A stretch of DNA of 64,000 bases from Tsuneonella suprasediminis (GTDB lineage Bacteria; Pseudomonadota; Alphaproteobacteria; Sphingomonadales; Sphingomonadaceae). Below the pieces are notes generated by a model. That model made no database searches. It saw nothing but the letters and a program-made list of their open reading frames with translations, and had not been told where the DNA came from. Both the position numbers and the translations under genes were made by a program. The stretch spans positions 62,001-126,000 of the forward strand of contig NZ_RAHJ01000003.1 of NCBI RefSeq assembly GCF_003605755.1, in the 5' to 3' direction. Positions 1-64,000 of the stretch are shown piece by piece (the first letter of the stretch is position 1; every line of letters begins with the position of its first letter).

Positions 1-35
1 GAGCCAGCGTATGGAGTCGAGCTGTCCGGCAGATA

Positions 36-1052
36 TCAGTGCAGCCACGCCTTCCATGCCCGACTGGCTATGGTGGCCTTGTTCGTCACCATCCGTGCCG
101 GGATACCGTGGGTGTCTGCAAAGTGCATGGCTCGCTCCGGGCCCAGTACCAGCAGGAGTGTGGCAAGCCCATCGGCCTGCATGCAGCCGGTGTGGAGCAC
201 CGACACCGACAGCACATCGTCTGCAACCGGAAGCCCGGTTTGTGGGTTGAGCGAGTGCGACCACGATCGCGCGTCCGCCTCTCGCCGGCGGCGATAATTG
301 CCCGATGTGGCGATTGCCCAGCCACACAGCCCGATCCGTGCTGTCGGGGCGTCGCTGTCTGGCGGGGTGTCGAGATCGACCCACCAGGGCAAGCCATCGG
401 CCTGCACCCCGATCCCGCGCAGCTCTCCGCCGATTTCCAGCAGGGCATGGCGCACACCGATCTGTTCCAGCGCGTCTATCCCGAAATCGACCGCGAACCC
501 CTTGGCGATGGCGGACAGGTCGAGTTGCAGGCCACCGGGCTGAACCAGTGTGCAATCGTTGTGCGACAGCGCGACATTGCGCCAGTTCAGCTTGCGGGTG
601 GCCTGCGCCGTTGCGGGACCGGGCATCGCCGCCGGGGCGGGTACGGCACCGAAGCCCCACAGATCGCTTGCCGCGCCCAGTGTGGGGTCGAACGCGCCAT
701 CGCTGACTTGTGCGAGGGTCAGAGCACAATCGAGCACATGCGCGAACGGGCGGGAAAGAGAAAGCGTTGTGCCGGGGGCAGCCCGGTTGAACCGGCTGAT
801 TTCGGATTCCGGTTCCCACTGGCTCATCTGCGCGATGACAGTGGCGAACCGCTGTTCCAGCGCCCGCACGATCTGCGTGTCACTGATTTCGGGCGGGGCC
901 ACTGCGGACAGGCTCCAGCTTGTGCCCATCGTGTCTCCGCAGAGCGTCAGCGTTCGCCCGTTTTGCAGCGGACGCACACGATCCGGGTTGAGATTGGGGG
1001 GAAGCAGCAGTTCCGCCACTTCCCCTCCATCGGTATCCGCAGGCGGGTGCAT
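36..1052 (-). CDS. apbE: FAD:protein FMN transferase (ApbE family)
   Basis: ApbE enzymes transfer FMN from FAD onto a Ser/Thr of target proteins. The 338-residue product shows the family signatures: SDGAFDPTLG near residue 118, LDLSAIAKG near 178, a GGE at 208-210, ATSGNY near 249 and a DGLATLL metal-binding stretch near 294. Unlike many ApbE proteins, no signal peptide or lipobox is visible at the N-terminus, so its location is unclear. Its ATG overlaps the stop of the upstream DUF4198 gene as ATGA, so it is translationally coupled and last in a DUF2271-DUF4198-apbE order behind a PepSY gene. The likely substrate is a neighbour; the DUF2271 protein is the best candidate. Family assignment is firm; the target is inference. 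Confidence 0.93.
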   Translation of the reverse strand: MHPPADTDGGEVAELLLPPNLNPDRVRPLQNGRTLTLCGDTMGTSWSLSAVAPPEISDTQIVRALEQRFATVIAQMSQWEPESEISRFNRAAPGTTLSLSRPFAHVLDCALTLAQVSDGAFDPTLGAASDLWGFGAVPAPAAMPGPATAQATRKLNWRNVALSHNDCTLVQPGGLQLDLSAIAKGFAVDFGIDALEQIGVRHALLEIGGELRGIGVQADGLPWWVDLDTPPDSDAPTARIGLCGWAIATSGNYRRRREADARSWSHSLNPQTGLPVADDVLSVSVLHTGCMQADGLATLLLVLGPERAMHFADTHGIPARMVTNKATIASRAWKAWLH

Positions 1053-1870
1053 CAGAGCGGCAGGAACTCCAGCACCCCTGTGTAAGACGCGCGGTGAGGG
1101 ATGCCGTCCGCGCCGCCTTCTTTGGTGGAGCCGGTTTCGATATAGTACATGCCCGGTGTCGCGGCGGTCAGTTCGACCTGGCCATCGGCGTCGGTCGTCA
1201 GCGTCTGAATACCTGCGTCATCGCGGTAACGTGTGCCTTCTTTGACGAATTCGACTTCCAGCCCGGCCGCGGGCGCACCATCGAGCAGGAAACGCACCGT
1301 TGCGGGTTCGGTGGCGACGAGATCGTTGGGATGTGTCACCGGAACCATCTCCAGCCCGCGACCGGTCGGCGCCAGTGCGGTATCGGTGGGCGCGCCCAGT
1401 GTCACGAATGTTTCGGTGCGCGAGCTGGCTGCGCTGATCCGCACATCGGTGGCCCCTTCGGGTACGGAGGCGCGCGCTTCGCTGACAGTCGCGGCGCGCA
1501 GGCGGTGACGTTCTCCGCCGAGCTGGTAGAAGCCCATCGCACCATCGCTGGCGAGCGCGATGCGATATGTGCCCTGCGCTTTCAACGGCACGTCGAACAC
1601 ACTGCGATAGCGGGCCGAGCCGACGATCTCGGGCTGGACTGCCGCGCCATCGGGGCCAGTGATCTGCAAACTGTCGAGCGGCATGGCCCTATGGTCAAAC
1701 ACGAACAGTTCGTTGGATGCAGCGGCATCGACGCTGACGGTTTCGGTTTCGCCCGACAGAACAGTGGCGGACGGCAACAGCCAGCGGCGATGCGCTTCCG
1801 CAGGGGTGGAGACAAGCGCGCCAAGGCCAAGTGCCAGGACGGCGGCGATCAGGCTGGATCGTTGGAACAT
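1052..1870 (-). CDS. DUF4198 periplasmic protein
   Basis: A 272-residue exported protein. The start at MFQRSS is chosen because it gives a clean signal peptide ending in PAEAHRRWLLPS; the reading frame extends further upstream but without secretion features. The HRRWLLPS start of the mature part is typical of DUF4198/NikM-like proteins, in which an N-terminal His after signal cleavage may bind metal (family knowledge). The rest looks like beta-rich Ig/carboxypeptidase-regulatory-like repeats, e.g. TDADGQVELTAATPGMYYIE near the C-terminus. It lies between the DUF2271 gene and apbE, overlapping apbE by 4 bases. It probably acts in the periplasm with the PepSY protein and the siderophore receptor; the exact role is unknown. 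Confidence 0.85.
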   Translation of the reverse strand: MFQRSSLIAAVLALGLGALVSTPAEAHRRWLLPSATVLSGETETVSVDAAASNELFVFDHRAMPLDSLQITGPDGAAVQPEIVGSARYRSVFDVPLKAQGTYRIALASDGAMGFYQLGGERHRLRAATVSEARASVPEGATDVRISAASSRTETFVTLGAPTDTALAPTGRGLEMVPVTHPNDLVATEPATVRFLLDGAPAAGLEVEFVKEGTRYRDDAGIQTLTTDADGQVELTAATPGMYYIETGSTKEGGADGIPHRASYTGVLEFLPL

Positions 1871-1908
1871 GATGATACCTCTCGAAATAGTGTCTGTTCG
1901 AAATCGTG

Positions 1909-2445
1909 TCAGGGTTTGATGGTCAGCCGGACAGTGCCGAGCTCTTTCGTGCCTTTGGCGGACGCGGTCTGGCTGCCCTTTGGCGGCCATTGGAAGGGGA
2001 CGCTCAGAACTTCGCGGCCGCCGACTTCGCGCGCGGCTTCCACGCGCAGTTTGTAAGAGCCGGGGCGCAAGTTGCCGAGCGGGCGGGAGCCTTGCTTGAA
2101 ATTGACGGTGTGGCGACCCGGCGGCTGGGTCGGGCCGCTGACACCGTTGACCGGCATTTTCAGCGTCCGGCCCGTGCGGCGCCACCAGGTCCGCAGATCG
2201 GGCAACCACTTGGTCGGATCGTCGCCGCGCAGGTCCATGTCATACCAGACATCGAGATTGGCAACCGCCTTGCCCGCTGCATCTTCAATCCAGATAGCGA
2301 TGTAGGGGTTGTGGTATTCAGCGACGCGCAGGCGTGGAATTTCGACGCTGACACTCATGGTCTGTGCGCTTGCCGGGGTGGCAATCGCGCCAGTGGCCAG
2401 GCCGGTGACGATACCTGTGCCGAGAATGGAGAAAGTTTTACGCAT
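1909..2445 (-). CDS. DUF2271 domain protein, putative flavinylated periplasmic protein
   Basis: A 178-residue protein with a signal peptide (cleavage near ASAQ at 25-28). The DUF2271-like core contains NPYIAIWIED (46-55), DVWYDMD (65-71), a KWLPDLRTWW block (79-88) and VSGPTQPPG (102-110). The latter resembles the S/T-G-A-T type acceptor motif used by ApbE, with Thr106 as the possible FMN site. This is my inference from motif shape and from the adjacent apbE. The start at MRKTFS is chosen for the signal peptide. It is followed 38 bases later by the DUF4198 gene and preceded 17 bases upstream by the PepSY gene, so the block is operon-like. Confidence 0.82.
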   Translation of the reverse strand: MRKTFSILGTGIVTGLATGAIATPASAQTMSVSVEIPRLRVAEYHNPYIAIWIEDAAGKAVANLDVWYDMDLRGDDPTKWLPDLRTWWRRTGRTLKMPVNGVSGPTQPPGRHTVNFKQGSRPLGNLRPGSYKLRVEAAREVGGREVLSVPFQWPPKGSQTASAKGTKELGTVRLTIKP

Positions 2446-2462
2446 AGTTCGGCTCCAGACGT

Positions 2463-3167
2463 TCAATGCATCAGAAAAATCAGGAGAAAGAGCGGGATGA
2501 TGACCCCCGCCCCTACGATCGGCCAGGTCGCGCGGCGCTTTTTTGCGTGAAGCTGAAGCAGCAGCAGGCCGGTCAGGCTGAAAATGACGCAGGCTACTGC
2601 GAAAATATCGATGAACCACGACCATGCGGTGCCGGTATCGCGCCCTTTGTGCAGATCGTTCAGATAAGCGATCCAGCCCCGGTCGGTGTCTTCGAACAAC
2701 ACCGCGCCAGAGCTGCGGTCGATCGCCACCCAGCCATCGCCGCCGGGGCGGGGCAGGGGGATGTACAGCTCGTCCGCGCTCCATTCGTGCGCCCGCCCCG
2801 ACGCGTCGATCCCGAATTCCCCGTCGAGCCAGCGCGACACGGCTTGCGGCACCGGGGTGTCGCGCCCGGCGCTATCGGGTACAGCGGCCAGCGTTGCACG
2901 CACATCGTTCGGCAGCGTGCCTTCCTGGCTGACCACCGCGGGCTCGCTCTCGATCGAAGCGGCGTGGTTGAGCGTGATGCCGGTGACCGCGAACAGGATC
3001 ATCCCCACCAGACAGATCGCGCTGCTCATCCAGTGCCAGGTGTGGAACTGGCGCACCCAGAAGGCGGAAAATCCGCCTCTCTTGCGTTTGCCTTTCGCTG
3101 GCGGTGCGGCCTTGCGGCTCTGTGTGATCGTTTGCGGGTTCATCTTCGGTGTATCGCGAGGTGCCAT
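2463..3167 (-). CDS. PepSY-associated transmembrane protein
   Basis: A 234-residue inner-membrane protein. A basic N-terminus precedes the first helix (about 46-66, with the FHTWHW pair of His just before it). A periplasmic loop of about 110 residues contains the PepSY-like stretch WVAIDRSSGAVLFEDTDRGW (147-165) and LNDLHKG (169-175). Two further helices follow at about 183-206 and 215-233. Conserved His residues at 42, 45, 68 and 173 suggest heme or metal binding, as proposed for PepSY_TM proteins near siderophore receptors. The start has an AGGA ribosome site 5 bases upstream. A 6-1-6 palindrome resembling a Fur box lies just upstream. It is a likely electron-transfer or ferric-reductase partner of the DUF2271/ApbE proteins (inference). 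Confidence 0.85.
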   Translation of the reverse strand: MAPRDTPKMNPQTITQSRKAAPPAKGKRKRGGFSAFWVRQFHTWHWMSSAICLVGMILFAVTGITLNHAASIESEPAVVSQEGTLPNDVRATLAAVPDSAGRDTPVPQAVSRWLDGEFGIDASGRAHEWSADELYIPLPRPGGDGWVAIDRSSGAVLFEDTDRGWIAYLNDLHKGRDTGTAWSWFIDIFAVACVIFSLTGLLLLQLHAKKRRATWPIVGAGVIIPLFLLIFLMH

Positions 3168-3195
3168 TCAATCCTGCACAGGTGGCTGGATAGAG

Positions 3196-3208
3196 ATTGA
3201 TAATCAAT
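3196..3208. promoter_or_regulatory. Candidate Fur-type operator
   Basis: ATTGAT-A-ATCAAT is a perfect 6-1-6 inverted repeat in AT-rich DNA, 29 bases upstream of the PepSY start. The architecture and the GATAAT-like core match Fur boxes; the iron-uptake context agrees. No binding data are available. Confidence 0.4.
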
Positions 3209-3278
3209 AGCAATAAGTGGCCGATGCGCCTGTGCTCGCGAAATTCCGCTCGCATTGGGGCGCATCGGCCTGTTCGCC

Positions 3279-5696
3279 TCAGAAACGTGCGTTCACGCTG
3301 ATCCAGTAACTGCGGGCTTTGTCCTTGTTATTGTAATCGTCCTGATAGCTGGGTTCCCACCCGCCATTGCCATCGCTGACGAAATCGGTCTGGTAGCTGG
3401 TGAAATCCTGATTGAGCAGGTTGTTCACACGGCCGCTGAGCGTGACATGCTCGTTGATCCGATACTGCGCGCCCAGATGCAGGACTTTGTAGCTTTTATA
3501 ATAAAGCTGTTTGCCGGTCAGGGTATCCACCCCGCGATACCGCCGCGACCGCAGTTCGCCCATCAGCTGAGCGGACAGGCCATCGGTGATTTCCCATGCC
3601 AGTGTGGCGTTCGCCATGTGCCTGGCCGAATTGGTGAGCGGCAGGCCTTCGTTCGCCCCGCTCAGCTGTTCGCTGTCGGTCAGGGTATAGTTGGCGCGCA
3701 GCAACAGACCGTCGAGCAGTTCGTATTGCCCGGCAACTTCGACGCCCCGCAGCCGTGCCTTGTCGATATTGACCGGCTGGTTCAGGCTGCCGACCCCAAG
3801 GATTTCCCAATAGGATCCCAGATTGGCGCAGGGGCGCACACCACCGGTTTCCGCACACGTCTGGGTGACCGGTGTTCTGACGATCTTGTTATTGAAATCG
3901 TTCTGGAACACCGTGACGTTGAAATTGTGGCGATTGGACGGTGCGGTCCAGTACACCGCCGCTTCCAGATTGGTGCTGGTTTCCGGCTCCAGATCGGGGT
4001 TGCCGGTCCACGGGCTGGTGCCCTGTCCGCCAAAGCCGGTGATACCGTCGTAGAGGTCGGTGGTCTTGGGCGTCTTGTACCCGGTGCTGACCCCGCCCTT
4101 CACGGTCCAGCTCGGCGAAATCGCATAGACGGCATAGAGCCGCGGGCTGACATGGCCGCCGAACGTGTCGTGATTGTCATACCGGATACCGCCGGTGATC
4201 GTCAGGCTTTCGACCGGCGACCAGTTGTCTTCCGCGAACAGCGACCACATCTTTTGCTTCTGGTAGGCCTGCAGGCCTTCGGCACTGCTTTCGAGGCCGA
4301 ACACCCCGTCTTCCAGTTCGCCATCGATATATTGGCCGCCGACCACGAAGCGGTGATTGCCCGCAAAGCCAGCGACCGGGATGTCGAGCCGGGCATCAAG
4401 CGTGTACTGGCTGCTTTCCAGCGCCCGGTGGGGGCGGGGGAGGAATGCTTCCAACTGGGCGTATTGCGCCTCGGTCAGATTGGAAAGCGATGCGCCGTTG
4501 CATCCGGCAGAGCGACCGCCGGCAACACAGGCGGCATCCCACAGCCCCTGCAAGGCAACGCGTTCGGCGACCGAGAACGGCAATGTGCGCCCCTTGTTGC
4601 TGGTCTTCACATACGCGAGTGAGACGAAGCTGCGGACTTTGCCCCATTCGCCCTGATGGGTCAGCGCCCAGTTCATGCGATCGAACTTCTGTTCTTCGGC
4701 ATAGCCGGTGCGCGGAGCGACCACGCCGCCGCGCGCCAGCCAGATCCGTTCGATGCTGTCCACTGTGCCCAGCGGATAGCTGGTCGCGCCGCTGACCGGA
4801 TCGGTGGTGGGGGTGTTATCGTATTTCTGTTTGGAAATATCGTAATCGAGCGTCACGGTCTGCGTATCGCTCGGGGTCCATTTGAGCGTGGCGCCTACGC
4901 TTTTGTTGGTGTTGTCCACTGTCTTGCCACCGGCGCCAAAGCCCAGGCTGCGAACATGCACCCCGCCGTCGGGATCGATCGCGGTATCGTATTCCGGGTT
5001 GGACGCGATGCGTTCGTAAATCGACGCGCGCACGCTGAGCCCCAGTGTGCCCGGAATGATCGGCCCGCTGGCGGCGATGTCGAATGTCATATCGTCGCCG
5101 AAGTTTTCGTCTTCCTGCAGCGAACGGCCGAAGGTTGCCGAACCTGTCCAGCGATCCATCACTTTCTTGGTGATGATGTTGATAACCCCGCCCAGAGCGT
5201 CAGCACCATACAGAGTGGAGGCCGGGCCGCGGATCACTTCGATCCGCTCGATCGTGTCCAGCGGGGGTACGTGGTTGAACTGGTTGCCCCCGAAATTATT
5301 CGGATAGATATCGCCGTGGTTGTTCTGGCGTTTCCCGTCGATCAGGATGAGCGTGTAGTCCGAACCCATGCCGCGAATACTGATCGTGCGCTGGCCGGTC
5401 TTGTCGGATGTTTCGCCTACATCGACCCCTTCCAGATCGCGCACTGCGTCGATCAGAGTGATGTACGGGCGGCGCTTGATCTCTTCGGCGGTGACCACGC
5501 TGATGCTGGCCGGGGCGTCGGTGATTTTCTGTTCGAAGCTGGATGCGGTCACGACGATGGTGTTGCTATCGCTGTAAGGTCCGGCGTCGTCAGCGTCTTC
5601 GGCGGCTGCAGGCACGGCACAAAGCGCGAACCCAAGCGCGAGAGCGCCCGCGCCCGATGACAGAGTACCGTGGAAATTTGACAGAAACTTCTTCAT
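3279..5696 (-). CDS. TonB-dependent siderophore receptor (CirA/FepA-like)
   Basis: An 805-residue outer-membrane receptor. The signal peptide ends near AAAEDADD. The plug domain runs from about residue 50, with SISVVTAEEIKRRP, the RTISIRGMGSDYTLILIDGKR stretch and IERIEVIRGPASTLYGADALGGVINIITKK, the latter being characteristic of colicin I/enterobactin-type receptors. The remainder is a 22-strand beta-barrel ending in the aromatic terminal residue F (WISVNARF). It most likely takes up a catecholate-type ferric siderophore, although a non-siderophore substrate cannot be excluded. It sits upstream of the PepSY-DUF2271-DUF4198-apbE genes on the same strand, separated by 111 bases containing a Fur-like palindrome, and is divergent from a two-component system. 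Confidence 0.9.
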   Translation of the reverse strand: MKKFLSNFHGTLSSGAGALALGFALCAVPAAAEDADDAGPYSDSNTIVVTASSFEQKITDAPASISVVTAEEIKRRPYITLIDAVRDLEGVDVGETSDKTGQRTISIRGMGSDYTLILIDGKRQNNHGDIYPNNFGGNQFNHVPPLDTIERIEVIRGPASTLYGADALGGVINIITKKVMDRWTGSATFGRSLQEDENFGDDMTFDIAASGPIIPGTLGLSVRASIYERIASNPEYDTAIDPDGGVHVRSLGFGAGGKTVDNTNKSVGATLKWTPSDTQTVTLDYDISKQKYDNTPTTDPVSGATSYPLGTVDSIERIWLARGGVVAPRTGYAEEQKFDRMNWALTHQGEWGKVRSFVSLAYVKTSNKGRTLPFSVAERVALQGLWDAACVAGGRSAGCNGASLSNLTEAQYAQLEAFLPRPHRALESSQYTLDARLDIPVAGFAGNHRFVVGGQYIDGELEDGVFGLESSAEGLQAYQKQKMWSLFAEDNWSPVESLTITGGIRYDNHDTFGGHVSPRLYAVYAISPSWTVKGGVSTGYKTPKTTDLYDGITGFGGQGTSPWTGNPDLEPETSTNLEAAVYWTAPSNRHNFNVTVFQNDFNNKIVRTPVTQTCAETGGVRPCANLGSYWEILGVGSLNQPVNIDKARLRGVEVAGQYELLDGLLLRANYTLTDSEQLSGANEGLPLTNSARHMANATLAWEITDGLSAQLMGELRSRRYRGVDTLTGKQLYYKSYKVLHLGAQYRINEHVTLSGRVNNLLNQDFTSYQTDFVSDGNGGWEPSYQDDYNNKDKARSYWISVNARF

Positions 5697-5705
5697 TTGC
5701 CCCTC

Positions 5706-5734
5706 TTGCTATTGCGAATGGCTTGCATTTGCGA
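5706..5734. promoter_or_regulatory. Direct-repeat candidate operator upstream of the receptor
   Basis: Two copies of a 12-base motif, TTGCTATTGCGA (5706-5717) and TTGCATTTGCGA (5723-5734), are spaced 17 bases apart, just upstream of the receptor start and in the region shared with the divergent response regulator. They could be a metalloregulator or response-regulator site. The assignment is speculative. Confidence 0.3.
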
Positions 5735-5875
5735 GAGGGCGTTGGCGGCTGCATGATGCGCGGTCAATCGATTCGGAAGTGCGAGAAACATTTTGTTACA
5801 GTTGGCGCAGGGGATCGGCGTGCCGAACGGACGGAAGGGCTTATTTTCGCCGCGTGGCAACGCAGGGGCGCTGGC

Positions 5876-6604
5876 GTGACACGGCCCGCGCATATCGTGG
5901 TGGTGGAGGATGATGCGCCGCTGCGCGCGTTGCTGACGCGGCTGCTGGGCGAACACGGCTACGAAGCGACGGGGGTGCGCGATGGCAGTGCGCTGTCGCA
6001 GATGATCATGCACCCCGATGACCGGCCTATCGATCTGATCCTGCTGGATATCATGTTGCCGGGGGAAGACGGGCTGACATTATGCCAGCGCATCCGCGAA
6101 ACCAGCCAGGTGCCGATCATCATGGTCAGCGCGCGCGGCCAGGAATCCGATCGCGTGGCGGGGCTGGATTGCGGTGCGGACGACTATGTGCCCAAGCCGT
6201 TCAGCCGGCTCGAATTGCTGGCGCGCATCCGCGCCGCGCTGCGGCGTGGCCGGGAAAACCGCATCCCTGCCGAAATCGCTATGCCCGAATGTTACCGTTT
6301 CGAAGGGTGGCAGTTCTTTCCGCGGCGGCGCGAGCTGATCGCGCCCAGCGGCGCACAGGTGAGTCTGACCGCGGCGGAACACGAATTGCTGCTCGCTCTG
6401 CTGCGCCATGCCCAGCGGGCGATCAGCCGCGAACGGTTGATGGAGCTGGTCCATAACCGGCTGTCGCATTCCGGCGATCGCAGCATCGATGTGCTGGTCA
6501 GCCGCTTGCGCGGCAAGCTTGGCGGAGATCGCCGCTCCCCGCCATTGATCCGCACAGTGCGCGGCGTGGGATACGTGTTTTGCGCGGAACTGGAGCTGTC
6601 CTGA
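5876..6604 (+). CDS. OmpR/PhoB-family response regulator
   Basis: A 242-residue two-domain regulator. The receiver shows the acidic pair VVEDD (residues 9-13), phospho-acceptor Asp58 in LILLDIMLPGEDG, and the KPFS lysine; the C-terminal winged helix ends with RTVRGVGYVF, typical of the OmpR class. A GTG start is chosen with a purine-rich AGGGG stretch upstream; longer in-frame starts would run into the divergent receptor gene. It is followed directly by its sensor kinase (stop and next ATG two bases apart), so the pair forms an operon. The adjacency to an iron receptor block suggests, but does not prove, control of envelope or metal genes. Confidence 0.93.
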   Translation: MTRPAHIVVVEDDAPLRALLTRLLGEHGYEATGVRDGSALSQMIMHPDDRPIDLILLDIMLPGEDGLTLCQRIRETSQVPIIMVSARGQESDRVAGLDCGADDYVPKPFSRLELLARIRAALRRGRENRIPAEIAMPECYRFEGWQFFPRRRELIAPSGAQVSLTAAEHELLLALLRHAQRAISRERLMELVHNRLSHSGDRSIDVLVSRLRGKLGGDRRSPPLIRTVRGVGYVFCAELELS

Positions 6605-6606
6605 CT

Positions 6607-8028
6607 ATGCCCCGACCCGCCATTCCGCGCCCGCTGAAAGGGATGATGGCTGGAATGATGGCCGGAATGATGGGACGCATCGCTCTCGTCCTGACGGGGG
6701 CGATCGTGCTGGAACTGCTGGGCATCGTGGCGCTTCACCAGTGGCAGGATCGCGAACTGGTGGACGTCGCCCGCACGCAGTCGATCGCCGGCCAGCTGGC
6801 CGATGCGGTACGGATCGCAGAGACAGCACCGCGCCCTCGCAGAGCTGGATCGATGCACGATCTGGCTGCAAGGGGACCGTCCCGACAGGCACTGGCGCTG
6901 AACTGGGTGCCCAACACCGTCATCACCGATCACAGCGTGGCAGATGCGCGACTGGCGGCGATGCGTGCGCGTCTGGTGCAGGCGGACGACCGGCTGCGCG
7001 ACCGGGAAATGCGGCTGAGCCTGATGCTGGGCCGCGATGGCGGACAGCACGATCTGGTCGGGCTGATCGCTTTGGACGACGGCAGTTTCCTGTCGTTCCG
7101 GGTCAACCGTTACCTCCGTGGCCCGCCTCCGCTGTGGCTGGTGTCCTTGTTGCATATATTGCTGCTGGTGGCCGTGTTCGGGTTGGCGATGGTGCTGGTG
7201 CGGTCGCTGCTCCGCCCGTTGCGCGATCTGGCGAAGGCGGCGGACGAGACGGGGCGCAATCACACCCACGCCATCGTTCCCGATGGCCCCCGCGAAGTGC
7301 GGCAACTGGCCCATGCGTTCAGTGCGATGCAGGTGCGGCTGATCGCGGCGATGGACGATAATACGCAGGCGCTGATCGCGGTATCGCACGACTTGCGGAC
7401 CCCTATCCAGCGCGCGAAGCTGCGCGCCGCCATGCTGGACGATGCCGCAGCCGGGGCCGCGATCGAACAGGAACTGGCCGCCATGGACCGCTTCATCGAT
7501 GGCGCGCTGGCCTATGTCCGCAGTGGCGCGGACGAGGAACCGCGCCTGATCGATGTCGCCGCCATGCTCGCCGCAATTGCAGACGACACCGCGGATCAGG
7601 GGGCAGACATCCGCTTTCGCGGGCCGCCCAGTCTGATCCTGCATACCCGCCCGATATTGCTAGCCCGGATGCTGCAAAACCTGATCGACAATGCCCGCCG
7701 CTATGCCAACCGGATTGAACTCCGCCTGACCGGAGAAGCCAATCGATACGCGGAGATATGCGTGGACGACGATGGTCCCGGCATCCCCGCAGAACAACGC
7801 GCCGATGCTCTGCAGCCGTTTCGCAAACTGACGCCTGCTGGCGGGGAAGGGCTTGGGGCCGATGGGGCGCTGAACCAGGGCGCCGGACTGGGCCTCGCCT
7901 TCATCCAACGCGCCCTGTCCGGCTCACCCGATGGGTTGACGCTGGAGGACAGCCCGCTGGGCGGCCTGCGTGCGCGGCTTACGTTGCACGATGCCGGATC
8001 GTCGGCTGAGCAGGGGCCGCCAGGATGA
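6607..8028 (+). CDS. Two-component sensor histidine kinase
   Basis: A 473-residue membrane kinase. TM1 lies about residues 22-42 and TM2 about 176-200, flanking a roughly 130-residue periplasmic sensor. A HAMP linker follows, then the HisKA box with phospho-His261 in VSHDLRTP. The HATPase part has an N box (NLIDNARRYA), a G1 box (DDDGPGIP) and a G2 box (GAGLGLAF). The start ATG at 6607 lies two bases after the regulator stop; an upstream in-frame ATG at 6580 would overlap it. The N-terminus carries a repeated MMAG motif encoded by a 12-base tandem repeat (6643-6672). It is the partner of the preceding OmpR-type regulator; the signal is unknown. Confidence 0.93.
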   Translation: MPRPAIPRPLKGMMAGMMAGMMGRIALVLTGAIVLELLGIVALHQWQDRELVDVARTQSIAGQLADAVRIAETAPRPRRAGSMHDLAARGPSRQALALNWVPNTVITDHSVADARLAAMRARLVQADDRLRDREMRLSLMLGRDGGQHDLVGLIALDDGSFLSFRVNRYLRGPPPLWLVSLLHILLLVAVFGLAMVLVRSLLRPLRDLAKAADETGRNHTHAIVPDGPREVRQLAHAFSAMQVRLIAAMDDNTQALIAVSHDLRTPIQRAKLRAAMLDDAAAGAAIEQELAAMDRFIDGALAYVRSGADEEPRLIDVAAMLAAIADDTADQGADIRFRGPPSLILHTRPILLARMLQNLIDNARRYANRIELRLTGEANRYAEICVDDDGPGIPAEQRADALQPFRKLTPAGGEGLGADGALNQGAGLGLAFIQRALSGSPDGLTLEDSPLGGLRARLTLHDAGSSAEQGPPG

Positions 8029-8226
8029 TGGGGGCGAAGGTGCTGGGGAAGATACAGCGCAGCGGTTTGGCGAACAGTCGCCATCCCCTATCCCCGCCCG
8101 CAATATAGCGCACCGTCGCCCCGGACATGATCCGGGGGCCCGCTTTTCTTCGGGCGCGGCGTCAGCAGAAGCTGGACCCCGGCTCAAGGCCGGGGTGACG
8201 AGAGATGATACGAAACACCCTCTCCC

Positions 8227-8306
8227 TCGTCATGGCGAGGAGGCGCAGGCGACGTGGCAATCCAGGGACCGTCCTTTGTATCCGCCACAACCGCTGCGAT
8301 GGGCGG
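8227..8306. repeat. Hairpin-ended interspersed repeat, truncated copy
   Basis: The left roughly 80 bases match the two full copies at 8413 and 8611 (starting TCGTCATGGCGAGGAG, ending at GATGGGCGG). The right arm is missing and replaced by unrelated sequence. Confidence 0.8.
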
Positions 8307-8412
8307 GGACGTCGGGTGGAAGCTTGTCACACGAAGGCACGGAGTGGGTTTGGCCCAGAGGTAAGGTCGCACTGCCGATGGTTGGCCAATACTATCGCCC
8401 GTGTCCCCACCT

Positions 8413-8535
8413 TCGTCATTGCGAGGAGCCGCAGGCGACGTGGCAATCCAGGGACCGCCCTTTGTATCCGCCACAACCGCTGCGATGGGCGGAACCCTCA
8501 GGCCATGGATTGCTTCACTGCGTTCGCAACGACGA
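8413..8535. repeat. Hairpin-ended interspersed repeat, full copy
   Basis: A 123-base unit whose ends are inverted: TCGTCATTGCGA at the left against TCGCAACGACGA at the right, and inner GGCAATCCA against TGGATTGC. It is nearly identical to 8611-8733. The shape suggests a MITE- or REP/BIME-like element. Confidence 0.85.
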
Positions 8536-8610
8536 AGGGATGATGCGGGCTCAGGAAGCTGGACCTCGGCTCACGGTGGGGTGACGAGAGATGATGAGGC
8601 CACCCCACCT

Positions 8611-8733
8611 TCGTCATTGCGAGGAGCCGCAGGCGACGTGGCAATCCAGGGACCGTCCTTTGTATCCGCCACAACCGCTGCGATGGGCGGAACCCTCAGG
8701 CCATGGATTGCTTCACTGCGTTCGCAATGACGA
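8611..8733. repeat. Hairpin-ended interspersed repeat, full copy
   Basis: A 123-base unit, 198 bases after the previous full copy, with perfect terminal inverted repeats TCGTCATTGCGA / TCGCAATGACGA. The larger duplicated unit extends into flanking GCTGGACC-CGGCTC motifs. Confidence 0.85.
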
Positions 8734-8805
8734 ACGGGTGATGCGGGCGCGGGAGGCTGGACCCCGGCTCGCCCCCTCCCATCACCGTAACCGCCGCAAT
8801 ACTCC

Positions 8806-10128
8806 TCAAACCGCCGCCGGTTCCGGCGCGATCCATTGGTCCATGTCTGCGTCCAGTCCGATCTGCGCGAGGCCGTAGGCGATCGAGGTCAGTTCTTCGC
8901 CGCTGGCCAGTCTGTCGTTGCCGAAACGCCGGGCGAACAGAGCGCGCACTGCGGGGATCAGCGAGGAACCGCCGGTCAGGAACACCAGATCGATATCGTC
9001 CGTCTCCATCCGTGCGTTGACCAGCGCGCGGTCGAGCGTGTCGCTGATCCGGCTCAGATCGGGGGCAATCCAGTGTTCGAAATCGGCGCGGCTGACGGTC
9101 TGTTCGATCGACAGGTCTTCGCTTTCGAAGCGGAACTGCCCTTCGTCCGCATCCGACAGGCTGCGTTTCAGATCGCCCACCGCTTCGTACAGGCCGTGGC
9201 CCAGTTCGTGTTCGACCACAGCGATCATGCGGGCAATCGCAGAGGGATCGCTGGCGGCGCGATGCAGGCGTGCCAGTTCGTCCAGCGTCTTGCGGTTGTG
9301 CATCAGCGCCAGTTTCGACCAGTCGCGGAAACCGTCGTAATAACTGGGCGGGATTTCCAGCACTTTGCCGAAATTCGCATATGTCCCGCCTTTGCCCAGC
9401 ATCGGTAGCACCAGATGATCGAGGATGCGATAATCGAACCGGTCGCCCGCGATGCCGATCCCGGCGGAGCCGAGCGGGGTACAGCGGGTGTCGGCGCCGG
9501 GCGGTTCGATCCGCACGATGGAAAAATCGCTGGTCCCGCCGCCGAAGTCGGCCACCAGCAGCGTGGCGGCGCGGGTCTGCCGCATGGCAAAGCCGTAAGC
9601 CGCGCCCAGCGGTTCATAGACATAATGCACCGGCCGCCCCAACATGGCGAACATCGCGTCGTAGCGGGTGCGGGCCAGCGCCGCATCTGGGTTGGACCCG
9701 GCATAGTGCACCGGGCGGCCGACGATGATCCGTTCGGGCAGATCGGCGGTCTTCAACTGGCCGTGCTGCAACAGGTGGGCGAGGAAGGTCTGCCCCAGTT
9801 CTTCGAACTTCATCCGGCGGGCGAACAGGCTGGCGCTGTCGAAAGAAGCGCTGGCAGCGACCGATTTGAACGATTGCAGAAAGCGCGACCCGGCTGGAAA
9901 ATCGAGGAATTCGGCAATCGCCCACGGCCCCGCCTCATGTCCCAGGCCCCCGCGCGCCTGCGGCTCTTCCCAGAAACACAGGGCGGAACGGAACACGTTG
10001 ACGGTGCCGCCGCCGGGCGCCGCGAAATCGTGCAGGTGCACTCCGTCGCCCGCAGTCTGCGCGACGACCGAATTGCTGGTCCCGAAATCGATGCCCAGCG
10101 AACGGGCAGACGGCGATGGCGCGGCCAT
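8806..10128 (-). CDS. Hsp70-family chaperone, YegD-like
   Basis: A 440-residue protein with the actin/Hsp70 ATPase fold: phosphate-1 motif GIDFGTSNSVVA (12-23), phosphate-2 motif VADFGGGTSDFSIV (about 187-200) and adenosine motif FLTGGSSLIP (about 387). It lacks the substrate-binding and lid region of DnaK. Length and motifs match YegD-type proteins (about 450 residues). The ATP-dependent role and clients of this family are poorly known. It is transcribed alone; upstream are 194 bases of non-coding DNA and downstream the repeat region. The start MAAPSPSARS is the only upstream ATG close to the ATPase core. Confidence 0.9.
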   Translation of the reverse strand: MAAPSPSARSLGIDFGTSNSVVAQTAGDGVHLHDFAAPGGGTVNVFRSALCFWEEPQARGGLGHEAGPWAIAEFLDFPAGSRFLQSFKSVAASASFDSASLFARRMKFEELGQTFLAHLLQHGQLKTADLPERIIVGRPVHYAGSNPDAALARTRYDAMFAMLGRPVHYVYEPLGAAYGFAMRQTRAATLLVADFGGGTSDFSIVRIEPPGADTRCTPLGSAGIGIAGDRFDYRILDHLVLPMLGKGGTYANFGKVLEIPPSYYDGFRDWSKLALMHNRKTLDELARLHRAASDPSAIARMIAVVEHELGHGLYEAVGDLKRSLSDADEGQFRFESEDLSIEQTVSRADFEHWIAPDLSRISDTLDRALVNARMETDDIDLVFLTGGSSLIPAVRALFARRFGNDRLASGEELTSIAYGLAQIGLDADMDQWIAPEPAAV

Positions 10129-10322
10129 AGGGGGTGCTTTCCTGCAACGCGGTGAAGGGGAGGGGCGCGCGCTATGGCAGCATGGCGGCGGGGTTTCAAC
10201 GCGGTTTACGCGCGGTTAGTGCGCCGCCATGCGGGCGCGGCGCGCCTGCCCGCCGGGGAGCCGGAAATGGCGACAGGATTGCGGGCGGCGCGCGCGAAAG
10301 GCCCGCCGTTATGCGCCCGCCA

Positions 10323-11279
10323 CTATGCGCCCTGCGGCAAGGCCGCGTGACCGGCCAGATGCCGGGCATAGAGCGCCGCGCCCATGCATGGCGAATGGCG
10401 GGGGGTGACCAGTTCGAATTCGGGAACGCTCGCCAGTCGCCGGGCAAACCCGTCGCGCACGGCGGCAATCCGGCTGACCGCGCCACCCGACCACGAAATC
10501 GGACAGCTTTCACCGCTGACAAACCCCAGAGAGCGGCGCAGCGCGCAGGCCATGTCGAACAGTTCGGCCCCGGCGCGGCCGAGAATATCGCGACAGGCGG
10601 CATCGCCCGCTTCGGCGGCGGCGGAGATGACTTCGGACAGGGCGGCGATCTCGCTGCGCGGCATCGGCGGTTCGGTCATGATCCGGGCGCAGAGGTCGAT
10701 GTCGCTTTCCAGTTCCATCCTGACGCGCAGGATATCGTAGAGCGGCCCCGGCTCTGCGCGCCCGTCGGCCATGCGGGTGAAGGCGTTCAGCCCTTCGCGG
10801 GCGATCCAGTAAGCGGAGCCTTCATCGCTGAAAATCTCGCCCCAGCCGCCGACGCGGGCCGATTGCCCCTGACGTTCGCCATAGCCGATGGAGCCGGTCC
10901 CGGCGACGATATTGATCCCGTCTTCACAGGCGAGCGAGCCGGCCCAGCCGCAGACCATATCGTTGCCGCAGGTGTAGCGGGTATTGCCCAGCAGCTCGCC
11001 GCACAACTGGTCGAGCTGCGGGTCGATCACCCGGTCTTCGCCATAGGCGGGCAAGCCGAAAAAGGTATATGTCAGATCGGCGCGCGACAGTTCGGCCTGC
11101 GCGCATATGGCATCAAGCCCGGCGGCGATCACATCGCGCACCCCGTCCAGCCCGATTTGGAGATGATACGCGGTCGTGCCGCGATGGCGGGCGATTTCCC
11201 GGCCCTGTGCATCGATCAGCAGGAACTCTGTCTTCGTACCCCCGCCGTCCACGCCCAGAAAATAGCCCGCACCGGTCAT
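10323..11279 (-). CDS. BadF/BadG-type amino-sugar kinase (AgaK/GlcNAc kinase-like)
   Basis: A 318-residue ATPase of the BadF/BadG/BcrA family with the ASKHA phosphate motif LGVDGGGTKTEFLL (8-21), an INIVAGTGSIGYG adenosine/phosphate segment and a GGWGEIFSDEGSAYWIAREG region typical of N-acetylhexosamine and glucosamine kinases. It would phosphorylate GalNAc, GalN or GlcNAc at C6 in the cytoplasm. The start ATG overlaps the AgaS stop (ATGA), so it is the last gene of a kbaZ-agaS-kinase operon. Proteobacterial GalNAc loci use AgaK-type kinases in the same context (established for Shewanella); the exact substrate here is inference. Confidence 0.85.
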   Translation of the reverse strand: MTGAGYFLGVDGGGTKTEFLLIDAQGREIARHRGTTAYHLQIGLDGVRDVIAAGLDAICAQAELSRADLTYTFFGLPAYGEDRVIDPQLDQLCGELLGNTRYTCGNDMVCGWAGSLACEDGINIVAGTGSIGYGERQGQSARVGGWGEIFSDEGSAYWIAREGLNAFTRMADGRAEPGPLYDILRVRMELESDIDLCARIMTEPPMPRSEIAALSEVISAAAEAGDAACRDILGRAGAELFDMACALRRSLGFVSGESCPISWSGGAVSRIAAVRDGFARRLASVPEFELVTPRHSPCMGAALYARHLAGHAALPQGA

Positions 11280-12424
11280 TGAGCGCCCTCGTGGATAATC
11301 ACACCCTGCACCACGCGGTTGACCGTGCCCGATCGGCTGGGCGTGTCGGGCGTGATCCCGTGCGCGAAAGATGCGGCCAATGCAAACATCTGTGGTAACA
11401 CGACATAAGGGAACAGCAGGTCGCTGTCGCCCGCCGATTGCAGCGCGGTGGGCGCGATATCGGCCCCGTCCGCACCCTGCGCGTCGCACACCAGTATCCG
11501 CCCGGCGCAATCGTCGCGCTGCATCTCGTGCAACATATCGAGATCGTAGCGGCGGGTGAGCGGATCGTTGGAGAGGAAGAACACCACCAGCGTGCTATCG
11601 TCGACAAATGTCTTCGGACCGTGGCGGAAGCCGAGCGGGGTTTCCGCCATCGTGGCGATCTGCCCGTCGGTGAGTTCGAGCAGCTTGAGCGCCGCCTCCC
11701 GCGCCAGCCCGAACAGCGGCCCGCTGCCGAGATAGATCGTGCGGGCAAACCCATGCTGTGCCAGTTCGGCGGCCAGCGGCCCGGCGGCGGCCAGCGCGCC
11801 CTGTGTCGCATCGGCAATCGCGCCGATCCGGTCCTGCATCGCGGCGGTGCCGGTCAGCGTGGAAAGCGCGCAGTACATCATCGCGCTGAAACTGGACGTC
11901 ATCGCAAAGCCGCGGTCGTGCGATTCTTCCGGCAGGCTGATCACCAGACTGTTGGCGATGTCGTTCTGCGCCAGCGCGCCGCTGGCGTTGCAGGTCACGA
12001 TCAGGTGATGCAGACGCGACAGCTTGCGCCCGGCGACGGCAATCGCAGCAATGCTTTCCGGGCTGTTGCCCGACCGCCCGAACGACACCAGCAAAGTGGG
12101 CACGTCTTCCGCCAGCGCCAGATCGGGCGTGCCGACGATGTCGGTCGTCGCGATCGCTTCGACCCGGCGACCCAGCGCCCGGCGCAGCACCGGGGCAAGG
12201 CACTGCCCGATGAAATCGGACGATCCCGCGCCGGTCAGCACGATCCGCAGATCCTTGTCCGCCAGCAATGGCGCAAGGAATGCATCGATTTCCGCACTGC
12301 GGCTGTCGAGCAATGCCTGTGTGGCGCGCAAAACGGCGGGCTGCTGAGCGATTTCTTTCGCTGTCCAGCATTCCGGCACATCCGTGCTGGTGCCGGCGGC
12401 GGCGGTTGACGTGAGTTCACGCAT
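11276..12424 (-). CDS. agaS: AgaS-family galactosamine-6-phosphate deaminase/isomerase (SIS domain)
   Basis: A 382-residue protein with two SIS sugar-isomerase domains: LTGAGSSDFIGQ and LLVSFGRSGNSPES in the first, and TIYLGSGPLFGLAREAALK in the second. The family length is about 380. AgaS converts D-galactosamine 6-phosphate to tagatose 6-phosphate plus ammonia (family knowledge from E. coli and Shewanella). The ATG start is chosen because longer frames run back into kbaZ; the overlap with kbaZ is only 8 bases. It sits between kbaZ and the kinase gene, the conserved aga order, which favours AgaS over a GlmS-like role. Confidence 0.88.
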   Translation of the reverse strand: MRELTSTAAAGTSTDVPECWTAKEIAQQPAVLRATQALLDSRSAEIDAFLAPLLADKDLRIVLTGAGSSDFIGQCLAPVLRRALGRRVEAIATTDIVGTPDLALAEDVPTLLVSFGRSGNSPESIAAIAVAGRKLSRLHHLIVTCNASGALAQNDIANSLVISLPEESHDRGFAMTSSFSAMMYCALSTLTGTAAMQDRIGAIADATQGALAAAGPLAAELAQHGFARTIYLGSGPLFGLAREAALKLLELTDGQIATMAETPLGFRHGPKTFVDDSTLVVFFLSNDPLTRRYDLDMLHEMQRDDCAGRILVCDAQGADGADIAPTALQSAGDSDLLFPYVVLPQMFALAASFAHGITPDTPSRSGTVNRVVQGVIIHEGAQ

Positions 12425-13700
12425 TGGGTCGGCAAGCTCCGTGATAAAGGTCGAGCGTCGCCCCGATGTGCGCCTGAACCAGATCGGCCGGATCACTGGT
12501 GATCGTGCCGCTGCGAAGCGCCGCATAGGAGGTCGGAAGATATTGGCTGAGTAGCGCCAGCGGCACATTCGCTGCGCGCAGGTTGGCGAACAGTTTATCC
12601 TGTGCAGCGGCAATCGCGCTGTCGGGCCAGTAATAACGGATGCGGTCGGACAGGCTGTATTGCAGCTGCAATTCCAGATCGTGCCCTTCGGCATGGTAAT
12701 ATTTGCGCCAGTTGCCCGGTTCGGCATGCATCCGTTCCAGCGCGACAGCGCGCAGGTTCGAACGGTTTTCTGGCGGCAGCAGTTCGCCCTCCATCGCAGC
12801 CAGCGCCCACAGCGCCTCGCGCAAGGCGAAGGTCACGCCGGGGCCGACCTTCAGAATGGCGAAGTGATCGCGCACCAGCGCGGCCAGCGCATCGCCGGTC
12901 TGGTAATCGGTCGAATGCGCTTCGTACACGATGCCGTCCGCGCGTTCGATGGCGCGGCTGAGATCGCGGGCCTTTTCCGGCTGATAATCGACCACTTTGT
13001 CGTGATCGAATTCCACCCCCGGCTGCACCACGGTGGCGATCACCCGGCTCCACGCATCGCCAAGCCCGGCGGCGGCGAAGGCATCGCGGTGAATGTCCAC
13101 TGTCGTCAGCGCAGCTTCGGGCGTAGTGGGGGCCAGTTCGTCAAGCTCTTCCGCGGCGCCGCCGGGCACCGGCACTTCGGTGCCGATGACATAGAGCGGG
13201 GCATCTTCGGCCGCGCCGGTAAAGCTGGCTTCCGCCGCTTTCGCCAGTTGCACGGCGCGCGCGGCAATCGTCGCATCGTCGAGCGGGAAGGGATCGCCCT
13301 GACAGCTCATCGAACAGTCGAGGTGGATCTTGCGGAAACCCGCCGCGACATAGGCGGCGACCATCACTTCGGCTTTCGCCATCGCTTCTGCGGGGGGCAG
13401 CGCGGTCCAGGTATTGGGGCCGAGGTGATCGCCGCCGAGCACGATCCGCTCCGCCGGAAAGCCGACTTTCGCGGCGATCGATTCCACGAAAGCGCGGAAA
13501 TCGGCAGGCTGCATCCCGGTGTAGCCGCCATCCTGATTGACCTGATTGGAGGTCGCTTCGATCAGAACAATCGGCAGATCGCGCGCCTTCGCGTGGGCGA
13601 AAGTCGCTTCGATTACCAGCGGATGGGCCGAACAGATCGAAGTGATCCCGATGGCGGTTCCGCTGCGATTGGCTTCGACGATATCCCGGATTCCGGTCAC
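12417..13700 (-). CDS. KbaZ/GatZ/AgaZ-family tagatose phosphate protein
   Basis: A 427-residue COG4573-type protein with family stretches ICSAHPLVIEA, IEATSNQVNQDGGYTGM, GGDHLGPNTW and HLDCSMSCQGD. The family was named as the non-catalytic subunit of tagatose-1,6-bisphosphate aldolase; some members have since been proposed as tagatose-6-phosphate kinase (AgaZ) or 4-epimerase. No class II aldolase partner is in the window, so an independent enzymatic role is plausible. The start is GTG with a GAGGA site 8 bases upstream; no nearby ATG exists. First gene of the kbaZ-agaS-kinase operon, with an AgaR-like operator 53-76 bases upstream. Confidence 0.88.
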   Translation of the reverse strand: MTGIRDIVEANRSGTAIGITSICSAHPLVIEATFAHAKARDLPIVLIEATSNQVNQDGGYTGMQPADFRAFVESIAAKVGFPAERIVLGGDHLGPNTWTALPPAEAMAKAEVMVAAYVAAGFRKIHLDCSMSCQGDPFPLDDATIAARAVQLAKAAEASFTGAAEDAPLYVIGTEVPVPGGAAEELDELAPTTPEAALTTVDIHRDAFAAAGLGDAWSRVIATVVQPGVEFDHDKVVDYQPEKARDLSRAIERADGIVYEAHSTDYQTGDALAALVRDHFAILKVGPGVTFALREALWALAAMEGELLPPENRSNLRAVALERMHAEPGNWRKYYHAEGHDLELQLQYSLSDRIRYYWPDSAIAAAQDKLFANLRAANVPLALLSQYLPTSYAALRSGTITSDPADLVQAHIGATLDLYHGACRPNA

Positions 13701-13752
13701 TGACGATTGTCCTCTTTTGCGCGCCCGATGGGCTAATGTTTCTATAACGCAA

Positions 13753-13776
13753 TAAAAAGAATGAAAACGAAAGTCA
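13753..13776 (-). promoter_or_regulatory. AgaR-type operator upstream of the kbaZ operon
   Basis: Read on the minus strand, the site begins TGACTTTCGTTTTCATTC. It matches the published E. coli AgaR consensus core (TTTCRTTTYRTTTY) with few mismatches and contains the CTTTC pentamer reported for proteobacterial AgaR sites. It lies 53 bases upstream of the kbaZ GTG and overlaps the end of the DMT permease gene. Confidence 0.6.
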
Positions 13777-14742
13777 ATCCGCTACAGCAGAGGCTGCCGC
13801 TTCCGGATCGCTCTCCGGGTCGGGCATATCTTCGTCCGCACTGTCAGGCTCGATAGCCAGCAGCATCGATGCGATCAGAGCCAGCACGATACCGACGATC
13901 TTCAGCGTGCCGGGGATGACGCCTGCCACCGCCAGCGCGATGATCGCGGTCATCAGCGGGGCACCGGCATTGGACAGCGGCGCGACGATGATCGCCTTGC
14001 CGTATCGAAACGCGAACACCAGCGTCAGCGCGCCGATTGCGTTCAGTACTTGAATCCCTGCCGCCAGCGCGGGGCCGCTGAGGCCCCAGTTGATCGGGGC
14101 GGAAAGGTCCGTCATCCACAACGCCAGCGGGGCCAGCATCAGGCCTGTCAGCATCATGTAGAAAAAGATGCTTTCGCCGCGCATGACTGCATTGGCCGAT
14201 TTCATGAAGAACGCCTGCAACCCCCAGCATACCATGATGCCGAGCGCGAGCAGGAACCATTCCGATCCGTGCGCGGATTCGCCGCCCTGCGGCGCGAAAT
14301 CGAACATCGGCAGCGCCATCAGCGCCAGCACGATGCCCAGCGCGCCCAGCTTGCCGGTGCGTTCGCCCAGCAGAACGAAAGACAGCGCAATCGTGACCAG
14401 TGGCGATAGCGAGATGATCGGGAATATCAGATAGGCCGGCCCGCGCGTGATGGCATAGAACAGCAGCATCTGCCCGCCTGCGCCCAACAGGCCGATGGCC
14501 ATGCCATAGGCGATGGCGCGCGGGTCTGTGTCGAGTTTCCACCCTGCCTGCCGCAATACGACAAGCGCGGGCGGGATCATGGTGAGCGACCAGACGCAAT
14601 AGACCAGCGTTTCGGGAAACCCGTTTTCAGGCGAAAGCCCGGAAAACGCCCCCCACACGCCCCACAGGACGACCGTGGTCAGTGCGTAGAGCAGCCAGAT
14701 CCGGCCCCCCGGTGCGGCACTGGCGGGGGCGGCGGCGGTCAT
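13774..14742 (-). CDS. DMT-superfamily (EamA) permease
   Basis: A 322-residue polytopic membrane protein with ten predicted hydrophobic helices arranged as two EamA halves (LYALTTVVLWGVWGAFSG; LALGIMVCWGLQAFFMKSAN) and an acidic C-terminal tail rich in D/E/P. Its ATG overlaps the stop of the glycosidase gene (ATGA), so the two are translationally coupled. The coupling suggests it transports the sugar released by the glycosidase into the cytoplasm. DMT carriers for sugars are known (RhaT, GlcU types), but the substrate here is inference. It is followed, after an AgaR-like operator, by the kbaZ operon on the same strand. Confidence 0.85.
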   Translation of the reverse strand: MTAAAPASAAPGGRIWLLYALTTVVLWGVWGAFSGLSPENGFPETLVYCVWSLTMIPPALVVLRQAGWKLDTDPRAIAYGMAIGLLGAGGQMLLFYAITRGPAYLIFPIISLSPLVTIALSFVLLGERTGKLGALGIVLALMALPMFDFAPQGGESAHGSEWFLLALGIMVCWGLQAFFMKSANAVMRGESIFFYMMLTGLMLAPLALWMTDLSAPINWGLSGPALAAGIQVLNAIGALTLVFAFRYGKAIIVAPLSNAGAPLMTAIIALAVAGVIPGTLKIVGIVLALIASMLLAIEPDSADEDMPDPESDPEAAASAVAD

Positions 14743-16847
14743 GCCTTCGCCCCTGTTTCCGGGGTTGCTGTCAGGACGAGGAACTTGCTGAATTCAGCCG
14801 ACACGCGCGGGGCATCGGCTGTGACGAAGCCCAGCGTGGTTTTGTGGAACACGTCCTCCACCCGATAGCGGGTGCCGGTTTGCAGGCCGCGCAGTTCCAC
14901 CGGGCCGCTCCAGCTGTCGGCATAGAATGCGTAGTGCCGCACCGCGCCGGTTTCGATCATGTGGCCTTCGGGTTTATCGAAACCGATATCGTACAGGTCG
15001 CCGCGATAGTGCCCCTTGGGCAGCATGTTCGCGCGATAGAGGTCGATCCACTGGCGCCACAGCGCCTCTTTCTCAGGCGTCAGCACGTATCCGCCCGGCG
15101 GCAGGCTTTCGATCGGTTTGTCGGTGTCTTTCGGCCAGGTGAACTTGGTCGAAAGCACCGCGCCGATGCCATAGCTGGACGCGAAATCGTTGCCGCCATC
15201 GCTCAGTTCGACATGGTCCCCGGCATAGGGCGCGCTGGGGCCCATGATCGCCTTGAACGTCTTGCCTTTCAGGCGGACCTGCCACGACGACAGCGGATCG
15301 GACGACGGCGTGTGGTTCATGCCGGGCATGTTGTGGAATGCAAATGCATCGCCGCACGGGCACAGTTCGATAATCGCATCGGGATTGATCGAAATCGCCT
15401 CTTCATACAGCGCGATCCAGAAATCCTGCATTTTTTCGAAGGATTCTTCCGGGCGGGCGTGGTTGTGAGCGGGGTTGTAACAGGGGGCGACACCGTTGAG
15501 GTGCTGCCCATCCATCTTGATCCCTTCGAAACCCCATTCGCCAATAATCTTGCGGACCAGCGCGCGGAAGAAATCGACGGTCGGCTGATAGGCGGGGCAC
15601 AATGTATAGGCATCCCACCAGGTCACATCCTGCGCCGCGCCGTCCTTGCCCAGCAGCAGCATTTCGGGATGGTCGCGCAACATGCGGGTGCCGGGATCGA
15701 CCGCCAGCGGGGCCAGCCACAGGCGCGGGCGCATTCCGGCGGCCTTGATGCGGTCGGCAAACGCTTTCATGTCCGCGCCGCCACGGGGGAATTTCGTCAG
15801 ATCGACATCCCAGTCCCCTTCCGAAGTCTGCCAGCCATCGTCGAGCACGGCCCAGTCGAGGCCGAGCGACTTTGCCTTGTCCAGTGTGCCGAACACCTGC
15901 TGCGTGGTGAAATGGCGTTCGTATCCCCACGCGCACCAGATCGGTTCGTAACTGCTTTCGGGAATGGCCGGGGCGGCGATGCCGCGTTGCGTCATCACTT
16001 TGCGGAACGTGTCGAGCGCGGGATAGAAATCGCCCTTGTGCGCCATCACGAAGATCTGCGGCAGAGCGAAGGTTTCGCCCGGTGCCAGCGGCATCTGCCG
16101 GTCGGCTTCGATGCCGATGCGGGTGCCGCCGGGCTGAGCGGTGACCGGCAGGCTGACCAGTTCGGGGTGGGTTTCGACATGGCCCACGGCAATGCCGCCA
16201 TCGCGCCGCCACACAGCGGACACGGGAATGCCGCCGCCGTAATCCGATGCGTTCATGCCCATGAAATTGGGTTGCGCGAACCCGGCAACGACCGGCTGCA
16301 CCCAGTCGCGGCGGTCGGGGTGCGACGCGCCGGAGAAACTCCACGCGCCATCCTTGTGCGCGCGCAGATTGTGGGTCGCGGCATACCATCCCGCCACGTC
16401 GAGCCGCTTGCTGCCGATATTGCGATACGTAACGTCGATCAGCGCCATGCCGGGATAGGCATCGTAAAGCGTGATCGTAGTCAGCCGTTCGACCCGGTCG
16501 CCCTTCACCCCGCGCAGGATGTGGGCGGTGCCTTTACCGTGGCGGTCGCTGACCGGTTGCTGCGTGCAATCGAGCAGCGTGAAATTGTCGATGATCTTGC
16601 CATCGGCCAGCCGCAGCGCGTCGCCCGCCGAATAATCGGCCAGCACGGTATCGCCCAGCGCGATGCGCGATGCCATCGTGCCGTCGATATCGATCGACAG
16701 AACGCCATCCGAAATGCGGCAGGTCTTGCCCGATTTGGCGAATACGCTGGTGGAAAATCCGACTTGCCCCACAGCCACCGCTGTTCCGGCCAGCAGGCGC
16801 CCTATCGCTCCGCGCCGCGAAATGCCCTGAATGTTCCGTTCGGCCAT
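14739..16847 (-). CDS. Exported GH36-type alpha-galactosidase / alpha-N-acetylgalactosaminidase
   Basis: A 702-residue glycoside hydrolase. The N-terminus MAERNIQGISRRGAIGRLLAG is a Tat-like signal (SRRGAIG). A beta-sandwich of about 280 residues precedes a TIM barrel with LDWAVLDDGWQ, RPRLWLAP and the nucleophile motif IKMDGQHLNG (Asp446). The acid/base is probably Asp517 in TPSSDP, about 70 residues later, as in GH36. The unusual ELCPCGD segment (near 500) fits a divergent GH36 subgroup. It would cleave alpha-linked Gal or GalNAc in the periplasm; the aga context favours GalNAc. The start is chosen for the Tat signal and a strong GGGGAG site. Coupled to the DMT permease; divergent from an amidohydrolase across an AgaR-like site. 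Confidence 0.82.
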   Translation of the reverse strand: MAERNIQGISRRGAIGRLLAGTAVAVGQVGFSTSVFAKSGKTCRISDGVLSIDIDGTMASRIALGDTVLADYSAGDALRLADGKIIDNFTLLDCTQQPVSDRHGKGTAHILRGVKGDRVERLTTITLYDAYPGMALIDVTYRNIGSKRLDVAGWYAATHNLRAHKDGAWSFSGASHPDRRDWVQPVVAGFAQPNFMGMNASDYGGGIPVSAVWRRDGGIAVGHVETHPELVSLPVTAQPGGTRIGIEADRQMPLAPGETFALPQIFVMAHKGDFYPALDTFRKVMTQRGIAAPAIPESSYEPIWCAWGYERHFTTQQVFGTLDKAKSLGLDWAVLDDGWQTSEGDWDVDLTKFPRGGADMKAFADRIKAAGMRPRLWLAPLAVDPGTRMLRDHPEMLLLGKDGAAQDVTWWDAYTLCPAYQPTVDFFRALVRKIIGEWGFEGIKMDGQHLNGVAPCYNPAHNHARPEESFEKMQDFWIALYEEAISINPDAIIELCPCGDAFAFHNMPGMNHTPSSDPLSSWQVRLKGKTFKAIMGPSAPYAGDHVELSDGGNDFASSYGIGAVLSTKFTWPKDTDKPIESLPPGGYVLTPEKEALWRQWIDLYRANMLPKGHYRGDLYDIGFDKPEGHMIETGAVRHYAFYADSWSGPVELRGLQTGTRYRVEDVFHKTTLGFVTADAPRVSAEFSKFLVLTATPETGAKA

Positions 16848-16938
16848 CGTCTCCCCTTCCGCCCTATTTCGCTCAACACAAAAACCGGTCAGCAACTTGC
16901 ATACAAACGCAATGTCGAATAGGCAAGGTTTCTGTCGT

Positions 16939-16962
16939 TATATTTCGTTTTATATCTTTGGA
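16939..16962 (+). promoter_or_regulatory. AgaR-type operator in the divergent glycosidase/amidohydrolase promoter
   Basis: The site reads TATATTTCGTTTTATATC and then CTTTGG-like sequence, matching the TTTCGTTT core seen at 13753-13776 and 19120-19143. It lies between the divergent starts at 16847 and 16971, so it could repress both. It is the weakest of the three, lacking the full CTTTC pentamer. Confidence 0.45.
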
Positions 16963-16970
16963 GGGTGGAT

Positions 16971-18146
16971 ATGCGCTTGTTTCTGACAATGTTGGCTCTG
17001 TCGGTGGCGGTCGTGGCCGCGCCCGCTTGCGCGCAGGCCACTGCCGGGGATGCGGCTGGCGATGCGGGGCAGGCGGCGCAACCGTATTCGGAGGCGGATT
17101 TCGACCGGGTTCGCAAGTTCGATGCCCATGTGCATGACAATGTCGGCACCCGCGAATTCCTCGATATCGCGAAGAAAGACGGGTTCGAAGTGCTGTCGAT
17201 CAACGTCGATTATCCCGATTTCCCGCCGCTGGCCGATCAGGCGCGGATCGCGGTGGCCCATCGCAAGATCGATCCGGCGCGGTTCCATTTCTCCACTACG
17301 TTCTCAATGGACGATTTCGGCCAGTGGGGCTGGGCGGAACAGGTCAACGCCGGGATCGCCAAAGCGCGCAGCGAAGGCGCGGTGGCGGTAAAAGTTTGGA
17401 AGAACATCGGCATGGTCGATGAAGACGCCGATGGCCAGCGCGTGTTCCTCGACGATCCGCGGTTCGAACCGGTGTGGGCCTATGCCGAACAGAGCGGCCT
17501 GCCGCTGATCGCGCATCAGGGGGAACCGTATAACTGCTGGCTCCCGCTCGATCAGATGACGACCGAGAACGACCGCGCCTATTTCAGCGCACACCCCGAA
17601 TACTACATGTACCTCCACCCGGAAGAGCCGAGCTACGAACAGATCATGGCTGCGCGCGACCGGCTGGTGGCGTTCCACCCGAAGATGAGCGTAGTCGGCG
17701 CGCATCTGGCCAGTCTGGAATGGAGCGTGGACCGGATGTCGGTGTTCCTCGACCGGTTCCCCAACGCGACGCTCGATATGGCTGCGCGGATGAGCCAGAT
17801 TCAATACCAGTCGGTGCGCGATCCGCAGAAAGTACGCGACTTTTTCATCAAGTATCAGGACCGCATCATGTATGCGACCGACCTGACCCATTCCCCGGCG
17901 GACCCCAATGCCAAAGCGCAGAACCCGCCGGTTGGTAACGACGGGTTCGCGGCAGAGGCGGACCGGGTGTGGCGTTCGGACTGGCGCTATCTCGCCACTC
18001 CGCTGTCGCAGCGGGTCGATGCTCTCGATGCAGACGTGCCGGGGCTGGCGTTGCCGCGCGGTGTGATCGACAAGATCTATTACAGCAACGCCCGCCGGGT
18101 CTTTCTGGGCGAAGGTGCAGGTGAAGGCGCGCCGAAGCAGAGCTGA
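16971..18146 (+). CDS. Exported amidohydrolase-family protein
   Basis: A 391-residue protein with a signal peptide (MRLFLTMLALSVAVVAAPACAQA). The mature part is a metal-dependent TIM-barrel hydrolase of the COG2159 type: FDAHVHDN (HxH metal site), KVWKNIG (putative bridging Lys), LIAHQGEP (metal His), VVGAHLAS (His) and MYATDLTHSP (Asp). It is not a NagA-type deacetylase by sequence. The ATG at 16971 is favoured over the GTG at 16965 because GGAGG lies 6 bases upstream of the ATG. It shares a divergent promoter and an AgaR-like operator with the glycosidase, so it is likely induced by the same sugar. The substrate is unknown. Confidence 0.8.
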   Translation: MRLFLTMLALSVAVVAAPACAQATAGDAAGDAGQAAQPYSEADFDRVRKFDAHVHDNVGTREFLDIAKKDGFEVLSINVDYPDFPPLADQARIAVAHRKIDPARFHFSTTFSMDDFGQWGWAEQVNAGIAKARSEGAVAVKVWKNIGMVDEDADGQRVFLDDPRFEPVWAYAEQSGLPLIAHQGEPYNCWLPLDQMTTENDRAYFSAHPEYYMYLHPEEPSYEQIMAARDRLVAFHPKMSVVGAHLASLEWSVDRMSVFLDRFPNATLDMAARMSQIQYQSVRDPQKVRDFFIKYQDRIMYATDLTHSPADPNAKAQNPPVGNDGFAAEADRVWRSDWRYLATPLSQRVDALDADVPGLALPRGVIDKIYYSNARRVFLGEGAGEGAPKQS

Positions 18147-18189
18147 GCGGGGCGGGCCGCTGGCCTCGACATAAGTCACGCAAATCGCA

Positions 18190-18217
18190 CAGGCCGCGGC
18201 ATCCCCGCGGCCTGTTT
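18190..18217. terminator. Terminator hairpin between amidohydrolase and agaR
   Basis: A perfect 10-bp stem, CAGGCCGCGG / CCGCGGCCTG, with a 5-base loop, followed by TTTCGTT on the plus strand. It lies between convergent genes and could serve both. Confidence 0.75.
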
Positions 18218-18230
18218 CGTTGCAGGGTCG

Positions 18231-19001
18231 TCAGGCGGTGTGGATATCGAACCCGAACTGCGCCGATGCGGAGCGGATGGCATCGTCCACCGGCCCGTCT
18301 GTCACCAGTGCATCGACTTCATCGATGTTGAGAATCCGGTGGAGGCACACGCGGCCGAATTTCGAACGATCGGTCACCGCGATCACTTGCCCGGCGGCCT
18401 CCACCATCTTGCGGTTGAGCAGCGCCTCCGGCTCGTAATGGGTGGTGATCCCGCGATCGATATCGAACCCGTCGACCCCCAGGAACAGTTTATCGACATG
18501 CAGATCGTCCAGCGCGGCGACGGTTTGCGTGCCGTAAAACGCCATGTTCTTGCGCCGTAACGCACCGCCCAGCATGATCACGTTGATCCGGCTTTTCGCA
18601 GTGAGAACCGCGAGGATATCGAAATCGTTAGTGACGACAGTGATATCCTCATCGTCGGCCAGCGCCTCTGCGATATGCATCGTTGTCGTGCCCGAATCGA
18701 GCACGACCGATTCCCCCGGCAGCACCAGCGAAGCGGCCAGCTTGCCGATGCGTTCTTTCTCTTCGAAAAAGACCGAGCGTTTGGCGTCGAGCGGTGCCTC
18801 TGTCGCAACGTTGATTTCGCTGGCCAGAATCGCGCCGCCATACGAACGTTCCGCCACCCCGCGTTGAGCGAGGTATTCCAGATCCTTGCGGATCGTCTGC
18901 ACTGAAACCGCGAATTTCTTCGCCAGCGATGCAACCTGCACACTGCCGCGTTCGCGCATTTCGGAAATGATCTGTTGCCGCCTCTCGCTGGTATCGCGCA
19001 T
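18231..19001 (-). CDS. agaR: DeoR-family repressor, AgaR-like
   Basis: A 256-residue DeoR-type regulator. The N-terminal HTH is RRQQIISEMRERGSVQVASL with AVSVQTIRKDLEYLAQRG; the C-terminal sugar-phosphate-sensing domain has VVLDSGTTTMHIAE, VVTNDFDI and FLGVDGFDIDRGITT. AgaR represses GalNAc genes in E. coli and Shewanella (established). The ATG at MRDTSERR is chosen; the frame extends back to a TTG at 19070. Three AgaR-like operators lie in the window, including one upstream of this gene shared with the divergent receptor. Autoregulation is likely. A galactosamine or tagatose phosphate is the probable effector (inference). Confidence 0.85.
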   Translation of the reverse strand: MRDTSERRQQIISEMRERGSVQVASLAKKFAVSVQTIRKDLEYLAQRGVAERSYGGAILASEINVATEAPLDAKRSVFFEEKERIGKLAASLVLPGESVVLDSGTTTMHIAEALADDEDITVVTNDFDILAVLTAKSRINVIMLGGALRRKNMAFYGTQTVAALDDLHVDKLFLGVDGFDIDRGITTHYEPEALLNRKMVEAAGQVIAVTDRSKFGRVCLHRILNIDEVDALVTDGPVDDAIRSASAQFGFDIHTA

Positions 19002-19078
19002 ATTAGCCAAGCCGACGAACCCCCCTTTACCTTTCGGATTCTTCCTAACAGCTTCCCCATTGCAGAACAACGCGCATT

Positions 19079-19101
19079 CGCTCTCGTGGTCCGCGAGAGC
19101 G
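19079..19101. promoter_or_regulatory. Inverted repeat upstream of agaR
   Basis: A perfect 8-bp inverted repeat, CGCTCTCG / CGAGAGCG, with a 7-base spacer, in the agaR/receptor divergent region and 19 bases from the AgaR-like operator. Function unknown; it may be a second regulator site. Confidence 0.35.
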
Positions 19102-19119
19102 AACTGAATCGATTAAATG

Positions 19120-19143
19120 TGTCTTTCGTTTAATTTCGATTTG
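19120..19143 (+). promoter_or_regulatory. AgaR-type operator in the agaR/receptor intergenic region
   Basis: The site begins TGTCTTTCGTTTAATTTC and closely fits the AgaR consensus, including the CTTTC pentamer. It lies about 120 bases upstream of the agaR start and 209 bases upstream of the TonB-dependent receptor start. Confidence 0.6.
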
Positions 19144-19351
19144 ACATATTACCGTGCCTTATGCATGCAGTTGCAACCATTAAGATGCAAACCGAAAGCT
19201 AATAGGAGCTTTCCATATTCAATGCACCTGCTTCACGATGCCGCCTCTCAACAAACAGGGCGGACTGGCGCGAAAGAGCCGCAGCCGGGCAGGGCGTGCG
19301 AGGTTTACGGCATTAGTTTGTAAGACACTGGAAAATCAGGGGGGAAATTGA

Positions 19352-22186
19352 ATGTGCGATTATCGTTCCTTGCGGATGCTGGCGCTTGCCGGAACCAGCG
19401 TGGCGGCGCTTGTGCTGGCCACGCCGGGCTTCGCTCAGGCGCAACAGCCGCAATGGGAAGCCGGCGATAGCGATCCGTCGGCGGAAGCGCCCGACAATGG
19501 CAACGCCATCGTGGTTCGCGGCGAACGCGGCAGTATCGTGCGCGCCATCGAAACAAAGCGCAACGCGACGACAGTGCAGGACTCAATCAGCGCGCTCGAA
19601 CTCGGCGTTTTCCCTGACGATAACGTGGCCGACTCGCTGGCTCACATCACCGGTGTCGCGATCAGCCGCACCGCGGGCGGTGAAGGGCAATATGTCAGCG
19701 TGCGCGGACTTGGTCCCGAATATACGCTGACGACGTTCAACGGCCGTATCCTCGCCACCGATGGCGCCAGCCGCGATTTCGCGTTCGACGTGCTGCCCGC
19801 CGATGTCATCAGCGGCGCGGATGTCGTCAAAGGTGCCGAAGCATCGCTGACCGAAGGGGCGATTGGCGGTCTCGTCAACCTGCGTTCGGCCAGCCCGTTC
19901 GACAAGCCGGGCCTGCGCGGCACTGCCCGTCTGGAAGGCGACCGCAATTTCATGTCGCGGTATAACGGCGTGAAATTCTCCGGCGTCATCAGCGATACTT
20001 TCGCCAACGACACGCTGGGCGTGATGCTGGGGCTGGTGATCGAACGACGCAAGGATCGCACCGATGTCGCCGGGAACGACGGCGGCTGGACCCGCAACCC
20101 CGACCCCACCGATGAAAGCTGGCTGTGGGGCAATGCATGGGGCGGCAATATCGACCCCAACGGCAATGGCGAGCTCGATCCCGACGAATACGGCCTGATC
20201 GGGCTGGGCCAGTTCCGCGTCGGTTCGATCATCGAAGAAAAGAAGCGCAACGCCTACACCGCGAAAATCGAATGGCGCCCGACCAGCAATTTCCAGTTGA
20301 CCATCGATGGCCTGAAGACGCGGCTGGATTCGCCGCAGGTCGGCTATCAGCAGTCGTATTATACGCTGTTTTCGCCAGACCGCTGGTCGAACATGGAAAT
20401 CCAGGACGGGATCGTCACCAGTTTCGACATGGATAATCCCGACCCCGAACTGGCGCTGAATCCCGAACTGCTCAACCAGACCAACTATCGCGTGGTCGAT
20501 ACCGAACTCTACGGCGCGAATGCCCGGTGGGATGTGACCGACAGCTTCACGCTGGTCGGCGATGTGTACCGTTCGAAATCGTCACGCCATTCGGGCGGGC
20601 AGGACAGCTACGTCGTGCTGCGGATGAATCAGCCGAACAGCGCGCATTTCGAACTGAACGGCGGCGCGGTGCCCGATGTATATATCGATTTCAACGATGG
20701 CCGCGAACTGTCGAACGGGCTGGCCAATGGCGAATTCGGCCCTTCGGATTTCAACACCCACTATTTCGAACTGTCGGGCGATAATATCGATGACAAGGTC
20801 ACCGGTGCGTCGCTGGCCGCGAACCTCGAACTGAATGCCTCGTGGCTCAAATCGCTGAAATTTGGCGCGACATTCACCGATCGCAAAAAATCGCGCGATC
20901 TGGTGAATAACTCGCTGACCGGCGGGGCCGATTATTATTCCGGCGATTATGCGATCAATGTCGGTGATCTGGGTGGCAACGTGTTGTCGCACAGCTTCAC
21001 GCTGCCCAATTTCATGAGCGGGGTTTCCGGGTATTTCCCGCGTTCGTTCCTGTCGTTCGACATCCCCGGATATCAGGCCGCGCTGGCCGCCTATAATGGC
21101 CAGCCAAGGCCCGGCGGCGGGACATACGATTATGCCGCTGCGGCCCCGGTGTGGAACCCGCTGCAAAGCTATCGCGTGAAGGAAACGACCTGGGCCGGAT
21201 ACCTGCAGGCCAATCTGGAAGGTATGCGCTGGAACGGCAATGTCGGCCTGCGTGTGGTGCACACTTCCACCGATGCACAGGCATGGGATGCCCCGATCCT
21301 GAGCATTACCGAAAACGGTGCCTTCAACTACACCGCGAAATACGGCGCGGCGGAAGAGATCCTGCAGAAAAGCAGCTATACTTACCTGCTGCCCTCCGCC
21401 AACCTCAACTTCGGCCTGACCGACGATCTGCGTCTGCGGCTGGGTGCGGCGCGCACGATGGCGCGGCCTTCGGTGGAAGCGCTGGCCCCCACCAACACCA
21501 CCGAAAGCGTTTCGTGGGGCGAATTCACGCAGATCTATGGCGGCAATGCCGATCTGAAACCGTACACCGCCGATCAGTTCGACGTGTCGCTGGAATGGTA
21601 TTTCTCGCCCAAGTCGATCTTCAACGTCGCGGCGTTTTACAAATATATCCGCAACCAGATCACCACCAGCTGGGAACCGGGGCAGGACATTGGCGTGCCG
21701 GGATACCTGTTCAACGTCACCCGCCCGATCAACGGCGACTATGCCCGTGTGAAGGGGATCGAAGTCGGCCTGCAGCATCTGTGGGAAAACGGCTTTGGCG
21801 TGCGCGGGCAGTTCACCCGCAACTGGTCCAACAGCTATGTCGGGGATCTGGAACGGCCGCTGGAAGGGATCGCTCCGTCGGTCTATTCGCTCAGCGTGCT
21901 GTACGAAAAAGGCCCGCTGTCGCTGGCGGTCACCGCCGACCATACCGATGGCTTCACCACCGCGACCAGTGTTCTGGGCGAAGGGTTCAACGAAGAAGCG
22001 GACGCCATTACCTGGCTGACGGCGCATATCTCTTATGAAGTGGTCAAGAACTTCAGCCTGACGCTGGAAGGGCAGAACCTGCTGGACAAAGCGCAGACCT
22101 ACAGCATCAACGGCAATCCGATGTTGTCGCAGGGCTACTATCGCTATGGTCGTTCGTTCAAGCTGACGGCCGGTTTCCGGTTCTGA
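19352..22186 (+). CDS. TonB-dependent receptor (Xanthomonas/Caulobacter type), oligosaccharide uptake
   Basis: A 944-residue outer-membrane receptor with a signal peptide (cleavage after GFAQA, about 30). The plug (about 60-190) has NVADSLAHITGVAISRTAGG, GQYVSVRGLGPEYTLTTFNG and DVVKGAEASLTEGAIGGLVN, typical of the TonB-Xanth-Caul subfamily that imports glycans. The beta-barrel ends in a terminal Phe (FKLTAGFRF). No FecA-type signalling extension is visible. It is divergent from agaR with an AgaR-like operator between them, so the substrate is probably a GalNAc- or Gal-containing oligosaccharide. An inverted repeat resembling a terminator follows the stop. A purine-rich GGGGGGAAA site precedes the ATG. 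Confidence 0.92.
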   Translation: MCDYRSLRMLALAGTSVAALVLATPGFAQAQQPQWEAGDSDPSAEAPDNGNAIVVRGERGSIVRAIETKRNATTVQDSISALELGVFPDDNVADSLAHITGVAISRTAGGEGQYVSVRGLGPEYTLTTFNGRILATDGASRDFAFDVLPADVISGADVVKGAEASLTEGAIGGLVNLRSASPFDKPGLRGTARLEGDRNFMSRYNGVKFSGVISDTFANDTLGVMLGLVIERRKDRTDVAGNDGGWTRNPDPTDESWLWGNAWGGNIDPNGNGELDPDEYGLIGLGQFRVGSIIEEKKRNAYTAKIEWRPTSNFQLTIDGLKTRLDSPQVGYQQSYYTLFSPDRWSNMEIQDGIVTSFDMDNPDPELALNPELLNQTNYRVVDTELYGANARWDVTDSFTLVGDVYRSKSSRHSGGQDSYVVLRMNQPNSAHFELNGGAVPDVYIDFNDGRELSNGLANGEFGPSDFNTHYFELSGDNIDDKVTGASLAANLELNASWLKSLKFGATFTDRKKSRDLVNNSLTGGADYYSGDYAINVGDLGGNVLSHSFTLPNFMSGVSGYFPRSFLSFDIPGYQAALAAYNGQPRPGGGTYDYAAAAPVWNPLQSYRVKETTWAGYLQANLEGMRWNGNVGLRVVHTSTDAQAWDAPILSITENGAFNYTAKYGAAEEILQKSSYTYLLPSANLNFGLTDDLRLRLGAARTMARPSVEALAPTNTTESVSWGEFTQIYGGNADLKPYTADQFDVSLEWYFSPKSIFNVAAFYKYIRNQITTSWEPGQDIGVPGYLFNVTRPINGDYARVKGIEVGLQHLWENGFGVRGQFTRNWSNSYVGDLERPLEGIAPSVYSLSVLYEKGPLSLAVTADHTDGFTTATSVLGEGFNEEADAITWLTAHISYEVVKNFSLTLEGQNLLDKAQTYSINGNPMLSQGYYRYGRSFKLTAGFRF

Positions 22187-22195
22187 TCGCAATTC

Positions 22196-22236
22196 ACCGG
22201 GCTGGTCGGCCGATTGGCGGCCGGCCCGGTTTCGTC
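22196..22236 (+). terminator. Terminator hairpin after the receptor
   Basis: Outer stem ACCGGGC / GCCCGGT with an inner CGGCCG / CGGCCG pairing, followed by TTCGTC. It begins 10 bases after the receptor stop. Confidence 0.65.
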
Positions 22237-22840
22237 ATCGCCATTACTCCAAAGCGGGCGGCGCATCGAAATCCGGCGGGTCGCCCGTTTTGGAGTTGGC
22301 GGGTGGCTGGCGATGGTCCGGGGCCGTTTTTGCAGGATCGGAATTGACCGTTTGCCTGCCGGATTCGGGTTTGGGCGGCCTATCAGTGAGAGATGCAGGC
22401 CTCTCGGGGCAGAAAACGGGGCTATGCGGTGAAACTGCGTCTTCGCTGCGGCTTTTCCGGAAAATCATGCGCGGGCAATTGCGGAGGTGCAACGGGCTTC
22501 CCGGTGTTGAAGGTGGGCGGTTGAGTGCCCGTATTATGCTGATCCTAAATGGGAAAATTTCCATTGGCCGGATGGGCCGATTGCGCGTGCATGGCCTGTA
22601 TGGGGCAGGGGCCGCGCTGCACTTACGTCGCATATAAGGAGGTGAAGGGGGTGTAAAAAAGGGGCGATCGCGGTGCGATTTCGCGGGCCGGATGTGCAGA
22701 GCAGGGGTTGCGCGAGCTGATCGCCGGGACGGTGCAGGTTTTCGGTTGCTTATCAATCACATAATGGCGCCGGTGCGGTGATGCGGGCAGGCAGAGGGCC
22801 TATTCGCTATTCTCCCTTCAACACATTGATTATACGCACG
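22237..22840. other. Intergenic region without a supported gene
   Basis: About 600 bases between the receptor and the beta-oxidation gene. Frames of 170 (minus) and 115 (plus) codons exist but are Pro/Arg- or Gly-rich, have no domain signature or good ribosome site, and overlap one another. A short near-palindrome around GGGAAAATTTCC (22551-22562) is visible. No RNA gene is recognised. Confidence 0.6.
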
Positions 22841-22873
22841 AAAAGGGCCGGACCCCCGGTTGGGAACCCGGCC
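22841..22873 (-). terminator. Terminator downstream of the fadB/J-like gene
   Basis: On the minus strand a GGCCGG...CCGGCC outer stem encloses a GGTT/AACC hairpin and runs into CCCTTTTCG, a rho-independent shape 35 bases past the stop of the bifunctional beta-oxidation gene. Confidence 0.75.
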
Positions 22874-22907
22874 TCCTTTCTCTGCTACAGCGGCGCGGGG
22901 TCAGCGA

Positions 22908-24947
22908 TCAGCCGTTGAATCTCTCGCCCCGCTCGGCCTTGCCGCGCAAGTAATCGCATACCGGCAGGCCGTATTTTTCCAATCCTGACACGACGTTAGC
23001 CAGCCCGACAGTGTCGGCCCAGAACATCGGGCCACCTGTGTAGAGCGGCCAGCCATAGCCGTTGATCCACACCACATCGATGTCGCTCGCCCGCTGCGCC
23101 ATGCCTTCGTCGAGGATCATCGCACCTTCGTTAACCATCGGATAAAGCAGGCGTTCTTTGATCTCGTCCTTCGAAATCTCGCGCTGTGGGGTGCCCGACT
23201 TCGCGGCGAACTCCGCGATCAGTGCCCTGACTTCGTCCGAAGGGGTGCGATTGCGGGATTCGTCGTAATCATAGAAGCCCTTACCGTTCTTCTGCCCGAA
23301 CCGGCCCGCCGCGCACAACGCCTCGCGCAAAGTCGTCACTTTGCTTGGATCACGGTGCCAGCCGATGTCGATCCCGGCCAGGTCGGCCATCTGGAACGGA
23401 CCCATCGGGAACCCGAAGTCGAGCAAAACTTCGTCGACTTCCCAATAGTTTGCACCTTCCATAATCAGCGCATTGGCCTGTTCCTGACGCGGGCTGAGCA
23501 TACGGTTGCCGATGAAACCGTGGCACACGCCCGCGACGACAGCGACCTTGCCGATTTTCTTCGATAGCTTCATCGCAGTGGCCAGAACATCGGGCCGCGT
23601 CTCTGCTCCACGGACAATTTCCAGCAATTTCATGACATTGGCGGGCGAGAAGAAGTGCAGCCCCAGCACATAACCGGGGCGTGTTGTCGCCGTGGCAATC
23701 TCGTTAACATCCAGATAGCTGGTGTTGGAAGCAAGAATAGCGCCTTGTTTTACAACGGTATCGAGCTTGCCGAACACCTCCTTCTTGACGTCCATGTTTT
23801 CATAAACGGCCTCGATCACCAGATCGCAATCGGCCAAGTCATTGTATTGCAAGGTGGTTGACAGGTTGCCCATCGCTGCCTCGACCTGCTCCGCCGTCAT
23901 CCGGCCGCGCTTTGCGGTGTTCTCGTAATTCTTGCGGATCACCCCGACGCCCCGGTCCAGCGCTTCCTGCTGCATTTCCAGAATTGTCACAGGAATTCCA
24001 GCGGATAGGAAGTTCATCGCGATCCCGCCGCCCATCGTTCCGGCCCCGATCACACCCACTTTGGCGATCGGAATCAGCGGCGTATCCGCGGGTACATCGT
24101 CGATCTTGTTCGCGGCGCGTTCGGCAAAGAAATAGTGGCGCATCGCCGCCGACTGGGTGCCGGTCATCAGCTGGGTGAACAGCTCCCGCTCCTTCTTAAC
24201 CCCTTCGGAATAGGGCAGTTCTCCTGCCAGTCTGACGGCTTCGATGGCTGCATTGGGGGCATCGAAGCCGCGCATCTTGCGCCCGTTTTTGGCGCGGAAT
24301 TCATCGAAGATCGCCGGATTTTTCACGCCATCCTGATTGGCGGTGCCCTCCGATGTGCGGCGGATCGGTTGTCCTATTTTGCCGCGCGCGAACGCGATGG
24401 CATCGGCGGCAAGGCTGTCTTCACCAACGATTTCATCGACTAAGCCGATGGACTTCGCCTTGCTGGCGGAAATCGGATTGCCAATCGCCACCATCGGCAG
24501 TGCTGCCTCGGCCCCGACCAGACGCGGCAGGCGCTGTGTGCCCGCTGCACCGGGGATCAGGCCCAGCTTTACCTCGGGCAGGCCGATTTTCGCGCTCGGC
24601 ACAGCAACGCGATAATGGCACGCGAGCGCGACTTCGCAGCCGCCGCCCAGCGCCGTGCCGTGGATCGCCGCGACGACCGGCTTGTCGCTCGCTTCGATGG
24701 CGTCGAGCACTTCGGGCAGGCTTGGTCCGACGGGTGGTTTGCCAAACTCGGTGATATCGGCTCCGGCAAAGAAAGTGCGGCCATCACAACGAATTACGAT
24801 GGCTTTCACGCTGTCGTCTGCCAGCCCCTGAGCAATCGCATCCTGCAAACCGGCGCGCACGGCCTGCCCCAGCGCGTTGACCGGCGGATTGTTCGAAACG
24901 ACGACGAGGACATCGCCATCATGCACAGTGGAAATCGGATTGGTCAT
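22908..24947 (-). CDS. Bifunctional enoyl-CoA hydratase / 3-hydroxyacyl-CoA dehydrogenase
   Basis: A 679-residue FadB/FadJ-like multifunctional beta-oxidation enzyme. The N-terminal crotonase domain (about 1-190) has GADITEF and the oxyanion-hole segment [20 protein letters not shown], with catalytic Glu positions in [21 protein letters not shown]. The NAD-binding 3-hydroxyacyl-CoA dehydrogenase domain begins at about 297 ([21 protein letters not shown]), and its catalytic His/Glu region is [18 protein letters not shown]. It converts 2-enoyl-CoA to 3-ketoacyl-CoA in the cytoplasm. A GAGGAGAG ribosome site precedes the ATG. It follows the serine hydrolase gene by 11 bases, so they form an operon. 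No thiolase is nearby. Confidence 0.93.
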
Positions 24948-24958
24948 CGGTTCTCTCC

Positions 24959-26194
24959 TCAGGCGCGGCTGTCGGCCAGCGCGGAATAAATCAGGGTCTT
25001 GAGCTGGCGGCGGATGGGATAGACGCTGGAGGGATAAACCTGCGTCATGAATACCATAGTGATCGCCTCCACCGGATCGACGAAGAACGCGGTCGAATAG
25101 GCACCGCCCCAGTAATATTCGCCTTTACTGGTTGGCATCAATGTCTTGGCAGCGTCGATCACGCACGCGAAACCAAGGCCGAAGCCGACGCCCGCGTTCT
25201 GGCTTTCGGAAAACATGCTCTGCGACAATTGCGTCAGATCGGCCCCGCCGGGCAAGTGGTTGGCGGTCATCAATGCCAGCGTTTTAGGGCTGATGATGCG
25301 CGCTCCGTCGAGTTCTCCGCCGTTGACCAGCATGGCGCAGAACCGGTGATAATCGGCGATCGTGCTGACAAGCCCGCCGCCGCCGCTGTCGAACCGGCCC
25401 GGTTTGGCAAGACTGCTGCCGATACCAGCGTCGAACAGTTTCGGTTCGGAGCCCGGAACATATTGGAATGCATCGACAAGCCGTTCGTTCTGGCCGTCAG
25501 CCACGCCAAACGCGCTGTCCACCATTCCCAGCGGTTTGAAGATGTGTTCAGAGAAGTAATCGCCCAGTCGCTGGCCCGAAATGCGCTCCACCGCGATGCC
25601 CAGCACATCGGTTGAAACCGAATAGTTCCACCGCTCGCCCGGTGCGAATTCCAGCGGCAGTTCGGCCAGGCGCGCGACGAATTCATCACTATCGAGATGA
25701 CGGCGCGCGAAATCGAAATTGTGCTCGCGATACACGGCATCGATGTTGGTGCGGTTCTGCAGTCCGTATGTGAAGCCGGACATATGGGTCAGCAAATCGA
25801 CGAACCGGATGGGCGGTGCATTGCGGCCCGGCATGAAAGGGATCGACCCACCACCGCCGGCATAGACCTGAAGATCGGCAAACTCAGGAAATACTTTGGT
25901 AATCGGGTCTTCCAGCGCAACCTTGCATTGTTCGACCAGTTGCATGAACGCGATCGATGTGATCGGCTTGGTCATCGATGCGATGCGAAACAGCGCGTCG
26001 TCCCGCAAATCGCCGCGCCCTTCACCCATCGTGCCGAGCTTGCCGTAATACACCGGCTTCCCATCACGCGCGATGAGCAACTGCGTCATCGGTAACCGTC
26101 CGCTGTCGATATAGGCTTCACGCAGGAACGGTTCGATCCGTGCAAGACGATCGGGGGCAAAGCCTAGACTGGCTGGGTCGGTCAGGTCGAACAA
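24959..26194 (-). CDS. Serine hydrolase, beta-lactamase/EstB family
   Basis: A 411-residue class-C beta-lactamase-like esterase. The SxxK motif is SMTK (Ser73, Lys76) in [13 protein letters not shown], and the YxN-type tyrosine is in RWNYSVSTD (about 192). No signal peptide is seen, so it is probably cytoplasmic, where such enzymes act as esterases or transacylases. The start codon is TTG with a GAGAGAGGAAA site upstream; the next in-frame ATG would remove the conserved [11 protein letters not shown] segment, so TTG is preferred. It is followed closely by the bifunctional beta-oxidation gene and divergent from an acyl-CoA synthetase, suggesting ester cleavage feeding acyl-CoA catabolism. Confidence 0.88.
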
Positions 26195-26238
26195 TGGGGT
26201 TTCCTCTCTCCGAAAGTCGCATTGGCGACGCTTGAACG

Positions 26239-26304
26239 GGTTTTAGGCATGCATACCGTCTATTCTGAAACGCTGGCAAGTCCGAAGCATGGTTTAGGCA
26301 TACC
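26239..26304. promoter_or_regulatory. Paired direct repeats in a divergent promoter
   Basis: GGTTTTAGGCATGCATACC (26239-26257) and GGTTTAGGCATACC (26291-26304) are related repeats whose starts are 52 bases apart, about five helical turns, between the divergent serine hydrolase and acyl-CoA synthetase genes. They are a candidate operator pair for the TetR-type regulator encoded downstream. Confidence 0.4.
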
Positions 26305-26390
26305 ACTCCTTCCGAATACCTAATTCATCGCTTGCAGGAATTGTGAGTGGCGATGTAGTGTAGGACAAACAAGAGCATGAGGATGCCAGA

Positions 26391-28175
26391 ATGACAATGC
26401 CTGCATCGGGCCCGGAAACGGCGCCTGCAACCGGTTTCGCGTCGGCAATGGGGTGGTCGCCCCCTGCGGGCTGGCCAGCATGCTCTTACGATCGGTGCCG
26501 CGATATTTTGACTGCGCCGGGCCAGCGGCTTGAAACCGAAACGATCGCGATCCGCGGGGTGCCGACCCGTGTGTGGAAGAACGCACCGGATAACCTGCGC
26601 GCATTGCTGGCGTTGGCCCGCACCCATGGGCAACGCGAATTCGTTATCTATGAAGGTGAGCGTGTTACCTATGACGCATTCCATAGAGCGGTCGCCCGAC
26701 TGGCGCAGGAAATGCGCGAACGCGGAGTGGGTAAGGGCGATCGTGTCGGGCTGGCTATGCGAAATCTGCCCGAATGGCCCGTGGCGTTCTTCGCCACAGA
26801 GGCGCTGGGCGCGATCTGCGTTCCGCTGAATGCCTGGTGGACCGGGGCGGAACTGGCATTTGGCCTGGCGGATTCAGGCGCGCGTCTGCTGATCTGCGAT
26901 GAAGAGCGGTGGCTGAGGATTTTGCCGCATCGGGATGAAATGCCCGCGCTGGAGCACGTGCTGGTATCGCGCACCGGGGCGGAAACCTCGGTCGATCATC
27001 CGGCGGAACGGCTGGAGGCGGTGATCGGCGCGCCGGATGCATGGTCATCGCTGCCTGACGCGGACCTTCCCGATGCCGATATCGCCCCCGACGACGAAGC
27101 CACTATCTTCTATACCAGCGGGACCACAGGCAAGCCCAAGGGGGCGCTGGGTACGCACCGCAATTTGCTGACCAACATTTTCTCCAGCGCCTATTCCGCG
27201 GCCTGTGCCGCGCTGCGCCGGGGGGAGGTGCCGCCGGAGCCGACACATAAAGTCGGGCTGCTGGTCATCCCGCTGTTCCATGTGACAGCCTGTTCGGCCA
27301 GCCTGATGGGCAATCTCGCTGCTGGTAATACTCTGGTGTTCATGCATAAGTGGGAACCGGTGGAAGCGTTCGCGATCATCGAGCGCGAGCGGGTCAATGT
27401 GACCGGCGGCGTGCCTACGATTGCGTGGCAACTGATCGAACATCCCGAACGTGTGAACTACGATCTGTCGAGTATCGAAGCTGTTGCCTATGGCGGTGCG
27501 CCTTCCGCCCCGGAGCTGGTGCGCCGTATCTATACCGAATTCGGCGCGCTGCCCGGCAATGGCTGGGGCATGACCGAGACGATGGCCACTGTCACCAGCC
27601 ACGGCGGCGAGGATTACCTCAATCGGCCAAGCAGTTGCGGCCCGCCGGTAGCCGTGGCCGAACTCAGGATCATGGACCCGGAAGGCAAGCGCGAATTGCC
27701 ATGTGGGGAAGTGGGCGAGCTGTGGGCCAAGGGGCCAATGGTGGTTAAAGGGTACTGGAACAGGCCCGATGCCACGGCAGAAACATTCGTGGACGGGTGG
27801 GTTCGCACCGGCGATCTGGCGCGTCTGGACGAAGAAGGGTTCTGCTACATCGTCGACAGAGCGAAGGACATGATCCTGCGCGGGGGAGAGAATATCTATT
27901 CGTCCGAAGTGGAAAACGTGCTGTACGATCATCCTGCTGTCACCGATGCGGCGCTGGTCGGTATCCCGCATCGCACTTTGGGTGAAGAACCGGCGGCCGT
28001 TGTCCATCTTGCCCCGGGCGAGCAGGCGAGCGAAAGCGAGTTGCAGCAATGGGTGGCTGACCGGCTGGCACGTTTCAAAGTGCCGGTTCGGGTTATTTTC
28101 AGCGCGGCGATCTTGCCGCGCAATGCGAATGGCAAGATACTCAAGAGCGAACTGAAGAAACTGTTTGCCGCCTGA
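26391..28175 (+). CDS. Class I adenylate-forming enzyme, acyl-CoA synthetase
   Basis: A 594-residue AMP-dependent synthetase/ligase. It shows the A3 P-loop-like motif IFYTSGTTGKPKG (about 239-251), the A5 motif GNGWGMTET, the A7 motif WVRTGDLA, the A8 hinge VDRAKDMILRGGENI and the A10 catalytic lysine in PRNANGKILKSELK. It activates a carboxylic acid as acyl-AMP and then acyl-CoA. The chain length is not readable from sequence; the neighbours (FadB/J-like enzyme, acyl-CoA dehydrogenases, TetR regulator) imply fatty, terpenoid or steroid side-chain acids. It starts an operon with the tandem TetR gene 20 bases downstream. Confidence 0.92.
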   Translation: MTMPASGPETAPATGFASAMGWSPPAGWPACSYDRCRDILTAPGQRLETETIAIRGVPTRVWKNAPDNLRALLALARTHGQREFVIYEGERVTYDAFHRAVARLAQEMRERGVGKGDRVGLAMRNLPEWPVAFFATEALGAICVPLNAWWTGAELAFGLADSGARLLICDEERWLRILPHRDEMPALEHVLVSRTGAETSVDHPAERLEAVIGAPDAWSSLPDADLPDADIAPDDEATIFYTSGTTGKPKGALGTHRNLLTNIFSSAYSAACAALRRGEVPPEPTHKVGLLVIPLFHVTACSASLMGNLAAGNTLVFMHKWEPVEAFAIIERERVNVTGGVPTIAWQLIEHPERVNYDLSSIEAVAYGGAPSAPELVRRIYTEFGALPGNGWGMTETMATVTSHGGEDYLNRPSSCGPPVAVAELRIMDPEGKRELPCGEVGELWAKGPMVVKGYWNRPDATAETFVDGWVRTGDLARLDEEGFCYIVDRAKDMILRGGENIYSSEVENVLYDHPAVTDAALVGIPHRTLGEEPAAVVHLAPGEQASESELQQWVADRLARFKVPVRVIFSAAILPRNANGKILKSELKKLFAA

Positions 28176-28195
28176 TCGGGCGGTAGGAGAAATAT

Positions 28196-29461
28196 ATGAG
28201 TGCCGCTGATGGCAATAGTGCTGAAAGGGTTTCCGGCGAGACGGCGCGCTTCGGGAAGCGGCGCGATGAAGTGATCCATGCGGCCTCCACACTGATTAAC
28301 GCGGTAGGGGTGAAGGGAATGACCTTTGCCGAACTGGCGCAGGCGGTCGGGCTGAATGCCACCAGCATCACTTACTACTTCGACCGCAAGGACAAGCTGG
28401 TCTGCGCGGTGTATGAGGAAACGCTGGACTGGCTCGAACAGGCGGCCAGCATTGCCGCTGCCGAACCGAACCCGGCAGCGCGGGTGCGATCGTTCATCCA
28501 CGCGCATTTCGCTCTGCGCCAGCGGGTCCGCGAAGGGGAGAAGGGGCTGGTCACGGCTCTGTCCGAAATCCGCACTCTGGAAGAGGACGCGCAGGAGCCA
28601 TTGCTGGCCCACTACGCCCGAATTATCGACATCGTGCGCGGGTTCTTTGGCAAGGATCGCACCGGTATGCGCCGTTCGCTCGACACAGCGCGGGCGCACG
28701 TGCTGATGGAAGCGATGTTCTGGCTGCCGGTGTGGACCGAACAGTATTCGACCCGCGATTTCGACCGGGTGGAAGCCCGCCTGTCCGACATATTCGCGCA
28801 TGGCCTGTCGGTGCGGCCCGGTGACTGGCACCCGGCTGCGCTCGACAATCGCGCATGGCGGACGGGCGACACTGCCGATAGCGATACGCTGGACGCATTT
28901 ATGCGCGCGGCGACCGAGATGATCAATCAGCGCGGCTATCGCGGGGCGTCGGTCAATCGGATTGCCGCCGAACTGAATGTGACCAAGGGCAGTTTCTATC
29001 ACCATCACGAAGCGAAAGACGATCTTGTCGCTGATTGCTTCACGCGCAGTTACGACCGGCTATCGGCAATACAGCTCGCTGCGGTGCGGGCGCCTGCCAA
29101 TGGCTGGGGGCGAATAGCCAGCGCATTGGCAGAAGCGATCGATCTGCAATTTCGCGATCCCATGCCACTGTTACGGACAGCGGCATTGCAGGCGTTGCCG
29201 GAGGAGGCGCGCGACAATGTCGTCCTGCGGGCCAACCGTCTGGCGATGCGGTTCGCCGGAATGCTGGCCGATGGAATAGCCGATGGGTCGGTGCGCCCGG
29301 TCGATCAGATACTGGCCAGCCATGTGCTGATGCCGGCGCTGAACGCCGCCTACGAGGCGCGCAAATGGGCGGGTCGCCAGTCCGATCCTGCCATCGCAGT
29401 CAAGCTGTATGCCTGGGTGCTCTGCGCCGGCTTTAGCTGCGATCCACCCGAGGTCGGCTAG
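28196..29461 (+). CDS. Tandem TetR-family regulator with two HTH domains
   Basis: A 421-residue protein made of two TetR units. Unit 1 has an HTH at about 24-70 (VIHAASTLINAVGVKGMTF, GLNATSITYYFDRKDKLV). Unit 2 has a second HTH at about 236-285 (MINQRGYRGASVNRIAAELN, VTKGSFYHHHEAKDDLV). Each is followed by a helical ligand domain. A normal TetR protein is about 200 residues, so this is a fusion or internal duplication; the halves are diverged. It likely controls the acyl-CoA genes around it, sensing an acyl-CoA. The start has a TAGGAGA site. It is followed by a strong terminator. Confidence 0.9.
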   Translation: MSAADGNSAERVSGETARFGKRRDEVIHAASTLINAVGVKGMTFAELAQAVGLNATSITYYFDRKDKLVCAVYEETLDWLEQAASIAAAEPNPAARVRSFIHAHFALRQRVREGEKGLVTALSEIRTLEEDAQEPLLAHYARIIDIVRGFFGKDRTGMRRSLDTARAHVLMEAMFWLPVWTEQYSTRDFDRVEARLSDIFAHGLSVRPGDWHPAALDNRAWRTGDTADSDTLDAFMRAATEMINQRGYRGASVNRIAAELNVTKGSFYHHHEAKDDLVADCFTRSYDRLSAIQLAAVRAPANGWGRIASALAEAIDLQFRDPMPLLRTAALQALPEEARDNVVLRANRLAMRFAGMLADGIADGSVRPVDQILASHVLMPALNAAYEARKWAGRQSDPAIAVKLYAWVLCAGFSCDPPEVG

Positions 29462-29485
29462 CCAACATTATCAGCTCCAATGTGA

Positions 29486-29517
29486 AAGGGCCCGGCGTCG
29501 CTGTTCGCCGGGCCCTT
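29486..29517. terminator. Bidirectional terminator hairpin
   Basis: A perfect 12-bp stem, AAGGGCCCGGCG / CGCCGGGCCCTT, with an 8-base loop, between the convergent tetR and acyl-CoA dehydrogenase genes. A short T run follows on the minus strand. Confidence 0.85.
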
Positions 29518-29595
29518 CGCTGTAGCACCGAAGTGCCGGGGAATTTCTGACGGGTTTTCAGGCAGCAGGTGCCGTTCGCCCGTCCCTTCGGATGA

Positions 29596-30666
29596 TCAGA
29601 ACCCGCTGAGAGTAGCGAAGCGATCGCGCATCTGGCTGCTCGATCCCCAACTCGCTTCCAGTACGCGGGCGCGCTTAAGATAGAAGCCGATGTCGTATTC
29701 GTCGGTCATCCCGATGCCGCCATGCAACTGAATACCTTCGCGGCTGACGGTGTGCAGCACATCGTTGGCGGTCGCCTTGGCAATAGCCGCCGCTCTGCCG
29801 ATACCGTGGCCACTGTCGAGCGCCTCCAGCCCGGCCTCTACGGCAGAGCGCATCTGGGCGAGATCGGCAAACAGATCGGCCATGCGATGCTGCAACGCCT
29901 GAAATGTCGCCAGTACCTGATTGAACTGGACGCGCTGCTTCAGATAATCGAGCGTTACGTCGAACACCTGTTGCGCCATGCCGAGCATTTCGCAGGCGGT
30001 CAGGATACGCGCCCGGTCGAGTATCTGATCGAGCAGATCGTCGCCACCGTTCGCCAGTTTGTCCGCTGCGGCACCGTCGAAGGTGATGTTGGCGTGGCTG
30101 CGCTGATCGGTCAGGGCGCGCCCGGAGAGTGAGACACCGTCACCCTTTTCGACGAGGTACAATCCATCGCTGGCGGCGACCACGAACAGATCGGCCCCGT
30201 GCGCTTCGTGAACGAAGGCCTTGGTTCCGGTCAGCTTGCCGTCAGAGACGCTGGCTGCGATCTTATGGGGCGCGTGGTGCGGGCCTTCGTCGATCGCCAG
30301 CGTGGCGACCTTTTCCCCCGACGCGAGCGCGGGCAGCCATTTGGCCTTCTGTTCGTCACTTCCGCCCAGAACGATGGCACTGGCGGCCAGCGTCGTCATC
30401 GTCAGCGGGCTGGCGGCCAGCGTCTTGCCCAGTTCTTCGACGACGAGCCCGGCAGACATCCACCCGAAATCGCTGCCGCCATAGGTTTCCGGGATGACAA
30501 TCCCGGCCCAGCCCATCGCCGCCATCGCAGACCATGTGTCAGCGAGGTAGCGTTCGTCGGGCTTGCTATCGCGCATCTTGCGGAAAGCGGACACCGGGCT
30601 TTCGTTGGTTGTCCAGTCGCGCGCCATATCGCGCAGCATTTCCTGTTCTTCGTTGAGAACGGCCAT
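29596..30666 (-). CDS. Acyl-CoA dehydrogenase, subunit-like (356 aa)
   Basis: A short acyl-CoA dehydrogenase. It has an N-terminal helical domain, a middle beta domain around KLTGTKAFVHEAHGADLFVVAA and a C-terminal FAD-contacting region REGIQLHGGIGMTDEYDIGFYLKRA. The usual YEGT catalytic-Glu motif is absent; EASWGSSSQM stands there instead. The ATG with a GGAGGA ribosome site was chosen. It follows the other acyl-CoA dehydrogenase gene by 16 bases. Such adjacent, dissimilar pairs form alpha2beta2 heterotetramers in mycobacterial sterol catabolism (established for FadE28-FadE29-type enzymes), and the same arrangement is likely here (inference). Confidence 0.88.
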   Translation of the reverse strand: MAVLNEEQEMLRDMARDWTTNESPVSAFRKMRDSKPDERYLADTWSAMAAMGWAGIVIPETYGGSDFGWMSAGLVVEELGKTLAASPLTMTTLAASAIVLGGSDEQKAKWLPALASGEKVATLAIDEGPHHAPHKIAASVSDGKLTGTKAFVHEAHGADLFVVAASDGLYLVEKGDGVSLSGRALTDQRSHANITFDGAAADKLANGGDDLLDQILDRARILTACEMLGMAQQVFDVTLDYLKQRVQFNQVLATFQALQHRMADLFADLAQMRSAVEAGLEALDSGHGIGRAAAIAKATANDVLHTVSREGIQLHGGIGMTDEYDIGFYLKRARVLEASWGSSSQMRDRFATLSGF

Positions 30667-30682
30667 AATATCGTCCTCCCCC

Positions 30683-31894
30683 TTACTGGTGATCGAGCAT
30701 ACCAAGCACGCGCTTGGCGATGATGTTGTTCTGGATCTCGGTCGATCCGCCATAGATGGTGAAGGCTTTGCCGAAGAGCCACCCGCGCACGCCCTCCAGC
30801 TCTTTCTCGGTGAAGCCTTCGCCTTCCCAGCCAAGCCCTTGCAGGCCCATGATCTCTATCGTCAGTTCGGCGCGTTCCTGCCCCAGCTTGGTGCCGAGCT
30901 TCTTGAGGACTGAACTGATTTCGGAAACGCCGCCCGATGCCTTGCTCTCTTCCGCGGCACGGCGGGCGGTGAGCAGGAAGGTGTTCCAGCGGATTTCGTA
31001 ATCGGCGATCCTGTCGCGCAGTACGGGGTCCGCGATGCGGCCTTCGGCATCGGTTTCGCCGTACATGCGGGCGATGTCGCTGACACTTGGCCCCATCATC
31101 CGGGCCATGCTGCCACCGCCGGAGATATTGGTCCGTTCGTGCTGCAGCAGGCGCTTGCCGATGGTCCAGCCCTGACCTTCTTCGCCGACCAGGTTTTCCT
31201 TGGGCACCTTCACATCGGTGAAGAAGGTTTCGCAGAACGGGCTGACGCCGCTGATCATCTGGATCGGGCGGACTTCGACACCGGGTGCGTCCATGTCGAT
31301 CAGCAGGAAGCTGATGCCCCTGTGCTTGTCACTGCGGTCGGTGCGGACAAGGCAGAAACACTTGTCGGCCCACTGTCCGCCGCTGGTCCATGTCTTCTGA
31401 CCGTTGACGAGGTAGTGGTCGCCCTTGTCTTCCGCAAAGGTTTGCAGGTTGGCGAGGTCCGATCCGGCATTGGGTTCCGAATATCCCTGACACCAGCGCA
31501 CTTCGCCACGGCAGATAGGGGGAATGTGTTCGTGTTTTTGCGCTTCGCTGCCATATTCCAGCAGAGTGGGGCCGAACATCATCACGCCCATTCCGCCAAT
31601 GGGGTTCCACGCCCCGGCCTTCATCATCTCCTCAGTCAGGATTTTGGCCTGCGCGCGGCTTAGCCCGCCGCCGCCGTATTCCTTCGGCCAGGTGGGTGTG
31701 CCCCAGCCACGTTCGCCCATCGCTTCGCGCCATTTCTTCTGCGCGGGGGTTTCGGTGCCCGGGCCTTCGACAGCGGAAAGGGCGTTGTTGTTTCCCTTCA
31801 GCTCAGGGGCGAAGTTTTCGGCCAGAAAAGCGCGGACTTCTTCGCGAAATGCATCATCGGTGCCCGCGGCAGGGGCATCGGCAAGGGTTGCCAT
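30683..31894 (-). CDS. Acyl-CoA dehydrogenase (403 aa)
   Basis: A full-length acyl-CoA dehydrogenase. It shows PTWPKEYGGGGLSRAQ, the FAD/substrate motif WCQGYSEPNAGSDLANLQT, VNGQKTWTSGGQWAD and the C-terminal FTIYGGSTEIQNNIIAKRVLG. In the last motif the canonical YEGT Glu is Gly, so the catalytic base must be elsewhere, as in some heteromeric enzymes. The ATG is preceded by GGAGGAGAG. First gene of the pair with the 356-residue protein; the two probably work together on one acyl-CoA. Substrate unknown. Confidence 0.9.
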   Translation of the reverse strand: MATLADAPAAGTDDAFREEVRAFLAENFAPELKGNNNALSAVEGPGTETPAQKKWREAMGERGWGTPTWPKEYGGGGLSRAQAKILTEEMMKAGAWNPIGGMGVMMFGPTLLEYGSEAQKHEHIPPICRGEVRWCQGYSEPNAGSDLANLQTFAEDKGDHYLVNGQKTWTSGGQWADKCFCLVRTDRSDKHRGISFLLIDMDAPGVEVRPIQMISGVSPFCETFFTDVKVPKENLVGEEGQGWTIGKRLLQHERTNISGGGSMARMMGPSVSDIARMYGETDAEGRIADPVLRDRIADYEIRWNTFLLTARRAAEESKASGGVSEISSVLKKLGTKLGQERAELTIEIMGLQGLGWEGEGFTEKELEGVRGWLFGKAFTIYGGSTEIQNNIIAKRVLGMLDHQ

Positions 31895-32008
31895 GATCTC
31901 TCTCCTCCAACCCGGCGGAATCGTTGGCATCCCGCCGGGGCAACTGGGTTGCATGCCGCAACCATACCGCATCTTCTGCGCGGGGCAAGCGGCAAGGAGG
32001 GGATCGGA

Positions 32009-33016
32009 TCAGGCGGAGATAACCTCTTGTTCGATCTTGCCGAAAATCGAATGACCATCGGCATCGCGCATTTCGATCGCAACGGTATCGCCCGGTGCCA
32101 TGAAGCGGGTGCTCGCCTCGCCATCGCGGATCGTTTCGATCATGCGGATTTCCGCAATGCACGAATAGCCTGCGCCTCCTTCGCTGACCGGAGTGCCGGG
32201 GCCGCCGTCTGCACCCTTGTTGCTGACTGTGCCCGACCCGATGATCGATCCGGCACACAGGTTGCGGGTCTTCGCCGCGTGGGCCACGAGCTGGGCGAGG
32301 TTGAAGGTCGCCTCCTGCGCGGCGTTGGCGCGGCCGAATGGCGCGCCATTGTAATCGACCAACAGCGGCAGATCGATCACGCTGTTCTTCCACGCATCGC
32401 CCAGTTCATCGGGCGTTACCGCCACCGGACTGAATGCGCTGGCGGGTTTGGACTGAAAGAAACCGAACCCTTTGGCCAGTTCGCCCGGTATCAGGCCCCG
32501 AAGAGAAACATCGTTGACCAGCATGATCAGCTTGATGTGATCGGCGGCATCTTCGGCGGACACGCCCATCGGTACGTCATCGACCACTACCGCGATCTCG
32601 CCTTCCATGTCGCATCCCCATGCAGTGTCTTTCAGCGGAATCGGATCTCGTGGGGCAAGAAACCCGTCGCTTCCGCCCTGATACATCAGCGGATCGTGAT
32701 AGAAGCTTTCCGGGACGGTGGCATTGCGCGCCTGCCGCACCAGTTCGACATGGTTGATATAGGCGCTGCCATCGGCCCACTGATAGGCACGGGGCAGCGG
32801 GCTGGCGGCATCGTGTTCGTGGAACCGCTCGCACGGCACCGTCTGATGCTCGACATCGCGATAGAGCGCCTCCAGCTGCGGGGCCACCTGTGCCCAGTTG
32901 TCGAGCGCATATTGCATCGTCGGTGCGATGTGATCGGCGGGGCTGTAACGGGTCACGTCTTTCGAAACGACGACCAGCTTCCCGTCGCGGCCAGATTTCA
33001 GCGATGCGAGTTTCAT
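32009..33016 (-). CDS. Fumarylacetoacetate hydrolase family protein
   Basis: A 335-residue FAH-family enzyme. Metal-binding and active-site stretches visible include CDMEGEIAVVVDD (acidic ligands), FFQSKPASAFSPVAVTPDELG, AHAAKTRNLCAGSIIGSGTVSNKG and MAPGDTVAIEMRDADG. It would hydrolyse fumarylacetoacetate to fumarate and acetoacetate, the last step of tyrosine/homogentisate breakdown. The assignment is supported by a maleylacetoacetate isomerase gene 17 bases upstream on the same strand. The start MKLASLKSGRDGK is the family start. A homogentisate dioxygenase is not in the window. Confidence 0.9.
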   Translation of the reverse strand: MKLASLKSGRDGKLVVVSKDVTRYSPADHIAPTMQYALDNWAQVAPQLEALYRDVEHQTVPCERFHEHDAASPLPRAYQWADGSAYINHVELVRQARNATVPESFYHDPLMYQGGSDGFLAPRDPIPLKDTAWGCDMEGEIAVVVDDVPMGVSAEDAADHIKLIMLVNDVSLRGLIPGELAKGFGFFQSKPASAFSPVAVTPDELGDAWKNSVIDLPLLVDYNGAPFGRANAAQEATFNLAQLVAHAAKTRNLCAGSIIGSGTVSNKGADGGPGTPVSEGGAGYSCIAEIRMIETIRDGEASTRFMAPGDTVAIEMRDADGHSIFGKIEQEVISA

Positions 33017-33033
33017 ATGGGTCTCTCCGTTTC

Positions 33034-33672
33034 TTATTGCGTGGGTGTATCGGGTTGATTGTCGGGGTGTGCGCGGATGAAGGCGGGCAGGGCAAGGCAC
33101 GCCGCTTCGATCTGCCTGATGCGCGGCATAGTGTTGAGATCGAAGCCGAAACGGCGCGCGTTATAGACTTGCGGCAACAGAACGACTTCGAACATGCCCG
33201 GTGCATCGAGCAGGAAATCGCCCGTATTCCGCTGTTCCAGCCGCGTTTCCACCGGAACCAGCGTCTTGGCCAGCCAGTGACGATACCAGGTTTCGATCCC
33301 GTGCTGATCCTGACCGTATTCGTCCTTCAGGTACTGGAGAACCGGCGAATTCAGCGGGGCATGGAGCTCTGTGGCGATGGCATAGGCCAGTTCGCGCACA
33401 GTGAAGCGGTCTTCCACGTCCGCAGGCAGCAAGGCGCGGTCGGGGTAGGCTTCGTCGAGCCATTCGATCACCGCCATCGACTGCGCGCGGTCGCGCCCGT
33501 CCGCTTCCAGCATCGGCACGCCGCCAAATGGGTTGCGTGCGCGATAGGCATCGCCTTTCTGCTCTGCCTTCAGCAAGTTGACGGGCGCGATCTCGTAATC
33601 GAGGCCCTTGAGGTTGAGCGCGATCCGCAGGCGATAGCTGGTCGAGCTGCGGAAGTAGGCGTGAAGCTTCAT
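33034..33672 (-). CDS. maiA: Maleylacetoacetate isomerase (zeta-class GST)
   Basis: A 212-residue glutathione S-transferase-fold protein of the zeta class, with the N-terminal motif YFRSSTSYRLRIALNLKGL (SSxSxRVRIAL-type glutathione site) and NPFGGVPMLEADG. It isomerises maleylacetoacetate to fumarylacetoacetate using glutathione. The ATG is chosen to give the canonical MKLHAYFRSS start; the frame runs 12 codons further. It is immediately upstream of the fumarylacetoacetate hydrolase gene, forming a two-gene tyrosine-catabolic operon, and downstream of glutaryl-CoA dehydrogenase. Confidence 0.92.
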   Translation of the reverse strand: MKLHAYFRSSTSYRLRIALNLKGLDYEIAPVNLLKAEQKGDAYRARNPFGGVPMLEADGRDRAQSMAVIEWLDEAYPDRALLPADVEDRFTVRELAYAIATELHAPLNSPVLQYLKDEYGQDQHGIETWYRHWLAKTLVPVETRLEQRNTGDFLLDAPGMFEVVLLPQVYNARRFGFDLNTMPRIRQIEAACLALPAFIRAHPDNQPDTPTQ

Positions 33673-33732
33673 ATCCCTCTCCCTAGCTATGGTTTCACCT
33701 GAAACCAACCCGATGATTGCGCGCTTGTTCCC

Positions 33733-34908
33733 TCAGAAGGCGGCAATCCCCGTGATCGCCCGGCCCAGGATCAGCGCGTGCACATCGTGCGTCCCTTCGT
33801 AGGTGTTGACCGTTTCGAGGTTCACCATGTGGCGGATGACCTGATATTCGCCGGAAATGCCGTTGCCGCCATGCATGTCGCGCGCCATCCGTGCGATATC
33901 GAGCGCCTTGCCGACATTGTTGCGCTTAACGACAGAGATCATCTCCGGCGCGAAGGCGTGTTCGTCCATCAGGCGGCCCACGCGCAGGCTCGATTGCAGG
34001 CCGAGCGAAATCTCGGTCAGCATGTTCGCCAGCTTGAGCTGGTAGATCTGCTTGGAGGCGAGCGGCACGCCGAACTGCTTGCGATCGAGGCCATATTGCC
34101 GCGCCGCGTGGAAGCAGAATTCCGCCGCGCCCATCGCGCCCCAGCTGATGCCGTAACGCGCGCGGTTGAGGCAACCGAATGGGCCCTTCAGCCCTTCGAC
34201 ATCGGGCAGCAGGGCATCCGCGCCTACTTTCACATCGTCCATCACCACCATCCCGGTGGTGCTGGCGCGCAAGCTGAGTTTGTGGCCGATCTTGGGGGCG
34301 GACAGGCCTGCCATCCCCTTTTCCAGAACGAAGCCGCGGATCTTGCCGCCGTGGGCCTCGCTCTTGGCCCATACGACGAACACGTCTGCGAACGGAGCGT
34401 TTGAAATCCAGGTCTTCGAACCATTGAGGATGTAGCCGTCGCCATCCTTTTTCGCGACTGTCTTCATAGAGCCGGGGTCCGATCCGGCATCGGGTTCGGT
34501 CAGGCCGAAACAGCCAATCAACTGGCCGCTGGCGAGGCCGGGGAGATACTTACGCTTCTGTTCTTCCGATCCGTATGCGTGGATCGGGTACATCACCAGC
34601 GAGGATTGCACGCTGGCCATCGAACGGTATCCCGAATCGACCCGCTCGATTTCGCGGGCGATCAGGCCATAGGCGACATAGCTGGCACCGGCGCCGCCGT
34701 ATTCTTCGGGTACTGTCGCGCCCAGCAGGCCGGCCTGGCCCATCAGCGGAAACAGCTCCGGCGCGTCGCGCTCTTCCTCGAACGCTTCGATCACGCGCGG
34801 CTGGAGTTCGGATTGAGCGAAGGCATGCGCCGCATCGCGGATCATGCGTTCGTCTTCAGTTAGCTGCCCGTCGATTGCGAACGGGTCTTCCCAGTTGAAA
34901 GCGGTCAT
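33733..34908 (-). CDS. gcdH: Glutaryl-CoA dehydrogenase
   Basis: A 391-residue acyl-CoA dehydrogenase of the GcdH type: [58 protein letters not shown] and the catalytic-Glu motif [20 protein letters not shown] near the C-terminus. It oxidatively decarboxylates glutaryl-CoA to crotonyl-CoA in lysine and tryptophan breakdown. The Arg/Ser-rich [10 protein letters not shown] stretch is the hallmark separating it from short-chain enzymes. It is transcribed towards maiA with a 60-base gap. The start is the first ATG before the conserved NWEDP. Confidence 0.93.
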
Positions 34909-35202
34909 GATGCAGTCATTGGCACGGGAGGCGAATGTGGCGCAAGCGTGGACCGCTAAATGCAGTTTTTAAACATGTGACTTTCACCGGATAACCCGTG
35001 CGGTACAGTGGCTTGTCTGTGGCCTTTCGCGGGCCGGTGTGGACTTTGCAAAATGCCGGACGCGCCGGGAAAGTCACAGATACGTGGCACGGTCGCGATA
35101 CCCACCGAACGGGGAAGAGCAGGCGGTCCATGTCGCCCATATTACGGCTGCAATCGGTTGTAGGACAGTGTGCGGGAGTGCGCCGCAGAGCGCGCCCTTC
35201 AA

Positions 35203-35568
35203 TCAGGCGTGAAGCGGCTCCAACGCCTCGCGCATCATCGAAATGATCTGATCGGGTGGGCAGGGCTTGCTACAAGCTTTCACTTCGGGAAACCGGGCGG
35301 CGACCTCTTCCGGCGAAACCTGCCCCGAATGGAAGATCACCGGAACATCTTCCGCGATCAGTGCCTCTGCCAGAGCGTAGGATTCGCCATCTTCCAGTCG
35401 CACGTCGAGAATAGCGATATCGGGCCGGTGCTCGGCAATCGCCTGACGCGCGGATTGCGCGGTATCGAACGGACCTTCCACCACGAACCCGGCCTCTGCC
35501 ACCGTGTTGCACAAGTCCATACCGATGATGAGTTCATCTTCGGCGACGAGTACGCACGGCTGGTTCAT
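35203..35568 (-). CDS. Single-domain response regulator
   Basis: A 121-residue stand-alone receiver: acidic residues AEDE (9-12), phospho-acceptor Asp55 in AILDVRLEDGES, Ser81 in IFHSGQ and Lys101 in CSKPCPP. No output domain is present, so it passes the phosphate on or acts by protein contact, as CheY- or DivK-like and LOV/HWE-kinase-associated receivers do. No kinase gene is adjacent. The region between it and gcdH (294 bases) contains no supported gene but holds an imperfect hairpin (35038-35078). Confidence 0.9.
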   Translation of the reverse strand: MNQPCVLVAEDELIIGMDLCNTVAEAGFVVEGPFDTAQSARQAIAEHRPDIAILDVRLEDGESYALAEALIAEDVPVIFHSGQVSPEEVAARFPEVKACSKPCPPDQIISMMREALEPLHA

Positions 35569-35634
35569 GGTCGTTCCCTTCGGATCGGTTGCGGATAACG
35601 ACCAGTCAACGGGATTTGGGGGATGGGGTTCCCG

Positions 35635-36270
35635 TCAGGTCGCGCCGAAGCGGCTGCGGAACCCATCCAGATCGCCTTTGGCAAGGTATCCCGCCTGCTC
35701 CACCCAGCCATCGCGGCGGATGCGGCCCTGAAAGCGCCCAAGCAGTGCATCCACCCTGTCGATCTCGGCATCGTCCCACGCGGCGATCTGTTCGAAGCGG
35801 GTCACACCCAAATCCGTCAGCAGAGCCGCCAGCTTGGGGCCAAGGCCCTTGATCTGCGTGAGATCGTCGGCGCTCGCCGTGGCTGATGCAACCTTCGGTG
35901 TCGGAGCAGGGGCAGGAGCGGGCTCCGGCTCTGGCTCGACAGCGGCCGTTTCCGCGTCGGCGGCGCGAGCGGCGGTTTCGGCCGCTTCGATCTGCGCTTC
36001 TTCCACGGCGGCGGCGACTGCGGTTCCGGCACCGGCCAGCCCGACCGGGGCGGGCGGCGGCATCGGCGCGGGGTCGCGGGCGGCGGCAGGTGCTGCATCG
36101 ATCAACGCCTGATTACGCGCGGCGGGCGCGGCCCCTTCGTCGAGTGTGTCGCGACGGTCGGTTTCCACGCGTGTGCGGCGGGTGGCGGCAAACAGCCACC
36201 ATGCCACCAGCAGCCCGATCACCAGCGCAATAGCCACCAACAGCCAGTTTTCAGCCAGCAGTTCGCTCAT
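35635..36270 (-). CDS. Membrane-anchored helix-hairpin-helix protein
   Basis: A 211-residue protein. One TM helix (about 8-30, WLLVAIALVIGLLVAWWLFAA) is followed by a long low-complexity Ala/Pro/Glu linker (about 40-130). A C-terminal helix-hairpin-helix-like domain begins DDLTQIKGLGPKLAALLTDLGVTRFEQIAAW, as in proteins annotated as NADH dehydrogenase 41-kDa-associated. The domain usually binds DNA or acts as a protein module; its role when membrane-anchored is unknown. Its ATG overlaps the stop of a 37-residue membrane protein (ATGA) encoded just upstream, after an OmpA-like gene. Confidence 0.8.
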   Translation of the reverse strand: MSELLAENWLLVAIALVIGLLVAWWLFAATRRTRVETDRRDTLDEGAAPAARNQALIDAAPAAARDPAPMPPPAPVGLAGAGTAVAAAVEEAQIEAAETAARAADAETAAVEPEPEPAPAPAPTPKVASATASADDLTQIKGLGPKLAALLTDLGVTRFEQIAAWDDAEIDRVDALLGRFQGRIRRDGWVEQAGYLAKGDLDGFRSRFGAT

Positions 36271-36380
36271 TCGTCGTCACTCCTCTCGCGCACGGTGCGG
36301 CCCCAGATTGCCCAGCCAAGGGCCAGTCCGGCGGTATAGGCGGTCAGCCCCAGCACCAGAAGTTCACTCCATAGCGGCAT
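36267..36380 (-). CDS. Small membrane protein (37 aa)
   Basis: A tiny protein that is one hydrophobic helix (MPLWSELLVLGLTAYTAG and following GLALGWAIWGR) with a charged tail ending ERSDDE. Evidence for reality: the ATGA overlap with the helix-hairpin-helix gene, 13 bases from the OmpA-like gene on the same strand, a purine-rich AGAGACGG ribosome site and a sensible single-span composition. It may form a complex with the downstream membrane protein. No known family is recognised. Confidence 0.65.
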   Translation of the reverse strand: MPLWSELLVLGLTAYTAGLALGWAIWGRTVRERSDDE

Positions 36381-36393
36381 CGTCCGTCTCTTT

Positions 36394-37140
36394 CTATCGT
36401 GGTCCGGGGGTGTCGACCGGGGTCGGCACGACAGGCTGTATGGCGATGACTGAAAATTCGATCCGGCGATTGGCCGGGTCGCGCGGGTCCAGCCCGCTGA
36501 CCGGCTGCGCCGATCCCACGCCGCTGGCGCGCAACCCGTCTGCCGGGATGCCACGCGCAACCAGTGCAGCCTCCACCGCTTTGGCGCGCGCCTGCGACAG
36601 TTCAATATTGCCCGGTTCAGGGCCAGAGCTGTCGGTATGCCCGGTGATAGCGATAATCGCGCCCAGACATGGGCGCAGTGCGCGGGCGACTTCGCCGATC
36701 AGTTCGCGGCTGGCGGGATCGAGATTCGCGCTGGATTCCTCAAACCGGATCGTGCGCGATCGCAGCAGGGCATCGACATCGTCCTGACAATGCATCGGCG
36801 GGCGAGGGGTGTCGGTGCCCCTCTGCGCCATGATCGTGCCATCACTCCATCGCACACCGCCTGCGCCGGGGATCGCCGCCACGGCGCGTGCCACGCGGGC
36901 GCGGACTTTTTCGTTCAGCCCTTTACCGCCCGACAGCACCGGATGGCGGGTGGGCGAACCGGCCGACGTATGGAAACTGGCCGCCACCCCTTTGCCACCG
37001 GCGGCGGCAATCGCCACCCTGGCCTTGGCTTCAAGCCGGTTGGCCATTTCCGCGCCTGTTCGATCGTATTGCAGATAAACTAGCGCGACGACGGCAATCA
37101 GGCCAGCGAGCACAGCGATAGCGGGACGGATGAATGTCAT
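36394..37140 (-). CDS. OmpA-family protein with N-terminal membrane anchor
   Basis: A 248-residue protein. A single N-terminal TM or signal anchor (about 5-24), a middle region of about 100 residues with BON-like character (GGKGLNEKVRARVARAVAAI), and a C-terminal OmpA peptidoglycan-binding domain: IRFEESSANLDPAS, ITGHTDSSGPEPGNIELSQARAKAVEAALVARGI and DPANRRIEFSV. It probably links the inner membrane to peptidoglycan. The ATG at MTFIRPAIAV is chosen because it starts the anchor. It heads the group OmpA-37 aa-HHH, which may be one envelope unit. Confidence 0.85.
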   Translation of the reverse strand: MTFIRPAIAVLAGLIAVVALVYLQYDRTGAEMANRLEAKARVAIAAAGGKGVAASFHTSAGSPTRHPVLSGGKGLNEKVRARVARAVAAIPGAGGVRWSDGTIMAQRGTDTPRPPMHCQDDVDALLRSRTIRFEESSANLDPASRELIGEVARALRPCLGAIIAITGHTDSSGPEPGNIELSQARAKAVEAALVARGIPADGLRASGVGSAQPVSGLDPRDPANRRIEFSVIAIQPVVPTPVDTPGPR

Positions 37141-37201
37141 CGCCGCCCGAATGGCAATTCCGGCCCCGGCTCGCAAGGGGGCACCGGCCTGTGGCGCAAA
37201 G

Positions 37202-38692
37202 TTATTGCGGAGGCGTGGTATCGAGGTTGCGGCGGAACAGCACCCGGTCTTCCGGCCCGAACCCGAAGCGCCAGATGACCCAGCCATACACGAATAGGAT
37301 TGCCGGGACGCCGAATGCCAGTTCCGCCCATTCGGGCATGCGGGTAAAGCCATAGCCGACGAATGCCGCCGGAATAGCCGCATAAATCAGTGCCCAGCGC
37401 CAGTTATTGATCGGTTCCTGCAGAATGCCTGCCAGCACCCGGCTTTTGACAATCGATGCGATGCCCAGCGCCACCATCAGCGACGCCGCTGCGGCGGCGG
37501 CCTTGTAATTGTCGCTCAACCCAAGCCGTTCGACCAGCATCATGGCCCCTACGGTCAGCAGACCCTGAAATATGATCGTGGCGACCGAAATCGTCAGATT
37601 GCGGACCCGTGCGACATAAATCAGCGCCGCTTCGGACACGACAGCGGTGGCCGCGACCACTTCCGCGCTCAGCAGGAAAGCAAGTGCAGCGGTGCCGCCT
37701 ACGAAAGTTGGCCCGACCAGCCCCATCACGCCTTCGCCGGGAATGCCCAATGCCAATGCGATGCCGGCCTGCGCTGCAGTGATCCAGAAGCCAACCTGAC
37801 ATACCTGCCGGGCAATCGCGGCATAGTTGCGTTCTTTCAGATTGCGGGTGATGACCGGGCCGAGGATCGGTTCGAAACTGGTCTTGAGCTTCTGCGGCAG
37901 CGACGCGACCTGCTGCGCGACGTAGTAAATTCCCACTGCCTGCGGTGCAGCGAACAGGCCCAGAATAAACAGGTCCAGACGTCGGGTGCCCCATTCGATA
38001 GCGTCGGCCGATGCCAGCGGCAGTGCCCGCGTCGTCAATTGCACTGTGCCGCGCAGGTCGGGCTGCCAGCCTTTCGGCAGGCCATAGGATTTGAGGAACG
38101 GGATCACCGCCGTCAGTAATCCGGCGTAGATCGACACGAGATAGGCGACCGACAGGCCGGAATCGGGCAGCGGGAACCACAGTACCCCAGCCAGAATCGA
38201 AATGGTCCACGGTTCCACCACGGCCCGTGCGCGGACTGTCGTGGCGATATCGAACCGATAAGCTTGTGCGGCAAGAATGATCTCTGTCAGCGCATAGGCC
38301 GGGATCGACAGCACGATCAGCCGGTCGACCCATGTGTAGTCTCCGCTGGGAAACAGTGGCTGTGGCACGAACCACAGGAATACAGCGGCGATCAGCGACA
38401 GGATCAGCGCGGCCAGCATCCCATCGAACACCAGATGGCACCGATCGGCATCTTCGCGTTCGGACAGGCGCTGCGCCAGCCCCCGCTTTTCCCCCAGCGA
38501 ACACAGCATCGCGCACAATTCCGCCACGACCAGTGCAGAGGCGAACACACCCAGCTCTTCCGCACCATAGAGCCGCCCGGCGATAAACAGGAACGGCAGG
38601 CGCGCAGCGAGACGCAGGAGGAAGCCGAGGAAGTTGGTTCGTCCCCCTTTTGCCAGCGCGGCCATGTCCGCTTGCGATTTGGCCTCGGTCAT
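37202..38692 (-). CDS. Polysaccharide flippase (Wzx/MATE-like)
   Basis: A 496-residue integral membrane protein with about 12-14 hydrophobic helices and the N-terminal signature FLGFLLRLAARLPFLFIAGRLYGAEELGVFASA of the oligosaccharide flippase/MurJ-Wzx group. It probably moves a lipid-linked saccharide across the inner membrane. There are no glycosyltransferases nearby, so the substrate is unknown. Its ATG overlaps the gpsA stop (ATGA), giving a tsaD-gpsA-flippase coupled operon. Confidence 0.85.
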   Translation of the reverse strand: MTEAKSQADMAALAKGGRTNFLGFLLRLAARLPFLFIAGRLYGAEELGVFASALVVAELCAMLCSLGEKRGLAQRLSEREDADRCHLVFDGMLAALILSLIAAVFLWFVPQPLFPSGDYTWVDRLIVLSIPAYALTEIILAAQAYRFDIATTVRARAVVEPWTISILAGVLWFPLPDSGLSVAYLVSIYAGLLTAVIPFLKSYGLPKGWQPDLRGTVQLTTRALPLASADAIEWGTRRLDLFILGLFAAPQAVGIYYVAQQVASLPQKLKTSFEPILGPVITRNLKERNYAAIARQVCQVGFWITAAQAGIALALGIPGEGVMGLVGPTFVGGTAALAFLLSAEVVAATAVVSEAALIYVARVRNLTISVATIIFQGLLTVGAMMLVERLGLSDNYKAAAAAASLMVALGIASIVKSRVLAGILQEPINNWRWALIYAAIPAAFVGYGFTRMPEWAELAFGVPAILFVYGWVIWRFGFGPEDRVLFRRNLDTTPPQ

Positions 38693-39687
38693 ACAGGCGC
38701 TTCAGTGGTGAGCGGGCGAGCGAGCAGTTCGGACACGATCTCGCGCGCGGGCGCGCCTTGCAACAGGCGATAGACCGCCGCGACGATAGGCATGGCGATG
38801 CCGTGGCGCATGGCCAGTTCGGCCAGCACTGGCGCGGTATGCGCGCCTTCGGCCACAGTGCGCCGGTCAGCCATCAGCGATGCGGCGTCCTGCCCTTCGC
38901 CCAATGCCTTGCCCAGGCTGAAATTCCGGCTGGACGTGGAGGAACAGGTCAGCACCAGATCGCCCAGCCCGCACAAGCCCGCCAGCGTATCGCGCTCAGC
39001 CCCCAATGCTTCGCCAAAGCGCATCATTTCGGCATATCCGCGGGCGATCAGTGCGGCGCGGGCGTTCTGGCCCAGCTCCAGCCCATCGACCACGCCGCAC
39101 GCGATAGCGAGCACGTTCTTCACTGCGCCGCCGATTTCGGCCCCTGTCACATCGTCTGAGTAATACGGGCGGAACGCAGGGCGGGCGATTTGCGGGGACA
39201 GCCGGTCCCACTGTTCCTCGCCCCCGGCACATGCCAGTGTGACCGCAGTGGGCAATCCTGCGGCGACTTCGTGGGCGAAAGTGGGGCCGGAGAGGATAGC
39301 GATTTCGCTGCCCGGTTTGGCATCGCGGGCTACATCGTTCATCAGCCGCCCGGTGCCCGCTTCGATCCCTTTGCTGCACAGCACCAGATCGCGCGGCGAT
39401 GCGGGCAGGTCCGCCAGCACTGTGCCCAGATGTTGCGCCGGGGTCACCGCCAGAACCGTGTCGAGCGCAGCGAACTGCGCCAGATCGCCGGTCGCACGGA
39501 TCGTTTCTGACAGTTGCGCGGATGGAAGATACACGCTGTTGCGGTGTTGCCGGTTGATTTCCGCGACCAGCTCCTCTTCTCGCGCCCATAGCAAGACAGT
39601 GCGCCCATCGCTCGCCAGCATTTGGGCCAGCGCAGTGCCCCATGCGCCCGCGCCGAGCACACCGATTGCGGTCGCTTCGCCGGTCAT
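38689..39687 (-). CDS. gpsA: NAD(P)H-dependent glycerol-3-phosphate dehydrogenase
   Basis: A 332-residue GpsA. The N-terminal Rossmann motif is GVLGAGAWGTALAQMLA, followed by LCSKGIE, the substrate/catalytic Lys in GGAVKNVLAIACG, and LCGLGDLVLTCSS. It reduces dihydroxyacetone phosphate to sn-glycerol 3-phosphate for phospholipid synthesis. The ATG at MTGEATAIGV is chosen because it places the Rossmann motif at the usual distance. It is coupled by ATGA overlaps both to tsaD upstream and to the flippase downstream. Confidence 0.95.
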   Translation of the reverse strand: MTGEATAIGVLGAGAWGTALAQMLASDGRTVLLWAREEELVAEINRQHRNSVYLPSAQLSETIRATGDLAQFAALDTVLAVTPAQHLGTVLADLPASPRDLVLCSKGIEAGTGRLMNDVARDAKPGSEIAILSGPTFAHEVAAGLPTAVTLACAGGEEQWDRLSPQIARPAFRPYYSDDVTGAEIGGAVKNVLAIACGVVDGLELGQNARAALIARGYAEMMRFGEALGAERDTLAGLCGLGDLVLTCSSTSSRNFSLGKALGEGQDAASLMADRRTVAEGAHTAPVLAELAMRHGIAMPIVAAVYRLLQGAPAREIVSELLARPLTTEAPV

Positions 39688-40718
39688 CCTTTTACCCCTG
39701 CGCCGCGTACCGGCTCCGCTGTCGGGTCGAGTGGCCAGCGCGGTCGGGCCGCGATGTCGAGCGGATCGTTCTGGCCGGTGGGCAGCCGTTCGCACCCGGC
39801 CCAGGCGATCATTGCCGCGTTATCGGTGCACAGTTCCGGGGGCGGCGCGGAAAAGCGCAGGTCGCGCGCGCGCGCCAGCGTTTCCAGCGCGCCGCGCACC
39901 GCTTTGTTCGCAGCGACCCCGCCTGCCACCACCAGCGCGTTGACCGGTCCCATCGCGTCGAGCGCGATTGTTAGCCGGTCGTTCACGCAATCGATGGCCG
40001 CCTGCTGGAAACTGGCAGCCAGATCGGCATTGCTGTGTTGCTGCGTTTCGTATGCGCGCAACACCGCGCTCTTCAGCCCGGAGAAGGAAAAATGCGGTTC
40101 CCCGCTGCCGACCAGCGGACGGGGCAGGCGCACGGCATCGGGATCGCCCTGCAATGCCAGCCGCTCCACCGCCGGGCCACCGGGGTATCCGAGGCCAAGG
40201 ATCTTGGCGGTCTTGTCGAATGCTTCGCCCAGTGCATCGTCGATTGTGGTGGCGAAGCGGCGATATTCGCCAACGCCATCCACTCGCAGGATCTGGCAAT
40301 GTCCGCCCGATACCAGCAGCAGGGCATACGGGAATGTCAGCGCCGGATCGGCCAGCCGGGGGCTGAGTGCGTGCCCTTCCAGATGGTTGATCGCCATCAG
40401 TGGCACATCGGCCGCCATCGCCAGCGCCTTGGCACTGACCAGCCCGACCATCACTCCGCCGATCAGGCCCGGCCCGGCGGTAGCGGCAATCGCATCGAGT
40501 TCGTGCAGGGCAACGCCCGCTTCTTTCAAAACCGCATCGATCATCGGGGCCAGTCGTTCGGCATGGGCACGGGCGGCGATTTCGGGCACGACCCCGCCAT
40601 AGGGCGCGTGTGCCTCGTCCTGGCTGGCGATCCGTTGGGCCAACACCTGCCGTTCGGTGGTGACGAGCGCCGCTGCGGTTTCGTCGCAACTCGATTCTAT
40701 GCCGAGAACCAATCCCAT
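39684..40718 (-). CDS. tsaD: tRNA N6-threonylcarbamoyltransferase TsaD
   Basis: A 344-residue Kae1/TsaD protein: LGIESSCDETAAAL (ATP site), the metal motif INHLEGHALSP (HxxxH), LVSGGHCQIL, GYPGGPAVERLA, FSFSGLKSA and the C-terminal CTDNAAMIA. It transfers threonylcarbamoyl to A37 of ANN-decoding tRNAs. The start MGLVLGIESSC is chosen over an ATG 12 codons upstream; an AGGGAAAG site lies before it. Divergent from hemC with a 55-base gap. Confidence 0.96.
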   Translation of the reverse strand: MGLVLGIESSCDETAAALVTTERQVLAQRIASQDEAHAPYGGVVPEIAARAHAERLAPMIDAVLKEAGVALHELDAIAATAGPGLIGGVMVGLVSAKALAMAADVPLMAINHLEGHALSPRLADPALTFPYALLLVSGGHCQILRVDGVGEYRRFATTIDDALGEAFDKTAKILGLGYPGGPAVERLALQGDPDAVRLPRPLVGSGEPHFSFSGLKSAVLRAYETQQHSNADLAASFQQAAIDCVNDRLTIALDAMGPVNALVVAGGVAANKAVRGALETLARARDLRFSAPPPELCTDNAAMIAWAGCERLPTGQNDPLDIAARPRWPLDPTAEPVRGAGVKG

Positions 40719-40773
40719 GCCGCTTTCCCTTACCGCTTTGCTTGGGTAGGGCAAGCGCAGTCAGTCGAATGAC

Positions 40774-41703
40774 ATGAAGGCAAATATTTTGAAACTCCGC
40801 CTCGGTACCCGCAAATCCCCTCTCGCAATGGCACAGGCTCACGAGGCGCGCGCCCGTCTGTGCAAGGCTCACGGGTGGGACGAATCGGCCATCGAACTGG
40901 TTCCCGTGGTCGCCAGCGGAGACAAAGTGCAGGATCGCCCGCTGGCCGAAATCGGCGGCAAGGCGCTGTGGACCAAGGAACTCGATGGCTGGTTGGCGGA
41001 AGGCCGGATCGATGCGTCGGTTCATTCGATGAAAGATGTCGAAACGATCCGTCCCGACTTTCTCGCTATCGCTGCGATCCTGCCGCGCGCTGATGTGCGC
41101 GATGTGCTGTTGGGGGCCGATAGCATCGCGGCGATTCCGCACGGTGCGCGGATTGGCACCAGCGCTCCGCGCCGTGCGGCGCAAATGCTTCACAACCGGC
41201 CCGACTGTTCGATCGTATCGTTTCGCGGCAACGTCGCAACCCGCATGGCGCGGCTGGAAGCGGGAGAGGCCGATGTGACGCTGCTTGCCGCTGCCGGGCT
41301 CGAACGTTTGGGGCAGAGCAGCGCGGGCGCTCCGATACCGCTCGATCAATGGCTGCCCGCCCCGGCGCAGGGGGCTATCGGCATCGAATGCCGGGCAGAC
41401 GATACGCAGACCCGCGAATGGCTCGCCGCCATCGATCATGCGCCCAGCCACGATGCCGTGATGGCCGAACGTGCCTTGCTGGAGGCACTCGGCGGCAATT
41501 GCCATAGCCCGATTGCCGTGCTGACCAGCGTGGAAGACGGCGAACTGGCGATGCAGGCGGCGATTTTCAGTGCCGACGGGGCAGAACGGGTCGCAGGCGA
41601 AGCGCGCTTCGCACCCGGCGATGGCTATGGCCCGCAAGGGCTGGCGGCAGACCTGTTGTTGCGGGCCAGCCCGGCGGTAAAGGCATTGTTCGGGATCGGT
41701 TGA
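40774..41703 (+). CDS. hemC: Porphobilinogen deaminase (hydroxymethylbilane synthase)
   Basis: A 309-residue HemC: LRLGTRKSPLAMAQA at the N-terminus, VHSMKDVE, GTSAPRRAAQM, SFRGNVATRM and PAPAQGAIGIECR. The dipyrromethane cofactor attaches to Cys243 in GGNCHSPIA. It condenses four porphobilinogen molecules to hydroxymethylbilane. The stop overlaps the hemD ATG by one base (TGATG), so the two are coupled; divergent from tsaD. Confidence 0.96.
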   Translation: MKANILKLRLGTRKSPLAMAQAHEARARLCKAHGWDESAIELVPVVASGDKVQDRPLAEIGGKALWTKELDGWLAEGRIDASVHSMKDVETIRPDFLAIAAILPRADVRDVLLGADSIAAIPHGARIGTSAPRRAAQMLHNRPDCSIVSFRGNVATRMARLEAGEADVTLLAAAGLERLGQSSAGAPIPLDQWLPAPAQGAIGIECRADDTQTREWLAAIDHAPSHDAVMAERALLEALGGNCHSPIAVLTSVEDGELAMQAAIFSADGAERVAGEARFAPGDGYGPQGLAADLLLRASPAVKALFGIG

Positions 41704-42380
41704 TGCCGCGCCCGGCCATTGTCTTGCGCCCCGAACCGGGCCTTGCCGAAACACTGGCGCGCTTGCGCGAGCGCGGGATAGAAGGCGTGGGAGCGCCGCT
41801 GTTCACGATCGAGCCGGTGGCGTGGGCTGCGCCCGATCCGGCGCAATTCGATGCAATTCTGGTCGGCAGCGCCAATGTGTTCCGCCACGGTGGCGAAGGG
41901 CTGAAACGGCTGGCTGGGTTGCCGGTTCACGCTGTCGGTCCCCGAACGGCGCAGGCAGCGCGTGACGCGGGCTTTACCGTCGCGGATATCGCTGGCGGCG
42001 AATTGCAACCACTGGTCAGCCGCATGGCTGCACCGCAGCGGCTGTTGCGTCTGGCAGGGGAAAAGCGTGTGGCGCTGTCCCCGCCGGTGGGTGTCGAAGT
42101 GGCCGAACGTGTCGTCTATCGCGCTGTTCCTCTGCCATTGGCTGGCGCAGTTGCGGCGCGTCTGGCGGGTGGCGCGGTGGTATTGCTGCATTCGGGCGAA
42201 GCGGCGCGCTATTTCGCGGAGGAATGTAAGCGGCTGGCGATTGACCGCAGCAGGCTGTCGCTGGCGGCGCTGGCCCCGCGTATCGCCGCCGCCGCAGGTG
42301 ACGGCTGGCAGTCTGTCGAATGGGCAGAGCAGCCTGCCGAACTTGCGCTTTTGGCCTTGTCCGTCCAAATGTGCCGCTGA
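41703..42380 (+). CDS. hemD: Uroporphyrinogen-III synthase
   Basis: A 225-residue HemD-like protein: PRPAIVLRPEPGLAETLARL, FDAILVGSANVFRHGGEGLKRL, PVHAVGPRTAQAARDAGF and a weak second lobe. HemD sequences are poorly conserved; the identification rests on these N-terminal motifs and on position directly after hemC with a one-base overlap. It closes hydroxymethylbilane to uroporphyrinogen III for heme, siroheme or cobalamin. Confidence 0.88.
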   Translation: MPRPAIVLRPEPGLAETLARLRERGIEGVGAPLFTIEPVAWAAPDPAQFDAILVGSANVFRHGGEGLKRLAGLPVHAVGPRTAQAARDAGFTVADIAGGELQPLVSRMAAPQRLLRLAGEKRVALSPPVGVEVAERVVYRAVPLPLAGAVAARLAGGAVVLLHSGEAARYFAEECKRLAIDRSRLSLAALAPRIAAAAGDGWQSVEWAEQPAELALLALSVQMCR

Positions 42381-42429
42381 TCGCCAACAAAGACCGGCCG
42401 CAAAGACGGCACAGGTCGCAGAACGGATA

Positions 42430-43383
42430 ATGATGAACACCTTTTCTGACGGTAACCGCGCAGGCGGTTCGTTAAAGCCGGTGCTGATCGCCGTGCTCGC
42501 CTCTTTTGTGCTGGGTGCCGCGATTGTCGGCTATCTGGCGTGGAAGGGATATATCGGGCCGCGCGGTGTGACGACTGCGCCTCAGGCCGGGGTTGTAACC
42601 ACGGCAGAACCAACCGCCACGGCTTCCCCGCAAAAGCTGGCGGGAGTCGCGGTGGGCGACAAAGCATCCGATGCGCCCACTGCAACAACGGAAGACAACA
42701 CCGCTGCTGCCAAGGCGGTTGAGAAAGTCGCGGAGCAGCAAGGCGGACTGGATCAACGCATTGCCGCCGCAGAACAGCGCATCGCCAAGCTCGATCTTCA
42801 GGCGCAGGCCGCTGCTGGTAATGCCGCGCGGGCGGAAGGATTGCTGATTGCATTTGCCACCCGGCGTGCGCTCGAACGGGGCGCGCCGCTCGGTTATCTC
42901 GATGAACAGCTTCGCCTGCGGTTTGGCGATGCGAAACCGAATTCGGTGCACACGATCATCGAGTTTTCCAAAAATCCCGTCACGCTGGACGTGCTGATCG
43001 CGCGCCTGCAAGGGCTGGCGCCCCAGTTGAAGGATGACAGCAGCCAACCGTTTCTTACCCGGATGCAGCGGGAATTGTCGAACCTGGTGGTCATCCGCCG
43101 CGAAACGACGCCCTCTCCGCAACCGCAGAAGCGGCTGGAGCGCGCGCGCTTCTTCCTCGAAAGCGGCCGCGTGGACAAGGCGATCCGCGAGGTGGAACAG
43201 CTGCCGGGTGCCGCCGCGGCAAAGGACTGGATCGCGCTGGCCAAGCGGTATGAACGCGCGCAGCAGGCACTCGACCTGATCGAAACATCAGCAGTGCGCG
43301 AGCGGCGTCTGCTGCGGGATGGCGATGGCAAGCCGGTGCAACAACTCGGCCCGGCGGATGAGAAAACGCCTGCGGTCAAATAA
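42430..43383 (+). CDS. Mitofilin-like (COG4223) inner-membrane protein
   Basis: A 317-residue protein with one N-terminal TM helix (about 16-40, KPVLIAVLASFVLGAAIVGYL), a Thr/Ala/Pro-rich stretch, a coiled-coil (AEQQGGLDQRIAAAEQRIAKLDLQ, about 98-125) and a helical C-terminal domain (RLERARFFLESGRVDKAIREVEQL). In alphaproteobacteria such proteins follow hemC-hemD and are related to mitochondrial Mic60, which shapes inner membranes (family knowledge). The start MMNTFSDG is chosen as the frame upstream lies inside hemD. It is 49 bases after hemD on the same strand. Confidence 0.85.
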   Translation: MMNTFSDGNRAGGSLKPVLIAVLASFVLGAAIVGYLAWKGYIGPRGVTTAPQAGVVTTAEPTATASPQKLAGVAVGDKASDAPTATTEDNTAAAKAVEKVAEQQGGLDQRIAAAEQRIAKLDLQAQAAAGNAARAEGLLIAFATRRALERGAPLGYLDEQLRLRFGDAKPNSVHTIIEFSKNPVTLDVLIARLQGLAPQLKDDSSQPFLTRMQRELSNLVVIRRETTPSPQPQKRLERARFFLESGRVDKAIREVEQLPGAAAAKDWIALAKRYERAQQALDLIETSAVRERRLLRDGDGKPVQQLGPADEKTPAVK

Positions 43384-43459
43384 GGTGAAGTGGGTGGCTA
43401 GGCGGCTTTGGGAGCGTGCCAAGTAAGCCATCTGCCGAACGGGTCGGGTCGGCAAGTGG

Positions 43460-44674
43460 TCAGACCTGCAGCAGTTCCGGTAATGCGCCTGACATGCCGC
43501 GGGCTTCGTCCATGAACCATTTTTTGAGCAGCGGTGTGCGCTGAACCCCGCTCATCCCCAGGCGGCGGATGGCCGATGCCGTCTTGCCGCCGAAGCCGAA
43601 CAGATGCGTCAGTCCATCGGTGGCAGACATGACCATTACCGAATCGAGCGCGCGCCATTTTTCATAGCGGGCGAGGATTTGTGCGTCCCCCAGATCGAGG
43701 CCGAGCCGCTGCCCGTCTGTCAGTACCTGTATCAACGCACCGACGTCGCGCAGGCCCAGATTGAGGCCTTGTCCGGCAATCGGGTGCATCCCGTGGGCCG
43801 AATCGCCCACCAGCGCCAGACGTTGCCCCACCATCCTGACAGTGTGCTGGAAACTGAGCGGATAGGACGAGCGTCCTGAATTGAGCGTTACTTCGCCCAG
43901 CAGATCGCCCATTCGCTTGTAAACTTCTGCCACGAAGGCGCGGTCGGATAGTTTGAGGACGCCAGCGGCATCTTTCTCGTCCACCGTCCAGACCAGCGCG
44001 CTGCGGTGCTGCCCCTGTCGCACGTCGAGCATGGGCAGCAATGCGAATGGCCCCGCGGGGTAGAAGATTTCCCATGCGACATTGCCGTGCGGTTTGCTGT
44101 GATCGAGCCCGACGATCAGGGCGCGGTGGCTGTAATCCCACTGCGCCATTGTCAGACCTTCCTCATCGCGCGTGGGCGAGCGGCGGCCTTCGGCACCGAT
44201 CATCAGCGCGGCATGGAGCGTGCGCCCATCGGCCAGCGTCGCGGAAACGCCGAATTCGTCGCGGTGCCGCTCCACTACCTCGACCGGGGCATGCCACGCG
44301 ATCAGATCGGTTTCCCGCGCCGCTTCGAACAGAGCGAGCCGCAAGTCGCGATTGGCGAACATCCGGCCCAGCGATCCTTCGTGCGGTTCAGGCGTGAAAT
44401 CGAGCAGGCCCGGCTTCATCTGATCGCTGACCATGATCGATTCGATCGGGCAGCCGAACGGCTCCAGCCTGTCGGCCAGTCCGATATTGGTGAACAGGTT
44501 CCAGCTTGCAGTGGAAATCGCGCTGGCGCGACCGTCGAAATTATCCGCAGTCAGCGAAGCGGGATCGGCGCGGTCGATCACATGGCTGCTCAATCCCTTG
44601 CGCGCGGCAGCCAGCGCCAGAGTCATTCCCACCAGGCCGCCGCCCAGGATCAGCAGGTCGCGCTTGTCGTTCAT
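43460..44674 (-). CDS. FAD-dependent UbiH/UbiF/Coq6-family hydroxylase
   Basis: A 404-residue flavoprotein monooxygenase: N-terminal GGGLVGMTLALAAARKG dinucleotide site, DGRASAIS, and the second FAD motif RLALVGDSAHGMHPIAGQGLNLGLRDVGAL. It would hydroxylate a ring position of the ubiquinone precursor at the membrane. The specific position (C1, C5 or C6) cannot be read. The ATG at MNDKRDLL is chosen over one nine codons upstream. Divergent from the DsbD-like gene with a 28-base gap. Confidence 0.9.
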   Translation of the reverse strand: MNDKRDLLILGGGLVGMTLALAAARKGLSSHVIDRADPASLTADNFDGRASAISTASWNLFTNIGLADRLEPFGCPIESIMVSDQMKPGLLDFTPEPHEGSLGRMFANRDLRLALFEAARETDLIAWHAPVEVVERHRDEFGVSATLADGRTLHAALMIGAEGRRSPTRDEEGLTMAQWDYSHRALIVGLDHSKPHGNVAWEIFYPAGPFALLPMLDVRQGQHRSALVWTVDEKDAAGVLKLSDRAFVAEVYKRMGDLLGEVTLNSGRSSYPLSFQHTVRMVGQRLALVGDSAHGMHPIAGQGLNLGLRDVGALIQVLTDGQRLGLDLGDAQILARYEKWRALDSVMVMSATDGLTHLFGFGGKTASAIRRLGMSGVQRTPLLKKWFMDEARGMSGALPELLQV

Positions 44675-44702
44675 CGCCCACAGCCCTAGAGCCAGCGGCA
44701 CG

Positions 44703-46811
44703 ATGCACGCAAGGATATTGCCTCGCCTGATGGCGTTTTTCGCGGTGGTTTGCGCCGGTTTGCTGGCAGTGCAGCCGATAACTGCGCGGGCGCAGGTCGC
44801 AGATCGCGTGAATCACATCTCCGCCGATCTGGGTGCGGCCCCGATAACAACGGGTCAGCCGGTGCACATGGTGCTCCATTTCGTGCCCGATGCCGGATGG
44901 CATGGATACTGGAGCAATCCGGGAGATGCCGGATACGGGATGCAGCTGAAATGGACGCTGCCCCCCGGATGGACAGCGGGGCAGGCGGAATACCCCGTAC
45001 CGCAGCAACTGGTCATCGGCGGGCTGATGAACCATGTGTACGAAGGGCCTTATGCGGTCCTCGTCGATCTGATCCCGCCAACGGGCGCGCCAGCGGTGAA
45101 TGCCCCGGTGAAGCTGGAGGCGCAATGGCTCGCCTGTACTGACACGATCTGTGTGCCGGAGCAGCAGTCTTTCGCGCTCACTCTGCCGGGGCAGAGCGCG
45201 GCATCGCGCGATTATGCCAAATGGCGGGCGGCAATTCCAGCTCCGCTCGACCGCGCGGGTACGTTTGCCGTTGCGGGCAAGACATTGCGTGTCGCGCTGC
45301 CATTGCCTGCGGCGCTCGATCTGCCCGATCCGCATGTGTTCATCGATCAACGCGATCTGGTCGCCTACGCCGGCTCTCAGACGTTTCGCCGTCAGGGCGA
45401 TTTGCTGGTGGCCGAAATCCCGCTGGCGGACACGGTGGTCGCGACCGATGCGGTCAGCGGCATCCTGTCGCTGGGCGATGGCAATGGTGTGCGTTTCACT
45501 GCGGCCAAAGGCACGGTGCCTGCGGGTGGCGATCTGGTTGGCAAAGGCGGCGGGGCGGCGGACACCGGGCCGCTGTGGCTGCTGCTGCTGGCGGCGCTGG
45601 CGGGGGGGCTGATCCTCAATGTCATGCCGTGCGTATTCCCGATCCTTAGCCTGAAAGCGCTGAGCCTTGCGCGCGCCGGGGAAAGTGACGCGCAGGCGCG
45701 GGCCGATGGTCTGGCCTATACCGCAGGTGTGCTGCTGGCGACGCTGGCGCTGGGCGCGCTGCTGCTGGCCTTGCGCGCGGCGGGCGAGAGTGTCGGCTGG
45801 GCATTCCAGTTGCAGGAACCGGGCGTCGTTGTCGCGTTGTTGGTGCTGGCCTGCGCGATCACTGCCAATTTCGCAGGGCTGTTCGAATTGCCTTCGCTCT
45901 CTTTCTCGCGCGGGGGAGAGCAGGCGGGGGCCTTCGCCACCGGCTTGCTCGCTGCCTTCGTGGCGACACCGTGCACCGGACCATTTATGGCTGCGGCAAT
46001 GGGGGCGGCGCTGCTGCTGCCAGCTGCAGAGGCTATGCTGCTGTTCGCGGCGTTGGGATTGGGGCTGGCGCTGCCGTTCCTGTTGCTCGGCTTTATCCCG
46101 CCGCTGCGCCGCCTGTTGCCGAGACCCGGCAAATGGATGGAGACCTTCCGCCGCGTGATGGCGGTGCCGATGGGTCTGACCGCGCTGGCGCTGGCATGGC
46201 TGTGCTGGCGGCTGGGTGGCGCATGGTTCGCTGTTGGGTCAATAGCGCTGGCTGTGGTGGCTATCGCGCTGCTGATCGCCGCGCTGCGCCAGCGGCAATC
46301 AGGGCAGCGGTATGCCTATTTGCTGTTGCTGGCTGTGATCGTACCGGTAACGGCGGGGGCGCAGTTGTTGCCCCGCTTGTATAACGACGCACCTGCGGGT
46401 GCGGAACAAGGCATTATCCCGGCACAACCTTTTACGGAAACGGCGCTGCACACCGCCCGCGCACAGGGCAAGCCGGTGTTCGTGTGGTTCACCGCTGACT
46501 GGTGCCTGACCTGCAAAGTCAACGAACGCGTGGCGATAGAGCGGGAAAGCACCCGCGACGCTTTTGTAAAAGCGGGTGTCGTGCCGCTGGTGGGCGACTG
46601 GACTCGCCGCGATCCGGCAATCACGCAGTTCCTGACAGCGCACGGCGCTGCCGGGGTGCCGCTCTATCTGTGGTATGCACCGGGCAAGGATGCCGAAGTG
46701 CTGCCGCAAGTGCTGACACCCGATATGTTGGCTACGTTGGCGGGGTCGGCTCAGCCTTCGGCGCAATCGCCTGCGTCGGCTTCTCCATCTCCAGCTCCGG
46801 CACAGGAATAA
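44703..46811 (+). CDS. DsbD/ScsB-like thiol:disulfide interchange protein
   Basis: A 702-residue membrane protein with three parts. The exported N-terminal domain (about 30-270) carries WHGYWSNPGDAGYG and a Cys pair in ACTDTICVPEQQ. The transmembrane electron-transfer domain (about 300-560) has Cys in NVMPCVFPILSLKAL and VATPCTGPFMAAAMG. The C-terminal thioredoxin domain has WFTADWCLTCKVNE (CxxC). It moves reducing power from cytoplasmic thioredoxin to the periplasm, for disulfide isomerisation, cytochrome c maturation or copper resistance. The start MHARILPRL gives a signal peptide. Its last 80 bases overlap the convergent lipoprotein gene. Confidence 0.92.
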   Translation: MHARILPRLMAFFAVVCAGLLAVQPITARAQVADRVNHISADLGAAPITTGQPVHMVLHFVPDAGWHGYWSNPGDAGYGMQLKWTLPPGWTAGQAEYPVPQQLVIGGLMNHVYEGPYAVLVDLIPPTGAPAVNAPVKLEAQWLACTDTICVPEQQSFALTLPGQSAASRDYAKWRAAIPAPLDRAGTFAVAGKTLRVALPLPAALDLPDPHVFIDQRDLVAYAGSQTFRRQGDLLVAEIPLADTVVATDAVSGILSLGDGNGVRFTAAKGTVPAGGDLVGKGGGAADTGPLWLLLLAALAGGLILNVMPCVFPILSLKALSLARAGESDAQARADGLAYTAGVLLATLALGALLLALRAAGESVGWAFQLQEPGVVVALLVLACAITANFAGLFELPSLSFSRGGEQAGAFATGLLAAFVATPCTGPFMAAAMGAALLLPAAEAMLLFAALGLGLALPFLLLGFIPPLRRLLPRPGKWMETFRRVMAVPMGLTALALAWLCWRLGGAWFAVGSIALAVVAIALLIAALRQRQSGQRYAYLLLLAVIVPVTAGAQLLPRLYNDAPAGAEQGIIPAQPFTETALHTARAQGKPVFVWFTADWCLTCKVNERVAIERESTRDAFVKAGVVPLVGDWTRRDPAITQFLTAHGAAGVPLYLWYAPGKDAEVLPQVLTPDMLATLAGSAQPSAQSPASASPSPAPAQE

Positions 46812-47361
46812 CCGCCGGGTCCGGCTGGGCCAGACGACGGCACGTCTCGATCAGTTCGGCGGGCTGCGTGCTGGGGTTGATCGCCAGCGTACCTGCGCCG
46901 GGGATCGTCAGTTCCAGTTTGCGCGCTCCTGTGAATGCATCCAGCGCAGGCAAGACCGCGGGATAGCGCCCTTGCCATAGCCAGCCACGCCCGTTGTCCT
47001 TCGCATCGATCGGCAGGCGTTCGACATGGCCATTGCCGACCAGCGCCATGATCGCTTTCGCATTGCGGTCCGCCGCTGCAAAGCGGGTGATTTCCACCGT
47101 CCGGGCACTGCCTTCTCCGGTGCAAGCCAGCGCGAGCAGAGGCGCCTTGCCCGGAATTCCGTACACAATACGGTTGGGGGTGGGGCTCACCGCCCAGATT
47201 GCCCCGGTGACATCGGGCGATGACGTCAGCACATGCGCGGGGCCTTGCCCCGAATCCAGATCGAGCCGTTCGACATAACGATCCGTGGCAGGCGGGCGAC
47301 AACCGCCCAGCACAGCGGGCAGAGCGATAATAGTGAAGAGGGCGATAAGTCTGCGATCCAT
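46732..47361 (-). CDS. Putative lipoprotein of unknown function
   Basis: A 209-residue protein with a lipoprotein signal peptide (ALPAVLGGC, lipid Cys at 21). The rest contains GAIWAVSPTPNRIVYGIPGKAP, a central beta-rich region and a Pro/Glu/Thr-rich C-terminal tail that overlaps the dsbD-like gene by 80 bases. No family is recognised. Evidence for reality: a clean lipobox, sensible composition and no other gene on this stretch. Confidence 0.7.
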   Translation of the reverse strand: MDRRLIALFTIIALPAVLGGCRPPATDRYVERLDLDSGQGPAHVLTSSPDVTGAIWAVSPTPNRIVYGIPGKAPLLALACTGEGSARTVEITRFAAADRNAKAIMALVGNGHVERLPIDAKDNGRGWLWQGRYPAVLPALDAFTGARKLELTIPGAGTLAINPSTQPAELIETCRRLAQPDPAVIPVPELEMEKPTQAIAPKAEPTPPT

Positions 47362-47442
47362 CGCCGCGCGCTATGACACTGTATTGTAAGCTGGTAAATC
47401 GTGGGGACTCGCACGTCCCCAGCGCTATCGATGGTCGCGCGA

Positions 47443-48945
47443 TTACCGCTCGCGGATGAATTGACGGATGTCGGCGGACAACTTCGTCCGGTCTTCATCG
47501 CGCACATACATCATGTGCCCCGCGTCGTAGTAATGGAACTGGATGCGATCCTGCGGATATCCGGGCCGGGTAAGCGAATATTCCGCGCCGAAGAACGGGG
47601 TGGCGAAATCATACCACCCTTGCCCCACGAACACGCGCAGATCCGAATTTTCGCGCAATGCCTTGCCGATATAGGGCGCGACATTGAAATAGGTGCTCGT
47701 GCGTCCTTCCTTCTGGAAATCCCACGGCTGGACACTGCCGATGGTCACATATTGGCGATCGGTTTTGTAGCCGAGCGTGTCGCGCATGAAGTGATTGACC
47801 GCTGCGGTATATCCGCCGTCGATCCCGTAAAAGCTGGGGTCGTTGTCCGGATATTCGCCCACGTTATCCAGATCCTTGCCGGTATAGCGGCTATCTAGAC
47901 GCCCCACTGTCAGCCCCCGGTCGCGCAGCAGTTCCTTGTAGAACCGTCCCGGGCTGACCCGCAGGTCGGCCTGATCGAGATATGTCTCGCTCAGGCCAGT
48001 GAACCGCGCCAGTTGCGCGCGGACGGCGGCACGTTCCTGTGCGCTGGCATTTTGCCCTTTCAGCAGAAACGCAGCGTATGGACCGATGGCGAACTGGCGC
48101 GCTTCCTCCGCGAATTGCGCGGGCGATGCGGCGGTGGCTTTTCCATGAAACAGCGCAGTTGTCGCCATTGTCGGCAGATTGGTGATGTAACCCAGCTCGT
48201 TACCATCGTCGGTATCGCCCGCCGCGAAATCGAGGATCGTCGAAATCAGGATAATCCCGTCCACCGCGACATCGTTGTATCCGCCCTCCAGCTCGTTGAT
48301 GACAGTGGCCGACCGGGTGGTGCCGTAGCTTTCGCCGCCGATAAATTTGGGGCTGTTCCAGCGCCCGTTTTCCGACAGCCACTGGCGGATCGTTTTGGCG
48401 ACCGATCTGGCATCCTGCGTGATGCCCCAGTAATCCTTGGTATCGGCATCTCCGATCACATGGCTGAATCCCGTGCCGACCGGGTCGATAAATACCAGAT
48501 CGGTAACATCGAGCAGCGAGTCCGGGTTGTCGAGAATGGGGTAAGGCGGCCCGCCATCGTCTTTGGCATCGGAGGGGATCGCGACCCGTTTCGGCCCGAA
48601 AGCGCCCATCTGCAACCAGACCGAACCTGACCCAGGCCCGCCGTTCCACAGGAAGGTGACCGGGCGGCTGGGATCGCGCGGTTCGGCGATATACGAGGTG
48701 GTGACAATCGCTGCCTTGGGCGTGCCCTTGTCGTCTTTCAGCACTTCTTCCTTCACCGTCGCGGTATAGCTGACCGACTTGCCGCCGAACGTGCCGCGCA
48801 TCTGCTTGCTGGTGCTGTTGGCGGTGTATTCTTGCGGAGCGGCAGCAGTGGGCTTTGCCTCGTCCGCTTCCTTAGCCACTGCGCCCGGCGCAGCGATGGC
48901 AAGAGCAATGGGCGCTGCAAAGCAGGCGGCGGCGAAGCGTTTCAT
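47443..48945 (-). CDS. Exported serine carboxypeptidase (peptidase S10)
   Basis: A 500-residue protein with a signal peptide (cleavage near GAVAKE). S10 motifs: WNGGPGSGS (oxyanion), the nucleophile serine in FIGGESYGTTR, Asp in GWYDFATPFFG and His in YDAGHMMYV. It removes C-terminal residues from peptides in the periplasm. Secreted S10 enzymes are common in sphingomonads and xanthomonads (general knowledge). It is transcribed alone; the 119 bases upstream separate it from uvrB on the same strand. Confidence 0.93.
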   Translation of the reverse strand: MKRFAAACFAAPIALAIAAPGAVAKEADEAKPTAAAPQEYTANSTSKQMRGTFGGKSVSYTATVKEEVLKDDKGTPKAAIVTTSYIAEPRDPSRPVTFLWNGGPGSGSVWLQMGAFGPKRVAIPSDAKDDGGPPYPILDNPDSLLDVTDLVFIDPVGTGFSHVIGDADTKDYWGITQDARSVAKTIRQWLSENGRWNSPKFIGGESYGTTRSATVINELEGGYNDVAVDGIILISTILDFAAGDTDDGNELGYITNLPTMATTALFHGKATAASPAQFAEEARQFAIGPYAAFLLKGQNASAQERAAVRAQLARFTGLSETYLDQADLRVSPGRFYKELLRDRGLTVGRLDSRYTGKDLDNVGEYPDNDPSFYGIDGGYTAAVNHFMRDTLGYKTDRQYVTIGSVQPWDFQKEGRTSTYFNVAPYIGKALRENSDLRVFVGQGWYDFATPFFGAEYSLTRPGYPQDRIQFHYYDAGHMMYVRDEDRTKLSADIRQFIRER

Positions 48946-49064
48946 GGCGATGATCCCTGTTTTCCCTGTCCGGGCGAGCCGGTTGCGGAGGAAACTACCC
49001 GAATGACGGGGCAGGGCAAGGGGATTGGGTAGTTATGCGCTTCGCTGCCGGATTTGCCTGCGTA

Positions 49065-51251
49065 TCACTTCCCCCATTTCCGCTGGGTCTTGCCGTAACG
49101 CATCTTGCGGGTGCCCGGTTTGCCTTCGTTCGAACGGCCGACAAGCGGGGCCTTGCGTTCGCCTTCTGAGAGGCCGAGTTCGTCTTGCTCCAGCCGGCGG
49201 ATTTCGTCGCGCAGGCGGCCTGCCTCTTCGAATTCGAGATCAGCGGCGGCGGCGCGCATCCGTTTTTCCAAGTCTTCGATATAGGCGCGCAGGTTGTGGC
49301 CGACCAGATTGTTGCGCTCGTCGTCGCCGGTATCGACAGTGACGCCATCCTTGCTGGCGGTGTGGGCGACGATATCGGCAATCTGGCGCTTGATTGTTTG
49401 CGGAGTGATGCCGTGTTCGGTGTTGTATTCGCGCTGCTTTTCTCGCCGCCGTTCGGTTTCGGCCATTGCGCGTTCCATGCTGCCGGTAATCCGGTCTGCA
49501 TAAAGGATCACCCGACCATCGACATTGCGCGCGGCGCGGCCAATGGTCTGGATCAGGCTGGTTTCGCTACGCAGGAAGCCTTCCTTGTCGGCATCGAGAA
49601 TGCAGACAAGTCCGCACTCAGGGATATCGAGCCCTTCGCGCAGCAGGTTGATCCCCACCAGCACGTCATAGACCCCCAAACGCAAGTCGCGGATCAGTTC
49701 GATACGTTCCAGCGTTTCGACGTCGGAGTGCATATAGCGGACTTTCAGCCCGGCCTCGTGCATGAATTCGGTCAGATCTTCGGCCATCCGCTTGGTCAGC
49801 GTGGTCACCAGTGTGCGGTATCCCGCCTGCGCTGTCTTGCGGCATTCTTCGATGCAATCCTGCACCTGATCCTCCACCGGGCGGATATCGACCGGCGGAT
49901 CGATCAGCCCGGTAGGGCGGATCACCTGTTCCGCGAATACCCCGCCGGTCTGTTCCATTTCCCAGCCACCGGGCGTAGCGGAAACGGCGACAGTCTGCGG
50001 GCGCATCGCATCCCATTCGTTGAACCGCAGCGGGCGGTTGTCGATGCAGCTGGGCAAGCGGAAGCCATATTCGGCCAGCGTCAGTTTGCGGCGGTGGTCC
50101 CCGCGTGCCATCGCGCCGATCTGCGGCACTGTCTGGTGGCTTTCATCGACGAACAGCAATGCGTTGTCGGGCAGGTATTCGAACAGCGTCGGTGGCGGTT
50201 CGCCCGGCAGGCGACCGGTCAGAAACCGGCTGTAATTCTCAATCCCCGCGCACGAACCGGTGGCGGCGATCATTTCGAGGTCGAAATTGGTCCGCTGTTC
50301 CAGTCTTTGTGCTTCCAGCAGGCGGCCTTCGGCGGTCAGTTCTTTCAGCCGTTCCTGTAACTCGAATTTGATCGCCTCGCTGGCCTGCTTCATCGTTGGG
50401 CCGGGCGTGACATAGTGGCTGTTGGCATAGACCCGCACGCTGGGCAGGCTGGCGCCTTTGGTGCCGGTCAGCGGGTCGAACTCAGCGATATCCTCGATCT
50501 CGTCACCGAAGAAGCTGATGCGCCATGCCATGTCTTCGTAGTGGCTGGGGAATATCTCCAGATTATCGCCCCGCACACGGAACGTGCCGCGCTGAAACGC
50601 GGCATCGTTGCGCTTGTATTGCAGGGCCACCAGCTTGCGGATCAATTCGCGCTGATCGACAGTTTCGCCCTGCTTGATGTCGAAGATCATTGCCGAATAG
50701 GTTTCGACCGAACCGATACCATAAAGGCACGAAACCGATGCCACGATCACCACGTCGTCGCGTTCCAGCAGCGCGCGGGTGGCGCTGTGGCGCATCCGGT
50801 CGATGGCTTCGTTTACGCTGCTTTCTTTCTCGATATAGGTGTCCGACCGGGGGACATAGGCCTCCGGCTGATAATAGTCGTAATAGGATACGAAATACTC
50901 GACCGCGTTGTTGGGAAAGAAGCTCTTGAATTCCCCATAAAGCTGCGCGGCGAGGATCTTGTTCGGCGCAAGGATCAGCGCGGGACGCTGCAATTCCTCG
51001 ATCACTTTGGCCATCGTGAAGGTCTTGCCCGACCCGGTCACACCGAGCAGAACCTGTGTTTGCTCGCCATCTTTGGCGGATGCGACCAGTTCGGCAATCG
51101 CAGTCGGCTGATCGCCTGCCGGTTCATAATCGCTGACCAGTTCGAAAGGCTTGCCCGGCATCGATTTTTCAGGCCGTGCGGGCTTATGCGGTTTGAAGCT
51201 TTCGGAAGTGTCGGGCTCTTCCAGTCCCCTGCGGATCACGAGTTCGGCCAT
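49065..51251 (-). CDS. uvrB: Excinuclease ABC subunit B
   Basis: A 728-residue UvrB. Walker [17 protein letters not shown], the [12 protein letters not shown] beta-hairpin region, [16 protein letters not shown] (DEAD-like box), the helicase C domain with [13 protein letters not shown] and [11 protein letters not shown], and the C-terminal UVR motif [26 protein letters not shown]. It verifies DNA damage and loads UvrC in nucleotide excision repair. An N-terminal extension of about 45 residues precedes the usual start region. Preceded by a 220-base region before the divergent lipoprotein; an SOS box was not identified by eye. Confidence 0.97.
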
Positions 51252-51471
51252 AGTGCCGGATATGGGCGCTATGGTCGCAGGGGGCAAGCGCGGGTGCAGC
51301 CGATCTGCCGGGCTATCGCAGGGCAAGGTCCGGTTCAGGCAGGGTGTGTTTAACAGAGGCTTATTCGTTGCGGTTCGATGGCGTGCGGCCCTCCCGGCGT
51401 GCCGATCGGTGGATCGACAGTCCGCAGCAATTTTCACATTGGAGCGGAGGGCACAACGGGGAGACCGAACC

Positions 51472-52176
51472 ATGAAACGACCCATCCTGACTGCCTTCGC
51501 AGGGCTGGCGGCATTTGCGCTGTCCGGCTGCGCCACGGGATATGGTGGCGGCATCGGTTATGGATATGGCAGCGGCTACGGTTCCGACTATGGCTATAGC
51601 TATCCATCGCGGTACTACAGTGGATATTACGACGGGTATTATGGCCCGATCTACGACGGGTACTGGGGCACCGACGGGTTTTTCTATTTCCGGTCCAGCG
51701 CGCGCCATTCGCATTACCGCCGTGCCGACCATTCCCACTTCAGCCGCCACCGCCGCAATGGGCACAAGTGGCGCGAATGGCGCGGTCAGTTGCGTGCGCG
51801 CGATGGATACCGGATGCCGAATTACGCCCGCCCGCATCGGGGCACCGATGGCAAGAGTCATTATCGCCGGCCAAGCCCGCGTTTCGATCCCACGCACCGG
51901 CCGCGCAATCAGGGCGACTATAACCATGGATCGCATCGCCGCGATGGCGACGCCAACCGTGGAAGACATCGGCGCGGTGACGAAGCGCGGCGCGGCCCGC
52001 CCCGGCAAACCAATGATGCACGGCGAGGCGCTTCCCGTCGTGACGATGCAAGGCGCGGTCCGCAGCGTCAGCGTAACGAAGCCAGTCGCCCGCAACGCCA
52101 GCGGATCGACCGTAGCGATAACCGACCATCCCATCGCCGCAATGGTCGTCCTCGGCGCGAGCCGAATAAGGATTGA
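51472..52176 (+). CDS. Arg/Tyr/Gly-rich lipoprotein
   Basis: A 234-residue protein with a lipoprotein signal ([12 protein letters not shown], Cys19). After the Cys comes a Gly/Tyr-rich segment (about 22-70) and then a His/Arg/Asp-rich repetitive tail (RRGD, ARRGP and RRPS-type repeats). The low complexity makes homology weak. It is highly basic and may be surface-associated or bind polyanions. The start MKRPILTAF is chosen for the signal. It lies 106 bases upstream of a DUF3617 lipoprotein. An internal frame in the same region (51515-52207) is a shadow. Confidence 0.7.
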
Positions 52177-52282
52177 TCGCGCCAAGGTGCTGAAGGGCGG
52201 AGGATAAACTCGGCAGGAGTGGGTTGCACCCGGCGAACGTATCGCTAGCCTGCGGGGCATTCCCTCGCAGGAGAATCATTCG

Positions 52283-52840
52283 ATGCGTGCAATCTATCTT
52301 GCCATTCCGCTGTCCGCCGCTTTCGCCCTTGCGGCATGCGGCGGAAATTCCGATGAGTCGTCCGCGCCCAAAACCACCGACGAAGTGATCGCCGAAGCGG
52401 GCAAACTGGTGAAGCCTCAGCCCGGCAAATACACCACGCAGGCGAAAATGATCGACTTTTCCGTCCCCGGCTTGCCCAAGGAGCAGGCTGCTCGGATGAA
52501 GGCGATGATGGGCGATGTTGCTGGCAAGAACAGCAGTTATTGTCTGACGAAAGAAGAGGCCGAAAAAGGGTTCGAGGAATCGGTCCGCAAGCTGGGCGAA
52601 GGCGAAGGCGGGCAGAAGTGTACTTTCGATAAATTCGAAGCGGACGGCGGGAAGCTGGACGCTGTGCTGTCGTGCACCGGAAAAGGCGGCGCGAAAGGCA
52701 CGATGAAAATGAAGGGCACCGTCACGCCCACCAGCAATACCATGCATATGGACATGACGCAGGAAGCGGCGGCAATCCCCGGCGGATCGATGCATATGGA
52801 AATGGAAATGACTTCGACCCGAACCGGCGATTGTTCATGA
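52283..52840 (+). CDS. DUF3617 lipoprotein
   Basis: A 185-residue lipoprotein (FALAACGGN, Cys19). The mature part reads LVKPQPGKYTTQAKMIDFSVPGL, SSYCLTKEEAEKGFEES and GGQKCTFDKFEADGGKLDAVLSC, a Cys-containing beta fold matching DUF3617, a family of unknown function in proteobacterial envelopes. A GCAGGAGAA ribosome site precedes the ATG. The C-terminal part is Met-rich (HMDM, HMEMEM). Confidence 0.85.
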   Translation: MRAIYLAIPLSAAFALAACGGNSDESSAPKTTDEVIAEAGKLVKPQPGKYTTQAKMIDFSVPGLPKEQAARMKAMMGDVAGKNSSYCLTKEEAEKGFEESVRKLGEGEGGQKCTFDKFEADGGKLDAVLSCTGKGGAKGTMKMKGTVTPTSNTMHMDMTQEAAAIPGGSMHMEMEMTSTRTGDCS

Positions 52841-52903
52841 CAGTTTCATGAAACGAAGCGCCATTTGTTGCGTTATTGTGGCATCGCAACTTAGGAATGG
52901 CGC

Positions 52904-53677
52904 ATGGTTCAGCTCGCAGCCCGGTTTGGAAACGTGCGGTTCGCCGACAGGCGGCAGGAGATCGTGCGCCGTATCGGCATCGCCGCTGAACCGCGACCAG
53001 AGGATGTCGCAGCCCCGTCTCTGAGGCGGATGCTGGGTGAGCTCGATGTGCTGGCAGAGCCGGTTCGTCGGCGCTTCCGCACAATCGACATCGCGCCTGC
53101 GGTAACTCCGCGCACTGTGATGCTGTTGCCCGGATTTGCGACCCATCCGTTTCGTATGCGCTATCTCGCGCAGCAGATCGAACGTGCGGGGCACACTGTT
53201 AAGCGGTGGGGGCTGGGATACAACCTCGGCCCGAGCGAGGAAAATCTGCAACAGCTTGAAGCGCGGCTGGCGGATCTGGCGGTGCGGAGCGGCGGGCCGG
53301 TCTATCTCGTCGGGTGGAGTCTGGGTGGTCTGTTCGCGCGCGAACTGGCCAAGCGCCGCCCGCATGAAGTGGCCAAAGTGGTGACGATGGGATCGCCATT
53401 TTCCTACAATCCGCGGGCTAATAATGCCTGGCGCGCCTATCACCTCGTCACCGGACATCGGGTGGAAGAACCCCCGATCGAAGCCGATCTGGCGGCGAAA
53501 CCCCCGGTTGAAACGGTGGCTTTGTGGAGCCCGCGCGATGGCATAGTGCACCCCCGCGCCGCTCGTGGATTGCCCGGCGAGCGTGACAGAGCGGTTGCGC
53601 TGCGCTGCACTCACTTGGGTTTTGCCTATGCGCCAGAAGTAGTTAGCGCGATCTTGCGGGAACTCGAAGCGGGTTGA
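52904..53677 (+). CDS. Alpha/beta hydrolase
   Basis: A 257-residue alpha/beta-hydrolase. The oxyanion-turn region is VMLLPGFATHPF, the nucleophile elbow is LVGWSLGGLFARELAK (Ser about 148), a likely acid Asp is in WSPRDGIVHP and the His is in CTHLGFAYAP. It resembles lipases/esterases of the Palmitoyl/PGAP1 group, and no signal peptide is visible. The substrate is unknown. It lies 78 bases upstream of the Anbu cluster on the same strand but separated by a palindrome, so co-transcription is uncertain. Confidence 0.85.
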   Translation: MVQLAARFGNVRFADRRQEIVRRIGIAAEPRPEDVAAPSLRRMLGELDVLAEPVRRRFRTIDIAPAVTPRTVMLLPGFATHPFRMRYLAQQIERAGHTVKRWGLGYNLGPSEENLQQLEARLADLAVRSGGPVYLVGWSLGGLFARELAKRRPHEVAKVVTMGSPFSYNPRANNAWRAYHLVTGHRVEEPPIEADLAAKPPVETVALWSPRDGIVHPRAARGLPGERDRAVALRCTHLGFAYAPEVVSAILRELEAG

Positions 53678-53689
53678 GTGGGTTGATTA

Positions 53690-53705
53690 TTGTGCAATTG
53701 CACAA
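53690..53705. promoter_or_regulatory. Perfect palindrome upstream of the Anbu cluster
   Basis: TTGTGCAATTGCACAA is a perfect 16-base palindrome lying 50 bases upstream of the first gene of the ATP-grasp/alpha-E/transglutaminase/Anbu cluster; a related half-site AGTGCAAATT follows at 53719-53728. It is an obvious operator candidate. The TGCA-type symmetry loosely resembles NtrC-like enhancers, but no sigma-54 promoter was recognised. Confidence 0.55.
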
Positions 53706-53755
53706 AATGGTTATCGTCAGTGCAAATTAACCCCGATTCTCCCGAAAGGAGATGA

Positions 53756-55183
53756 ATGACCGGCGCTGCCGAGACTTTCGATGAAATGTTCGATCCCGCC
53801 GGAGAGGTGCGGTCGGGCTACGCAGATTACTGTGTTTGGTATGACGAGCAGGAAGTAGAACTTCTCCGTCGCAAGCATAAAGAGGCAGAGGCTTCTTTCC
53901 GGCGCACCGGTATCACCTTCAACGTCTATGGCGAACACGATGCCGAAGAACGGTTGATCCCGTTCGATATGGTGCCGCGGATTATCACGGCCAGAGAATG
54001 GCGGCGGCTGACGCGCGGGATCGAGCAGAGGGTGAGCGCGCTCAACGCTTTCATCCACGATCTGTATCACCGGCAGGAAATCACTCGATCGGGCCGCCTG
54101 CCGCAAAGGCTGTTGACCGGGAACGAGGCGTGGCTGGCCAATATGGTCGGCTTCACACCGCCGGGTGGGGTTTATACGCACATCGTAGGCATCGATCTGG
54201 TGCGAACCGGGCCAGACGATTTCTTCGTTCTGGAAGATAATGCGCGCACCCCCAGTGGCGTGTCGTACATGCTCGAAAATCGCGAAACGATGATGGCGAT
54301 GTTCCCGGAACTATTCACCCGCGTGCCGGTGGCCACGGTCTCGGACTATCCCCGCCGTCTGGCGCGTAGTCTGGCGGCGTGCGCGCCGAAGATGACCGCG
54401 GGCAAGCCGACAATCGCGGTGCTGACCCCTGGCATCTATAACAGCGCCTATTACGAGCACGCCTTTCTGGCAGACCAGATGGGTGCCGAACTGGTGGAGG
54501 GGTGCGATCTGCGGGTCGTCAATGGCCGTGTCGCGATGCGGACGACGATGGGTTACGAACCGATCGATGTGCTCTATCGCCGGGTGGACGACGAATTCCT
54601 CGATCCGTTGACCTTCAATCCCGACAGTGTGCTGGGTGTGCCGGGGATTATGGACGTCTATCGCTCTGGCGGGATCACTATCGCCAACGCGCCGGGCACA
54701 GGGATTGCCGATGACAAGGCGATCTATTCCTTCATGCCGGAAATCGTCGAATTCTATACCGGCGAAAAGCCTTTGCTGCCCAATGTCGAAACGCACCGCT
54801 GCGCCGACCCGGAAAGCCTGAAATACGTGCTCGATAATCTGGAAGAGCTGGTAGTGAAGGAAGTCCACGGATCGGGCGGATACGGGATGCTGATCGGACC
54901 GACCGCCAGCAAGAAAGAAATCCGCCACTTCCGCCACAAGCTGGAGTCGAAGCCGGAAAACTATATCGCCCAGCCCACGCTGGCGCTGTCGACCTGTCCG
55001 ATCTTCACCAACAAAGGGCTGTCGCCGCGCCATCTGGATTTGCGTCCATTCGTGCTGGTTTCGCCCGATAATGTGGAAATCGTTCCCGGCGGGCTGACGC
55101 GTGTGGCGCTCAAGAAGGGATCGCTGGTGGTCAATTCTTCGCAAGGCGGAGGCACCAAGGATACCTGGGTGCTGAAGGACTGA
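53756..55183 (+). CDS. Circularly permuted ATP-grasp ligase (DUF404/407 type)
   Basis: A 475-residue protein of the circularly permuted ATP-grasp family. Recognisable segments: ITFNVYGEHDAEERLIPFD near the N-terminus, FFVLEDNARTPSGVSYMLENR (about 162-182), VVKEVHGSGGYGMLIGPTAS (ATP-binding, about 363-382) and LVVNSSQGGGTKDTWVLKD at the end. It is predicted to form a peptide-like amide bond on an unknown substrate (family inference by Iyer and co-workers). It is first in a four-gene cluster; the alpha-E gene follows by 5 bases. Ribosome site AAGGAG 4 bases before the ATG. Confidence 0.9.
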   Translation: MTGAAETFDEMFDPAGEVRSGYADYCVWYDEQEVELLRRKHKEAEASFRRTGITFNVYGEHDAEERLIPFDMVPRIITAREWRRLTRGIEQRVSALNAFIHDLYHRQEITRSGRLPQRLLTGNEAWLANMVGFTPPGGVYTHIVGIDLVRTGPDDFFVLEDNARTPSGVSYMLENRETMMAMFPELFTRVPVATVSDYPRRLARSLAACAPKMTAGKPTIAVLTPGIYNSAYYEHAFLADQMGAELVEGCDLRVVNGRVAMRTTMGYEPIDVLYRRVDDEFLDPLTFNPDSVLGVPGIMDVYRSGGITIANAPGTGIADDKAIYSFMPEIVEFYTGEKPLLPNVETHRCADPESLKYVLDNLEELVVKEVHGSGGYGMLIGPTASKKEIRHFRHKLESKPENYIAQPTLALSTCPIFTNKGLSPRHLDLRPFVLVSPDNVEIVPGGLTRVALKKGSLVVNSSQGGGTKDTWVLKD

Positions 55184-55188
55184 TCGCG

Positions 55189-56145
55189 ATGGACCGGCAT
55201 ATGCTTGGGCGCACGGCCAACGGGCTGTTCTGGATGTTCCGCTATCTCGAACGGGTGGAAAATACCGCGCGCCTGATCGACGCGGCGCAGCGCATGGCGT
55301 TGACCCGCGATATCGTTTCGGCGGCGGAGGAATGGCGATCGGTTATCGAAACACTGGGGCAGCGGATTTCGTATGAAAGCAAGCATGGCACCTATACCGG
55401 GGTGCAGGCCTGGAATTTCCTGCTGCGGGACAGGGACAACCCGGCCAATCTCCATGCGCTGATGCGGTCGGTGCGGACCAATGCGCGCGCGGTGCGGACG
55501 GCGATCAGCAGCGAGTTATGGACTGCCATCAATGAAAGTTGGATGGAAATCGACGATGCGCTGTCCCGCCCTATAGCGCAGAGCAATCTGGGCGACGTTA
55601 TCAAACTGATAAAGCGGGCGGGTACACTGGCGCATGGTGCGGTTGCCAATTCGATGCTGCGCGATGCCGGTTTCAACTTTGCCCGTGCGGGCACATTTGT
55701 TGAGCGGGCAGATTCCACCGCCCGTGTGCTGGACATGAAATACTATCTGCTGCTGCCATCGGTCAGCTACGTCGGATCGAGCCTCGATGCAGGACAGTGG
55801 GATCAGTTGCTGCGTTCGGTGTCGGGCGACCGGGCATTTCGCTGGCTCAATGCGGGCAAGGCCGATGCGCGCGGGATCGTGGAATTCCTGATCCTCGACG
55901 AACGCTTCCCGCGCAGCCTTGCGTATAGCTATTCTCTGCTGCGCCAGAATCTCACAACCCTGTCGCGCCTGCACGGCACCGAAGGACGGGCGAGCGAACT
56001 GATCCGCGATTCAGCGACCGCGCTGGCGGATCTGACAATCGACGCAGTGTTCGACGAAGGGCTGCACCAGTTTCTCACCGGCTTCCAGCGCCGCAATGCC
56101 GAAATTGGCAATGCGATTGCGGAAGACTATCGCTTTCTCGCCTAG
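55189..56145 (+). CDS. Alpha-E domain protein (DUF403)
   Basis: A 318-residue all-helical protein with the family start MLGRTANGLFWMFRYLERVENTARLID, ISSELWTAINESW, FVERADSTARVLDMKYYLLLPSV and a GRASELIRDSATALADLTI C-terminal helix. Alpha-E proteins always accompany circularly permuted ATP-grasp ligases and are thought to be partner or substrate-handling modules; no activity is established. It starts 5 bases after the ligase stop, giving tight coupling, and ends 12 bases before the transglutaminase gene. Confidence 0.92.
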   Translation: MDRHMLGRTANGLFWMFRYLERVENTARLIDAAQRMALTRDIVSAAEEWRSVIETLGQRISYESKHGTYTGVQAWNFLLRDRDNPANLHALMRSVRTNARAVRTAISSELWTAINESWMEIDDALSRPIAQSNLGDVIKLIKRAGTLAHGAVANSMLRDAGFNFARAGTFVERADSTARVLDMKYYLLLPSVSYVGSSLDAGQWDQLLRSVSGDRAFRWLNAGKADARGIVEFLILDERFPRSLAYSYSLLRQNLTTLSRLHGTEGRASELIRDSATALADLTIDAVFDEGLHQFLTGFQRRNAEIGNAIAEDYRFLA

Positions 56146-56157
56146 GACGAATTCGCC

Positions 56158-56973
56158 ATGCGCCTCGCGATCCGCCATTCGACCACGTATCGTTTCGATG
56201 AACCGGTTGTGCACGCGCTCCAGCGGTTGCGGCTGACCCCGAAAGAGACGCAGGGGCAGGAAATACTCGACTGGCAGATGGAATACGATCACGCCGCGCT
56301 GGAACTGGAATACGAAGATCAGCACCACAATCATGTGACGCTGGTATCGGTCGAGCCGGGCACCACCGAAGTCACGATTACCTGCCGTGGCACTGTCGAT
56401 ACGCACGATAATGCCGGGGTGATTGGCCGCCATGCAGGGCATCTGCCCCTGTGGAGTTTTCTGACGCAAACCAAATTGACCCGCCCCGGCCCCCGGCTGC
56501 GCGCACTGTTTCGTGGGGTGGAGGAAGATCCCGCCGACCGGCTGACCTACCTACATGCTTTGTCGAGGGCGATACACGATCTCGTCAGGTACGAGACGGG
56601 CAAAACGGGTGTGCAGACAACCGCCGAAGAGGCGGTCGAGGCCGGGTATGGTGTGTGTCAGGATCACGCCCATATCTTCATCAGCGCGGCACGCGCCGCA
56701 GGTATCCCGGCGCGATATGTCAGCGGATACCTGATGATGAATGACCGGATCGATCAGGAAGCGACACACGCATGGGCAGAAGCGCATGTGGAAGGGCTGG
56801 GCTGGGTCGGGTTCGATATATCCAACGGCATCAGCCCCGATCCACGCTATGTCCGTGTGGCAACCGGGTGCGATTATAACGATGCCGCGCCCATTACCGG
56901 GATCAGCGTTGGCTCAGCGACCGAGTATTTGCACGTTGACGTTGCCGTGGAGCAGCAGCAGGTGGAGCAGTAG
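56158..56973 (+). CDS. Transglutaminase-like cysteine protease
   Basis: A 271-residue protein. An N-terminal beta domain (about 1-85; MRLAIRHSTTYRFDEPV, the bacterial transglutaminase N-term) precedes a transglutaminase-fold core with catalytic Cys167 (GYGVCQDHAHIFISAARAAGIPARYVSGY), His204 (THAWAEAHVEG) and Asp220 (GFDISNG). It likely cleaves or forms an isopeptide/amide bond, the counterpart of the ATP-grasp ligase in the same operon. There is no signal peptide, so action is cytoplasmic. The Anbu gene follows 28 bases later. Confidence 0.92.
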   Translation: MRLAIRHSTTYRFDEPVVHALQRLRLTPKETQGQEILDWQMEYDHAALELEYEDQHHNHVTLVSVEPGTTEVTITCRGTVDTHDNAGVIGRHAGHLPLWSFLTQTKLTRPGPRLRALFRGVEEDPADRLTYLHALSRAIHDLVRYETGKTGVQTTAEEAVEAGYGVCQDHAHIFISAARAAGIPARYVSGYLMMNDRIDQEATHAWAEAHVEGLGWVGFDISNGISPDPRYVRVATGCDYNDAAPITGISVGSATEYLHVDVAVEQQQVEQ

Positions 56974-57001
56974 GGGATCGCCCGCGCCGCTGGAGAAGTG
57001 A

Positions 57002-57748
57002 ATGACGTATTGTGTGGGAATGGTGCTCGATAAAGGGCTGGTGTTGATGAGTGACACCCGCACCAATTCGGGCGTCGACAATATCTCTGTGTTCCGCAAA
57101 ATGGCGCACTGGCAAGTGCCGGGCGAACGCATAATAGCTGTGATGACCGCCGGAAATCTGGCCACCACGCAATCGGTTATCAGTCAGCTGGAAGAACGAA
57201 CCAAGGCGCCGAACGAGCGGCGCAATTCAGTGTATGATGCGCCGACGATGTTTCAGGTCGCTACCGAAGTCGGGCAGTTGTTGCGCGAAACGATTCAGGA
57301 ACGACAGGATGTCAACGGCCAGCAGGGGCAGGGACGCTTTACCGCGACGATGATCGTTGCGGGCCAGATCAAGGGGATGGAGCCGCGCCTGTTCCTGATC
57401 TACCCCGAAGGCAACTTTATCGAAGCGAGCTGGGATACTCCGTTTTTCCAGATCGGTGAAACCAAATACGGGCGTCCGATTCTGATCCGAGCCTACGATC
57501 GCACGATGAGTTTCGAAGATGCCGTGAAGCTGCTGATGGTCAGTTTCGATTCGACTCTGAAAGCCAATCTCTCGGTCGGTTTGCCGCTCGACATGATGGT
57601 GATCGAACGCGATCAGTTCGAACCTTCGCAATCGCGCCGCATTACTCACGAAGATGAGTATTTCCAGACAATCTCCGCCGGATGGGGTGATGCCTTACGC
57701 AATGCGTTCGATGCTTTGCCAAAGTACCGCTTTCCCGAAGACGATTAG
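57002..57748 (+). CDS. Anbu proteasome-like peptidase
   Basis: A 248-residue protein of the Anbu class (ancestral beta-subunit). The N-terminal MTYCVGMVLDKG predicts Thr nucleophile exposure after Met removal (Thr2), with Asp18 (VLMSDTRTN) and Lys33 completing the proteasome-like triad. The rest has RFTATMIVAGQIKGMEPRLFLIYPEG and AVKLLMVSFDSTLKANLSVGLPLDMMVI, typical of Anbu and longer than HslV. Anbu assembles as open helical rings in the literature; its substrate is unknown. Last gene of the ATP-grasp/alpha-E/transglutaminase cluster, so probably acts on the product of these enzymes. Confidence 0.92.
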   Translation: MTYCVGMVLDKGLVLMSDTRTNSGVDNISVFRKMAHWQVPGERIIAVMTAGNLATTQSVISQLEERTKAPNERRNSVYDAPTMFQVATEVGQLLRETIQERQDVNGQQGQGRFTATMIVAGQIKGMEPRLFLIYPEGNFIEASWDTPFFQIGETKYGRPILIRAYDRTMSFEDAVKLLMVSFDSTLKANLSVGLPLDMMVIERDQFEPSQSRRITHEDEYFQTISAGWGDALRNAFDALPKYRFPEDD

Positions 57749-57859
57749 CTAAGGAACTATTCGGGTTAAATATGTCGGTTTCTAATTTAATAACTAAGGG
57801 TTTTCATATCCACCTTGGATGATGTATTGCGCTAACACGCGCATCGCCTCTCTCTATTA

Positions 57860-57876
57860 ACCTCCATTTTGGAGGT
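57860..57876 (+). promoter_or_regulatory. Hairpin containing a Shine-Dalgarno-like sequence
   Basis: ACCTCC-ATTTT-GGAGGT forms a perfect 6-bp stem-loop with the Shine-Dalgarno-like GGAGG in its descending arm, 43 bases before the ATG chosen for the LuxR-type gene. It could be a translational control element or a weak terminator. Confidence 0.35.
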
Positions 57877-57919
57877 ACTTTCGTTACTGACCGACCATTT
57901 TCAGCGGCATACCGCAAAT

Positions 57920-58546
57920 ATGAATGAACGACATCTGATCCATTTTATCGACCGGGCAGGCAATCGCGATAGTCAACTGGTTCGGGTGGCTGTGGCTGCG
58001 GGATGTTGGCCGCTGGTTTACCGTTCTGTCGAAGAATTATGCTCTGCCCGCCCGTCCGACGGAATAGTCATTGCATCGGATGATCCGCCGCGATGTGGGG
58101 TGATTCATGCGTTCGAAATGATGACGGCGGCCCGGATATGGTTGCCGTTGATTGCAGTAAGTGAGAAACCAATACCCGCCCGTGTGGTCAGCGCGATCAA
58201 GGCCGGGGTTTTTGACTATCTGAAGCTGCCATTACAGGAAGAATGGCTGCGAGGTGCCATTCGCCGTATTCGAACCGAGGCGGAGGCGCATGTACGTTCG
58301 CTGCGGCGGAGGATTGAGGCCCGATCCCGCATCGGGAAACTGTCACTACGCGAACGGCAGGTGCTCGATCGGTTGGCTTGCGGTGGCAGTAACAAGGTGA
58401 TCGCACGTGATTTAAACATCAGCCCGCGAACGGTAGAAATCTATCGCGCGAACATGATGGCCAAACTGCATGCCGCCCATAGTGCCGAAGCGGTGCGGAT
58501 GCGGGTCGAGGCACAACTGGACGATCGATCGACCGAACGGGCATGA
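57920..58546 (+). CDS. LuxR/FixJ-type regulator with a degenerate receiver
   Basis: A 208-residue protein. The N-terminal domain has a receiver fold but appears to lack key residues: IVIASDDPPRCG stands where the phospho-Asp block would be, with Ser at the Asp position, and no clear N-terminal acidic pair; FDYLKLP retains a Lys. The C-terminal LuxR HTH is standard (LSLRERQVLDRLACGGSNKVIARDLNISPRTVEIYRANMMAKL). It probably binds DNA without phosphorylation. The start is uncertain: ATG 57920 lacks a good ribosome site, and a TTG at 57869 is also in frame. Convergent with an extensin-like lipoprotein gene 31 bases away. Confidence 0.78.
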   Translation: MNERHLIHFIDRAGNRDSQLVRVAVAAGCWPLVYRSVEELCSARPSDGIVIASDDPPRCGVIHAFEMMTAARIWLPLIAVSEKPIPARVVSAIKAGVFDYLKLPLQEEWLRGAIRRIRTEAEAHVRSLRRRIEARSRIGKLSLRERQVLDRLACGGSNKVIARDLNISPRTVEIYRANMMAKLHAAHSAEAVRMRVEAQLDDRSTERA

Positions 58547-58577
58547 TGACCGGACTGCCTGATGGGCAGTACTGTTG

Positions 58578-59246
58578 TCAGCGGCAGAATCCGCCGCCGC
58601 CCAGCTCCACATGAAAATGGTTGGCGTGGGCGGCGTTATAATCCGGGCCGAGGACTGTGCCGAAACGCTTGCACGCACTTTTGAAGACCACTCGCAGAAA
58701 TGCGCGCTCGCGGGGGGTGCCATTCCATCCATCGAGCAATGTGATCCGCCGCCCATCGGCCAAAACGAATGTGGCGATGTCGATGGCCTGTGCCTGAGCG
58801 TGCGCGGATCGCTTCCCGCTCCCGGCGATGTTGCGGCAGGAATAGCTGCCATACGTTTCGATCCGGGCCAGCGGGCTGCCGAGTTCCTGCCGCGCGGCAC
58901 GATCCACGCCGTAACGGGCCCACCGGGCAAACGCTTCCGCCAGAGGGCAGGATACTTTGCGGAGATTGGACACGCTGAAGCGCGATTCGTCACCCTGTAG
59001 CGAGGCGAGATTGATCGTTCCGAGCGTCGAGCACCCGCCGCCATAATATGCGTCAGGCACCGGATCGAATTGCGACCCTTGTGCGCCAAGCCGGGCAAGG
59101 CACTGGCGGGTGTCTGCGTTTTGAGACACCACAGTGCCGGAACGAACTGGCGGCGGCTTCTGGCTCTGACTGCGCCCGTCGGGCACCAACCGGCCGCAGC
59201 CGGTAAGGCCGATTACAATGACTGCAACGAGAGCCGGCAAGCGCAT
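58578..59246 (-). CDS. Extensin-family lipoprotein
   Basis: A 222-residue protein with a lipoprotein signal (VIVIGLTGC, Cys17). The mature C-terminal domain has VSCPLAEAFARWAR, GSYSCRNIAGSGKRSAHAQAQAIDIATF (catalytic-like His/Asp) and HANHFHVELGG, matching the extensin-like C-terminal domain (COG3921), which resembles peptidoglycan DD-peptidases with a metal-binding His. It probably acts on peptidoglycan at the outer or inner envelope. The start gives a clean lipobox. Confidence 0.85.
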   Translation of the reverse strand: MRLPALVAVIVIGLTGCGRLVPDGRSQSQKPPPVRSGTVVSQNADTRQCLARLGAQGSQFDPVPDAYYGGGCSTLGTINLASLQGDESRFSVSNLRKVSCPLAEAFARWARYGVDRAARQELGSPLARIETYGSYSCRNIAGSGKRSAHAQAQAIDIATFVLADGRRITLLDGWNGTPRERAFLRVVFKSACKRFGTVLGPDYNAAHANHFHVELGGGGFCR

Positions 59247-59290
59247 GGTATGATCGCTGGCAGGTTCATCTTGAACCGGGACTGAAGCTG

Positions 59291-60784
59291 TTACTGTGTG
59301 GCTGCATTCGTGCGCGGACTTTCATTTGCAGGCTTGCGGGTGGCGTTACTCACCAGCCAGATTGCCAGCCACGACAACACAAAGCCCGGAATGATTTCAT
59401 AGACGCCATCGCCGCCCATAAACTGCGCGTCCCAACCCAGAGCAATCCAGAGAACCACCACCAGCGCACCGGTTGTCAGGCCCGCAACCGCCCCTTTTCC
59501 CGTCATACCCTTCCACGTGAGCGACAGGATGATAAGGGGGCCAAAGGCTGCACCGAATCCTGCCCAGGCGTGGGCGACGAGCCCCAGAACTTCGCTATCG
59601 GGATTGCCGGCAATCATGATTGCTGCAACTGCGACCAGCGCCACGCACACTCGGCCGACATTGACCGATTCATGCTCGCTGGCGTTCTTTCGCAGAAACA
59701 GGCGATAGAAGTCTTCCACCAGCGAACTTGACGACACCAGCAATTGCGAACTGATCGTGCTCATGATCGCAGCAAGCAGGGCGGCATAGAGGAAACCGGT
59801 CACCAGCGGATGGAACAGCAGGTTGGCCAGCACTACGAAAATCGTTTCGGGGTCGTCCAGAACCAATCCGTTGCGCGCAATATAGGCGCGCCCTGCGATG
59901 CCGACGCCCAGAGCACCGATCAGGCAGACGAACATCCAGCTCATGCCATACGTGCGCGCTGTGGCAACCTCGCGAACCGAACGCACTGCCATGAACCGCA
60001 CGATGATATGGGGCTGGCCGAAGTAACCTAGCCCCCACGTTACCGCGGAAAGCCAGCCAATCATCGTCAGGCCGTGCGTCAGGCTGAGGAACCCTTCCTG
60101 CGGAATGGCGGCAATACTCGCCCCATTGGCACCTCCCGGCCCGAACATGACCACCAGCGGCATAATGACCAGCGCCAGCAGCATGATGATCCCCTGGACG
60201 AAGTCGGTCAGGCTGACTGCGAGGAAACCACCGATCATGGTATAAACCAGCACGACGCCTGCAGTGATCCACAGGCCGGCGGTGTAATCGCTGATTCCGC
60301 CAATATGAATCGCGCCGCCGAACGCGGTTTCAAACAGCTTACCACCGCCCACCAGCCCGGCGGCGGTGTAAACCGTGAAGAACAGTACGACGATGATCGC
60401 GCTCGTCACACGCAGCGCAATCGCTTTGTCGGGAAAACGATTGGCGAGGAATTCGGGAATAGTCAGCGCGTTGCCCAGTTCTTCCGTCTGTTGTCTCAGG
60501 CGGGGGGCGACAACGATCCAGTTGATGAACGCGCCCACGAACAGCCCAATGCCGATCCAGGCCGAAACGAGGCCCGATGCATATAGCGCGCCCGGCAGCC
60601 CCAGCAGAAGCCAGCCCGACATATCGCTGGCCCCGGCCGATAGTGCGGCAACGGCAGGATGAAGGTTGCGCCCGGCGAGCAGATATCCTTCCGAACTATC
60701 GGTCGACTTGCGCCAGGCATACAATCCGATGCCCAGCATCAGAAGGAAATAAAGGGTGAGCGAGATGATTATTCCTGTCTGCAT
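59291..60784 (-). CDS. putP: Sodium/proline symporter (PutP-like)
   Basis: A 497-residue SSF-family transporter with about 13 helices and the motifs GYLLAGRNLHPAVAALSAGASDMSGWLLLGLPG (PutP Na+/substrate region) and ILSLTWKGMTGKGAVAGL. The Asp of the ASDMSGW motif matches the Na+ ligand region of E. coli PutP. It imports proline with Na+. ATG 60784 is used; a TTG lies 6 codons upstream. It sits 61 bases downstream of a cysteine synthase-like gene on the same strand. Confidence 0.9.
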   Translation of the reverse strand: MQTGIIISLTLYFLLMLGIGLYAWRKSTDSSEGYLLAGRNLHPAVAALSAGASDMSGWLLLGLPGALYASGLVSAWIGIGLFVGAFINWIVVAPRLRQQTEELGNALTIPEFLANRFPDKAIALRVTSAIIVVLFFTVYTAAGLVGGGKLFETAFGGAIHIGGISDYTAGLWITAGVVLVYTMIGGFLAVSLTDFVQGIIMLLALVIMPLVVMFGPGGANGASIAAIPQEGFLSLTHGLTMIGWLSAVTWGLGYFGQPHIIVRFMAVRSVREVATARTYGMSWMFVCLIGALGVGIAGRAYIARNGLVLDDPETIFVVLANLLFHPLVTGFLYAALLAAIMSTISSQLLVSSSSLVEDFYRLFLRKNASEHESVNVGRVCVALVAVAAIMIAGNPDSEVLGLVAHAWAGFGAAFGPLIILSLTWKGMTGKGAVAGLTTGALVVVLWIALGWDAQFMGGDGVYEIIPGFVLSWLAIWLVSNATRKPANESPRTNAATQ

Positions 60785-60845
60785 GTCGCAGGCAGGTAAC
60801 AAACGAAACCGCCGCTGACCACCCAGGGCCGAAATGAATAAAGCC

Positions 60846-61931
60846 TTACCAGCCTAACGTGGTGGTTAATTCCTGCGTCGGGCCGTTCAAATCCAGCTTT
60901 CGATCTCGCACCCAATTGTCGTCGAAATAGGTATCGGCATAGCGTTCGCCGTCGTCGCATAAGATTGTGACAATACTGCCGGTTTCACCTGCTTGTACCA
61001 TCTGGCTTGCAAGGGTTGCGACTGCCCACATATTGGTGCCGGTCGATCCACCGACCTTGCGGCCCAATTGTGCTGACAGCAATCGTGCGGCAGCCACACT
61101 TTGTGCATCTTCAACCGGCATCATGGCATCGACCACTGCTGGCAGAAAGCTTGGCTCCACCCGTGGGCGACCGATTCCCTCTATGCAGGAGCAGCACGAA
61201 TCGAGCGTGGTCACCGATCGGTCGGCCCAATGCTTATGGAACACCGAACCGGCGGGGTCTGCCACCATCAGTCGGGTGGCATGGCGGCGATAACGGATGA
61301 ACCGGCCGATCGTGGCGGATGTGCCGCCAGTTCCGGCGCCGCATACGATCCATGACGGGATCGGGTGGGGTTCGAGGGCCATTTGTTCGAAGATCGTTTC
61401 ACCGATATTGTTATTGCCGCGCCAGTCGGTGGCCCGTTCGGCATATGTGAACTGATCGAGATAGACCCCGCCGTTTTCATCGGCGAGCCGTTGTGCCACG
61501 GCATAAACAGTGCCGGGATCATCCACGAAATGCGCCTTCCCTCCGTAAAATTCGATGGCGGCGATTTTGGCATGGGCGGTGCTGCGCGGAACCACAGCAA
61601 TAAACGGCAGGCCCAGCATTCGTGCAAAATACGCTTCCGAAACAGCGGTGGAGCCGCTCGATGCTTCGACGATAGGTGTGGCGGGCCCGATCCGTCCGTC
61701 GCACAAAGCATATAAGAACAGTGACCTGGCAAGCCGGTGTTTGAGGCTGCCTGTCGGGTGGCTTGCTTCATCTTTCAGATAGAGATGGATACCGGGCAGA
61801 GCGGGCAAAGACACCGGAACCAGATGCGTGTCGGCAGAGCGATTATAGTCCGCTTCGATAATGCGGATTGCTTCGTTGGTCCACGCGCGGTTTGCTATGT
61901 TGGTGGCTCTCTGGTCTGCGACATCGGTCAT
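60846..61931 (-). CDS. PLP-dependent cysteine synthase / cysteine desulfhydrase-like enzyme
   Basis: A 361-residue PLP fold-type II enzyme. The PLP Lys is Lys64 in [14 protein letters not shown]; the substrate Ser/Thr loop is [13 protein letters not shown], and the phosphate cup is [14 protein letters not shown]. The sequence resembles the Cds1-type cysteine desulfhydrase/synthase group more than CysK, whose PLP motif differs. It may degrade cysteine to H2S, pyruvate and ammonia or make a modified amino acid. The start is uncertain: ATG 61931 is chosen, but in-frame ATGs exist at 61997 and 62003 and a GTG at 62030. Divergent from a TonB-dependent receptor. Confidence 0.82.
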
Positions 61932-62037
61932 GCGAAGTGCAGTGATCCTGCGCTTGGTTGCGGTCAAGCGAGCAAATTTGGGGTTCGGGGATTTCATCGC
62001 CATTTCAGTTGTCTGCGGTTTCGTTTTCACAGACGTT

Positions 62038-62061
62038 TCACATTGTCATTTTTCCGTCCTC
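62038..62061 (-). promoter_or_regulatory. Possible three-codon leader minigene
   Basis: On the minus strand GAGGACGG is followed 4 bases later by ATG ACA ATG TGA (62049-62038). This is the best ribosome site in the region, just upstream of the cysteine synthase-like gene but out of frame with it. It may support translational coupling or be coincidental. Confidence 0.25.
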
Positions 62062-62098
62062 AAACTGTCGTGAACCGGTAATCGGCCATCCATAGGGG

Positions 62099-62117
62099 CC
62101 TCCCCCGAACAGGGAGG
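62099..62117 (+). promoter_or_regulatory. Shine-Dalgarno-sequestering hairpin
   Basis: CCTCCC (62099-62104) can pair with GGGAGG (62112-62117), the ribosome-binding site 7 bases before the receptor ATG at 62125. A 7-base loop and 6-bp stem are seen. It could restrict translation of the receptor. Confidence 0.45.
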
Positions 62118-62124
62118 TTCTTGT

Positions 62125-64000
62125 ATGTTCGTGAAATTTCGTCAGCCCTTGGGGCTGAGCGTCAGCGCGCTTGCGCTGTGTGTTGCCACTCCTGCGCTCG
62201 CTGGTGAGCTGCAAGGGTTTGTTGTCGACTCGAGCGAAACCGTCGCGCTGCAAGCGGCGCAGATCAGCATCGTCGAACTGAACCGCACCACTACGGCACA
62301 ATCCGACGGCAGCTATATCTTCGGTGATGTGCCAGCCGGCACTTACACCGTTACCGCCAGTTATGTTGGCGCTGCGCCGGTTTCACAAACTGTGACTGTT
62401 CCCGCTGAAGGTCGCGTGGAAGCCAATTTCACGATTGGCGGGGAGAGCGACAAGATCATCGTGATCGGCCAATATGCCAATCAGGCCAGCGCTCTGTCGC
62501 GCCAGCGTGCCGCTGACGGTGTTGTCAGTGTTTTGACCCGTGACGCCATTGGCCAGTTCCCCGATCAGAATGCTGCGGAATCGCTGCGTCGCTTGCCGGG
62601 GATCAACATCCTCGACGATCAGGGCGAAGGGCGCTTTGTTTCGGTGCGTGGGCTTGATCCCAATCTCAACGCAACCTCGCTCAACGGGGTGCGTCTGCCT
62701 TCGCCGGAAAGCGATGTGCGGCAGGTCGCGCTCGATGTAATTTCAAGCGACATTATCGAATCGATCACGGTCAAGAAATCGCTGACCCCGGATATGGACG
62801 CCGACACCATCGGCGCATCGATCGAAATAAACACCACCAGCGCTTTCGACCGCAAGAAGAACTACTACGCGGTACGGGCCGAAGGCAGCTACAACGATTA
62901 TTCGGGCAAACTGACGCCCAAGGGTAGCTTCGATTTCTCTACCCGGTTGGGGGATAATTTCGGCGTCGCGGGCGGCATCAGCTATTACAAGCGCGAATTC
63001 GAAACCGATAATATCGAATCCGATCCGTGGGCAACCGCGCCCGATGGCACTGCCTATTCGCCGGTGCTTGAACTGCGCGATTACGATGTGAAGCGCACCC
63101 GCATCAGCGGCAGCCTGTCGTTCGACTGGCGCGCTTCAGACACCACCACCGCTTATGTACGCGGTAGCTGGTCGCAGTTCGACGATCACGAATACCGCCG
63201 CCGCACGACCTTCGATTTCGGGGAATTCGAAGACGATGGCCCGTCCGCGGTCAGTGGTGATACCGTCACCTTCGATGGTGCGGACAACGATATTACCGTC
63301 GAACGGGACATGAAAGATCGCTTCGAACGCCAGCGTATCCAATCGGTTGTGGTTGGTAGCGATACTGACACCGGCGAATGGAAGCTCAATTGGTCGGCCA
63401 GCTATGCCCGTTCGACCGAACGTGAAGACTGGTCGCTCGATCCAGTGCGCTTCGCTGCCGACTTCGACGATGGCGTGGTGATTGCTGTCGATAATTCCGG
63501 GCGTTACTATCCGACTTACTCGGTCACCAGCGGCGCGGAAGACGTCAACGATCCCACCAAATACACGCTCAACCGGGTGGAACTGACCACCCTGTCGGAC
63601 AGCGTGGACGAAGAATGGGCATTCAAGGGCGATGTAGCGCGCACCTTTGCCGGGGCTGCCGGTGACTTCACCGTGCAGGCCGGCGGTAAGGCACGCCTGC
63701 GCGACAAGAGCTACAACTTTGAAATGCTGCGCTACAAAAAGTCGAAGGACTACACGCTGGCCGATGCATTGGGCGACCAGACCTATCGCCTGATCGATAT
63801 GGGGCCGGTTGCATCGAAAGAAGACACCGCAGACTGGTTTCGCGCCAACGAAGGCGATCTGAAGATCGATGCTTACAAATCGGCGCTGGATTCGGCGGTG
63901 GACGACTACAGTGTCAAAGAAGACATCTATGCCGGATACGCCTTGGGCCGGTGGGATAGCGATACGCTGCGGCTGATCGGTGGTGTCCGTATGGAGCGCA
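62125..64000 (+). CDS. TonB-dependent receptor (partial, cut by window end)
   Basis: At least 625 residues are visible; the C-terminal barrel lies beyond the window. The signal peptide ends near TPALAGELQG. A carboxypeptidase-regulatory-like/CNA-B domain (about 28-105; VDSSETVALQAAQISIVEL, SYIFGDVPAGTYTVTASY) precedes the plug (about 110-240) with VLTRDAIGQFPDQNAAESLRRLPGI, GRFVSVRGLDPNLNATSLNGVR and SITVKKSLTPDMDADTIGASIEI. This is the TonB-Xanth-Caul subfamily. The substrate is unknown; the divergent cysteine synthase-like gene may hint at an amino acid or peptide. Ribosome site AGGGAGG 7 bases upstream. Confidence 0.9.
   Translation, partial: MFVKFRQPLGLSVSALALCVATPALAGELQGFVVDSSETVALQAAQISIVELNRTTTAQSDGSYIFGDVPAGTYTVTASYVGAAPVSQTVTVPAEGRVEANFTIGGESDKIIVIGQYANQASALSRQRAADGVVSVLTRDAIGQFPDQNAAESLRRLPGINILDDQGEGRFVSVRGLDPNLNATSLNGVRLPSPESDVRQVALDVISSDIIESITVKKSLTPDMDADTIGASIEINTTSAFDRKKNYYAVRAEGSYNDYSGKLTPKGSFDFSTRLGDNFGVAGGISYYKREFETDNIESDPWATAPDGTAYSPVLELRDYDVKRTRISGSLSFDWRASDTTTAYVRGSWSQFDDHEYRRRTTFDFGEFEDDGPSAVSGDTVTFDGADNDITVERDMKDRFERQRIQSVVVGSDTDTGEWKLNWSASYARSTEREDWSLDPVRFAADFDDGVVIAVDNSGRYYPTYSVTSGAEDVNDPTKYTLNRVELTTLSDSVDEEWAFKGDVARTFAGAAGDFTVQAGGKARLRDKSYNFEMLRYKKSKDYTLADALGDQTYRLIDMGPVASKEDTADWFRANEGDLKIDAYKSALDSAVDDYSVKEDIYAGYALGRWDSDTLRLIGGVRMER

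Follow-up and report, generated by a model that had tools for sequence, protein, structure and literature searches.

The four clustered genes that we analysed in Tsuneonella suprasediminis are the known Anbu operon, and in the family to which this bacterium belongs the promoter of that operon has probably been placed under a PhaR-type operator, which would couple it to PHB storage (we put the probability at roughly 0.6). The window, by which we mean the whole stretch of 64,000 nucleotides that was analysed, would then carry a form of this operator whose spacer is one base longer. This reading is drawn from sequence comparison, namely from the operon itself, a box in front of it in about half of the family, how closely that box resembles proven PhaR sites and how rarely it occurs elsewhere. 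The family is taken here as the Sphingomonadaceae in the wide sense, with the Erythrobacteraceae included. Although structures of Anbu have been solved, the literature examined names no substrate, records no activity and says little about its physiology. Linking the promoter to PHB storage in this family, as opposed to sigma-54 elsewhere, would provide a condition, a regulator and a mutant with which to hunt for the substrate.

The original prediction described a cluster of ATP-grasp, Alpha-E, transglutaminase and Anbu genes separated by 5, 12 and 28 bases, with a perfect 16-base palindrome in front. ORFs and Pfam matches confirmed the cluster, with all four genes on the plus strand, and the palindrome is present where it was described. 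The features are as follows.

52904..53677, plus strand: alpha/beta hydrolase, directly upstream, a conserved neighbour in the close clade, outside the operon
53690..53705, no strand assigned: palindrome TTGTGCAATTGCACAA, candidate operator, half-sites TTGTGC/GCACAA with a 4-base spacer (AATT)
53709..53729, plus strand: region 3' of the palindrome, where the window has the degenerate half-site CAGTGCAAAT (by eye)
53756..55183, plus strand: circularly permuted ATP-grasp ligase-like protein, 475 aa (PF14403/PF04174; PDB 3n6x)
55189..56145, plus strand: Alpha-E helical protein, 318 aa (Pfam PF04168, 4.4e-82)
56158..56973, plus strand: transglutaminase-like cysteine protease, 271 aa (PF01841/PF08379; PDB 3isr)
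57002..57748, plus strand: Anbu (ancestral beta subunit), 248 aa (PF00227, Proteasome, 1.8e-10; PDB Anbu entries)
57869..58546, plus strand: LuxR/FixJ-type regulator, downstream, a conserved neighbour in the close clade

The ATP-grasp protein matches CP_ATPgrasp_2 (1.8e-160) and CP_ATPgrasp_1 (1.3e-141) in Pfam, and PDB entry 3n6x matches its residues 4-475 (E 3.7e-191). The transglutaminase-like protein matches Bact_transglu_N (3.3e-20), Transglut_core (6.7e-23) and PDB 3isr (E 3.8e-15), and its Cys, His and Asp align with their counterparts in 3isr. Anbu matches 5nyj (E 5e-72), 5nyf and the designed Anbu 5loy (E 2.4e-82), as well as 5nyw and 5lox, both titled 'Peptidase', and it is 100% identical to Anbu of T. 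flava MS1-4. Judged by position, its Thr2, Asp18 and Lys33 (MTYCVG...SDTRT...FRK) occupy the places of the candidate catalytic residues, given as the N-terminal Thr, Asp17 and Lys32/33 in the available text of PMC6376114. The Anbu operon was described by Valas and Bourne 2008 and Iyer et al. 2009, as cited in PMC5666114 and PMC6376114. The window matches it in its four genes and their order, in the tight spacing and in the Thr/Asp/Lys of Anbu, and as far as those accounts go there is no difference in gene content. The same genes in the same order were found in at least 92 of the 102 related loci with a usable upstream sequence, counting the 12 commonest arrangements. The family does differ from the published operon in its upstream boxes of PhaR type, which are unmentioned in the available text of these two accounts.

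Upstream sequences were assembled for the window and 115 loci. Fourteen of these 116 were dropped (12 in which the piece lacked an ATP-grasp or Anbu gene and two that were too short), leaving 102 usable and 98 distinct sequences, among them L056, which belongs to a sister family and lacks a box. TTGTGCACTGCAC, TTGCTGCATTGCAC or TTGTTGCACTGCAAC is frequent in these upstream sequences, and the arms TTGTGC/GCACAA are the half-sites of the PhaR box (TGC-N3-GCA). In the available text of PMC12542648 the PhaR/AniA box of S. meliloti has the core YGCRNYGCR and occurs as TTATTGTGCACTGCACAAATT at phaP1, and the PhaR site of Rhodobacter sphaeroides is CTGCNNNGCAG. The S. meliloti box matches the boxes at both the Anbu operons and the pha genes of the family. 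Scores were computed over the last 120 bases 5' of the ATP-grasp gene with a matrix of 17 published S. meliloti PhaR sites (PMC12542648 Table 3) that is independent of the data used here; the 17 come from 20 S. meliloti 'Efficient' sequences, with three of the four exoH sites omitted because gel shift cannot separate them.

A score of at least 10 was reached by 46 of the 98 distinct upstream sequences, which are not independent of one another, against 1.1 expected from dinucleotide shuffles, and a score of at least 14 by 39 against 0.2. A matrix built from the family's own pha sites gave a similar count at threshold 8 (44/98 observed, 1.1 expected). The 52 sequences scoring below 10 include five of the 11 from Tsuneonella, and two of these five, L034 and L035, carry the palindrome with the four-base spacer. 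None of the six loci titled Novosphingobium has a box. Starts of the other genes in these loci served as controls and reached 10 in only 6 of 754 cases: DUF3617 1/69, hydrolase 2/72, Alpha-E 0/100, transglutaminase 1/99, Anbu 0/109, LuxR 2/88, extensin 0/85, PutP 0/57 and uvrB 0/75 (the uvrB start is approximate, as the query had been shortened). When the loci were cut into 120-base tiles, 138 of 12,191 scored at least 10, true boxes included. In a sample of 31 relatives (ten congeners and, beyond these, a single genome for each genus) 16 have the box, and on the tree the boxes fall in both deep branches, with 18 label changes compared to 32.8 for shuffled labels. Because both branches carry them, and because of the internal controls, chance or mere kinship is an unlikely cause of the boxes.

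The box is not a feature of the whole class. For the class-wide sample 60 loci were fetched, with two already in our set and the weakest (E above about 2e-57) left out; 16 were dropped (15 without a detected ATP-grasp gene and one at a contig end), and 44 remained, one of which, L238, belongs to the window's family and has no box. Only two of the 44 reached the threshold against 1.2 expected from shuffles, namely L270 with a near-perfect match (26.8) and L263 (11.3); the control starts gave 0/43 for Alpha-E, 1/36 for transglutaminase and 3/44 for Anbu.

The box is also seen at genes of PHB metabolism. A PhaR-type site, usually present twice, precedes the phasin gene, and one is also found before most of the PHB depolymerase and phaR genes examined. 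With the S. meliloti matrix, 19 of 20 phasin upstreams scored at least 19.9, 16 of 20 PHB-depolymerase upstreams at least 11.9 and six of seven phaR upstreams at least 10.6, and just 2 of 20 phaC upstreams reached 10; these stretches exceed 120 bases, and scores close to 10 therefore carry little weight in them. PhaR was found in 7/7 and in 71/72 of the genomes asked. The window's genome, one of the first seven, encodes it (PF07879, 5.3e-31). Since PhaR is nearly universal, comparing its presence with that of the box was uninformative as a co-occurrence test. One genome speaks against the model: G027 has a strong box (19.6), yet its 96%-complete assembly gave no PhaR match. As for earlier reports, no paper linking PhaR with Anbu appeared among the open-access matches listed, judged by titles and the starts of abstracts. 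The text of the S. meliloti PhaR study does not contain the terms proteasome, transglutaminase, peptidase or alpha-E, and its one mention of ATP-grasp concerns SMb21227 (module 2), outside Table 3 (PMC12542648).

The window's own site departs from this pattern. Its promoter has no canonical N3 PhaR box, the spacer being four bases (AATT). The score of 11.6 with the S. meliloti matrix was obtained in the N3 register with one arm out of place, and the family pha-site matrix gave 8.7, above the threshold of 8 and below 10. The ATG of the ATP-grasp gene lies 50 bases 3' of the palindrome. The site is at -69, and the best sites of three congeners (L037, L038 and L040) are at -76, -75 and -66; two other congeners, L036 and L046, have their best site elsewhere, at -27 and -34. 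In the region equivalent to 53709..53729 many Erythrobacter relatives carry, by eye, a -10-like GGTTANATT and an N3 PhaR box. A sigma-70 consensus scan of this region gave no match, and a promoter there is putative. As judged from the half-sites, binding of PhaR at the window's own site is plausible but unproven.

The palindrome had been proposed as an operator, to be sought in front of orthologous clusters. As a fixed 16-mer it does not hold up: the exact sequence occurs in two of 11 Tsuneonella genomes (the window's own, G000, and G003), T. flava (G004) has it with one central change, and it is absent from the other eight. A search of 40 relatives, own genome included, found the arms with the two-base centre before Anbu in these three genomes only, and we reject the palindrome as a general operator. 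With the arms at the same spacing in only 3 of 11 Tsuneonella genomes, the search for the literal palindrome therefore nearly fails, but a conserved upstream motif does exist in about half of the family, and the arms of the palindrome are the half-sites of that motif. The operator idea thus survives in altered form and is partly supported. Within the window's genome there is no other exact copy of TTGTGCAATTGCACAA; two other places match it with up to two mismatches, one inside a 99-aa ORF and the other coding-like by eye.

Capture of the window's site by another regulator is a real rival to the reading that PhaR acts there. The boxes of the family would still be PhaR sites, but the four-base-spacer site of the window's clade would serve a different, perhaps local, regulator, with PhaR inactive at this promoter. 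The 40 relatives contain 26 exact TTGTGCA-N{0,4}-TGCACAA sites, 17 in the N3 form and five in the N4 form. By coordinates nine of the 17 N3 sites lie at phasin or depolymerase genes (the other eight are unchecked), and the phasin, depolymerase and phaR upstreams of the window's genome keep the N3 form. Three of the five N4 sites are the Anbu sites of the window's clade and two are within a coding ORF, so that exact arms with this spacing occur at no other non-coding place in these genomes. The second N4 site (G000 contig 18, and its counterpart in G004) is inside the 99-aa ORF, on the minus strand, and therefore lends no support to a wider N4 regulon. A candidate for such a regulator is at hand in the LuxR/FixJ-type gene adjoining the operon, but much of the close clade keeps this gene without having the 16-mer, and the half-sites of the window are those of PhaR, at about the place where three congeners carry N3 boxes. 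We consider a switch to another regulator rather unlikely. Still less probable, in our view, is that no regulator is involved and the palindrome is there by chance or for a structural purpose, for example as an RNA hairpin ending the upstream hydrolase gene. The window contains two perfect palindromes of at least 16 bases (the other at 41597) and dinucleotide shuffles (n=30) average 2.5, so the palindrome alone is not unusual for 64 kb. Within its own 78-base gap, however, it is rare (32 of 20,000 shuffles), and in an alignment of G000, G003 and G004 the arms and near flanks are identical against a background in which much of the remaining gap differs; this divergence comes from G003, as G004 is too close to inform. 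A modestly stable hairpin does form (z -1.76), but no U-run follows it and none of the four terminator-like sites in the scan falls there, which leaves the hairpin reading weak.

Control by sigma-54 and NtrC has to be considered as well, with the operon regulated here by nitrogen as in other proteobacteria and the boxes secondary. Sigma-54-like -24/-12 sites precede 12 of the 44 class-wide Anbu operons, in five families, against 0.6 expected, and none was found at the other operon gene starts of that sample (0/44, 0/42 and 0/59). Anbu (COG3484) has previously been linked to sigma-54 in the literature (PMC12316311, available text). The P. putida genes PP_2685-PP_2688 are homologous to the operon (proteasome beta subunit, transglutaminase, hypothetical protein and circularly permuted ATP-grasp). 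In the available parts of the two reports, PP_2685 and PP_2688 rise by about 4 log2 units on nitrate versus ammonium (PMC8050072), and in the first table column of PMC7801951 PP_2686-2688 are 11- to 15-fold up under nitrogen limitation, PP_2685 itself being at 1.12-fold; the rise under nitrogen limitation is attributed to NtrB/NtrC (PMC7801951; PMC8050072). The window's family differs in having PhaR boxes and no sigma-54 signal: only two of 97 upstream sequences (L034 and L056) reach the threshold used for the class-wide sample, 6 of 8, and none reaches 7, and in the window no -24/-12 promoter was found 5' of the ATP-grasp gene at that threshold. Loss of rpoN was rejected as the cause of the regulatory change, because rpoN was found in the family genomes asked, that of the window included, with the exception of G032 (67% complete). 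Induction of PP_2686-2688 also stays at about 14- to 20-fold in what appears to be the rpoN mutant column of PMC7801951. Taken with the family counts, this makes sigma-54/NtrC control of the operon in the window very improbable.

For a promoter under a PhaR-type operator, the mechanism that we infer, from the binding of PhaR and the direction of its effect to all of the enzymology, is as follows. According to the available text of PMC12542648, PhaR is a repressor that PHB granules titrate. At low PHB, PhaR would occupy the promoter box and the operon would be kept low. Under carbon excess and nitrogen shortage, PHB granules would form and titrate PhaR away, and the operon would be switched on together with the phasin and PHB depolymerase genes. 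Peptides or proteins would then acquire amide bonds through the ATP-grasp/Alpha-E pair and be cleaved by the transglutaminase-like protease and the Anbu ring, giving a turnover system that spares nitrogen. In the available parts of the published work, structures favour protein degradation as the role of Anbu (PMC5666114) over the peptide modification that the original prediction took from Iyer and co-workers, peptidase activity was undetected for Anbu of Y. bercovieri, Hyphomicrobium and P. aeruginosa, and phosphate release from ATP was seen with the Y. bercovieri ATP-grasp protein (PMC6376114).

A broader reading would make the Anbu operon a module for nitrogen shortage with carbon excess, with PhaR in charge in one family and sigma-54/NtrC in others, which in that one family would time production of the protease to the formation of PHB granules. 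We hold it tentatively, at a little under even odds; what lowers them slightly is that in P. putida the induction seems to continue when rpoN is missing. Control of a single operon by two different sensors of nutrient imbalance would also favour a role in nitrogen-limited, carbon-rich growth. If this broader reading is true, the substrates of Anbu would be proteins or peptides turned over during PHB accumulation, perhaps granule-associated ones.

The surroundings of the operon are conserved over a shorter range than the operon itself. In the close clade the block consists of uvrB on the minus strand, DUF3617, the alpha/beta hydrolase, the four genes, the LuxR/FixJ-type regulator, an extensin-like gene on the minus strand and often PutP, also on the minus strand. 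In members with an Anbu of 41-66% identity the remaining block was mostly undetected, leaving only all or some of the four genes side by side.

In the window, the Anbu operon, which comprises the ATP-grasp, Alpha-E, transglutaminase-like and Anbu genes, lies between two further genes:

52904-53677, same strand as the operon and upstream of it, alpha/beta hydrolase
57869-58546, downstream of the operon, TTG start, LuxR/FixJ-type regulator

The regulator is conserved behind the operon in the close clade, and the hydrolase precedes the operon on the same strand in most close-clade loci. Among the family loci compared, no alpha/beta hydrolase was detected ahead of the operon in the more distant ones.

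In Erythrobacter upstream regions (L085, L089, L091 and others), a CTTTCCTTTTGCGAAAG-like element recurs about 65 bases 5' of the ATP-grasp gene and is followed by GGTTANATT-like letters and then by the PhaR-type box (TGC-N3-GCA). Judged from its sequence, the CTTTCCTTTTGCGAAAG-like element looks like a promoter. In the class-wide sample, the sigma-54 promoter consensus was matched at 8/8 positions upstream of the ATP-grasp gene in five loci spanning two families (L253, L269, L286, L287 and L290).

A genome search of the window's own genome returned a single exact copy of TTGNTGCANTGCANCA, on contig 18 at 157545-157560 (L160:1501-1516). An open reading frame (L160:1557-2081), which by eye resembles a GNAT acetyltransferase, begins 40 bases past this site and may be a further PhaR target. 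In other genomes, PhaR-type boxes precede an open reading frame in G014 (L158:1501) and a PHB depolymerase gene in G024 (L162:1501).
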